From: Calothrix sp. HK-06
GTDB lineage: Bacteria > Cyanobacteriota > Cyanobacteriia > Cyanobacteriales > Nostocaceae
Length of the DNA: 36,126 nt
NCBI RefSeq assembly: GCF_001904745.1
Contig: NZ_MRCD01000088.1
Location: forward strand, 1 to 36,126
Direction of reading: 5' to 3'
How positions within the stretch are numbered: the first letter of the stretch is position 1; the number at the start of each line of letters is the position of its first letter. The notes beneath the pieces were generated by a model that searched no databases, was not told the DNA's origin, and was given only the letters and a program-made list of their open reading frames with translations. A program made the position numbers and the translations under genes. Positions 1-36,126 of the stretch are shown here, in pieces.

Positions 1-59
1 CGTGACGCCATAACAATCGTAAAGTAAAACTAATGAACTACTAGCGTCACGCACCCTAC
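1..59. repeat. Inverted-repeat element, cut by the window start
   Basis: The first bases (cgtgacgcc) and bases 43-59 (agcgtcacgcaccctac) are the two arms of an imperfect palindrome. The same arm sequence recurs perfectly at 33575-33633 and in variant form at 33676-33736, so this is one copy of a dispersed MITE-like or REP-like element. Its left arm is incomplete because the window starts inside it. It sits just upstream of the HlyD-like gene. Confidence 0.75.
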
Positions 60-73
60 CTCCTAAATAAACT

Positions 74-1510
74 ATGCTATCTCACAGTAAAATACTTCTG
101 AAAAAAGCTCTAGAACGTTCATCTTGTCCTGAACGTTTAGACCAGGGGATGAAAGCAATTCGTCTTCAAAATTGGCTACCTTTAACTGCTCTCGGTTCTC
201 TTGTTTTTGCAGGTGTAATTTGGAGTATTTTTGGTCGCATACCAGTAACTGTTTCAGGACAAGGAGTATTAATTTATCCAGGTAGAGTTACACCCGTACA
301 ATCTGCTGCTGCGGGACGAGTAGTGACAATGAATGTTAATGTTGGAGACGCTATCAAAAAAGGACAAGTATTAGCAACCGTTGACCAAATAGAACTTCAA
401 AATCAATTACAACAACAGCGTAAAAAGCTTGCAGAACTCGAATCTCAAAATCAAGGCGCCAACTCATTGCAATCTTTACGTCAACAACAAGAACTTAGAA
501 CTATAGCACAACAACGCGAAAGTCTCCAGCAGCGTCTTCTACAAATTCAAAGTATAACTCCTGTTTATAAAGAAAGAGCTTTACTTGCAATACAGCAGCA
601 AAGACAAAGTTTACTACAGAGTCGTGCGGCAGCAGCAAGCATTTCTCCGACTCAACAAGAAGTATATAATGGCTTAAGAAAACTACAATCTCAAGGAGCA
701 GTTTCTAAACAAGTGCTTTTACGAGAGCAACAAGAATACCAGCAAAGTTTACAAAAAGTTGCCGATATCAATGCTCAACTTCGCGAATTAGATGTAAAGC
801 TAGTTGAGACAGAAAAAGCTTATCGAGAAAACTTGAGTCAAATCAATCAACTAAAATCCCAATTACAGGAACTTAACGCCAAAGAAAAAAGCCAAACAGA
901 ACAAGATTATCAATCTACAATCAACCGTCAAAACCAAATTCAAGAAGTCAAACGCAGTATAAATCAGTTAGAAGTGCAATTAAATCAAAATAGTAAAATT
1001 ATTAGTCAGTACAACGGACGTGCCTTAGAAATTAGCGCCGGAACTGGACAAATTGTAGCTGCTGGGGCGCCTATTGTAACTATTCAAGCCGAAGAAGCAT
1101 CGAGCAAGTTAATTGGTTTAACATTCTTTGCTGTTGGAGAAGGTAAAAAAATACGTAAAGGAATGAAGGTGCAAATTACACCAACTACAGTTGAGCGTGA
1201 AAGATTTGGTGGAATTAAGGGTAATATCACAGAAGTTTCTGCTTATCCTGTAAGTCAAGAAGGAGCTTTAAGAATCATTGGTAATTCTGAGGTTGTAAAA
1301 AGTCTAGTTTCAACTGGTCCACAAATTCAAGTTGCCGCTGAATTAATACCAGATAAATCAACTTTTAGCGGTTATAAATGGTCTTCTTCCAAGGGACCAC
1401 AATTACAAGTAACTTCAGGAACTACAACAAATGTGCGAGTCACTGTAGAAGAAAGGGCGCCTATTACTTTTATCTTCCCGATTTTTAGGTCTGTAACTGG
1501 AGTTAATTAA
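74..1510 (+). CDS. HlyD-family adaptor of an NHLM-type peptide exporter
   Basis: This is a 478-aa periplasmic adaptor (membrane fusion protein) that would link an inner-membrane ABC exporter to the outside. A single N-terminal membrane segment lies at about residues 36-54. A biotinyl/lipoyl-like half domain follows at about 63-104 (QSAAAGRVVTMNVNVGDAIKKG). A long Gln/Glu-rich coiled-coil hairpin spans about 105-305, then the second lipoyl half and a beta domain. Architecture and length fit the NHLM bacteriocin-system secretion protein family. The stop codon is separated by one base from the ATG of the peptidase-ABC gene, so the two are almost certainly cotranscribed. No TolC-like protein is visible. 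The exact substrate is inferred from context (the double-glycine peptide at 8860-9060). Confidence 0.88.
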   Translation: MLSHSKILLKKALERSSCPERLDQGMKAIRLQNWLPLTALGSLVFAGVIWSIFGRIPVTVSGQGVLIYPGRVTPVQSAAAGRVVTMNVNVGDAIKKGQVLATVDQIELQNQLQQQRKKLAELESQNQGANSLQSLRQQQELRTIAQQRESLQQRLLQIQSITPVYKERALLAIQQQRQSLLQSRAAAASISPTQQEVYNGLRKLQSQGAVSKQVLLREQQEYQQSLQKVADINAQLRELDVKLVETEKAYRENLSQINQLKSQLQELNAKEKSQTEQDYQSTINRQNQIQEVKRSINQLEVQLNQNSKIISQYNGRALEISAGTGQIVAAGAPIVTIQAEEASSKLIGLTFFAVGEGKKIRKGMKVQITPTTVERERFGGIKGNITEVSAYPVSQEGALRIIGNSEVVKSLVSTGPQIQVAAELIPDKSTFSGYKWSSSKGPQLQVTSGTTTNVRVTVEERAPITFIFPIFRSVTGVN

Positions 1511-1511
1511 A

Positions 1512-3755
1512 ATGCCGTTTTTGAGGAAGATACTTGAAAAAATACAAGACATATTAGTTGCTAAAACAATTCGGTGCCGTACTCCTACTGTTTTACAAAT
1601 GGAAGCAGTGGAATGTGGTGCCGCTGCTTTGGCAATTATTTTAGGTTATTATGGTCGCATCGTTCCTTTAGCACAGTTACGTCAAGATTGTGGTATATCG
1701 CGCGATGGCAGCAAAGCATCGAACATCCTTAGTGCAGCTAGAAGCTATGGGATGAATGCTAAAGGTTTAAAAGCAAATTTGAATGGACTTGGGCGCCTGC
1801 AATGTCCTTATATAGTATTCTGGAACTTTAACCACTTTTTAGTTGTAGAAGGATTTAGTAGTAAAAAAGTATATATAAATGACCCAGCAACTGGATCACG
1901 CTCGATATCACTGCAAGAGTTTGACGAAAGCTTTACGGGTGTTGTTTTAATTTTAGAACCAGGTTCTGAGTTCAAAAAAGGTGGTAGTCAACCAAATGTA
2001 ATTCTATCTCTAAAAAATCGATTAAAAGGTTCAGAAGCATTACTTGCTTATTGTATTGTAGCAGGTTTTTTTATTGTAATTCCTGGATTAGCATTATCCG
2101 TCTTTTCTCAAGTATTTGTAGATAATATTCTCGTTCAAAACAAGCAAGAATGGTTACGTCCATTATTGCTAGGAATGATACTAACTGTCATATTAAACAG
2201 TTTATTGTCATTACTACAATTAAAATTTTTGCGTCGGATGAAGGTAAAATTATCGGTAAGTATGTCAAGTCAGTTTATCTGGCATATCTTGCGCTTACCT
2301 GTTAGTTTTTATGCCCAAAGATTTGCCGGAGAAATTAGCAGTCGCGTTCATTTAAATGATAAATTAGCAGAGCTACTATCAGGAAAATTAGCGACTACAA
2401 CTATTTCAGCTATCATGGTAATTTTTTATGCACTTGTTATGGTGCAATACGATGTTGTACTAACCTCACTGGGAATAGTTTTTGTTGCCATTAACCTTAT
2501 CACTTTACAACAAGTATCACGGTGGCGAGTAGATACAAACATTAAACTAATGCAAGAGCAAGGAAAAGTTAGCGGGGTAGCTATTGCTGGTCTTCAAAGT
2601 ATGGAGACTTTAAAAGCATCTGGTTTAGAAACAGATTTCTTCGCGCGTTGGGCTGGTTATTATGCTAAATCTATTAATGCTCACCAAGATATAGAAATAA
2701 CTAACCAAGTACTAGGAATACTACCGTCTTTCCTCTCCACTATTACATCAATGCTAGTTTTATTTGTAGGTGGACTGCGAGTTATGGATGGTCATTTAAC
2801 AATTGGGATGCTTGTGGCATTTCAAAGCTTGATGAAGAATTTTACGGAACCAGTCAGTAGTCTTGTTAGTCTTGGCAGTGATTTACAAGAAGTTGAAGGA
2901 AGTTTAAATCGTTTAGATGATGTACTAGATCACCCTGTAGACCCAGAATTAAAACTAAATCAAAAACCAGAAAGCACTCTGATTACAAGCTCTATCAATA
3001 CAACTTTACTTCCTCAAATTCGTCTCAAAGGTCACGTAGAGCTAGATAACGTCACATTTGGTTACAACCGAGTTGCCCCTCCTTTAATTTCTAACTCCAG
3101 TCTCAAAATTAAACCAGGACAGCGAGTTGCTTTAGTTGGTAGTAGTGGTTCTGGAAAGTCTACAGTTGCCAAACTTATATCTGGATTATACTCACCTTGG
3201 TCTGGAGAAATTCGTTTTGATGGTAAACCCAGAAAAGAAATTTCTCGTCAAGTACTAGTGAACTCGGTAGCCATCGTTGAACAAGATATATTATTGTTCT
3301 CTGGTAGTGTCAGAGATAACTTAACTCTTTGGGATACAACTGTACCAGATAAATTTATTATCGAAGCATGTAGAGATGCTGCAATTGATGATGTTATAAA
3401 TGAGTTACCATCTGGCTATAATACTAACCTATTAGAAGGTGCCAGCAATTTAAGTGGTGGTCAACGACAACGTTTAGAAATCGCACGCGCGTTAGTAAAC
3501 AACCCTTCCATATTAATAATGGACGAAGCAACCAGCGCACTAGACACCGAAACAGAAAAAATAATCGACCAAAGATTGCGTCAGCGAGGATGCACCTGTA
3601 TTATTATCGCTCATCGTCTTAGCACAATTCGTGATTGCGACGAAATTATCGTTTTAGAACAAGGACAAATCGTACAAAGAGGTGTACATGAAGAATTGTT
3701 AAAAACTCAAGGACATTATTTACAATTAATTCGTAGCGAAGGGGACGCACTATGA
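1512..3755 (+). CDS. C39 peptidase-containing ABC exporter (NHLM type)
   Basis: This 747-aa bifunctional exporter should cleave double-glycine leader peptides and transport the released peptide across the inner membrane. The N-terminal C39 peptidase domain (about 22-150) has all three expected residues: Cys35 in VECGAAAL, His108 in WNFNHFLVV and Asp124 in INDPATG. A six-helix membrane domain covers about 175-450. The nucleotide-binding domain has Walker A GSSGSGKST near 542, signature LSGGQRQR near 647, Walker B ILIMDEATSALD near 667 and the AHRLSTIRD switch histidine. All catalytic residues look intact, so it should be functional. It follows the HlyD-like adaptor by one base. In NHLM systems a second, peptidase-free ABC protein normally accompanies this one; here only a remnant of such a gene is seen (9315-9816). 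Confidence 0.92.
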   Translation: MPFLRKILEKIQDILVAKTIRCRTPTVLQMEAVECGAAALAIILGYYGRIVPLAQLRQDCGISRDGSKASNILSAARSYGMNAKGLKANLNGLGRLQCPYIVFWNFNHFLVVEGFSSKKVYINDPATGSRSISLQEFDESFTGVVLILEPGSEFKKGGSQPNVILSLKNRLKGSEALLAYCIVAGFFIVIPGLALSVFSQVFVDNILVQNKQEWLRPLLLGMILTVILNSLLSLLQLKFLRRMKVKLSVSMSSQFIWHILRLPVSFYAQRFAGEISSRVHLNDKLAELLSGKLATTTISAIMVIFYALVMVQYDVVLTSLGIVFVAINLITLQQVSRWRVDTNIKLMQEQGKVSGVAIAGLQSMETLKASGLETDFFARWAGYYAKSINAHQDIEITNQVLGILPSFLSTITSMLVLFVGGLRVMDGHLTIGMLVAFQSLMKNFTEPVSSLVSLGSDLQEVEGSLNRLDDVLDHPVDPELKLNQKPESTLITSSINTTLLPQIRLKGHVELDNVTFGYNRVAPPLISNSSLKIKPGQRVALVGSSGSGKSTVAKLISGLYSPWSGEIRFDGKPRKEISRQVLVNSVAIVEQDILLFSGSVRDNLTLWDTTVPDKFIIEACRDAAIDDVINELPSGYNTNLLEGASNLSGGQRQRLEIARALVNNPSILIMDEATSALDTETEKIIDQRLRQRGCTCIIIAHRLSTIRDCDEIIVLEQGQIVQRGVHEELLKTQGHYLQLIRSEGDAL

Positions 3756-3837
3756 TTTATCATTAATACTGATGCATAAATTGTATCTTTTGTTCCCATA
3801 TATATATACATGTATATATGAGCTTACACGGGTTTAT

Positions 3838-5763
3838 ATGAGTTACTGCCTCAATCCCAATTGTCAGAATCCCTCAAACCCTGACCACCTTGAGTATTGC
3901 CTCATTTGCAGTACAAATTTACTGCTAAATGAGCGTTATCGTGCGATAAAATTTCTTGGTGCAGGTGGGATGGGGAGAAACTTTTTAGCAGTAGACGAAT
4001 GTACTCCTAAAAGAAAATATTGTGTAATTAAACAGTTTTTCCCCATAGCGCAAATTACCGAGCATCCAACTGCATTTCAAAAAGCAGTAGAATTATTTAA
4101 CCGCGAAGCTGCAATGTTAGATGAACTTGGGGATGAGTCAACACAAATTCCCCGTCTTTTAGCGCACATAGAGCAAGACTCACGATTATATTTAGTACAA
4201 GAATTTATTGACGGGCAAAATTTACTTAAAAAATTAGAACAAGAACTTATCGCGAGCGAGTCTCAAATAATTCAATTATTAGCTGATATACTACCTGTAC
4301 TCCAATTCATTCATGAACGCGGTGTAGTACATCGTGACATCAAACCAGAAAATATCATGTGGCGCCATAATAAGCCACCAGTACTAATAGACTTCGGTAT
4401 TTCCAAAGAATTAAGTAATACAGTCATGACCATAGGTACAACTGTTGGAACTGTAGGATATGCCCCAATAGAACAAATGACCTATGGAGAATCATATCCA
4501 GCAAGTGATATATATGCTTTAGGCACCACATGTATTCATTTACTAACAGGGACATTTCCGAGCTTACTTTATAATCCTCAAAAAAAATGTTGGATATGGC
4601 GTTCAGTAATGGAGTCAAATAACATAGTAATAAGTAAGCAGTTAGGGCAAATATTAGATAAAATGTTGCAGGAAGATATAAGAAAGCGGTATCAATCAGC
4701 AGAAGAAGTATTACAAGACTTACTACCGCTATCATTAGGATCACGAAATAACCATCAAAATCAACAAGAATTAAGCGAATACAAGCCATTAAATAAATAT
4801 TTAAGCAACATACATCAAGATGTACTCGCACTTCCTCCAACGCTGCAACATTATTTCTCTTACCAACCAAACAAAATCAAAATTTTATTAATAGCAGGCG
4901 CCGTAATACTGCTAGGATTTGGAATAAATGGGTTTTTGCAAGCTATATCACGTCCTACAGCTAACGACACTACCTTAGAACCAACATTAACAGCATCACC
5001 TTCTGTTGAACCCACACCAACAGCATCTTTAACAGAACCTCCCTTAGTCGATTGTACATCTACATCAATTTGTCTTTATAAAGGTTTAGCCCTGTACCAA
5101 GAAAAAAAATATGACGCAGCAGTAGAATATTATAACCAAGCAATTTTGTATGACTCCAATAATGTAGCAGCATATTACAATCGGGGTTTAATTCGCGTCG
5201 AACTAGGAGATAAACAAGGCGCCTTAGAAGAATTTAACAAAGCAATAGAACTAGACCCAAGTTATATCCCAGCTTATGAAAATAGAGGTATATTACGTCA
5301 AGAACTAGGAGATAAACCGGGTGCATTAGAAGATTACAATCAAGTTTTATTCTCTGGACATAAATCTATCAAAGCATATAAAAATCGTGGTCTACTACGT
5401 GCAGAAATAGATGATAAACAAGGTGCCTTAGAAGACTATAACGAAGTCATAAAAATGGAACCACAAAACGCAATAGCTTATTATAATCTAGGCATATTCA
5501 ATCAAAAACTAGACAACAAACAAGAAGCCTTAAAAGATTATAATCAAGCAATCAAATTAGATGCAACATATGTAGACGCATACTACAATCGAGGTATTCT
5601 TCAACAACAATTAAACAATAATAAAGAAGCGATCAAAGACTTTCAAACTGCTGCTGAACTCTATGGACAACAAGGAAAAGAAGCAGAAAAGCAAGACGCT
5701 CTAAATCAAATTAAAAAATTACAAAGTAAACCAAGTAAAAGCACCACCAAAAAACCCAATTAA
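3838..5763 (+). CDS. Ser/Thr protein kinase with C-terminal TPRs
   Basis: The ATG at 3838 is preferred because it gives the standard cyanobacterial start MSYCLNPNCQNP, a Cys-rich motif (CxxxxC...CxxC) ahead of the kinase. An upstream in-frame ATG at 3772 would add 22 atypical residues. The Hanks-type kinase domain spans about 35-290 and has the glycine loop LGAGGMG near 40, a catalytic lysine (VIKQF) near 63, HRDIKPEN near 164, DFG near 185 and YAPIEQ as the activation-loop end. A transmembrane helix follows near 346-366, then a Thr/Pro/Ser linker and about five to six TPR units (about 415-620). Topology would put the TPRs outside the cytoplasm. It begins 82 bp after the exporter, in the same direction, so it may regulate or be coexpressed with it. 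Its substrate is unknown. Confidence 0.9.
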   Translation: MSYCLNPNCQNPSNPDHLEYCLICSTNLLLNERYRAIKFLGAGGMGRNFLAVDECTPKRKYCVIKQFFPIAQITEHPTAFQKAVELFNREAAMLDELGDESTQIPRLLAHIEQDSRLYLVQEFIDGQNLLKKLEQELIASESQIIQLLADILPVLQFIHERGVVHRDIKPENIMWRHNKPPVLIDFGISKELSNTVMTIGTTVGTVGYAPIEQMTYGESYPASDIYALGTTCIHLLTGTFPSLLYNPQKKCWIWRSVMESNNIVISKQLGQILDKMLQEDIRKRYQSAEEVLQDLLPLSLGSRNNHQNQQELSEYKPLNKYLSNIHQDVLALPPTLQHYFSYQPNKIKILLIAGAVILLGFGINGFLQAISRPTANDTTLEPTLTASPSVEPTPTASLTEPPLVDCTSTSICLYKGLALYQEKKYDAAVEYYNQAILYDSNNVAAYYNRGLIRVELGDKQGALEEFNKAIELDPSYIPAYENRGILRQELGDKPGALEDYNQVLFSGHKSIKAYKNRGLLRAEIDDKQGALEDYNEVIKMEPQNAIAYYNLGIFNQKLDNKQEALKDYNQAIKLDATYVDAYYNRGILQQQLNNNKEAIKDFQTAAELYGQQGKEAEKQDALNQIKKLQSKPSKSTTKKPN

Positions 5764-5806
5764 AATCCCAAATTGTCATGCTAAACACGCAACTGTCATG
5801 CCAAAC

Positions 5807-6030
5807 GCACAACTGTCATGCTGAAGATAGTGAAGCATCTAATAAAATCTTAAATAGTTATGCAAAATGCACAACTGTCATGCTGAAGATAGTGAAGCAT
5901 CTAATAAAATCTTAAATAGTTATGCAAAATGCACAACTGTCATGCTGAAGATAGTGAAGCATCTAATAAAATCTTAAATAGTTATGCAAAATGCACAACT
6001 GTCATGCTGAACGTAGTGAAGCATCTAATA
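5807..6030. repeat. 62-bp tandem repeat, three full units plus a partial fourth
   Basis: Units start at 5807, 5869, 5931 and 5993, with a constant period of 62 bp. Each begins gcacaactgtcatgctgaag and ends tatgcaaaat. The first three are essentially identical. The fourth diverges after about 35 bp and becomes the left arm of a hairpin (5998-6075). Shorter degenerate copies of the aactgtcatgc core precede the array from about 5771. The near-identity of the units points to recent expansion. It lies between the convergent kinase and adhesin genes and does not look protein-coding. Confidence 0.95.
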
Positions 6031-6075
6031 AACTTCAAAATCTTTGAGATTCTTCGCTTCGCTCAGAATGACAGT
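5998..6075. terminator. Large imperfect hairpin between convergent genes
   Basis: Arms 5998-6026 and 6047-6075 are reverse complements at 24 of 29 positions, with a 20-base loop. The arm ends in gctcagaatgacagt, a type of palindromic repeat common in bacterial intergenic regions. It sits between the 3' ends of the kinase gene (plus strand) and the adhesin gene (minus strand), so it could work as a bidirectional terminator or mRNA stabiliser. There is no clear T-run, so the terminator role is inferred from position. Confidence 0.55.
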
Positions 6076-6082
6076 TGTATTG

Positions 6083-8803
6083 TTACGAGTGACATTGAGA
6101 TAGTATATTACTTTGAGATAAAATAGCGGGCGCCTCTGTCGTCAGTACAACGCTACCATCTTTGTCAATTACCCATGTTTGTGCTTCGACAAATTGATTG
6201 GAAATAGTTGAGGAAGTACTTGAGGTAGGAGTTTCTCTAACTGTTGAATTGCTTGGTTGTTTTGATGCTTCTAACATTCGCCAATCTTCCCAAGAAGAAT
6301 CACTTGACAAAGAATTATTTGGTGACAGAGATATTCCACCACGTCCTGTAACTGTAAAGCTACTATTTGCAGTACGCGCGCAAATATTATCATCAACTAA
6401 CCGAGCAACATCGACTACATCTAACGTTAAAGGTACTAAACCTTTACTAGGGTCAACATCAGGTGTAGTAACTTGGACTGTGCCACTTAAATCAGGAGTT
6501 TTACCTATAGCAGTAATATCACTAGTTTGAGAACTAGGTGCATTTCGGAACTGGGCGCCAAAGATTCCTTGAGCCTTAATTATGACTTGTCCTCCACGAG
6601 ACTCATCAGAATTTGCAGTAATATCACTATTTTCAAACGCTGCTAATACACCGCTATTTATATTGATGTTACCACCAATAACTAAAGTGCCTGTAGCGTT
6701 AGCAGTAATATTACTATCACGACGTAATACTAGGCTAGTAGATTTAATATTAATATTCGCTTGTGGACGATTTGGGTCAACATTAATGCTAGTGGTATTA
6801 GCTTTAAGAACTGCGTTACTGTCTAAAAAGATAGAGCCAGCATTTAAATTGAGACTACCTGCATTTCCTTGCCCTTGACTTGTAACTGATACCTCTGCAT
6901 TACTCGACAGTAGTCGATTAGTGTTTATCGTCACCTCTCCTGCCCTTCCTGTTGAATTTTCTCTAGCTGAGGCGCCTATAAAAGAATTGTTAGAAAGTTG
7001 TACAGAGTCAGTAGCATTTATCTTTATATTACCTCCATTACCTTCACCAAAAGTCCTAGCACTAATTATTGAATTATCCTCAAGGCGTAAAATTTGAGTA
7101 TTAACCGTCAAGTCTCCCGCTACCCCACCCCCATTTTGATTACTTTGTTGAGTAAATAAGCCCGCAGAACCAATAAGTTCCACTCTTCCACCACTCGCAT
7201 TTACAGTCAAATTTCCCCCCTTGCCAGCACCATTAGTGGCAGTGCTAATTGTCCCTAGGTCTTCCATTTGGAGCAAAGGAGTACTAATTGTTAGATTTCC
7301 TCCTATTCCTGTTGCATTTTCTGATGTTTGAGAAAATAAACCACTGTAAGTGTTTCCGTCAGGTGTGGCACCAATAAGTTGCACAGATTCAGTAGCGTTA
7401 ACTATTAAGTTTGCTCCATTACCTGCACTAAAAATGCTAGTATCAATGACTGCTCCATCTTCAATACGTAGCAGACGAGTATTTATTTTGAGTTCTGAAG
7501 TTGCACTTTCTAGACCTTGACTTTGAATAAATATTCCTGTAGGAAATTCATTGATATCTGGACTTTCAATTAATTTAATTGTATCTGCATTTATAGTTAA
7601 ATTTCCTACTCTTCCAGCACCTTTGCTAACAACGCTGATTTGTGATCCATTTTCAAGTTGTAAGAGACGAGTGTTTATTATTACATCTCCTGATGCTCCT
7701 GTTGCATCTTGTTCTGCTTGAGCATAAAAGCCACCGGGAAACTTGTCACTGCCACTATTATACACTCCACTAACTAGTACTTCATCTGAAGTGTTTACAA
7801 TTAAATTTCCACCTAGCTCTGAACCAAGAGTACTTGTTTCAACAACAGAACCATCAATAAGTTTAAGACTTCTAGCTCTGATTTGAACTTCACCACCTCC
7901 TGCACCTGTAGCATCAGCTGCTGTTTGTTGAGATAATACAATATTACCAAAATTTTGTGGGTTACTGTAACCTAAAGAAAAACCTTTTTCTACAGGAACA
8001 ATATCAACAAAACTATTTGCAGCAACACTACCTAATTCTATTCGTCCTCCAGCAGTTTTGATTGTAGCCCCTTCCAAAAAAATATCGCCACTTACCAAAG
8101 CCAAAGTTTGGTTAGGTTGCACTCGCAAAGCAATATTAGTATCTATAGCTTCCGATGGAGTCGTTCGACTTCTTATTCCTTGCCCATCTCCCTGTACTCT
8201 AATTAAACCGGGATTGGCGCCAAATTGCAAACCAATAGGAGTGCTAACAGTTAGTAAAGGTGTTTGTTGTGAAGTTTTTGTCTTATACTCAAATCCATCA
8301 GCAAACTTAATACCCGAAGCAGTAGAAGTAACAAAAGAACCTCCAATCTCTAAACGAGCATTTTTTCCAAATAAAAATCCGTTATCATTAATTAAAAAAA
8401 TATTGGCTGTATTATTAGCTTTAATTATTCCATCAATATTAGAAATTAAATTACCTGTAACTCTACTAATAATATTTTGAATATCTAGAGTATTATTAAA
8501 ATACGCTGTACTACCATTCGGTACAGACAATTCTGAAAAACTGTGGAATAAATTGCTTCCAGATTTTGTGCCACCCTCAATACTTATAACATTATCAGTT
8601 GTTGTTACACGAGAATTTTCAGGTAAATTTGCATCTGGAATAATTTGGGCGTTTACAGGAGTTCCTAAAATAGTTATTATACCATAATAGGCTATTCCAA
8701 TCTTTAAAATCCAGTTTGGATAGACAGAAGAAGGAATAGAAATATCCAAGCTTACAGCAGATTTAAAATTATAGAAGCACATACATAAAAAGCAGAATAT
8801 CAT
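6083..8803 (-). CDS. Two-partner-secretion (filamentous-haemagglutinin-like) exoprotein
   Basis: This 906-aa exported adhesin-type protein has a hydrophobic segment at about 31-48 ending in PVNAQ, a likely signal peptidase site. The TPS/haemagglutinin N-terminal domain follows, with the hallmark stretches NLFHSFSEL, NIISRVTG and IFLINDNGFLFG. The middle is a repetitive beta-helix with recurring GG-N-L-x-V/I-N motifs. The C-terminus carries the cyanobacterial pattern CARTANSSFTVTGRGG followed by a D-x-x-W-E-D-W motif. It would be secreted through an outer-membrane TpsB/FhaC-type pore, which is not in this window. The ATG at 8803 is used, although it makes the signal peptide unusually long. It begins 56 bp after the double-glycine peptide gene in the same direction, so the two may be cotranscribed. 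Confidence 0.85.
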   Translation of the reverse strand: MIFCFLCMCFYNFKSAVSLDISIPSSVYPNWILKIGIAYYGIITILGTPVNAQIIPDANLPENSRVTTTDNVISIEGGTKSGSNLFHSFSELSVPNGSTAYFNNTLDIQNIISRVTGNLISNIDGIIKANNTANIFLINDNGFLFGKNARLEIGGSFVTSTASGIKFADGFEYKTKTSQQTPLLTVSTPIGLQFGANPGLIRVQGDGQGIRSRTTPSEAIDTNIALRVQPNQTLALVSGDIFLEGATIKTAGGRIELGSVAANSFVDIVPVEKGFSLGYSNPQNFGNIVLSQQTAADATGAGGGEVQIRARSLKLIDGSVVETSTLGSELGGNLIVNTSDEVLVSGVYNSGSDKFPGGFYAQAEQDATGASGDVIINTRLLQLENGSQISVVSKGAGRVGNLTINADTIKLIESPDINEFPTGIFIQSQGLESATSELKINTRLLRIEDGAVIDTSIFSAGNGANLIVNATESVQLIGATPDGNTYSGLFSQTSENATGIGGNLTISTPLLQMEDLGTISTATNGAGKGGNLTVNASGGRVELIGSAGLFTQQSNQNGGGVAGDLTVNTQILRLEDNSIISARTFGEGNGGNIKINATDSVQLSNNSFIGASARENSTGRAGEVTINTNRLLSSNAEVSVTSQGQGNAGSLNLNAGSIFLDSNAVLKANTTSINVDPNRPQANINIKSTSLVLRRDSNITANATGTLVIGGNININSGVLAAFENSDITANSDESRGGQVIIKAQGIFGAQFRNAPSSQTSDITAIGKTPDLSGTVQVTTPDVDPSKGLVPLTLDVVDVARLVDDNICARTANSSFTVTGRGGISLSPNNSLSSDSSWEDWRMLEASKQPSNSTVRETPTSSTSSTISNQFVEAQTWVIDKDGSVVLTTEAPAILSQSNILSQCHS

Positions 8804-8859
8804 TGCGACGTTGTAGAAACGTTAGAGGTAACGTCTCCACATATAATTCCTATTTACGG

Positions 8860-9060
8860 TCAGCGTGGCATTGTGGTTCTTCTCCCAGTATAAGCATCAT
8901 CAGCTGCTGGATTACTGGGACATCTTAAACCACCAGCGACACTATCTAAATCAGTTTCGTTTATTTCCTCTATATCTTGACTCTTATCCTCAACAACAGG
9001 CACCAACTCTTCGTTTTGGTTGCTAGAAATATGTTGCTTTTTCGTAGAATCTGTAGTCAT
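8860..9060 (-). CDS. Double-glycine leader peptide (putative exported peptide precursor)
   Basis: This 66-aa precursor-like peptide has an acidic leader of 44 residues ending in ETDLDSVAGG, the classic recognition and cleavage site for C39-peptidase exporters. The predicted mature part (45-66) has 22 residues. It starts LRCPSNPA, contains one Cys (47), one Ser, three Thr and a Tyr, and ends in basic TGRRTTMPR. The start is firm: AAAAGGAGA (9069-9077 on the plus strand) precedes the ATG by 8 bases. No modifying enzyme such as LanM, YcaO or radical SAM is visible, so the peptide may be unmodified or modified by an enzyme encoded elsewhere. The matching peptidase exporter lies at 74-3755. I do not recognise the core as a named family. 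Confidence 0.8.
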   Translation of the reverse strand: MTTDSTKKQHISSNQNEELVPVVEDKSQDIEEINETDLDSVAGGLRCPSNPAADDAYTGRRTTMPR

Positions 9061-9314
9061 AGCAATTATCTCCTTTTGAGACTCAAGTCCAAGTTAATGT
9101 ATAAAGCTATACTTTTTGCCGAAGAAAGCTTAATTTGCTTTCCCTAATACAATATGGGAGGTTTCAGCTGGGATTATGCACTTTTAACTAAAAAATTAGA
9201 AAATTTTTCAAAAATCTGACCTAGTTAATTCAGAAAATATGGCTATAAGTCTTGATGCCACTGACTTTGTGCGAATATTTGACAGATATTAATAAATTTT
9301 GTACTAATAAAAGC

Positions 9315-9816
9315 CTACAGCCGTTGCCGCGCGATAAGTTGAGCAAAAAGTCCCTGCTGTGTCGCTAACTCGTTAAAACTACCATGTTGAACAATTCTAC
9401 CACTTTGCAAAACATAAATACGGCTAGCATTACGAATTGTACTAAGTCGATGAGCAATAATTATCCGTGTTACTTGCAGCTGATCAAGACTTTCGCTACT
9501 CCAAATCACCAATCGAATATTCAGGAAACTTTACAATCCCATTAGGTTCACAAGTAAAAGTAGAACCGAGACGGTTTATCCAACACTCAACCAAATCAAA
9601 AGCAAAACTTTGTTGACTAACTAATAAAAACTCAAAATCGTACCGCGACAACTTCAAAAGCTCTGTATCTTCAAGCGACACCGCCAAAAGCTGGTACTGT
9701 TTTTTGCGTGGCTCTGGTGCTGTAGAAAACATTGCCTCACCAGATTCTACATTTAAAAGATGACGGCGCCTGTCTTCGAGATTACCATTCTCAATAGTGA
9801 TAGTAAATAGTGACAT
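9315..9816 (-). pseudogene. Remnant of the NHLM ATP-binding exporter subunit (internal deletion)
   Basis: Two fragments of one gene are joined. The 5' part (9816 to 9496, 106 codons) matches the N-terminal regulatory-like domain of NHLM ABC ATP-binding proteins: a SGEAMFSTAPEP stretch, LAVSLEDTELLKLSRYDF, and VECWINRLGS. It stops at a TAG. A few bases on, in another frame, comes the C-terminal end of an ABC ATPase: DQLQVTRIIIAHRLSTIR, then QSGRIVQHGSFNELATQQG and the terminal ARQRL. The membrane domain, Walker A, signature and Walker B are all missing, a loss of most of a protein that usually exceeds 900 residues. The leftover cannot hydrolyse ATP. It lies upstream of, and in the same direction as, the double-glycine peptide gene. 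Confidence 0.85.
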
Positions 9817-9978
9817 TGAGCCAGATTGCAGCTAAAGATAATTTGCTATTACAATGCACGGATTTTACAAATGATGTGGGGATTACTGTATCTAATTTGT
9901 AAGAAAATTGACAATCCTCACAACTTCCTCAAACTTTTCACATAATCTGACAATACAGCATTCATGAGGGGTAGTAAT

Positions 9979-10173
9979 ATGGAAACCACTAAAATGATTG
10001 AGTTGGTCAGCTTTTTGCAGAAAGACCTGGCGATTCCAGCATCGGATTTGCAATTGGCATTACGGCACCCAGAGCAAACCCCTAGTTCCTTACCAATGAT
10101 CCTATGGCAGTATGGTTTGGTAACTTTAAGTCAATTAGACCAAATTTTTGACTGGTTGCAGAGGAGCTTTTGA
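9979..10173 (+). CDS. DUF2949 family small protein
   Basis: A 64-aa protein when started at the ATG at 9979. It resembles the cyanobacterial DUF2949 family: IELVSFLQKDLAIPASDLQL, LALRHPEQ, LPMILWQYGLVTLSQLDQIF and DWL near the end. The start at 9979 is chosen because GAGGGG (9966-9971) lies seven bases upstream, a plausible Shine-Dalgarno site. The ATG at 9964 would add five residues but destroy that spacing. The family is widespread in cyanobacteria and has no known function. It is soluble and mostly helical. Confidence 0.82.
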   Translation: METTKMIELVSFLQKDLAIPASDLQLALRHPEQTPSSLPMILWQYGLVTLSQLDQIFDWLQRSF

Positions 10174-10191
10174 AGTCAACAATTTTTATAA

Positions 10192-10778
10192 AACTTAAGT
10201 ACTATCACCTATGAAAAGTTCCTCAGTGGTGCTTCTGGTACAGCTTTAGACAGTGGCAGATGGGGAACATACGGTTACAGAAGGAGGGGAATTGGTAACT
10301 TTTCCCGTTATCTTTTGCATACTGGATTTCACATTCTTAACGTCGCTGTAGTTACGATTATTGGTGTTGTACTTCTACTTTGGCGCCAAATTTTTTGCTT
10401 AACCTAGCAGCAAATGTCAGAGAATACCCGCTTCAATGTGGGCTATGGGGTTTAGGAGGTTTGTTTGCGGTAATTTTGCTAATTATCTTCCTAGCAGTTA
10501 GTTTAGTCGTAATTCCATTGTTACCCTTAGTTGGTTTAGCTGTCACTATTGCATTTGTACTAGGAAATATGGGAATTGCTCTTTGGGTTGGACAAATAAT
10601 TTTAACTAAGAAAGAACGAACAACTATGCAAGAATTTCTGATTGGGATGCTAATTTTGGGTTTCATCGGTTTGATTCCCGTATTAGAAGGACTTATGTCG
10701 TCAGTGGTAAATATTTTTGGTTTGGGTGCATTAATTACATGGTTGCTAAGTAAAAGGCGAACAAGGTCTGTTGTATAG
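10192..10778 (+). pseudogene. 5'-truncated, frameshifted polytopic membrane protein
   Basis: An open frame without a start codon (10192-10407) encodes YEKFLSGASGTALDSG, a basic YGYRRRGIGNFSRY patch and a membrane helix ending VVLLLWRQIF. The following frame (from 10380) continues NLAANVREYPLQCGLWGLGG and four hydrophobic helices. Adding one T to the T6 run at 10391-10396 joins the two as ...LLLWRQIFLLNLAANVREY..., so a single-base deletion probably split them. The layout resembles the C-terminal membrane part of bactofilin-like polymer-forming proteins, but this is a resemblance only. The 5' part of the gene is absent, because an in-frame stop lies at 10189. Confidence 0.6.
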
Positions 10779-10788
10779 ATATTGAAAG

Positions 10789-11191
10789 TTACCATTCCAA
10801 TTGAGTCAGGGATAATTTTTCCACCTCACCCATGCGATAAACCTTAGTGATATTTTTGATATTAAATATCCCTAATAGTGGCATACTTGATTCACTGTAA
10901 ATGACTGAGTGTTTTTCTGGCAGATTGTCCATAACCACACCGAATAGCTTATCAAAATTGTTTATTCTTACTCTTTGGAAAATATATAATGTTTCCGTAA
11001 TCTCCAATAGCAATTACTTCATCCTCTTGGCGCCAATTGTTATTTTCTATAACGTAGTCAAATTTTTCTTTTAATTCTTCGTCAGACAAACGTTCTAAAC
11101 TTTTCGCCCATGATAGCCCAAAATTAAAGGGAAGTGAGATAGTTGATTCTTGTTGTCTGGTAGTATTTACAAATTTGTAATATTGTCCCAT
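10789..11191 (-). pseudogene. Frameshifted hypothetical gene
   Basis: The start (11191) encodes MGQYYKFVNTTRQQ followed by LPFNFGLSWAKSLERLSDEE and EDEVIAIGDYGNIIYF, which reads like a genuine conserved small protein. That frame stops at 10952. The next frame takes over smoothly from FQRVRINNFDKLFGVVMDNL to the end at 10789. A one-base change near the TTTTCC run around 10980 would explain this. The restored protein would have about 133 residues. Function unknown; the gene may be decaying, or the shift could be a sequencing error. Confidence 0.55.
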
Positions 11192-11277
11192 TGCTCGTTA
11201 CCCAATTTTTGTAAATATTTGTAAAAAATTAATTATTTTCTAGAGGTGCAATATTGTGTAGAAACATAATATTGTGT

Positions 11278-11301
11278 AGAGACTCCACTAATGGAGTCTC
11301 T
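11278..11301. terminator. Perfect 10-bp hairpin
   Basis: The sequence agagactcca, loop ctaa, tggagtctct forms a perfect stem. It lies 73 bp beyond the stop of the minus-strand 57-aa gene and upstream of the frameshifted gene at 10789-11191. No T-run follows on either strand, so termination is possible but unproven. The flanks carry a short direct repeat (aatattgtgtaga twice). Nothing else recognisable occurs in 11192-11373. Confidence 0.45.
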
Positions 11302-11373
11302 AAAGTGTTACAAATAACGCTATAATACTGTTAGCATTATTTGAAGCATTTATCAAATATTTTATTGTCTGAA

Positions 11374-11547
11374 TTAATAATGTTTCTTTTCACTTGGCTC
11401 ACCATCAAACGGTTGAACTCCTGTTTCAGGGAAATCATCGTCTCTAGGAGCAAAAATTCTAGACACTGCCCCAGAAAGGTAGGTAATGATTTTTTGAGGC
11501 ACTTCTTTTACTGCTTGTAAAATTCCATTCTTATTAGGATTTGTCAT
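11374..11547 (-). CDS. Small conserved-looking 57-aa protein
   Basis: This gene is short and easily missed. Reading from 11547 gives MTNPNKNGILQAVKEVPQKI, then ITYLSGAVSRIFAPRDDDFP, then ETGVQPFDGEPSEKKHY. AAAGGG is correctly placed about seven bases ahead of the ATG. The composition (an amphipathic first half, an acidic middle DDDFPETG, a polar tail) looks like a real protein rather than a chance frame. Similar small proteins are, from memory, common and unnamed in Nostocales; I give no function. It is the only gene between the frameshifted gene and the response regulator. Confidence 0.7.
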   Translation of the reverse strand: MTNPNKNGILQAVKEVPQKIITYLSGAVSRIFAPRDDDFPETGVQPFDGEPSEKKHY

Positions 11548-11681
11548 ATTTAACCCTTTTGTGCATGTGAGTTTGATTTAGATTACTCCCTTTTTAAATT
11601 AGAACAAAAACTTGAGGAACTTGTGAAGATACAATTTGTAATTATAATTTCTACTTATTGATATGTTTGTCAAAATTAATT

Positions 11682-13682
11682 TTATTTGGTAAAGCTGGCT
11701 GGACGCGAGTATCGCTCATTTAATTCAAGCAAGTGTTCATTCACCCGAATTAATTCTCTAGCGCGTTCTGCTACTTTTATTTCTAACTCATCCTTAGATT
11801 TGCGTAAATCAGCTTCGATTTTTTTACGTGTACTAATGTCAGTAACCGTACCTAGCATTCGCATTGCTTCGCCTGCATCGTTATAGTAAAATTGACCTCG
11901 CGCTTCAATCCAGTGAGTGCTACCATCTCGCCAGACAATGCGAAACTCGTGATGGTACTTAGTATGTTCTGAGCGAACCTGGTTGATTTTTGAATGTAAA
12001 CTTTCCCGGTCAGATTTTAGAACGCAATTTATAAAAGTATCAAAAGATCCATCAAATGAGCCTGGAGCCATTCCAAACAAGCGTTCTTGAGTTTCAGACC
12101 AAATTATTTGACCTGTCAATATATTCCAGTCCCAAATACCTATTTCAGCAGCTTCCAAAAAGAGCGCAAGTCGTTGATTTTCTTGTTGTGCCATTCGTCG
12201 AACTAATTTTGTGCGCTCCAAACGATTGATAATTCGGGTGACAAGTTCGGGGCCAACGAACGGTTTACTAACAAAATCATCAGCACCAACACTAAAAACT
12301 TGATTGAGAATATCTGCATCGTTATGAACCGTTAAAAATAGAATCGGTAATTCACTCCAATAAGGATAATTACGCACTAAAGAGCAAAGTTCAATGCCAT
12401 TGACCCCAGGCATTTCTACATCTAAAATTAATAAATCTGGCTTGACTGCTTCCAGAGTTTCCCAAAATGCGCGCGGTTCGGCAAGGGTTTTGACTCTAAG
12501 TCCCCAAGGTGTAAGTAAAGTTTGTAATAATTCTAATATCTTTGGATCATCGTCTACAGCTAAAATAAGCGAATGCTCCTGAAACGGTATTGCATCAGTA
12601 GTGTATTGAGAATGCTGTGGTTCTAGCTCTATTTCTCGCTGCAAAGCTTTTATTAATGCACCAAGTTGTACGGCATTATTTGATGAAATAGTTTCTGCTT
12701 TGAGTAATCTTTCTATTTTGTGTGCAATCTTAGAACCTTCTGGAAAGCCAAAAGTACCAAGCGAACCTGCTAACGTATGCGCTTCTTTTTTTGCTTGGCA
12801 ATGCAATTCTTGATTTAAAGCATTTTGAACTAATCCTTGAGATGCTTCTTCTAATATATTAACCTGTTCGGCAACTCGCCCTTTAAATTTATGCCAAACT
12901 TTATTTATAGCCAAAGCAGTTTGTTGCGATTTTGACTCTGATTTGGAATGAGATGCTGGATTTGCTTGTAATTCGTAAGCATCCTTCTGTTTACTTCCAC
13001 TACTTTCTGACTGCGACTTGAGACGATAGCCTATACCGTACACCGTTTCAATTAAACTACTAGAGGCACCTTTGTCTTTTAACTTCTGCCGCAAACCTTT
13101 AATATGAGTACGAACTGCTTCCTCACCAGGAGTATCTTCGTAAGACCACAGATGCTCCAAAATCATACCGCAGCTAAACACCCGTCGGCTGTTTCGCAAA
13201 AAAAGCTCTAATAAAGCATACTCTTTAGGAGTTAAAGGCACTAATTGGTCGTCATAACTAACCTCGCAGCTTGTGGGGTCAAGCCGTAATTTACCCCACT
13301 CGAGAATAGGTTGTGAAGTGACTCCTCCTCGACGTAGTAGCGCACGAACACGAGCAACAAGCTCTTCAACGTCGAACGGTTTAACTAAATAATCATCTGC
13401 ACCAGCGTCAAGTCCAATAGCTTTTTCGTGACTGCTATCTCGACCAGTTATTAAAAGGATTGGAACGAGCAAACCATGAGCGCGTATTTGCCGACATAAG
13501 CTAATTCCATCTAGCTTGGGTAGCATGACATCGAGAAGCAATAAATCGTAATCAAAGTTTTCAATTAACTCCCAACCCGATAAGCCGTTATTCGCTACCT
13601 CGACGACGTAATTTTGATTGCGAAGAATAGCTGTAAGCGCCTCTGAGACAAATGCATCATCTTCCACAATTAAAATTTTCAT
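11682..13682 (-). CDS. Composite response regulator: REC-wHTH-Hpt-REC-PAS
   Basis: This 666-aa signalling protein begins with an OmpR-type receiver (phospho-Asp51, acidic D8/D9, Lys101) followed by a winged-helix DNA-binding domain (about 125-222, ending VYGIGYRLKS). A linker leads to an Hpt-like domain with His302 in KKEAHTLAGSLGTFG, a second receiver (D421 in LLILDVEMPG), and a PAS/PAC domain (about 508-630, EAAEIGIWDWN). It ends in a coiled coil (KKIEADLRKSKDELE). No histidine kinase or GGDEF output follows. The coiled coil usually precedes such a domain, but here the frame stops after about 35 residues. It should therefore bind DNA and take part in a multistep phosphorelay. No partner kinase lies nearby. 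Confidence 0.9.
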   Translation of the reverse strand: MKILIVEDDAFVSEALTAILRNQNYVVEVANNGLSGWELIENFDYDLLLLDVMLPKLDGISLCRQIRAHGLLVPILLITGRDSSHEKAIGLDAGADDYLVKPFDVEELVARVRALLRRGGVTSQPILEWGKLRLDPTSCEVSYDDQLVPLTPKEYALLELFLRNSRRVFSCGMILEHLWSYEDTPGEEAVRTHIKGLRQKLKDKGASSSLIETVYGIGYRLKSQSESSGSKQKDAYELQANPASHSKSESKSQQTALAINKVWHKFKGRVAEQVNILEEASQGLVQNALNQELHCQAKKEAHTLAGSLGTFGFPEGSKIAHKIERLLKAETISSNNAVQLGALIKALQREIELEPQHSQYTTDAIPFQEHSLILAVDDDPKILELLQTLLTPWGLRVKTLAEPRAFWETLEAVKPDLLILDVEMPGVNGIELCSLVRNYPYWSELPILFLTVHNDADILNQVFSVGADDFVSKPFVGPELVTRIINRLERTKLVRRMAQQENQRLALFLEAAEIGIWDWNILTGQIIWSETQERLFGMAPGSFDGSFDTFINCVLKSDRESLHSKINQVRSEHTKYHHEFRIVWRDGSTHWIEARGQFYYNDAGEAMRMLGTVTDISTRKKIEADLRKSKDELEIKVAERARELIRVNEHLLELNERYSRPASFTK

Positions 13683-13874
13683 GGCAAAACTTTTCCTGAT
13701 ATTACATGATTTTTAACCTGACGAAAGTTAAAATTATACGTACAATTTACTAACTCTTTAATTATTTCATCTTATTAATATTTTTTCAATTTTAATACAT
13801 AACTTAAAACTACTGTAACATAACTTAACATGCAGCTAGCAGGCGCCAACCTCTGATTCTGAAAAATTGCGTGA

Positions 13875-14678
13875 TTATCCGAAGCTTTCAGATATATATA
13901 TAGACGTATCTGAGCTATTACTGTCTACTAGTAAGCTAGTATTGTTTTCTAAGTTTGAGGAGTTGCTGATTCTACGTTGAATAATTTGAATTAGTTGTTG
14001 TGGTTTAAAGGATTCTAGGTTCACGAAATTACCTGCTTGTAGCCATTGTAGTTCTTGTAATATTAATGTATTACGAATCTTATCAGGTAGCTGTACTTGA
14101 CCTACAGTCAAAAATGATTTTTCTACAAGTAGATTATTTTTGTTAGCCAAGACTTGCGAAGGTGTGATACCTATATCAATAATAGTGACATTTGTATCTT
14201 TAAACCAGTCAGAACTTGTGCTGAGACGATGTACTACACATAAACCTTCGGGAGTACAATTGTGCAGTGCGTAAACTTTTAATTCTGGGTTACGTCGTAG
14301 CATCTCCATTGTGGTATCAAAAATGCTTTGAGGGTACCCAGTAATACTAAGAATCGCGCAATTATTTTCAAAGTGAAAGTTATTAGCAATTAAAAACTGG
14401 GCTATATCTGCGGTATCACAAACTACCAATCTATCAAAACTATAAGCTGTAACATCAGGATTAACTTGGGTCGGAATATTATACTCTTGTGCAGGCGCCA
14501 GTCTTCGCGGTATCTTACCATTTATACTTTCCCAGCGATTTAATAATTCAACAAATCGCGTTTCAGATATTGCTAACTTCTCAACTAGCTCACTTTTACG
14601 GTTTTTAACTACCTTTCCACTATATATAGCTAGAACACCAACAAGTAGACTAATAATTTCCCAATATTGCCAACTCAC
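13875..14678 (-). CDS. Truncated paralogue of the neighbouring membrane protein
   Basis: A 267-aa protein when started at the GTG at 14678. From SLLVGVLAIYSG onward it matches the C-terminal 250 residues of the upstream 429-aa protein, including NPDVTAYSFDRLVVC, ADIAQFLIANNFHFENN, LSITGYP, RRNPELKVYALHNCTP and TIIDIGITPSQV. It lacks the zinc ribbon and the first membrane helices. The open frame extends ten codons upstream, still resembling the paralogue, then meets a TAA, so the 5' end was lost after duplication. A 9-bp repeat sits in the short gap just before this edge. It may still be made as a shorter protein. Function unknown. Confidence 0.65.
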   Translation of the reverse strand: MSWQYWEIISLLVGVLAIYSGKVVKNRKSELVEKLAISETRFVELLNRWESINGKIPRRLAPAQEYNIPTQVNPDVTAYSFDRLVVCDTADIAQFLIANNFHFENNCAILSITGYPQSIFDTTMEMLRRNPELKVYALHNCTPEGLCVVHRLSTSSDWFKDTNVTIIDIGITPSQVLANKNNLLVEKSFLTVGQVQLPDKIRNTLILQELQWLQAGNFVNLESFKPQQLIQIIQRRISNSSNLENNTSLLVDSNSSDTSIYISESFG

Positions 14679-14710
14679 TAAACTGCTTAAAATTCCGTAA
14701 CAAACAAGTT

Positions 14711-14728
14711 ATACGTTATATCCGTTGC
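14711..14728. repeat. Short 9-bp repeat (ATCCGTTGC type)
   Basis: An exact unit atccgttgc (14720-14728) is preceded by a degenerate copy, atacgttat. The same unit occurs in tandem at 25022-25048 and around 30432-30526. Here it lies exactly where the truncated paralogue loses its homology to the intact copy. Confidence 0.6.
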
Positions 14729-14733
14729 CAGTG

Positions 14734-16023
14734 TTACCCGAAGCTTTGGGTTGAGTAGATGTAAGTATCTGAGCTACTAGCTATTAATAAACCACTATCG
14801 CTTTCTAAATTTAGAGTATTAGCAATTCCGTGTTGAATGATTTGAATTAGCTGCTGTGGTCTAAAAGATTCTAGATTAACAAAATTACCTGCTTGTAGCC
14901 ATTGTAATTCGTCTGGTGAGAGATTATTACAAATTTCACTAGGCAATTGGCTTGCTTCGCTTGCTGATTGCGGTGATGTTTCTATAAAGATATTCTTTTT
15001 GGCGCCAATTACTTGGCGAGGTGTTATACCTATATCAATGATGGTAATATTACTGTTTTGAAACCAGTTTGGACTTGTTCTGAGACGGTTAATTAACCCT
15101 AAACTTTTTGGTGTACAATTATGTAATGCATAAACTTTTAATTCGGGGTTACGTCGCAGCATATCCATCGTGGTTTGAAATATGCTTTCTGGATAACCTG
15201 TAATGCTGAGAATGGCAGAGTTGTTTTCAAAGTGGAAGTTATTGGCGATTAAGAACTGTGCAATATCTGCACTTTCACATACTATTAATCTATCAAAGCT
15301 GTATGCTGTGACATCGGGGTTGATAAGGATAGTTTGGTTATTTAGACTTTGCGGTGCCGGAAGTAATTTGTGAATATTACCATTAACTCTTTGCCAACGG
15401 TTAAGCCAGTCTTGATAATCTGATTCACTAATTAGATATTCTTGGGCTATGGTGGTTTTATTTTGCAAAAGGGCACCTTTATATATAGAAAAGATCCCTA
15501 AAAGTACTGCTATTACAAATGCAGGGAATGAGTTCAGTATAACAGCACTACTATATATACCAATGATTAAAATAAATGCTCCGACAAATATTAGTGATTT
15601 TGCACTTACTTTTCGACTTGCAGCATTAAGCTTTGGCGATTTGGCATTTTTCATAAGAGTTGTAATTATAATAATTTGATAGATTAAATTTGCAGTCAAC
15701 CCACCAAGTGTACCTCCAAAAGAGCTAAAAAATATAGTAAAAAATACCATACCAAAAATGTAACTACAGCCAAAACTACCGCTATTAAAAGCTTTGTTTC
15801 TAAATCTGTTATCTAAAATATAAAACATCTGTTTGGGTGTAAAAAACAGAGTGTTATTAACAGAAATATCACTAATTACTTTTGCAAACATTGGGTCAGT
15901 CAACTTTGTTATACCCATGCTTGTTGGTTCAAAAACAAACGCATGGCCACAGTTTGAACATTTCCCGTAGTTAGCTGTTCTGTCTTTGAGGTTATTGTCA
16001 GTTCCGCAGCTTATACACTTCAT
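14734..16023 (-). CDS. Zinc-ribbon membrane protein of unknown function
   Basis: This 429-aa protein starts with a four-cysteine zinc ribbon (Cys3, Cys6, Cys22, Cys25). A cytoplasmic stretch follows, then about four hydrophobic helices between roughly residues 84 and 185 (IIIITTL, FVGAFILIIGIY, FVIAVLLGIF). The C-terminal 240 residues are soluble and strongly shared with the downstream truncated copy (ITGYPESIF, TIIDIGITPRQV). The motifs TAYSFDRLIVC and ELKVYALHNC suggest an alpha/beta fold. It starts 16 bp after the LysA-like gene in the same direction, so it is probably part of that operon. I do not recognise the family. Confidence 0.8.
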   Translation of the reverse strand: MKCISCGTDNNLKDRTANYGKCSNCGHAFVFEPTSMGITKLTDPMFAKVISDISVNNTLFFTPKQMFYILDNRFRNKAFNSGSFGCSYIFGMVFFTIFFSSFGGTLGGLTANLIYQIIIITTLMKNAKSPKLNAASRKVSAKSLIFVGAFILIIGIYSSAVILNSFPAFVIAVLLGIFSIYKGALLQNKTTIAQEYLISESDYQDWLNRWQRVNGNIHKLLPAPQSLNNQTILINPDVTAYSFDRLIVCESADIAQFLIANNFHFENNSAILSITGYPESIFQTTMDMLRRNPELKVYALHNCTPKSLGLINRLRTSPNWFQNSNITIIDIGITPRQVIGAKKNIFIETSPQSASEASQLPSEICNNLSPDELQWLQAGNFVNLESFRPQQLIQIIQHGIANTLNLESDSGLLIASSSDTYIYSTQSFG

Positions 16024-16039
16024 AGTTATTTAGTGGTAT

Positions 16040-17215
16040 TTAAATAATTTGATTTGCTAGCAAAAGACTGTAATCTTCACGCTTGCGAATTAAGCGGTGA
16101 TTACCATTTTCAATTAAAACTTCTGCTGGTCTAAGACGGTGTAAAAAGTGTGACGACATTGCATACCCATAGGCGCCGACATCTAAAATAGCGACAATAT
16201 CATTTATATTCAACGCTGGTAACAGACAGTTTTTACCTAAATAGTCGCGCGAGTATGTTGTATTGCCGCAAACATCTGTTTGATATAAATCAGAAGATGT
16301 AGAAAATGGATAAGCAATAATTTCTCGATAACCACCATGAACGCTAGGCACACTTAAATTAGCCACAGTAGTATCAACGCCAACAATTTGTTTCTCCGAT
16401 TGCCATTTAACCGAAACAACTTTAGCAAGTAGAATAGCGCATCCAGCAATTGCAGCTCTACCAGGTTCAATCACTAATTCTATTGGGATAGCTAATTTCT
16501 CTAAGCAACGAGTTAACTCGGCGCCAAAAAATTCCCAATCAAAAGCGGCACCACCATGACGATAAGAATAACCAAACCCACCGCCAAAATCTAAATATTC
16601 CCAATCAGGTAATTTACTCGCAACACTAACAACACTTTCAATAGCTTGAGTAAAAGCAGTAGTAGCATTAGTACCAGTACCTCGATAAAAATGTAAACCG
16701 CTAACTTTTAACCCAGCATCACGAGCAATACTCGACGCTTTTGCAAAATCATCAGGATGTACACCAATACGACTATCACCCGTCAACTCAGCAAAATTCA
16801 AACGCAACCCCAATCTTACCTCTTTTTTCTGATTCCAAAAATTATAAACCTGACAAAACAACTCCAACTGTGAAACACTATCCAAATTAAACGTCCTAAC
16901 ACCCCACTCCAAAACCATTAACATCTCATCATAATTAAGATTGCTACCACTATAAACAATCTTCTCTGGACTAAACCCAGCTTGTAGACCTAAATAAACA
17001 TCCCCAGGAGTATTAGCATGAAGTCCCCACCCACAATCTTTAAAAATTTTGAGCAAAGCCACATTTCCATTCGTCACACTCGCAAACCGAAACTGCGTTC
17101 CATCATACCTAACAGACGCACTAATATAATTAATCGTCTGCCGTAACTTATTCGCATCATATATATATATAGGCGAGCCGTATACATCTAATAGTTCCTT
17201 AATTAAGTTTTCCAT
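16040..17215 (-). CDS. LysA-fold (fold type III) protein lacking the PLP lysine
   Basis: Related to diaminopimelate/ornithine decarboxylases: GLHFYRGTGTNAT in the histidine-loop position, LDFGGGFGYSYRHGG (phosphate-binding glycines), IEPGRAAIAG, a C-terminal DVCG cysteine motif and GAYGYAMSSHF. The site that in active enzymes reads YAVKAN is FASVTNGN here, so a Val (codon GTG at 17075-17077) replaces the Schiff-base lysine. The acidic CES part of the active site is also altered to CGN. The protein is therefore unlikely to be an ordinary PLP decarboxylase. The ATG at 17215 overlaps the asnB-like stop by 13 bases, suggesting translational coupling. An in-frame TTG at 17233 is an alternative start. 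The role is unknown but tied to the AsnB-like partner. Confidence 0.82.
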   Translation of the reverse strand: MENLIKELLDVYGSPIYIYDANKLRQTINYISASVRYDGTQFRFASVTNGNVALLKIFKDCGWGLHANTPGDVYLGLQAGFSPEKIVYSGSNLNYDEMLMVLEWGVRTFNLDSVSQLELFCQVYNFWNQKKEVRLGLRLNFAELTGDSRIGVHPDDFAKASSIARDAGLKVSGLHFYRGTGTNATTAFTQAIESVVSVASKLPDWEYLDFGGGFGYSYRHGGAAFDWEFFGAELTRCLEKLAIPIELVIEPGRAAIAGCAILLAKVVSVKWQSEKQIVGVDTTVANLSVPSVHGGYREIIAYPFSTSSDLYQTDVCGNTTYSRDYLGKNCLLPALNINDIVAILDVGAYGYAMSSHFLHRLRPAEVLIENGNHRLIRKREDYSLLLANQII

Positions 17216-18966
17216 TTCTTGTAAAATCTCCAAACTTGACGAGGTAATACAAACGGATGATTCAACTCTTTTTTACCAGCTATTTCACCAAACACGTAAA
17301 GTCGCCACAACTCCCACATAATTAGTAACCATAAAATTTCACCAACACGACGCCCACTAATAGCAGCACTAAATTCTCCACTGACAATTTTAGCTGCAAT
17401 ATCTGGCTGAAAAATACCTTCACTACGTAAAATACCAGGATTTAACCAATCACCTAACTTATGCCAAAACTCGTGTAAACACCAAGAAGTTAATGGTACT
17501 CCCATACCACGCTTTTGGCGCCAAACGATTTGTTTTGGTAGCCAACCATCAACCGCACGTTTCAAGATATACTTTTCACAGCTACCTTGCAGCATTAATT
17601 CCCCACTCAAGCGAAATGACCATTGTGTTAACGGTAAATCGCAAAAAGGAGAACGCACTTTTAGATTTTGAGAAAACCCAATATTAGTAGCCCTCGGCTG
17701 AATATTTTGGGCGCCTTTTAACATCAGCGAAGCGCGTCGTAAGCGATGCATTAATTCATAACTATATTTAGATTCAAGAGCTTCCTGTAACCAATCTTCG
17801 ACACTTAATGAATTAACTTGACAACGAACACCAGGTTGATAAATACTTTCCTCATAACCCCAAAGACGGTGAAAAGTTCTTATATACTGATGAATAAAAC
17901 TTTCTTCCCCATTAGGATGTTGACCTTGATAAATAGCAGCGGCAATTAAAGGTTTATTTGTCCAACCTGCAAATAACTGGTCGCCATTTTCGCCATTAAA
18001 TATTACCTCTGTTTCTTGACTAGCAGCTTGCGCCAAAAGATACAAAGGTACTGTGACACCATCACCAAAAGGTAAATCAAGCGCTTTAACTGTAGGTATC
18101 AAAGCTTTCTGAATATTACCAGAACTAGCATCAACTTTAGCTAAAGGAATATTTAGATGCTGTGCAACAAGTTCTGCATATGGATATTCGGGAATACCTG
18201 CATTACCAAAATCAAGAGTATAAGCTTTGACTTTTACACCTGCTTGCACTAGTAACGCTGCAATAATAGAAGAATCTAATCCACCTGATAAACAAACTCC
18301 CACAGGTTCGTCGTTTAAATCATTTATTTGGCGATTTACAGCGTCTTTGAGTAAAACTTGTAATTCTTCTATTGCCGTGGTTTCATCATAAATTAAATGT
18401 AACCGTTCAGGGGGCGCCTGTTGGAATTGCAGTAATTGCTTTTTTCGTAGAAGATTAATTTCATTATCATTATAATTCCAACTTAATTCAATACCAGCTT
18501 CTACAGCTTGAATTTGGCTAACTGGAGTTACAGGGGTAGGAACGTATGAAAAACAATTATACCCATAAAGTGCAGCAATATTAATCTTAGGTGCCTTTAT
18601 TATTGGTAAAAGTAATTGTAACTGAGAAGCAAACCAAATCACTTGCTCTTGTTGCATCCAATATAAAGGAACTCGTCCAAATGGGTCTCGACCTAAAACT
18701 AGAGTACGAGCTTCAAGACGTACCCATGCATCAGGAAAATCATCCATTCCAGATGCTGAGAGCGAAACAATATGATTTGATGTAATCTTAGTCGAATCTG
18801 GTTGAAAATTAGAAATATAAGCAACATTATATATAATATCGCTATGATTCTGAGCATCTAATTTATAATGTTTTACTTTTATCTTGCTGAAAAGTTTTTC
18901 GATTTCTTGACTTTGACCATAACCCCAATAGCCAACAAAATGGTAATTACCCCGGATGCTACCCAT
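17203..18966 (-). CDS. Asparagine synthetase-like amide-forming enzyme without Cys2
   Basis: This 587-aa protein has the class-II (N-terminal nucleophile-type) plus ATP-pyrophosphatase architecture. The synthetase half carries the PP-loop SGGLDSS (227-233), then LPFGDGVTVPLYLLAQ and FNGENGDQLFAGW, so it should adenylate a carboxylate. Residue 2 is Gly, so the Cys required for glutamine hydrolysis is absent; RDPFGRVPLYW shows the N-terminal fold is retained. Such Cys-less members include lasso-peptide cyclases and beta-lactam synthetases. The amine donor may therefore be ammonia or a small molecule rather than Gln. It lies 9 bp after the 206-aa membrane protein gene and overlaps the LysA-like gene. 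Confidence 0.85.
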   Translation of the reverse strand: MGSIRGNYHFVGYWGYGQSQEIEKLFSKIKVKHYKLDAQNHSDIIYNVAYISNFQPDSTKITSNHIVSLSASGMDDFPDAWVRLEARTLVLGRDPFGRVPLYWMQQEQVIWFASQLQLLLPIIKAPKINIAALYGYNCFSYVPTPVTPVSQIQAVEAGIELSWNYNDNEINLLRKKQLLQFQQAPPERLHLIYDETTAIEELQVLLKDAVNRQINDLNDEPVGVCLSGGLDSSIIAALLVQAGVKVKAYTLDFGNAGIPEYPYAELVAQHLNIPLAKVDASSGNIQKALIPTVKALDLPFGDGVTVPLYLLAQAASQETEVIFNGENGDQLFAGWTNKPLIAAAIYQGQHPNGEESFIHQYIRTFHRLWGYEESIYQPGVRCQVNSLSVEDWLQEALESKYSYELMHRLRRASLMLKGAQNIQPRATNIGFSQNLKVRSPFCDLPLTQWSFRLSGELMLQGSCEKYILKRAVDGWLPKQIVWRQKRGMGVPLTSWCLHEFWHKLGDWLNPGILRSEGIFQPDIAAKIVSGEFSAAISGRRVGEILWLLIMWELWRLYVFGEIAGKKELNHPFVLPRQVWRFYKKWKT

Positions 18967-18975
18967 ATAATTAAA

Positions 18976-19596
18976 TTATCTTACCTCGAAAGTTTCCTCA
19001 CCAAGCACCCTATCATCTAATAACATTTGTACTTTCCACTTACCTACAGCGGCACCGGATTCAAGTACATACTTACAGTGGGTATCCCAAACGGACGTAG
19101 TTACACTTTTTGTTTCATAACTATTTTGCTTGACAGTTTGACCGCTAGGATTTATCCAATTACAAGATAAATTTAACTTTTCACCGACAGGCGCCTCTTT
19201 GAGAGTTACGCGGTAAAAAAACTCAGAATTACTTCCACCATTTTGGGTATTAGTAATTTTCTCACTTTGTACAGCTACACGAGCATAGGTGTTACTACGC
19301 TGCTGTGAAATAAATATTGGGCTACCTATAATTAATACCAAAGCCGCAGCAACAGAACCAAAAATAAACTTATTGCGGCGTTTTTCGGTCTCCAAAGCTT
19401 GAGTGCGTGCGACTTGCGTCATCGCTTCACCAAGTAACTCAGGCGGTAAATTCAACTCGTCAAGTATTTGCTTGACTTGCTCTGGTTCAAGTTCTTGCTC
19501 TTGACGCTCTTTTAGGCGCCCTAGTTCTACGATTATTCGGTCTAGTTGTTCTTGGGTTAATCTTTGATTCATAGAATAATTAAAGTAATGAACCAT
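18976..19596 (-). CDS. Single-pass membrane protein of unknown function
   Basis: This 206-aa protein has a charged, Gln/Glu-rich helical N-terminus (about 9-75), one membrane helix (about 77-96, FIFGSVAAALVLIIGSPIFI) and a C-terminal extracytoplasmic beta-type domain with two cysteines (LSCNWINPSGQ and DTHCKYVLESG) that ends GEETFEVR. The C-terminal domain loosely recalls DUF3859-type domains, but I am not sure. The start is uncertain: ATG at 19596 or ATG at 19572 (MNQRLTQEQ), and neither has a good Shine-Dalgarno. It is the first gene of a minus-strand run with the AsnB-like and LysA-like genes. The 119-197-bp gap to the divergent flavin monooxygenase gene should hold promoters for both. Confidence 0.72.
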   Translation of the reverse strand: MVHYFNYSMNQRLTQEQLDRIIVELGRLKERQEQELEPEQVKQILDELNLPPELLGEAMTQVARTQALETEKRRNKFIFGSVAAALVLIIGSPIFISQQRSNTYARVAVQSEKITNTQNGGSNSEFFYRVTLKEAPVGEKLNLSCNWINPSGQTVKQNSYETKSVTTSVWDTHCKYVLESGAAVGKWKVQMLLDDRVLGEETFEVR

Positions 19597-19793
19597 AAAG
19601 GAAGAGATAGCTGTTATAACATATTTTTAAAAGTGACTACAGAACGACTTGCTTCAATTCCGTAAAAAAACTTGCTCACTTAGAAATACCTTTACCTCCT
19701 GTTAACTTATGTCAAATGGGTTTACTATATTATTTTCATAACAAAAGCAAAATTTTATGCATATTCAGAGAAATCGGTCTGTCTCTACCACGT

Positions 19794-20846
19794 ATGCCTC
19801 CTAAACCTCAGTTAGAATTTAATTGGTGCGCTCCTGTTTCTGGTGATGGTTTTTACTTGGGATTACCAACTTGGGAACGTCCACCAGAATTTGAATATAT
19901 AGTACAAATATTTAGAACTGCTGAAAAATTTGGCTTCAAGCAGCTTTTAATTGGTATGGGTTTTACTCATCATACTTTGGAAGCTTGGACTTTAGCAACA
20001 GCAGTACTAACAAAAACTAACTATGCAAGTGCAATGGTGGCAGTGCGTCCAGGCTTTATTAGCGCACCTGTTCTTGCAAAAATGGCTGTTACATTAGACC
20101 ATATCAGTCGAGGGCGCCTTTCACTAAATATTGTTACAGGTGGTAGACCAGCTGAGCAAGCGATGTATGGTGATTATTTAGACCATGACGGACGATATCG
20201 TCGTACCCGTGAGTTTATGCAAATTTGCCGTCAGTTATGGTTGAATAATATTGCTTTTGATTTTGATGGAGAATTTCATCAGCTTCAAGGTAGCAAATTA
20301 GAAACTTTGCCTTTACAACCAGGTGGCCCTACATTTTATTTTGGTGGTGCTAGTGACATGGCGCAACAAGTAGGCGCTGAGTTGAGTGATGTTTATTTAA
20401 TGTGGGCTGAAACGTTTGAACAAATAGAAGCTCGAATTCATAAAATGCGTCTATTAGTAAAAGTTTGTGGTCGAGAAAAGTTGGTAAAGTACGGTGTGCG
20501 AGTTAATATTATTGCTCGCTCTACTGAGATAGAAGCAAGAGAAGCGGCAAGAGAAATGATATCTAAAGTTAACCCTGATATACTAACTAAAGCTCGTGCT
20601 ACAGAATATCCTAATACTAAGCGTGAAAGTTTTGGGCAAGCGCGCCAGTGGGAATTACGGGCTAATTCTACCGATGAATGGTATATTCAACCACATTTGT
20701 GGGCAGGCATTTCCATAGTCAGAAGCGGCGCCGGAATGGCGATTGTTGGTAGTTATCAGCAGGTAGCCGAATATATAGTCAAGTATATTAACTCAGGAAT
20801 AACGGTATTTATTTTATCAGGTTATCCTCACTTAGAAGAGTGCTAG
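19794..20846 (+). CDS. SsuD-like flavin-dependent monooxygenase, premature stop
   Basis: A member of the luciferase-like (LLM) flavin oxidoreductases close to alkanesulfonate monooxygenases: EFNWCAPVSGDGFYLG, LATAVLTKTNYASAMVAVRP, LDHISRGRLSLNIVTGG, YFGGASDMAQQVGA and FILSGYPHLEE near the end. It would use reduced FMN and O2 to oxidise a substrate. The ATG at 19794 matches the usual family start; the ATG at 19716 would add 26 atypical residues. The frame ends at TAG (20844-20846) right after GYPHLEEC. The same frame then continues NVGRNVLPLVREKYMKFI to TAA at 20901, which looks like the family's normal tail. The gene is therefore probably nonsense-truncated by 19 codons, with most of the barrel intact. 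Confidence 0.8.
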   Translation: MPPKPQLEFNWCAPVSGDGFYLGLPTWERPPEFEYIVQIFRTAEKFGFKQLLIGMGFTHHTLEAWTLATAVLTKTNYASAMVAVRPGFISAPVLAKMAVTLDHISRGRLSLNIVTGGRPAEQAMYGDYLDHDGRYRRTREFMQICRQLWLNNIAFDFDGEFHQLQGSKLETLPLQPGGPTFYFGGASDMAQQVGAELSDVYLMWAETFEQIEARIHKMRLLVKVCGREKLVKYGVRVNIIARSTEIEAREAAREMISKVNPDILTKARATEYPNTKRESFGQARQWELRANSTDEWYIQPHLWAGISIVRSGAGMAIVGSYQQVAEYIVKYINSGITVFILSGYPHLEEC

Positions 20847-21016
20847 AACGTTGGAAGAAATGTTCTACCCCTAGTTAGAGAAAAATATATGAAATTTATA
20901 TAATTTATTTCTTTCGATTGATTATATATACATCACAAGGAACAGGATAAATTAATGATTTTATACGAAATTAGATTATTCTTAAATTAAACTAAATTAA
21001 GAGAAAAATATATTAC

Positions 21017-21541
21017 ATGAATGATAAAAATCCAGCAAATAATCAAATAGCTTATAGTGTTAGTGTCGCCCACGAAATGCATGGACGTGTTCGTTTTCAT
21101 GTATATCGACTGGCAAAAGACTCTAAATATGCTGAAAAATTAAAGGCTTTAGTCGAGTCAGATTCCAGAGTTACACAGGTTCGCATCAATACTCAAGCTG
21201 CATCTATTGCTATTAGTTATGAATCAGATATTTCTGATGAACAAATGCGCGAATATTTTATTAATTTGATTCAAACGGCTCCAAATATTGCTACTCCGAA
21301 ACGATTTACAGCTTCGTCAATTACATCAGCTATTTTTGACGCAATTGTAAATTTAATCGATAGCGCACGTAATATAAATAAGGTTCGTAAAGGAATTACA
21401 AAAAAACCTTCTAAACCTGACTTTTGGGAGCGCGCTTTACAAACTATAAAAGCCACAATGAAAACCTTAAAATCAGCGACAATGTTTGTTTTACCTAAAC
21501 GCTCGTCACAGGCGCCATCTACTTTATCAAGTAGTAATTAA
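21017..21541 (+). CDS. HMA-like domain protein
   Basis: This 174-aa protein has an N-terminal ferredoxin-like fold resembling the heavy-metal-associated (HMA) domain found before P-type ATPases: SVAHEMHGRVRFHVYRL, followed by VTQVRINTQAASIAISYE. No CxxC metal site is present, so it may not bind metal the usual way. The C-terminal 75 residues are basic and helical without clear membrane segments. A second small protein of this kind lies at 30141-30404. Its 3' end overlaps the 3' end of the convergent amidase gene by 23 bp. Function unknown. Confidence 0.7.
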   Translation: MNDKNPANNQIAYSVSVAHEMHGRVRFHVYRLAKDSKYAEKLKALVESDSRVTQVRINTQAASIAISYESDISDEQMREYFINLIQTAPNIATPKRFTASSITSAIFDAIVNLIDSARNINKVRKGITKKPSKPDFWERALQTIKATMKTLKSATMFVLPKRSSQAPSTLSSSN

Positions 21542-22799
21542 TTATGGACTCTAAATCCTCGGCTATTTTCAAAATTAACTTATCTTGAAAGGAATTGGCG
21601 ACAATTTGTAAACCAATAGGTAAACCTTGTGGGTTAAGTCCACAAGGTATAGATACACATGGTAAACCAAAATAACTAAACGGTAGAACAAATTTTCTAT
21701 TTAATTGATAGACTCTTGCATCTGCTTGAATATTAGGTGCCGTCGTTGGAGTAGTCGGTGTAATTATTGCGTCAACTTGTCGGAATATATTTTGGATATC
21801 ACCTAACTCGCAAAGTCTTTGCTTTTGAGCTTTTTGATAGCTTTTACCAGAAATAGCGGCGCTTTTACGTAAATCATAATTCACTTTATCACCAAATAAA
21901 TGATGTTGATTTTGATATTCTTGCAATACTTGGCTAAATTCGTATAAAGCAATAATTGAGTAATTTGTTTTATTAAAATTACTTAATAATATACTTTCTA
22001 TATTAATAACTTCTATGCCAGCTTGTTTACAACTATATATCACACGGTGAATTGCGGCGGCAACTTCTGTATCAACTCCACGAAATGTATAGTTATTAAT
22101 AACACCTAACTTGTATGTAGATGGGGGAGGTAAAATGTTTGGTAAAGCTAGGGGATGCATAATGGCATTAAATAATATTTCTACATCTGTGACTTTACTT
22201 GCCATTACACCAACTGTATCAAAACTTGGCGCCCGTTTAAAAACACCATCTGTACTAATTATAGACTGAGTAGGTCGCAATCCAACTATTCCAGACCAGC
22301 TAGCAGGGACACGTATCGAACCTCCTGTGTCTGTACCGATACCACCAACACATAAATTTGCTGCAACTGCTGTAGCTGTACCACTCGAAGAACCACCTGG
22401 AGAATAATTCGGATTTACCGCACTGCGAACATTACCATAGAAACGGTTGTTTCCTGTAATATCGGCGCCAAACTCGCTTAAATTAGTTTTACCCAGAATA
22501 ATGGCACCTGCTTGTTTTAATCTTGTTACAATGTCCGCATCTACTACAGGTATACGTTGCTGAAACAATTCTGTACCTATAGTAGTAATTAAGTTCGCGG
22601 TATCTATATTATCTTTTATTACTATTGGTATACCGTGTAATAATCTTTTGACCTGAGCAGTTTCGATTTCTGAGTCAAGTTGTGTTGCCGTTAAAAGCGC
22701 TTCTTGCTCAGTAATGGTAATGAAAGCATTTAATTTTGGATTTAACTTGTAAATTCTTTTGAAGTAATGTTGAGTTAGATTGTATAGGGATTGGTTCAT
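21519..22799 (-). CDS. Amidase-signature family hydrolase
   Basis: This 426-aa enzyme has the complete Ser-cisSer-Lys triad. Lys62 lies in GIPIVIKDNID, Ser137 in PGGSSSG and Ser161 in GTDTGGSIRVP. The spacings (75 and 24) equal those of GatA, as I recall them. It should hydrolyse a C-N amide bond. The family is broad (GatA, urea/indole-acetamide hydrolases and natural-product amidases), so the substrate is not predictable. GatA itself is unlikely because gatB/gatC are not adjacent and the protein is shorter than usual GatA (about 480). Only 17 bp separate its start from that of the divergent AsnB-like gene, which pairs an amide-former with an amide-breaker. Confidence 0.86.
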   Translation of the reverse strand: MNQSLYNLTQHYFKRIYKLNPKLNAFITITEQEALLTATQLDSEIETAQVKRLLHGIPIVIKDNIDTANLITTIGTELFQQRIPVVDADIVTRLKQAGAIILGKTNLSEFGADITGNNRFYGNVRSAVNPNYSPGGSSSGTATAVAANLCVGGIGTDTGGSIRVPASWSGIVGLRPTQSIISTDGVFKRAPSFDTVGVMASKVTDVEILFNAIMHPLALPNILPPPSTYKLGVINNYTFRGVDTEVAAAIHRVIYSCKQAGIEVINIESILLSNFNKTNYSIIALYEFSQVLQEYQNQHHLFGDKVNYDLRKSAAISGKSYQKAQKQRLCELGDIQNIFRQVDAIITPTTPTTAPNIQADARVYQLNRKFVLPFSYFGLPCVSIPCGLNPQGLPIGLQIVANSFQDKLILKIAEDLESIINYYLIK

Positions 22800-22816
22800 A
22801 AGATGACGAGCGCATT

Positions 22817-24529
22817 ATGCTATTTAAAGCTTTTTTTAACCGTGAATCTATAGCTGCACCGGGGAATGTAGTAACCACCTGGCAGATAGCTTATGGCTAT
22901 GTAGACTCACTCTCGGTAGAGAATATATTTTGGAGAGATAATAAAGTTATAATTACTGCACCCGATAGTAAAGCGGTTGCGTTTAGCCTTAACCAACGGT
23001 TTGTTGTTGTTGGTGATGTCTGGTTGAGTAATCGACGAGAGTTAAGTGTTGCTTATAATATCTCAATAAATAATGATATTCAATTAGTCGCGCAGCTTTG
23101 GGAAAAATTTGGTATTGAATCTTCAAAGTTACTAGTTGGTATATTTGGACTGGTAATTTGGGATAAAGATGAACAAGTTTTATATTCAGCACGCGATTGT
23201 ACTGGTTCACGTACTATTTACTATACAACTAATGGTTCGACTTGTTGGTTGGCACCTTCGTTAAGAACACTTGCACCATATCGTTCTAAAGATTTAGATC
23301 TGGTAGCGTTGCGTGATTATTTGTGCTGTGCTTTTGTTCCTGGAGAGAGAACTTTGTGGAATGATGTTAAAGAATTGCGTCCAGGAACGATACTAAAATT
23401 ACCTTTGGGAGAAATTCATTCCTTTTGGCAACTTAAAGAGCAAATTATTGATAGTGATAAACCTTTATTATGGCATGGAGAAAAGTTACGGCAGCTTTTA
23501 GACCAAGTTATTAAAGAATATTTACCTCAAAATCAATCGGTGGGAGTTTTGCTTTCGGGTGGTTTAGACTCTAGTAGTGTGACTGCACTTGTAAGTAAGC
23601 TGCATAACGCACCAGTTCATACTTTTTCGATTCATTTCGGCGCCGAATGTCCGAATGAGTTAGAATTTTCGAGTTTAGTAGCAGAACATTGTCAAACTCA
23701 GCACCACATTCTCGAAATTACTTTTAAAGATATGTGGGAACGTTTGCCTGAAGTAATGACGCATTTGGATGACCCGATAGGAGACCCTTTAACTGTACCA
23801 AATTTATTGGTTGCTCAACTTGCACGCGAATATGTAGAAACAATACTCAATGGTGAGGGTGGAGACCCTTGTTTTGGCGGTCCCAAAAATCAACCGATGT
23901 TGATAAATAATTTATATGGTTCGGTAACAAATCAAGATACTTTACAAGCTTATTTAACTTCTTTCCAAAAATGTGCCGTTGATTTACCGTTGCTACTTAA
24001 ACCGGGCGTATGGAAAGCAGTTAGTCATGCTCCATCGGTATTTACTGAAGATTTATATTCAAAAGATAACTATTTAAATAGACTAATGGCGCTTAATATT
24101 AAATATAAAGGCGCCGATCAGATATTAACTAAAGTCAATAATACAACAACTGCTATGGGGTTGTTGGGACTTTCGCCTTTATTTGACCAGCGAGTGGTAG
24201 ATTTAAGTATGCAAATACCTCCACAGTATAAATTATCTGGAGTCGAAGAGAAAGCAGTTTTAAAGCAAGCGGTAGCGGATATAGTACCCGATGCGATTAT
24301 CAATCGTCCAAAAAGTGGCATGATGGTACCAGTTCAGCTAGGTTTCCGTAAATATTGGCAACGCGAAGCCAGAAGTTTATTATTAAATAGAAACGCAATG
24401 ACAGCGCCGTATTTTAATCAAAGTTTAATCAAAGATTGGCTAAATTACCGTGGTGATACGTGGAGAAGATACGGTGTTAAACTCTGGTTACTGGTTAGTT
24501 TAGAAATTTGGTTACAAGTTAATCGCTAG
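22817..24529 (+). CDS. Second asparagine synthetase-like enzyme without Cys2
   Basis: This 570-aa protein carries the PP-loop SGGLDSS (247-253), DDPIGDPLTVPNLL and NGEGGDPCFGGPKN, so the ATP-dependent carboxylate activation half is intact. The N-terminal part has the glutaminase-like fold (LVGIFGLVIWDKDEQ, SARDCTGSRTIYY), but the protein starts Met-Leu-Phe and no Cys is in position 2. Glutamine hydrolysis is therefore unlikely. It differs clearly from the 587-aa homologue, so it is not a recent duplicate. The two probably act on different substrates or steps. It is divergent from the amidase gene, with almost no intergenic DNA between them. Confidence 0.85.
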   Translation: MLFKAFFNRESIAAPGNVVTTWQIAYGYVDSLSVENIFWRDNKVIITAPDSKAVAFSLNQRFVVVGDVWLSNRRELSVAYNISINNDIQLVAQLWEKFGIESSKLLVGIFGLVIWDKDEQVLYSARDCTGSRTIYYTTNGSTCWLAPSLRTLAPYRSKDLDLVALRDYLCCAFVPGERTLWNDVKELRPGTILKLPLGEIHSFWQLKEQIIDSDKPLLWHGEKLRQLLDQVIKEYLPQNQSVGVLLSGGLDSSSVTALVSKLHNAPVHTFSIHFGAECPNELEFSSLVAEHCQTQHHILEITFKDMWERLPEVMTHLDDPIGDPLTVPNLLVAQLAREYVETILNGEGGDPCFGGPKNQPMLINNLYGSVTNQDTLQAYLTSFQKCAVDLPLLLKPGVWKAVSHAPSVFTEDLYSKDNYLNRLMALNIKYKGADQILTKVNNTTTAMGLLGLSPLFDQRVVDLSMQIPPQYKLSGVEEKAVLKQAVADIVPDAIINRPKSGMMVPVQLGFRKYWQREARSLLLNRNAMTAPYFNQSLIKDWLNYRGDTWRRYGVKLWLLVSLEIWLQVNR

Positions 24530-24578
24530 TATTATTATTGTATTGAGAGTGTTTTCCTTTTACCAAAAGCAAAAAACA

Positions 24579-25002
24579 ATGGCAGCAGAACATGGTCTAA
24601 TTGTAGATTTCACAACTGTTTTGGCTACTTCAGCTTTAGGGGGATATTTAGTCAACCGATTGCGTCAACGCTCAATATTTCTCCTTACCTTGCTGATAAA
24701 TTTACTCAAGTCCCTTTGTTTGCAAAGTATTTAAGCAATGTGGCACAACCAACGCTTTTATCGATTCCAGAAACTATAAGTGGTCATGTTGTAGTAGCTG
24801 GTTACGGTAAAGTTGGACAAATCATTGTTAATATACTTCAAAATCAAGGATACCCAATTTTGGTGATTGAGAGTAGTGAGGCTGCAATTAAACGTTTGAG
24901 AATGCAGCAAATTCCCTATATTTTTGGTGATGCAGATTCGGAGTTAGTATTAGAAAAAGCTCATTTAAAAAATGCCAGTGCTTTGGCTATTGCAGTCTGC
25001 TT
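24579..25002 (+). pseudogene. Remnant of a CPA2-type cation/proton antiporter (KefB-like)
   Basis: The first piece, MAAEHGLIVDFTTVLATSAL followed by GGYLVNRLRQ, is the N-terminus typical of CPA2 antiporters. It then jumps frame at about 24670 to NISPYLADKFTQVPLFAKYL and a TrkA-N-like nucleotide-binding domain (GHVVVAGYGKVGQIIVNIL, IPYIFGDADSELVLEKAHLK) that stops at ALAIAV. Most of the membrane domain and the C-terminal end are missing, so it cannot transport. The right edge runs into a 9-bp tandem repeat (25022-25048). The gap after the AsnB-like gene is 49 bp. Confidence 0.8.
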
Positions 25003-25021
25003 ATGTTGGACAGTTCAAAAC

Positions 25022-25048
25022 ATCCGTTACATCCGTTGTATCCGTTGC
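25022..25048. repeat. 9-bp tandem repeat, three units
   Basis: The units are atccgttac (25022-25030), atccgttgt (25031-25039) and atccgttgc (25040-25048), a clean tandem of period 9. It lies at the broken right edge of the antiporter remnant and five bases beyond the stop codon of the FAD monooxygenase gene on the other strand. Confidence 0.85.
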
Positions 25049-25053
25049 AAAAA

Positions 25054-26256
25054 TTACACTCTTAACCTAACTTGAGTAACACCAACGCGCATCTCATGCT
25101 GACGTTTTACCCACTTGTGACGAATTCTTTGACGTAATAGGCGGGCGCCAAAAAACATAATTGCACGGAAAAGATTGTATCTACGCAAAATTTCTGCTTG
25201 GTCTGCTTCTTCAGATTGAAGTTGCTGTGCGCGGATAATTTCTGGTTCACGTTCGGCTTGAATTGTTGCCAGTGCGTTATCAAGTTCGGCGCCTGTAACT
25301 TTGGCTTGTAATAATGGTACAAGATGATTAACTGCAACAATTACATCGCGTAATGCAACATTAATACCTTGTGCGCGGATAGGTGACATTGGGTGTGCAG
25401 CATCACCAAGAAGTATTACGCCAGGTGCATACCAAGAAGGACAACGACCGACTACTACCGATAGTTTAATTGGTCTTTCGATAGTTTCTGCGTGATTTAT
25501 AATATGTTTTGCCATCCAAGCTGGCGCCACTGAAGCAAATATAGGCGCCCATTGTGCAGGTTTTTGATCAATTTCATCTTGCGGAAACAATATCCAAGAC
25601 AAATGTAACTTACCTTCTTCTGCTCCATGAAAAAGACCAAAGCTTCTATCTCCGTTAGAAACGGCATAAAATATATTCTCAGATACAAACTTGGGACTAT
25701 CGGCAAGTTTAAACCAAAGAATATCTATATCTTTAGGTTGCTTTTCTAAATGTAAACCCGCGCGTTGACGTATTAATGAGTTACGACCATCTGCTCCAAT
25801 TGTAATATCAGCAAAAATCTCTCTACCATCTGTAAGCTTTACACCTGCTACCCGGTCATCAACTCGCAATAAATCTTTAACTGGAACTCCTTGAATAAAC
25901 TCAAACTCTGGATATGTTTGAGCTTGTTCAATTAAAGCTGTCAGCAAAGGTGGTTGTGATACTAATGTACATGGTGGAAAGTTCGGCTCCATCGGTTCAG
26001 CAACACGAAAAAGTGTTTTTTTACCTAAAATAATTTCCCAAGCATCAAATTTTCGGTGTGGTATTTGCTCTAGTATCTCAGATAAACCCATCTGTTTGAG
26101 GGCATCTAGTCCACTAGGCATTAACCCCTCACCACGAAACACTCGATGAAAATCTGTAGTGGCTTCGACTAATGATACAGTAATGCCACGTTTGGCTAAA
26201 AGTAAAGCCAGTGCGGCGCCAGTTGGGCCTGCCCCTACAATTACGACTTGTGGCAT
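25054..26256 (-). CDS. FAD-dependent monooxygenase (UbiH/PHBH-like)
   Basis: A 400-aa group A flavoprotein hydroxylase when started at the ATG at 26256. It has the N-terminal dinucleotide fold MPQVVIVGAGPTGAALALLL, the middle GADGRNSLIRQRAG (DG motif) and LLGDAAHPMSPIRAQGIN (GD motif that binds FAD ribose). AGGAG is placed eight bases before the ATG at 26256. The GTG at 26307 would overlap the wecG-like gene by 11 bases. It would oxidise an aromatic or other unsaturated substrate with NAD(P)H and O2. It is the last gene of a three-gene run and could either tailor a product of this region or stand alone. Confidence 0.85.
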   Translation of the reverse strand: MPQVVIVGAGPTGAALALLLAKRGITVSLVEATTDFHRVFRGEGLMPSGLDALKQMGLSEILEQIPHRKFDAWEIILGKKTLFRVAEPMEPNFPPCTLVSQPPLLTALIEQAQTYPEFEFIQGVPVKDLLRVDDRVAGVKLTDGREIFADITIGADGRNSLIRQRAGLHLEKQPKDIDILWFKLADSPKFVSENIFYAVSNGDRSFGLFHGAEEGKLHLSWILFPQDEIDQKPAQWAPIFASVAPAWMAKHIINHAETIERPIKLSVVVGRCPSWYAPGVILLGDAAHPMSPIRAQGINVALRDVIVAVNHLVPLLQAKVTGAELDNALATIQAEREPEIIRAQQLQSEEADQAEILRRYNLFRAIMFFGARLLRQRIRHKWVKRQHEMRVGVTQVRLRV

Positions 26257-26296
26257 TACTGCATCTCCTATAGAAACCTGGTTTTTTTTAATCATA

Positions 26297-27055
26297 CTAA
26301 GAGTCACGCCTTTGGTGAATATTTATCGCTAGTATTTCAAGTGCCAAGTAAAAAAGGAACTGTGAATTGGTGACTAGATAGCGTTTCCATAATCTGCCAG
26401 GTTCTTGGAGTAATCGATAAAACCATTCTAATCCAACTTGCTGCATCCACAAAGGCGCCCTTCTTTTCGTACCAGCAATCACTTGAAAAGTCCCACCAAC
26501 ACCAATTGCTAGATTAACTCCCAATTGTGAAAAGTTCTCTTGAATGAAATTCTCTTGTCTAGGAACACCCATTCCGACAATTAGTATTTGGGCTTGACTC
26601 TGTTTGATAGCTTCGACAATTTTTGGTGTTTCGCTATTGGAAAAATATCCATGATGGAAGCCACAAATCTTTAATCGGTTGTACTTTTGCTGTAGTTTTT
26701 TGACTACAGTCTCAATAACTTCTGGTTCTGCTCCAAGCAAAAAGACATCAAAATCCTCTTTACTGGCAACTACTGCTAATCCCTCGACCAAATCGACTCC
26801 TGTGACTCGTTCGGGTATAGGTAAAGGAAATAACCTTGATGCCCAAACTATTGGTTGACCGTCAGCCACTACTAATGAGGCATTATTGATAAAAGTCTGT
26901 AAGTACTGATTTGAAAGCATCATCATTGATATAGCCACATTGACAGTGGCAATATATCCTTGCTTCTCATTCTTAATCCATTCACTTGCCCAGTCTAAAG
27001 TTTCATCAAAAGTAACAGTATCGTAAGAGCAGTTCAATAACTTAATTCGATTCAT
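26297..27055 (-). CDS. WecG/TagA/CpsF-family glycosyltransferase
   Basis: This 252-aa protein is typical of the WecG/TagA (GT26) family, which adds ManNAc-type or uronic sugars to lipid-linked acceptors. Motifs seen are YIATVNVAISMMM, LVVADGQPIVWASRLF (with the family Asp), ITERVTG-like IPERVTGVDLV, ILIVGMGVPRQENFI, GVGGTFQVIAGTKRRAP and GLEWFYRLLQEPGRLWKRY. Length agrees with the family. Its ATG overlaps the TGA of the upstream alpha/alpha-toroid gene (ATGA), so the two are translationally coupled. This suggests a surface polysaccharide or glycoconjugate role. Confidence 0.92.
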   Translation of the reverse strand: MNRIKLLNCSYDTVTFDETLDWASEWIKNEKQGYIATVNVAISMMMLSNQYLQTFINNASLVVADGQPIVWASRLFPLPIPERVTGVDLVEGLAVVASKEDFDVFLLGAEPEVIETVVKKLQQKYNRLKICGFHHGYFSNSETPKIVEAIKQSQAQILIVGMGVPRQENFIQENFSQLGVNLAIGVGGTFQVIAGTKRRAPLWMQQVGLEWFYRLLQEPGRLWKRYLVTNSQFLFYLALEILAINIHQRRDS

Positions 27056-28203
27056 ACATTTGTTTTTATTAACATTAGTAAACCATCAATAAAAAACTTA
27101 GTTGCCCAATTTGGATAAGATAAACGTGTGTATTTACCCCAAATCGGTTGCGAACCCTTGATTCCACCCCGAATATTTAAATCTGATGTTTGAATGTCTT
27201 GACAAGACATAACGTATTGCAAACTGGTCAAAGCGGCTTGGTAATAACGTCTATCTCCTTTAAGCTCAAACAGTTTTAGCCACAAAATCGCCATCTGACA
27301 GTTGCCTGTTAAGCAGCAATAGCTTTCGTCTGATTTACCATTACTGTCAATTTGACCTGGTATGAAACCATTCGAGTGCATTTTTGCTAACATACCTTCT
27401 GAACCAAGAATTGCAGCGCCAATATATTTCTGTTCTTTCTGAATTATTCCTGATTCAAATAAACCTCTTAGAGCGTAAACAATATTATGAGTAAATGGAG
27501 CTGTATCTGCGGTAAAAGCACACTGGTCAAAGCATCCATTTTTTTGTTGGCTAAGTCCCCAATCTAAATTTGCATAAGCGACTTGCAAATATTCTGGTTT
27601 TGATTTTAAAGCATTCAACTCCAAAAGCGCCCATGCAACGCGCGTATTATAAACATGGGGTATACCTAAATGAGTATTACTAGTCCAGCGTCCATTACTG
27701 TCTGCAACTCGAACCAGCCAGTCAGAAGCGCGTTCTGCTGCTTGTAAAAAGCATGGTTCTTGCGTTTCTTGATAAGCTCGTACATATCCTAATAAAACTT
27801 GACCTGTATCAAAGACTATTCCTTCAGAACTATACCGTGTATTAGATATGGAACCGTCAGAATTTTGTACTTCACACAGCCACTTAGCTATTTTGACTGC
27901 TCTGTCCCATGAGTCATTATCGTTTAACTGCTGTGCAAGATTAAAAAACGTCACAGCTATATAACCAGAAGTTTCACGATAAGATGTTCGCCAACCACCT
28001 TTAAGCGAATAACCCCAACTAACTCCATCATCAAGCGATATGTCGTGCGCGCGTTTTAGCCAACTGACCGCAGCACTTAAATGTTTTTGCGGTTCGTCAA
28101 TAACTGGAGAAGTCGCAAACATATCTTGCGTTGCCTTAGTTGCAAAACATTGTATACGAGCTAATTGTTGATTAATTGCAGGTTCAGACTTTTTTAAAAC
28201 CAT
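27052..28203 (-). CDS. Alpha/alpha-toroid protein, possible polysaccharide-acting enzyme
   Basis: A 383-aa soluble protein when started at the ATG at 28203 (an in-frame TTG lies at 28215). It is built of repeating helical units: GGWRTSYRETSGYIAVTFFN, FDTGQVLLGYVRAYQETQE, LGIPHVYNTRVAWALLEL, FTHNIVYALRGLFESG and CQMAILWLKLFELKGDRRYY. This pattern is characteristic of (alpha/alpha)6 barrels such as glycoside hydrolases, lyases or epimerases. I cannot name the exact family. The four-base overlap with a WecG-like transferase supports a role in sugar-polymer metabolism. No signal peptide is visible, so it probably works in the cytoplasm. Confidence 0.65.
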   Translation of the reverse strand: MVLKKSEPAINQQLARIQCFATKATQDMFATSPVIDEPQKHLSAAVSWLKRAHDISLDDGVSWGYSLKGGWRTSYRETSGYIAVTFFNLAQQLNDNDSWDRAVKIAKWLCEVQNSDGSISNTRYSSEGIVFDTGQVLLGYVRAYQETQEPCFLQAAERASDWLVRVADSNGRWTSNTHLGIPHVYNTRVAWALLELNALKSKPEYLQVAYANLDWGLSQQKNGCFDQCAFTADTAPFTHNIVYALRGLFESGIIQKEQKYIGAAILGSEGMLAKMHSNGFIPGQIDSNGKSDESYCCLTGNCQMAILWLKLFELKGDRRYYQAALTSLQYVMSCQDIQTSDLNIRGGIKGSQPIWGKYTRLSYPNWATKFFIDGLLMLIKTNV

Positions 28204-28259
28204 AAATGTTACCAAATGAATGAAAGCTAACTATACAGTTATGAAAGAATGGAAATCCT

Positions 28260-28351
28260 AGAAACCGGGTTTTTTTATTAAAGTCTCGTAAAAAAATAAC
28301 GATTTGTCTGCGACAATGAATGCGTAGAAACCCGGTTTCTTGGCGTAAGTC
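28260..28351. repeat. Inverted-repeat element (AGAAACCGGGTTT type)
   Basis: The arms agaaaccgggttt (28260-28272) and aaacccggtttct (28328-28340) are perfect 13-bp inverted repeats, followed by tggcgtaagtcc. The end of the window (36060-36126) carries a related sequence beginning aggacttacgcac and including gaaacctgg, which is the reverse orientation of this end. The two are therefore probably members of one dispersed non-coding family. Confidence 0.7.
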
Positions 28352-28762
28352 CTGTTTGATTTAGAAAATTATGTTTGTATTCATTTATAATTATTTATGC
28401 TTATGATTATTGACAACAATGGTCTTAATGAAAAATATGCCGGATGAGACGATTTAGGTAAGTATTTTATAATAGCTATCGACTAAATCAGCTTTTTGTC
28501 TCCGCATCTAAGACCTGTAATTATATATATATTTAATCTTTTACAAATTTCATGAAGATACTATGAACTTATGTATAAATATTTACATATTTTTTTCTAA
28601 TCAGATTTAATTCTTAGTGTATCGTGTTATGTTTATTACAAGTTCAATAATTCCGTAAATTGGATAAAACGAAATAGAATTGAAACTCAGCTTGCTTTTT
28701 AATAAGCACAGAATTGCGAAGCACGGTAAACTTGATTTTTTAAGGTGTTTTAGCTATTCAAC
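28352..28762. other. AT-rich intergenic region upstream of dapL
   Basis: No open frame, RNA gene or repeat was recognised in these about 410 bases. They contain AT-rich stretches (ttatatatatatttaatc) and should include the dapL promoter and 5' leader. I could not identify a specific regulator site. Confidence 0.5.
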
Positions 28763-30001
28763 ATGGCAACGATTAACGATAATTATCTCAAGCTCAAAGC
28801 TGGCTATCTGTTTCCAGAGATTGCACGTCGGGTGAATGCATTTGCAGAAACGAATGCTGATGCTAAAGTTATTCGCTTAGGAATAGGTGACGTTACCGAA
28901 CCATTGCCCGAAGCTTGTCGAACTGCGATGATTAAAGCAGTTGAGGACATGGGAAATCGAGACGATTTTAAAGGGTACGGGCCTGAGCAAGGTTATGCTT
29001 GGTTACGCGAGAAAATTGCCAAGCACGATTTTCAAGCTCGCGGGTGTGATGTTGATGCTTCGGAGATTTTTATTTCTGATGGTTCTAAATGTGACTGCGG
29101 TAATATCTTAGATATTTTTGGCAATAATAATATCATTGCAGTCACAGACCCAGTATATCCTGTATACGTAGACACAAATGTAATGGCGGGTCATACGGGG
29201 GATGTGAATGAAAAAGGTGAATATGGCGGTTTAGTTTATCTACCTATTTCTGCCGACAATAACTTTACCGCTGAAATTCCCTCACAGAAAGTTGATTTGA
29301 TTTATCTTTGCTTTCCTAATAATCCTACAGGCGCCACAGCAAGTAGAGAGCATCTCAAAGCTTGGGTTGACTACGCGCGTAGTAACGGTTCGATAATATT
29401 CTTCGATGCAGCTTACGAAGCATTTATTAGTGACCCTGATATTCCTCATTCTATTTATGAAATAGAAGGCGCCCGTGATTGTGCGATAGAATTTCGGTCA
29501 TTCTCCAAAAATGCAGGTTTTACAGGAACTCGATGTGCCTTAACTGTTGTACCCAAAACCTTAATAGGAAAAGCTGCTGACGGTTCCAGCGTAGAAATAT
29601 GGAAACTTTGGAATCGACGCCAGTCTACCAAATTTAATGGAGTATCTTATATAGTGCAGCGAGGCGCCGAAGCAGTATATTCAGAAGAAGGTAAAGCCCA
29701 AACCAAAGCTTTAATAGACTTCTACATGGAAAACGCAAAAATCATCCGCGAGAAACTTACAGAAGCTGGTATTTCTGTATACGGTGGCGTAAATGCACCT
29801 TACGTTTGGGTAAAAACACCCAATAACCTATCAAGCTGGGACTTTTTCGACAAATTGCTGCACACCTGCAACGTTGTTGGAACGCCCGGTTCCGGTTTTG
29901 GCGCCGCAGGTGAAGGATACTTCCGCATTTCTGCATTCAACAGCCGTGCGAACGTTGAAGAAGCAATGAAACGCATCACCGAAAAATTCCCAATCACCTA
30001 A
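28763..30001 (+). CDS. dapL: LL-diaminopimelate aminotransferase
   Basis: This 412-aa PLP enzyme converts tetrahydrodipicolinate and glutamate to LL-diaminopimelate for lysine and peptidoglycan synthesis. It is the DapL route used by cyanobacteria and plants. Motifs are [15 protein letters not shown] at the start, [56 protein letters not shown] and the PLP lysine in [16 protein letters not shown]. The C-terminal [20 protein letters not shown] holds the carboxylate-binding arginine. Length matches the family. It is monocistronic, with a small hairpin after the stop. It may supply diaminopimelate in the same cell as the LysA-like protein, but the two are far apart. Confidence 0.96.
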
Positions 30002-30013
30002 TACATAATGTAG

Positions 30014-30033
30014 AGACCGAATTTATTCGGTCT
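30014..30033 (+). terminator. Hairpin after dapL
   Basis: The sequence agaccgaat, spacer tt, attcggtct is a perfect 9-bp stem starting 13 bases after the dapL stop. No T-run follows, so it may stabilise or terminate the transcript. The role is inferred from position. Confidence 0.55.
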
Positions 30034-30140
30034 TCCATAAACATCAAGACAGATGAAAAATTCTTCCCATGCGAAGATTACAAAAAGCACTAATTAGCCG
30101 ACAATATTACTACACCAATACATAGACATCAAGCAAGATT

Positions 30141-30404
30141 ATGTCTGCACATACACAAATAGTAAGCAGTACCCCCGAACGAACAAGATTAAGAGTATCA
30201 GATATACATCGTAGCCAAGAAGAAATGGAGCGTATTAGCCAAAGTATAGAGGCGCCGCCTTTTATTAGCAGCGTAGAATGCAACTATAAAACAGGCAGTA
30301 TCCTTATTCATCACGATTCCCACGAAGATGTGCTGGAAGCTATCAAGGATATTATGAAAAACTTAGGAATTACTTTTGATGATGTTACAGATACTAATGA
30401 GTAA
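30141..30404 (+). CDS. Small HMA-like protein
   Basis: This 87-aa protein has a beta-alpha-beta pattern like a single HMA/ferredoxin-like domain: TRLRVSDIHRSQEEMERI, then ISSVECNYKTGSILIHHDSH and a final helix and acidic tail (DDVTDTNE). As with the 174-aa protein at 21017-21541, the CxxC metal-binding motif is missing. No strong Shine-Dalgarno is visible. It is 140 bp beyond dapL and probably transcribed separately. Function unknown. Confidence 0.68.
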   Translation: MSAHTQIVSSTPERTRLRVSDIHRSQEEMERISQSIEAPPFISSVECNYKTGSILIHHDSHEDVLEAIKDIMKNLGITFDDVTDTNE

Positions 30405-30431
30405 TACATATTACATCTAAAAGCGCTCTCT

Positions 30432-30526
30432 GCAACGGATGCAACGGATGATTTATTGGGAGCAAACATCTTAATATATTGTTACTAAAAATCAACCATC
30501 CGTTACATCCGTTCATAATCCGTTGC
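30432..30526. repeat. Inverted cluster of 9-bp repeats
   Basis: Two reverse-orientation units (gcaacggat at 30432 and 30441) are followed about 50 bp later by three forward units: atccgttac 30498, atccgttca 30507 and atccgttgc 30518. The two groups can pair into a stem of about 20 bp. The same unit is found at 14720 and 25022-25048. Confidence 0.8.
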
Positions 30527-30583
30527 CAGTACATATTGTTTGATAGAGTAATGCTAACCTTTAAAGGGTGATAATCCTGAGCG

Positions 30584-30865
30584 TCAGCGATGAAAGTTAT
30601 TCACAGCACTTGGGTCATTCCACGCGAAATGCTCTTGCCATGATTGTTGGCGAGGATGAAATAGTGGGACAATTTGTTGAGTTGTAGAGTCTAAAGCTTC
30701 TGTTTTGGTGTGCTTGTGATTATTACAACCTTGGCATGACAGTGCCAAATTTTCCAAGATTGTTTTACCACCTTTGTAACGAGGCGCAATATGTTCTACA
30801 GAGAATGATTGAGTGGCAAACTTTACTTGACTGCGGCAGTACTCGCAGCATTCTTTAGCCCTACC
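30584..30865 (-). pseudogene. Truncated HNH endonuclease
   Basis: The frame reads ECCEYCRSQVKFATQSFSVE, then HIAPRYKGGKTILENLALSC, then QGCNNHKHTKTEALDSTTQQ and HPRQQSWQEHFAWND. The two CxxC pairs (CEYC, CQGC), the EHI and the NNHK are the HNH fold. It stops at 30584, well short of the usual length of about 165 residues. It has no start codon before an in-frame TAG at 30866-30868, next to a ccctaccctaccc tract. Both ends are therefore damaged. It may have been a free-standing nuclease or part of a mobile element. Confidence 0.78.
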
Positions 30866-30999
30866 CTACCCTACCCTTCGGTAAATCCTACCCTGCGGGA
30901 AAACTCCGTTTACGGATAACGGGAAAACTGCTTTAACGTTCGCGACTCATGACAGTGATTGGAAATAATCAGCATGACAGTAGTGAAAGCAAATAAAAG

Positions 31000-31072
31000 T
31001 GGAGCCAAGCGGGATCGAACCGCTGACCTCTACAATGCCATTGTAGCGCTCTACCAACTGAGCTATGACCCC
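31000..31072 (-). tRNA. tRNA-Ala (GGC anticodon)
   Basis: Read on the minus strand, the 73-nt gene starts GGGGTCATAGCTCAGTTGG. It has acceptor pairing GGGGTCA/TGGCTCC with one G-U pair, the D-arm AGCTCAGTTGGTAGAGC, the anticodon arm CTACA-ATGGCAT-TGTAG (anticodon GGC, alanine) and the T-arm with GTTCGATCC. The discriminator is A. No CCA is encoded. Confidence 0.95.
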
Positions 31073-31226
31073 GTAATTTTTTCATTATACCTTAAATATT
31101 TGCTCTGATGTCAATAAAATGCGACTTCAAATCTCAGTTATATTGATAACTTATGTGTTTGATGAGAATAATTAATCGCACTGACAATAAATATTTATAT
31201 AAGAATATTTAGATATGATTACGCAT

Positions 31227-31415
31227 TTACAGTTGTAACAGATAGGTCATGCAGTGACCCATTAAGAAGTAAACAACGAGCATTCCTGCCGCAGCCATTG
31301 CTACTAGCCCTCCAGCTAGCATTAGGGAAAATTCCTTGTGTTCTACTGCTTTTTCCATAAGGTGTAGCGACCAGGCAACCAGCGCTACATCAAAAATTAA
31401 TATAGGTATTAACAT
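31227..31415 (-). CDS. Small two-helix membrane protein
   Basis: This 62-aa protein is almost wholly hydrophobic, with two helices: IPILIFDVALVAWSLHLM and LMLAGGLVAMAAAGMLVVYF. They are joined by a charged loop, EKAVEHKEF. The loop position suggests a hairpin with one charged side. Codon pattern and composition look genuine, and the frame ends cleanly. The name and function are unknown. It lies between tRNA-Ala and hisF. Confidence 0.6.
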   Translation of the reverse strand: MLIPILIFDVALVAWSLHLMEKAVEHKEFSLMLAGGLVAMAAAGMLVVYFLMGHCMTYLLQL

Positions 31416-31475
31416 TTTTCTTAATAAAAGTTATTTCTTCTTCATCAAGCTTAACACTAATTTTGATAAGTGTGT

Positions 31476-31497
31476 CTAACCACGCTGTGGTGGTTAG
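31476..31497. terminator. Hairpin after hisF
   Basis: The sequence ctaaccac, loop gctgtg, gtggttag is a perfect 8-bp stem, 20 bases after the hisF stop. No T-run is seen, so a terminator role is plausible but weakly supported. Confidence 0.55.
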
Positions 31498-31517
31498 ATT
31501 CAGGCAAGATACCAGGA

Positions 31518-32285
31518 CTACATTCGGATAGGAACTTTATTGTCGTTAAGATAATTTTTGATTTGGCTTACAGTTAGTTGTCCGTAATGTAAAAGTGATG
31601 CTAGTAAGGCAGCTTCGGCTTTACCCTCGGTTAGTGCTTGGTGGATGTGTTCGCAAGTTCCGGCGCCACCAGAGGCAACAACAGGAATTTGGACTCTAGT
31701 CGCGATAGCACGGGTAAGCTCTAAGTCGTAACCAGCTTGGGTGCCATCAGCGTCCATACTTGTAATTAATAATTCCCCGGCGCCGCGTTTTTCAAGTTCT
31801 TGTGCCCAAGTGAGAGCATCAATACCTGTATTTTCTCTGCCACCCCTCACATAAACATCCCAACCTGGGTTTTCTAAGTTTTGCCTCCTCCGGGCATCGA
31901 TTGCAACTACTATGCACTGATTACCGAAACGGTCACTAGCACGATTGATAAAATCAGGGTCGCGTACTGCCGCAGAATTAATACTAACCTTATCCGCCCC
32001 CGCTCGTAACAAATTTTTAACATTTTCTAAGGATTGAATACCACCACCGACAGTTAACGGAATAAATACCTGCTCTGCGGTTCGGTAAACAACATCAATA
32101 ATTGTGCCTCTATCTTCATGAGTCGCTGTAATATCAAGAAATACTAACTCATCGGCGCCTGCCTCGTTGTAAACCTTCGCTAGTTCCACGGGGTCACCCG
32201 CATCTTTGAGGTTGACAAAGTTAACTCCTTTCACAACTCGTCCCGCTTTGACATCCAGACACGGTAGAATCCTTTTAGCTAGCAT
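31518..32285 (-). CDS. hisF: Imidazole glycerol phosphate synthase, cyclase subunit
   Basis: This 255-aa TIM-barrel enzyme (usual length about 255) works with HisH to make imidazole glycerol phosphate and AICAR from PRFAR in histidine synthesis. Family motifs are [18 protein letters not shown] (catalytic Asp11 in LDV), [54 protein letters not shown] (second catalytic Asp), [17 protein letters not shown] and [14 protein letters not shown]. hisH is not in this window. It is divergent from ruvB, with a 137-bp gap. Confidence 0.97.
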
Positions 32286-32422
32286 GAGAATTTTTTACAC
32301 TCCGAACGTATTTTGCCCGACTTAAAATTGTAAATAAATTTTAAAGTGACGAGCTACCACAAAAAAAAATTATTTTAAATTCTCATTCCTAACCATCCAG
32401 TTACTGACCACCCAACCGAACT

Positions 32423-33574
32423 ATGGCTATCATCTCCTCAAGGCAACAGTCACAAAACCCTGACGACGGTGAACAACCAAAACGCCCGAAACGTCCAAGG
32501 GAGCCTAAAAAAGCATCAGAGCAAACACCAGAATTGGTGCCATCCGAGGTGTCAACAGAGAATGCTCTATTGCAACCCGAAGCAAAAGTAGACGAACAAG
32601 GCAAACAGGAAGATAGTATTCGTCCACATCGCTTTGAAGACTATATCGGTCAAAAAGATTTAAAAGATGTATTAGAAATAGCAATAAAAGCGGCAAAATC
32701 ACGTAACGAATTTCTCGACCATTTATTACTATATGGGCCACCTGGACTTGGTAAAACTACAATGGCAATGATAATCGCCTCAGAAATGGGTGTTGGCTGT
32801 AAAATTACCAGCGCACCTGCTTTAGAGCGTCCGCGTGATATTGCAGGATTGCTAATTGGTTTAAAACCTGGTGATGTATTATTTATTGATGAAATTCACC
32901 GTTTATCGCGAATGGCTGAAGAAATTTTATACCCAGCGATGGAAGATTATCGTCTGGATATCACTGTTGGTAAAGGTACAACCGCCAAGACTCGCAGCAT
33001 ACCCCTAGTAAAATTTACTTTAGTTGGCGCCACAACAAGAGTCGGAGCATTAACCTCACCACTTCGCGATAGATTTGGTTTAGTGCAAAAACTGCGCTTC
33101 TATGAACCAGAAGAACTTAGCAAAATAGTTATCCGTAGCGCTCAACTACTTAACACTCCCATAAACTCTGAAGGCGCACAAGAAGTAGCTCGTCGTGCGC
33201 GTGGAACACCACGTATAGCCAATAGATTACTAAGACGTGTACGTGATTATGCGGAAGTCAAAGAATGTGGTGAAATAACAAAAGTTGTCGCAGCCGAAGC
33301 ACTAGAACTATTTCAAGTAGACCCATGTGGCTTAGACTGGACAGACCGTAAAATGTTGAGTGTAATAATTGAACAATTTAACGGAGGTCCAGTTGGAATA
33401 GAAACAATAGCAGCCGCAACAGGCGAAGATACACAAACAATAGAAGAAGTATACGAACCATACCTCATGCAAATAGGCTATTTAAGCCGAACACCACGCG
33501 GAAGAACAGCCACACAAGCAGCATACAAACACATGGGCTTCAAACAAACAAACGAGCAATTATCGCTTCTGTAG
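32423..33574 (+). CDS. ruvB: Holliday junction branch migration helicase RuvB
   Basis: This 383-aa AAA+ motor drives branch migration with RuvA. It has Walker [11 protein letters not shown], Walker [11 protein letters not shown], sensor [20 protein letters not shown] and the RuvB C-terminal winged helix ending [13 protein letters not shown]. About 60 N-terminal residues are a charged, low-complexity extension ([20 protein letters not shown]), seen in many cyanobacterial RuvB proteins. The domain starts at [11 protein letters not shown]. The stop lies inside the start of a palindromic repeat. Confidence 0.97.
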
Positions 33575-33633
33575 GGTGCGTGACGCTACGACAATTCTAA
33601 AACGAAGCTACAAATCTCGTAGCGTCACGCACC
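33575..33633. repeat. Perfect 17-bp inverted-repeat element
   Basis: The arms ggtgcgtgacgctacga (33575-33591) and tcgtagcgtcacgcacc (33617-33633) are exact reverse complements around a 25-base spacer. It is related to the copies at 1-59 and 33676-33736. It lies directly after the ruvB stop codon and may also end that transcript. Confidence 0.9.
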
Positions 33634-33675
33634 ATCTGCATGATAATGAAAGCGATGCACGATCAATCTTGTAGT

Positions 33676-33736
33676 GGTGCGTGAAAGCACTTTAATATTT
33701 TGTTACATTGATTGATTGTAATAGCTTTCACGCACC
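33676..33736. repeat. Variant copy of the GTGCGTGA inverted repeat
   Basis: The arms ggtgcgtgaaagc (33676-33688) and gctttcacgcacc (33724-33736) pair perfectly over 13 bp. The outer eight bases match the neighbouring element while the inner part differs, as expected in an evolving family. It lies just before the exported TPR gene. Confidence 0.85.
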
Positions 33737-33770
33737 CTACAATAATTAAATTGAAAGATGATTAAAACAA

Positions 33771-34574
33771 ATGGTCAAGTTAATCGCTGTTATCTTAAGC
33801 ATATTTTTATTATTCGGGTGGAGTACACCAGCCAAAGCGCAGTCCCAAGCAAACTTAACCCCCGAACAAATACAACTGCGGGATGAACTAGGAAACAAAG
33901 CTTTTGCCGCAACAGACAAAGGAGACTTCGCGACTGCAGAAAACTACTGGACACAAATGCTCGAACAAGACCCCACAAATGCAGCAGTTTGGAGTAATCG
34001 CGGAAACTCGCGCGTCAGTCAAAATAAATTACAAGAAGCTCTTGTAGATTATAATAATGCAGTTAAACTGGCGCCGAACGTAACTGACCCATATTTAAAT
34101 CGTGGTACAGCATTAGAAGGCTTAGGACGTTGGGAAGAAGCAATAGCTGATTATAATCATTTACTAGAAATCGATCCCAACGATGCAATGGCATACAACA
34201 ACCGAGGTAATGCCGAAGCAGGTTTAGGAAAATGGCAAGAAGCCATCGCTGACTACAAAAAATCAGCAGATATTGCACCGAACTTCGCTTTCGCCCGTGC
34301 CAACTATGCTCTAGCATTATACGAATCAGGCGAAAAAGACGAAGCAATCCACCAAATGAAAAATATTCTTCGTAAATATCCCAAATTCGCCGACGTGCGT
34401 GCCTCAATTACAGCAGCACTATGGGAAAAAGGTCAACAAGGAGAAGCAGAAAGTAACTGGGTTGCCGCAGTCGGTCTTGATCCCCGCTACCGAGATATAA
34501 ACTGGGTCAAAAACGTCCGTCGTTGGTCTCCCAGCATGGTCAGCGCATTAGAAAAGTTTTTGAAATTACAGTAG
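33771..34574 (+). CDS. Exported TPR protein
   Basis: This 267-aa protein starts with a clear signal peptide (MVKLIAVILSIFLLFGWS, cleavage likely after AKAQ) and is followed by four to five TPR units (AVWSNRGNSRVSQNKLQEAL, DPYLNRGTALEGLGRWEEAI, MAYNNRGNAEAGLGKWQEAI, FARANYALALYESGEKDEAI). It ends NWVKNVRRWSPSMVSALEKF. The protein should work in the periplasm or thylakoid lumen as an assembly scaffold. Similar lumenal TPR proteins are common in cyanobacteria. The partner is unknown. Confidence 0.9.
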   Translation: MVKLIAVILSIFLLFGWSTPAKAQSQANLTPEQIQLRDELGNKAFAATDKGDFATAENYWTQMLEQDPTNAAVWSNRGNSRVSQNKLQEALVDYNNAVKLAPNVTDPYLNRGTALEGLGRWEEAIADYNHLLEIDPNDAMAYNNRGNAEAGLGKWQEAIADYKKSADIAPNFAFARANYALALYESGEKDEAIHQMKNILRKYPKFADVRASITAALWEKGQQGEAESNWVAAVGLDPRYRDINWVKNVRRWSPSMVSALEKFLKLQ

Positions 34575-34815
34575 TACTTATTTACCATAAATTAACAATC
34601 TTGTGAGAATCTTGTGGGGTGGGCATCCTTGCCTGCCTTTTATATTGCTCAGTGTTTATCCCCTAAATTTTTGACCATAATTTAAGATTATTATCTCTAG
34701 CATTGCATAAATTTCTTAATGCTACTCCTATTAATAAGAACGTGGACAATCTTATTAAAAAATTCGGGAATCTACTCACCCTCAAAATGACCATTTATAC
34801 ATTACAGCTAATAGC

Positions 34816-35832
34816 TTAATTATCTTCCAACTGCTTTGATATTGGGTTTAAGATGGCTAAATGAAGTTGGTTTCGTGTATCTAACTGCGTATACCGTCTT
34901 TGGATAGGCGCCCATTGTTGCCATAATTGATGACGCTTGTCAACTAGCAAACTTGTGAAAGTTGGGAGTTTTTCTGTAAAGTCTTCACCAAATACATCGA
35001 CTAACCAGTCTTCTAAAACATCGCTATCGTGAATTTCTCCTAATATATCCTGGATATTTTTAACTTCGATAAGATGCTCTCCGTAGGTTTCACCATAAAA
35101 TTCGGTGAACAGTTCCATTTGATAGCGTAGACGTTTAGCTTGTTTGCGTAGACTGTGTAAAACTTCGTGGTTAGAATTTAAATTTTGCTCTACGTGTGTA
35201 CTTGTCATTCCCTTCGGATAACTTCTTAATAAAGAGGTTGACGTGGAAACACCGTTATTACTTCCTAATGGTATTCCAAATTGCCAACCTGGATGTAAAA
35301 AGAAGTAACTTACCTCTGGTAAAAGCAAGTCGGGTAACACTAAATCTATTGATAGCGGCGCCGATTCTTGGTATCTTGGTTCTTCGAGCCAATGTTCAAG
35401 TGAACTTTTGAGCGATTTGTAGCGTTCGTCTTTGAGTGTTGCTTTTACATCAGTCAATGCTTGCTGACGTTGCTTGTCAATAGCATTGAACGCTTTTTCT
35501 AAATGCTTGAGTTCTTCAGGTGGTAAATGAGGCTGGAAATTCTTTTCTACAGATTCTTTTAGTACATCTAGGTCTCTAAGATTACCCAGGCGCCGTGCTA
35601 TTTTACCAATGTTACGGTCTGTAACGGCTTTTGGTAAATTCACAACGAATCCAAACCGACTAACTACAGTGCGTAGGCGCCTCATTCCTACCCGCATTTG
35701 ATGCAACGCTTCTGGGTCTTCATCCTTTTTGACTGTCTTTTCCCACTTTAAGGTTTTTTTGAAGTGCTTTTGAATTGCCTGGTAAGCATAGTCTCCTAGG
35801 GTTTTAACAACAGTTTGAGTTGCTAGTGTCAT
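34816..35832 (-). CDS. CHAD-domain protein
   Basis: This 338-aa helical protein has the CHAD signature of conserved histidines and basic residues: EALHQMRVGMRRLRTVVSRF, ARRLGNLRDLDVL, EVLHSLRKQAKRLRYQMELF, IQDILGEIHDSDVLEDWL. CHAD domains bind inorganic polyphosphate and are often near polyphosphate granules. No triphosphate-tunnel (CYTH) domain is attached. The 240 bp beyond its stop (34575-34815) hold no recognised gene. Confidence 0.92.
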   Translation of the reverse strand: MTLATQTVVKTLGDYAYQAIQKHFKKTLKWEKTVKKDEDPEALHQMRVGMRRLRTVVSRFGFVVNLPKAVTDRNIGKIARRLGNLRDLDVLKESVEKNFQPHLPPEELKHLEKAFNAIDKQRQQALTDVKATLKDERYKSLKSSLEHWLEEPRYQESAPLSIDLVLPDLLLPEVSYFFLHPGWQFGIPLGSNNGVSTSTSLLRSYPKGMTSTHVEQNLNSNHEVLHSLRKQAKRLRYQMELFTEFYGETYGEHLIEVKNIQDILGEIHDSDVLEDWLVDVFGEDFTEKLPTFTSLLVDKRHQLWQQWAPIQRRYTQLDTRNQLHLAILNPISKQLEDN

Positions 35833-36059
35833 AAAATCACGCCTGATGAGGTTTTCGTAGAAGTTCTAAAATGAAATAAGCTCAAATAAAAACTTCTATT
35901 CTTTTTGGATAAGTTATTTGTGTTTATTAATACAAATAATTTTTCCATAACGAATAATACTATTTAATTTGCAGCATATTTTAAATCTACCTTAAGTCGT
36001 ATATTTACTTTACTATATTTATGATAAATACAAATTTATTTAAATATTATTACAATATT

Positions 36060-36126
36060 AGGACTTACGCACGAAAACCTAGAAACCTGGAATATACGTT
36101 GATAGCATGTAATAAAAATGACGATT
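36060..36126. repeat. Partial copy of the AGAAACCGGG/GTAAGTCC element
   Basis: The sequence aggacttacgcac, followed by cctagaaacctgg, resembles the reversed right end of the element at 28260-28351. The window ends inside it. The preceding 230 bases upstream of the CHAD gene are AT-rich with no recognised feature. Confidence 0.5.

Follow-up and report, generated by a model that had tools for sequence, protein, structure and literature searches.

A fold-III decarboxylase-like family lacking the catalytic lysine, encoded with two AsnB-like ligases and a membrane protein in Cyanobacteriales

Among the fold-III LysA/ODC-like proteins of Cyanobacteriales, there is a family, here denoted LysX, in which the Schiff-base lysine has been replaced by valine and which, by alignment, has also lost the catalytic cysteine and acid, with the predicted cup for the pyridoxal phosphate (PLP) cofactor kept. 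The family evolves under purifying selection and is inherited together with two AsnB-like ligases (AsnB1 and AsnB2) and a membrane protein (TopX). The copy described here is encoded in a stretch of 36,126 nucleotides of contig NZ_MRCD01000088.1 from Calothrix sp. HK-06 (hereafter, the window; Table 1).

Table 1. Positions of the LysX gene, its motifs and the associated genes in the window.
Feature	Positions	Strand	Remarks
TopX	14734..16023	-	Cys4 zinc-ribbon motif, membrane segments, Top6A/Spo11-like Toprim domain, variable tail ending -SFG
C-terminal Phe-Gly of TopX	14737..14742	-	
LysX (fold-III LysA/ODC-like barrel protein)	16040..17215	-	without catalytic Lys, Cys and acid
GAYG (347-350) with Tyr349 of LysX	16166..16177	-	Tyr in 101/102 genomes
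T320-Y321-S322-R323, LysX counterpart of LysA C-E-S-G	16247..16258	-	from alignments to 2p3e and Lys-bearing relatives
EPGR (250-253) of LysX	16457..16468	-	Glu and Arg each in 102/102 genomes
GGG phosphate-binding loop (211-213) of LysX	16577..16585	-	middle Gly in 102/102 genomes
Val47 (codon GTG), PLP Schiff-base Lys site of LysX	17075..17077	-	
AsnB1 (AsnB-like ligase, PP-loop, without N-terminal Cys)	17203..18966	-	overlaps LysX by 13 nt
B206 (small protein)	18976..19596	-	one membrane segment by eye and conserved C-terminal domain
AsnB2 (second AsnB-like ligase, PP-loop, without N-terminal Cys)	22817..24529	+	

The LysX open reading frame codes for 391 amino acids when counted from the ATG at 17215; the TTG at 17233 is likewise open. 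Val47 aligns opposite the Schiff-base lysine of the solved DAP decarboxylases. In a search of 388 Cyanobacteriales genomes (E <= 1e-60), LysX matches were found in 102 genomes and 45 of the 149 genera, and the site was read in these 102 genomes, pieces under 38% identity being left out: Val is present in 100, the site is unreadable in two (G051 and G285), and Lys is found in none. The replacement of the catalytic lysine by valine that the initial annotation had read from the GTG codon at 17075-17077 is thus borne out, and its corollary, that LysX cannot be a standard Lys-dependent decarboxylase, is supported. The loss is a trait of the aligned family, and the case of Lys-bearing homologues with a mutation in this copy alone is excluded in the sample.

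The initial annotation had also matched the acid motif CES with CGN in LysX, and this assignment proved to be a misalignment: in the alignment with 2p3e and Lys-bearing relatives, CGN sits four residues upstream, and it also precedes CES in the Lys-bearing relative L136 (CGNICESGD). In these alignments, DVCGNTTYSRDY of LysX pairs with DIVGPICETGDF of 2p3e and with TICGNICESGDI of L136, so that the C-E-S-G counterparts are T320-Y321-S322-R323, which are conserved in 102, 101, 101 and 100 of the 102 genomes, respectively. Judging from this alignment, LysX has lost the proton-donor Cys as well as the acid, not the acid alone; the two roles are those that we take over from work on LysA and ODC.

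The fold itself is familiar. LysX passes the Pfam cut-offs for PF02784 and PF00278 (the barrel and the C-terminal sheet domain), scores 236 bits against the curated NCBIfam lysA model, under its cut-off of 297.9 bits, and all 50 Foldseek matches listed for it are fold-III decarboxylases, the query being an AlphaFold2 model with a mean pLDDT of 64.3 that is poor after residue 260. An identity of LysX as the standard LysA was considered and rejected, a separate LysA-like gene with both Lys and CES (L002) being present at another place in the same genome.

The cup of the cofactor site is a different matter. The persistence of the glycine loop, EPGR and GAYG motifs, noted already in the initial annotation, extends across the family, with G212, E250 and R253 present in 102 of the 102 genomes, Y349 in 101, and T180 in all 102. 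From the ODC and LysA structures, we take E250 to be the glutamate that faces the pyridine nitrogen and R253 to be the phosphate arginine, and Tyr349 is presumably the phosphate-binding tyrosine; together, T180, G212, E250, R253 and Y349 are the ligands that we would expect for the phosphate and the ring nitrogen of PLP. These predicted cup residues are nearly invariant. No candidate emerged for a PLP aldimine on another lysine, the case that according to the initial annotation would have spoken against its reading. When the Lys-rich columns are inspected in the 68 intact LysX rows, K270 alone is invariant (68/68), and it belongs to the C-terminal domain, outside the barrel, with a Lys at the same place in the LysA 2p3e; another barrel lysine as the Schiff-base site is, therefore, rejected.

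Beyond the order, searching 386 genomes from the cyanobacterial phylum with a profile (E <= 1e-40) gave matches in 37. In G414 and G455, the match is an ordinary relative with the lysine; Val occupies the site in G394 and G421, which represent other classes of the phylum and are ~40% identical to LysX, and in G407 and G512, from the same class as the window genome. Outside the phylum, relatives reside on rhizobial plasmids, with Met at the Schiff-base site and a common T-[YF]-S-R-D motif; two of these carry the annotations 'alanine racemase' and 'diaminopimelate decarboxylase'. In two rhizobial loci (L142:3757-8155 and L143:4616-9047), the Lys-to-Met relatives adjoin two radical SAM genes each, a pair made up of an ApyD-like B12-binding protein and a mycofactocin-like SPASM protein (the best NCBIfam matches are ApyD and mycofactocin-type maturases, both under the cut-off); TldD-like and DUF3050 genes are also located nearby in L142.

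Two trees each place all 24 Lys-less rows, 19 of them LysX, in one clade against the Lys-bearing rows (10 in the first tree and 7 in the second, from which the long-branch rows L003, L014 and L144 were omitted), with a support of 100/96. A single loss of the lysine holds for this sample only, because the outgroup is small and the sampling may lack a closer relative with the lysine. Across Cyanobacteriales, LysX sequences are ~60-96% identical, falling to about 40% beyond the order, and the dN/dS ratio lies within the 0.13-0.24 range in nine pairs. LysX is under purifying selection.

Compared with LysA (TIGR01048; 2p3e, 2yxx and 1knw), which provides the best Foldseek and phmmer matches, LysX has the same fold, GGG loop, EPGR and GAYG but differs in the change of Lys to Val, the catalytic Cys to Thr, Glu to Tyr and the next Gly to Arg. 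The PLPBP/YggS/PipY proteins retain the B6 lysine and consist of a single barrel domain. In ODC, Arg277 and Tyr389 take part in PLP binding. The fold-III protein AZIN1 is an ODC homologue that is no longer active and acts by way of partners; it fails to bind PLP, and at Arg277 and Tyr389, termed dimer-interface residues in the source (PMC6313458), its sequence departs from that of ODC. LysX is likewise a fold-III protein, with candidate partners suggested by co-occurrence and gene overlap; in its residues, it is the reverse of AZIN1, keeping R253 and Y349, the equivalents of Arg277 and Tyr389, and losing the Lys, Cys and acid. The PLPBP/YggS/PipY family, likewise of fold III and studied in cyanobacteria, is described as having no known enzymatic activity in PMC9605639.

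The gene order in relatives is B206, AsnB1, LysX, TopX. The overlap of LysX with a Cys-less AsnB-like gene, to which the initial annotation had called it translationally coupled, is present in the window and recurs in 25 of 50 AsnB1-LysX pairs, with starts chosen by script. LysX and AsnB2 occur together in 52 of 71 stretches, and AsnB2 is convergent behind TopX on the opposite strand in 42 of the 52; in the window, it is found on the other strand past three other genes, 3.2 kb beyond B206. The B206 protein gives a weak DUF3859 match (20 bits against a cut-off of 24). Co-occurrence was assessed, with broken copies counted, in 54 chosen genomes, 34 with LysX, picked for long contigs or odd cases, and 20 without it, all from one family. 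TopX, AsnB2 and AsnB1 are found in 34, 32 and 28, respectively, of the genomes with LysX, and in 0, 1 and 0 of those without it; one AsnB1 match, in G188, was left uncounted because it falls at the AsnB2 gene. AsnB1 is not an obligate partner because it was not found in 6 of the 34 genomes with LysX. A broken LysX is accompanied by the breakage or absence of further module genes in three genomes, G051, G127 and G333: the remnants of AsnB1 and LysX adjoin in a single open frame of 620 amino acids in G051 (L098), and module genes are split or interrupted in G127 (L099) and G333 (L103).

An example of the module under its locus tags is found on the linear plasmid NC_014534.1 of Gloeothece verrucosa PCC 7822 (CYAN7822_RS31775 to RS31755); a protelomerase-family gene (L140:12898-14259) lies ~1.7 kb past the module on this plasmid. 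Elsewhere in the window, positions 74-3755 (+) encode an HlyD-like protein, recognised by eye, and a C39-peptidase ABC exporter that matches NHLM_micro_ABC1 (1156 bits against a cut-off of 853), and positions 6083-8803 (-) encode a large, repetitive, secreted-looking protein, by eye similar to filamentous-haemagglutinin-type exoproteins. A PADLOC search at E 0.01 gave no match for LysX, TopX or B206 and only weak QueC matches on the AsnB PP-loop, on which basis a known anti-phage defence system was rejected.

The SGGxDS motif of the PP-loop is invariant in the alignments of the two AsnB-like families (22 rows in A5 and 21 rows in A6). The N-terminal nucleophilic Cys2 that characterises glutamine-dependent asparagine synthetases is lacking in both AsnB1 and AsnB2: with starts chosen by script, Cys is absent from position 2 of all 50 AsnB1 and 46 AsnB2 ORFs, and 10 and 2 of these, respectively, have a Cys anywhere up to residue 12. 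Both proteins score under the cut-offs of the lasso-cyclase and asn_synth models and carry conserved motifs of their own, GDQLFAGWTNKP and GDPCFGGPKNQP. AsnB2 matches 1jgt and 1q15; beta-lactam synthetase, CarA, lasso cyclase, PesC, TsrC and ScdTA are likewise AsnB-like ligases, and several of this group act on peptides. PesC converts a peptide C-terminus to an amide and then to a nitrile, TsrC and ScdTA are named as C-terminal amidating enzymes, and a Glu-Tyr dyad of PesC, in which E363 is important and Y368 essential, is conserved across five AsnB-like enzymes, according to PMC13060819. Mapped by spacing, this dyad corresponds to Q330/W335 in AsnB1 and P351/P356 in AsnB2, and the aligned beta-lactam synthetase also lacks the PesC-type Glu; on these grounds, neither AsnB1 nor AsnB2 is likely to be an ordinary amidotransferase. 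The XrtA/PEP-CTERM pair TIGR03099 and TIGR03108 likewise brings together a fold-III decarboxylase and an AsnB-like protein in one system. TIGR03108 is the best match of AsnB2, at 223.4 bits, far under the cut-off of 816.9, and the TIGR03099 decarboxylase reaches 90.8 bits, far under 478.45.

For TopX, the first ten PDB matches in Foldseek, which place its C-terminal domain, are topoisomerase VI A and Spo11 proteins (E from 7e-5 to 3e-2; model mean pLDDT 65.6). The Toprim profile PF21180 (TOP6A-Spo11_Toprim) matches 25 of the 27 TopX proteins compared, with E values no higher than 1 and a best value of 7.5e-8; the window protein alone scores 13.6 bits, under the cut-off of 24.1. Unlike Topo VI A and Spo11, TopX is a membrane protein with a zinc ribbon. 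In our own mapping, with DxD taken as the acidic Toprim motif of Top6A, TopX reads HDxS, HDxN or HN and lacks the acidic triad: none of the 27 rows of alignment A4 has the second Asp, and several, among them the window protein, have Asn in place of the first. Metal catalysis by TopX is, therefore, doubtful.

The C-terminus of TopX is unusual in its conservation. Phe-Gly ends all 55 intact ORFs of a filtered set, from which matches covering under 85% of the query and 33 matches with internal stops, including 15 of TopX, were dropped (some resulted from merged adjacent copies); from positions -4 to -40, the commonest residue reaches at most 67%. A wider reading without the filter, with no end obtained in four loci (L086, L095, L099 and L103), gives FG in 84 of 90 ends. 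Of the remaining six, two read SLG (L055) and SLV (L096), three are located where the sequence has a gap or the contig stops (L070 once, L094 twice), and the last belongs to an additional copy in L005. No pair like Phe-Gly appears in the last seven residues of four other module families; B206 comes closest, its Val at -2 and Phe at -4 each reaching 98%. The conserved end behind variable residues suggests that the free C-terminus of TopX is recognised or modified, and it could be a mere docking tip. A second copy in the window (13875-14678, -) comprises the C-terminal part alone, matches residues 166-438 of the full L004 TopX at 92% and likewise ends in SFG; several TopX matches and fragments are present in G314. 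In a deep-branching relative (L135:13069-13125), DSFG occurs twice in the tail, like tandem core motifs.

The losses, the retained cup, the single clade, the purifying selection, the co-inheritance and the joint decay in three genomes are sequence-based observations. The reading that we tentatively prefer, while granting it somewhat less than an even chance, takes LysX for a pseudo-decarboxylase: within a membrane-associated modification module that depends on ATP, it would be the subunit for ligand binding or docking. Its barrel would still hold, in the PLP site, a ligand that carries a phosphate (PLP, PMP or an analogue), would have given up the Schiff-base and proton-transfer chemistry, and would act by binding that ligand or by docking, possibly in a physical complex with AsnB1, AsnB2 and TopX. 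The two AsnB-like proteins, as putative ligases, would draw on ATP to activate a carboxylate, which they would couple to some amine that is not ammonia released from glutamine, and TopX would serve as the anchor and, via the conserved -FG tail, perhaps as the recruiter or the substrate. For AsnB-like enzymes that act on peptide C-termini, PesC, TsrC and ScdTA provide a precedent (PMC13060819).

The conserved polar residues specific to the family, R323, H66 and N68, would equally fit a new catalytic site, and thus LysX might be an active enzyme with a new, Lys-free chemistry that employs R323, Y321, Y177 and H66 on noncovalently bound PLP or PMP or on another phosphorylated ligand. To our knowledge, there is no Lys-free fold-III PLP enzyme, and three catalytic residues are gone together, which makes this a less likely alternative, even though the active-site positions are fixed to the new residues rather than relaxed (R323 and Y177 each in 100 of 102 genomes; H66 and N68 in 49 of 49) and the rhizobial rows, two of which (L142 and L143) adjoin radical SAM genes of the peptide- and cofactor-maturase type, also carry the T-[YFH]-S-R-D signature. 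Tyr in place of the stacking His is not diagnostic because the Lys-bearing rows L144, L147, L148 and L014 have Tyr there too. Fold-III decarboxylases are usually dimers with shared active sites, in which one subunit lends the catalytic Cys to the other, and LysX could, accordingly, be a regulatory sensor or heteromeric partner in the manner of AZIN, reading the B6 or amino-acid status, or pairing with a Lys-bearing LysA, to control AsnB1 and AsnB2. Such a role, for which the inactive regulator AZIN1 (PMC6313458) and the bearing of PipY on B6 and the amino/keto-acid balance in a cyanobacterium (PMC9605639) provide precedents, appears unlikely, given that the Cys to be lent is Thr in LysX and that no lysA was seen beside LysX in the stretches read.

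The FG end of TopX (55/55 and 84/90 in the two readings) behind its variable stretch, the repeated DSFG in L135, the maturase-like radical SAM genes beside two rhizobial Lys-less relatives, one of them near the TldD-like gene, and the activity of AsnB-like enzymes on peptide C-termini (PMC13060819) would also be in line with a RiPP-like or ubiquitin-like system, with LysX as the substrate-recognition barrel and AsnB1 and AsnB2 activating the -FG carboxylate of TopX and amidating, cyclising or conjugating it. Several facts make this quite improbable: six of the 90 ends lack FG, the PesC dyad is, in the mapping by spacing, replaced in both ligases, and no separate conserved precursor ORF was found among the twelve families (of 5 or 6 loci each) listed from a comparison of 4141 small ORFs, none of which is precursor-like, so that such a precursor was rejected. 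Furthermore, the tail of TopX may be a docking peptide only, as is the tail of SSB. A bolder proposition of this kind, and a long shot, is that former decarboxylases, already Lys-less before the cyanobacteria diversified, became a recognition barrel, with AsnB-type ligases coupling the -Phe-Gly end of TopX to an amine; if true, AsnB chemistry would be put to use on a resident membrane protein in a manner reminiscent of ubiquitin or RiPP systems. The possibility that the LysX gene is decaying or reflects an assembly error is negligible: some copies are indeed broken (G333, G127, G285 and G051) but, for the family, the identity levels, the low dN/dS and the Val in 100 of 102 genomes refute it, and a local mutation or pseudogene was rejected on the same evidence.

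LysX has a known fold; its combination of losses and the module were not seen described in the open-access literature, with no account of the module or of a Lys-less LysA family found among the matches listed in a phrase-based search, which is not proof of absence from print. In one annotated record, the genes of the module are labelled 'decarboxylase', 'asparagine synthetase B family protein', 'asparagine synthase-related protein' and 'hypothetical protein', so that a conserved module lies hidden behind misleading labels. PLP enzymes are mostly recognised by their cofactor-binding lysine. The LysX clade, with Val in 100 genomes of one order, has kept the predicted cup under purifying selection with the Lys, Cys and acid gone, and hence offers a clean case for asking what use there may be for a B6 pocket without B6 chemistry.
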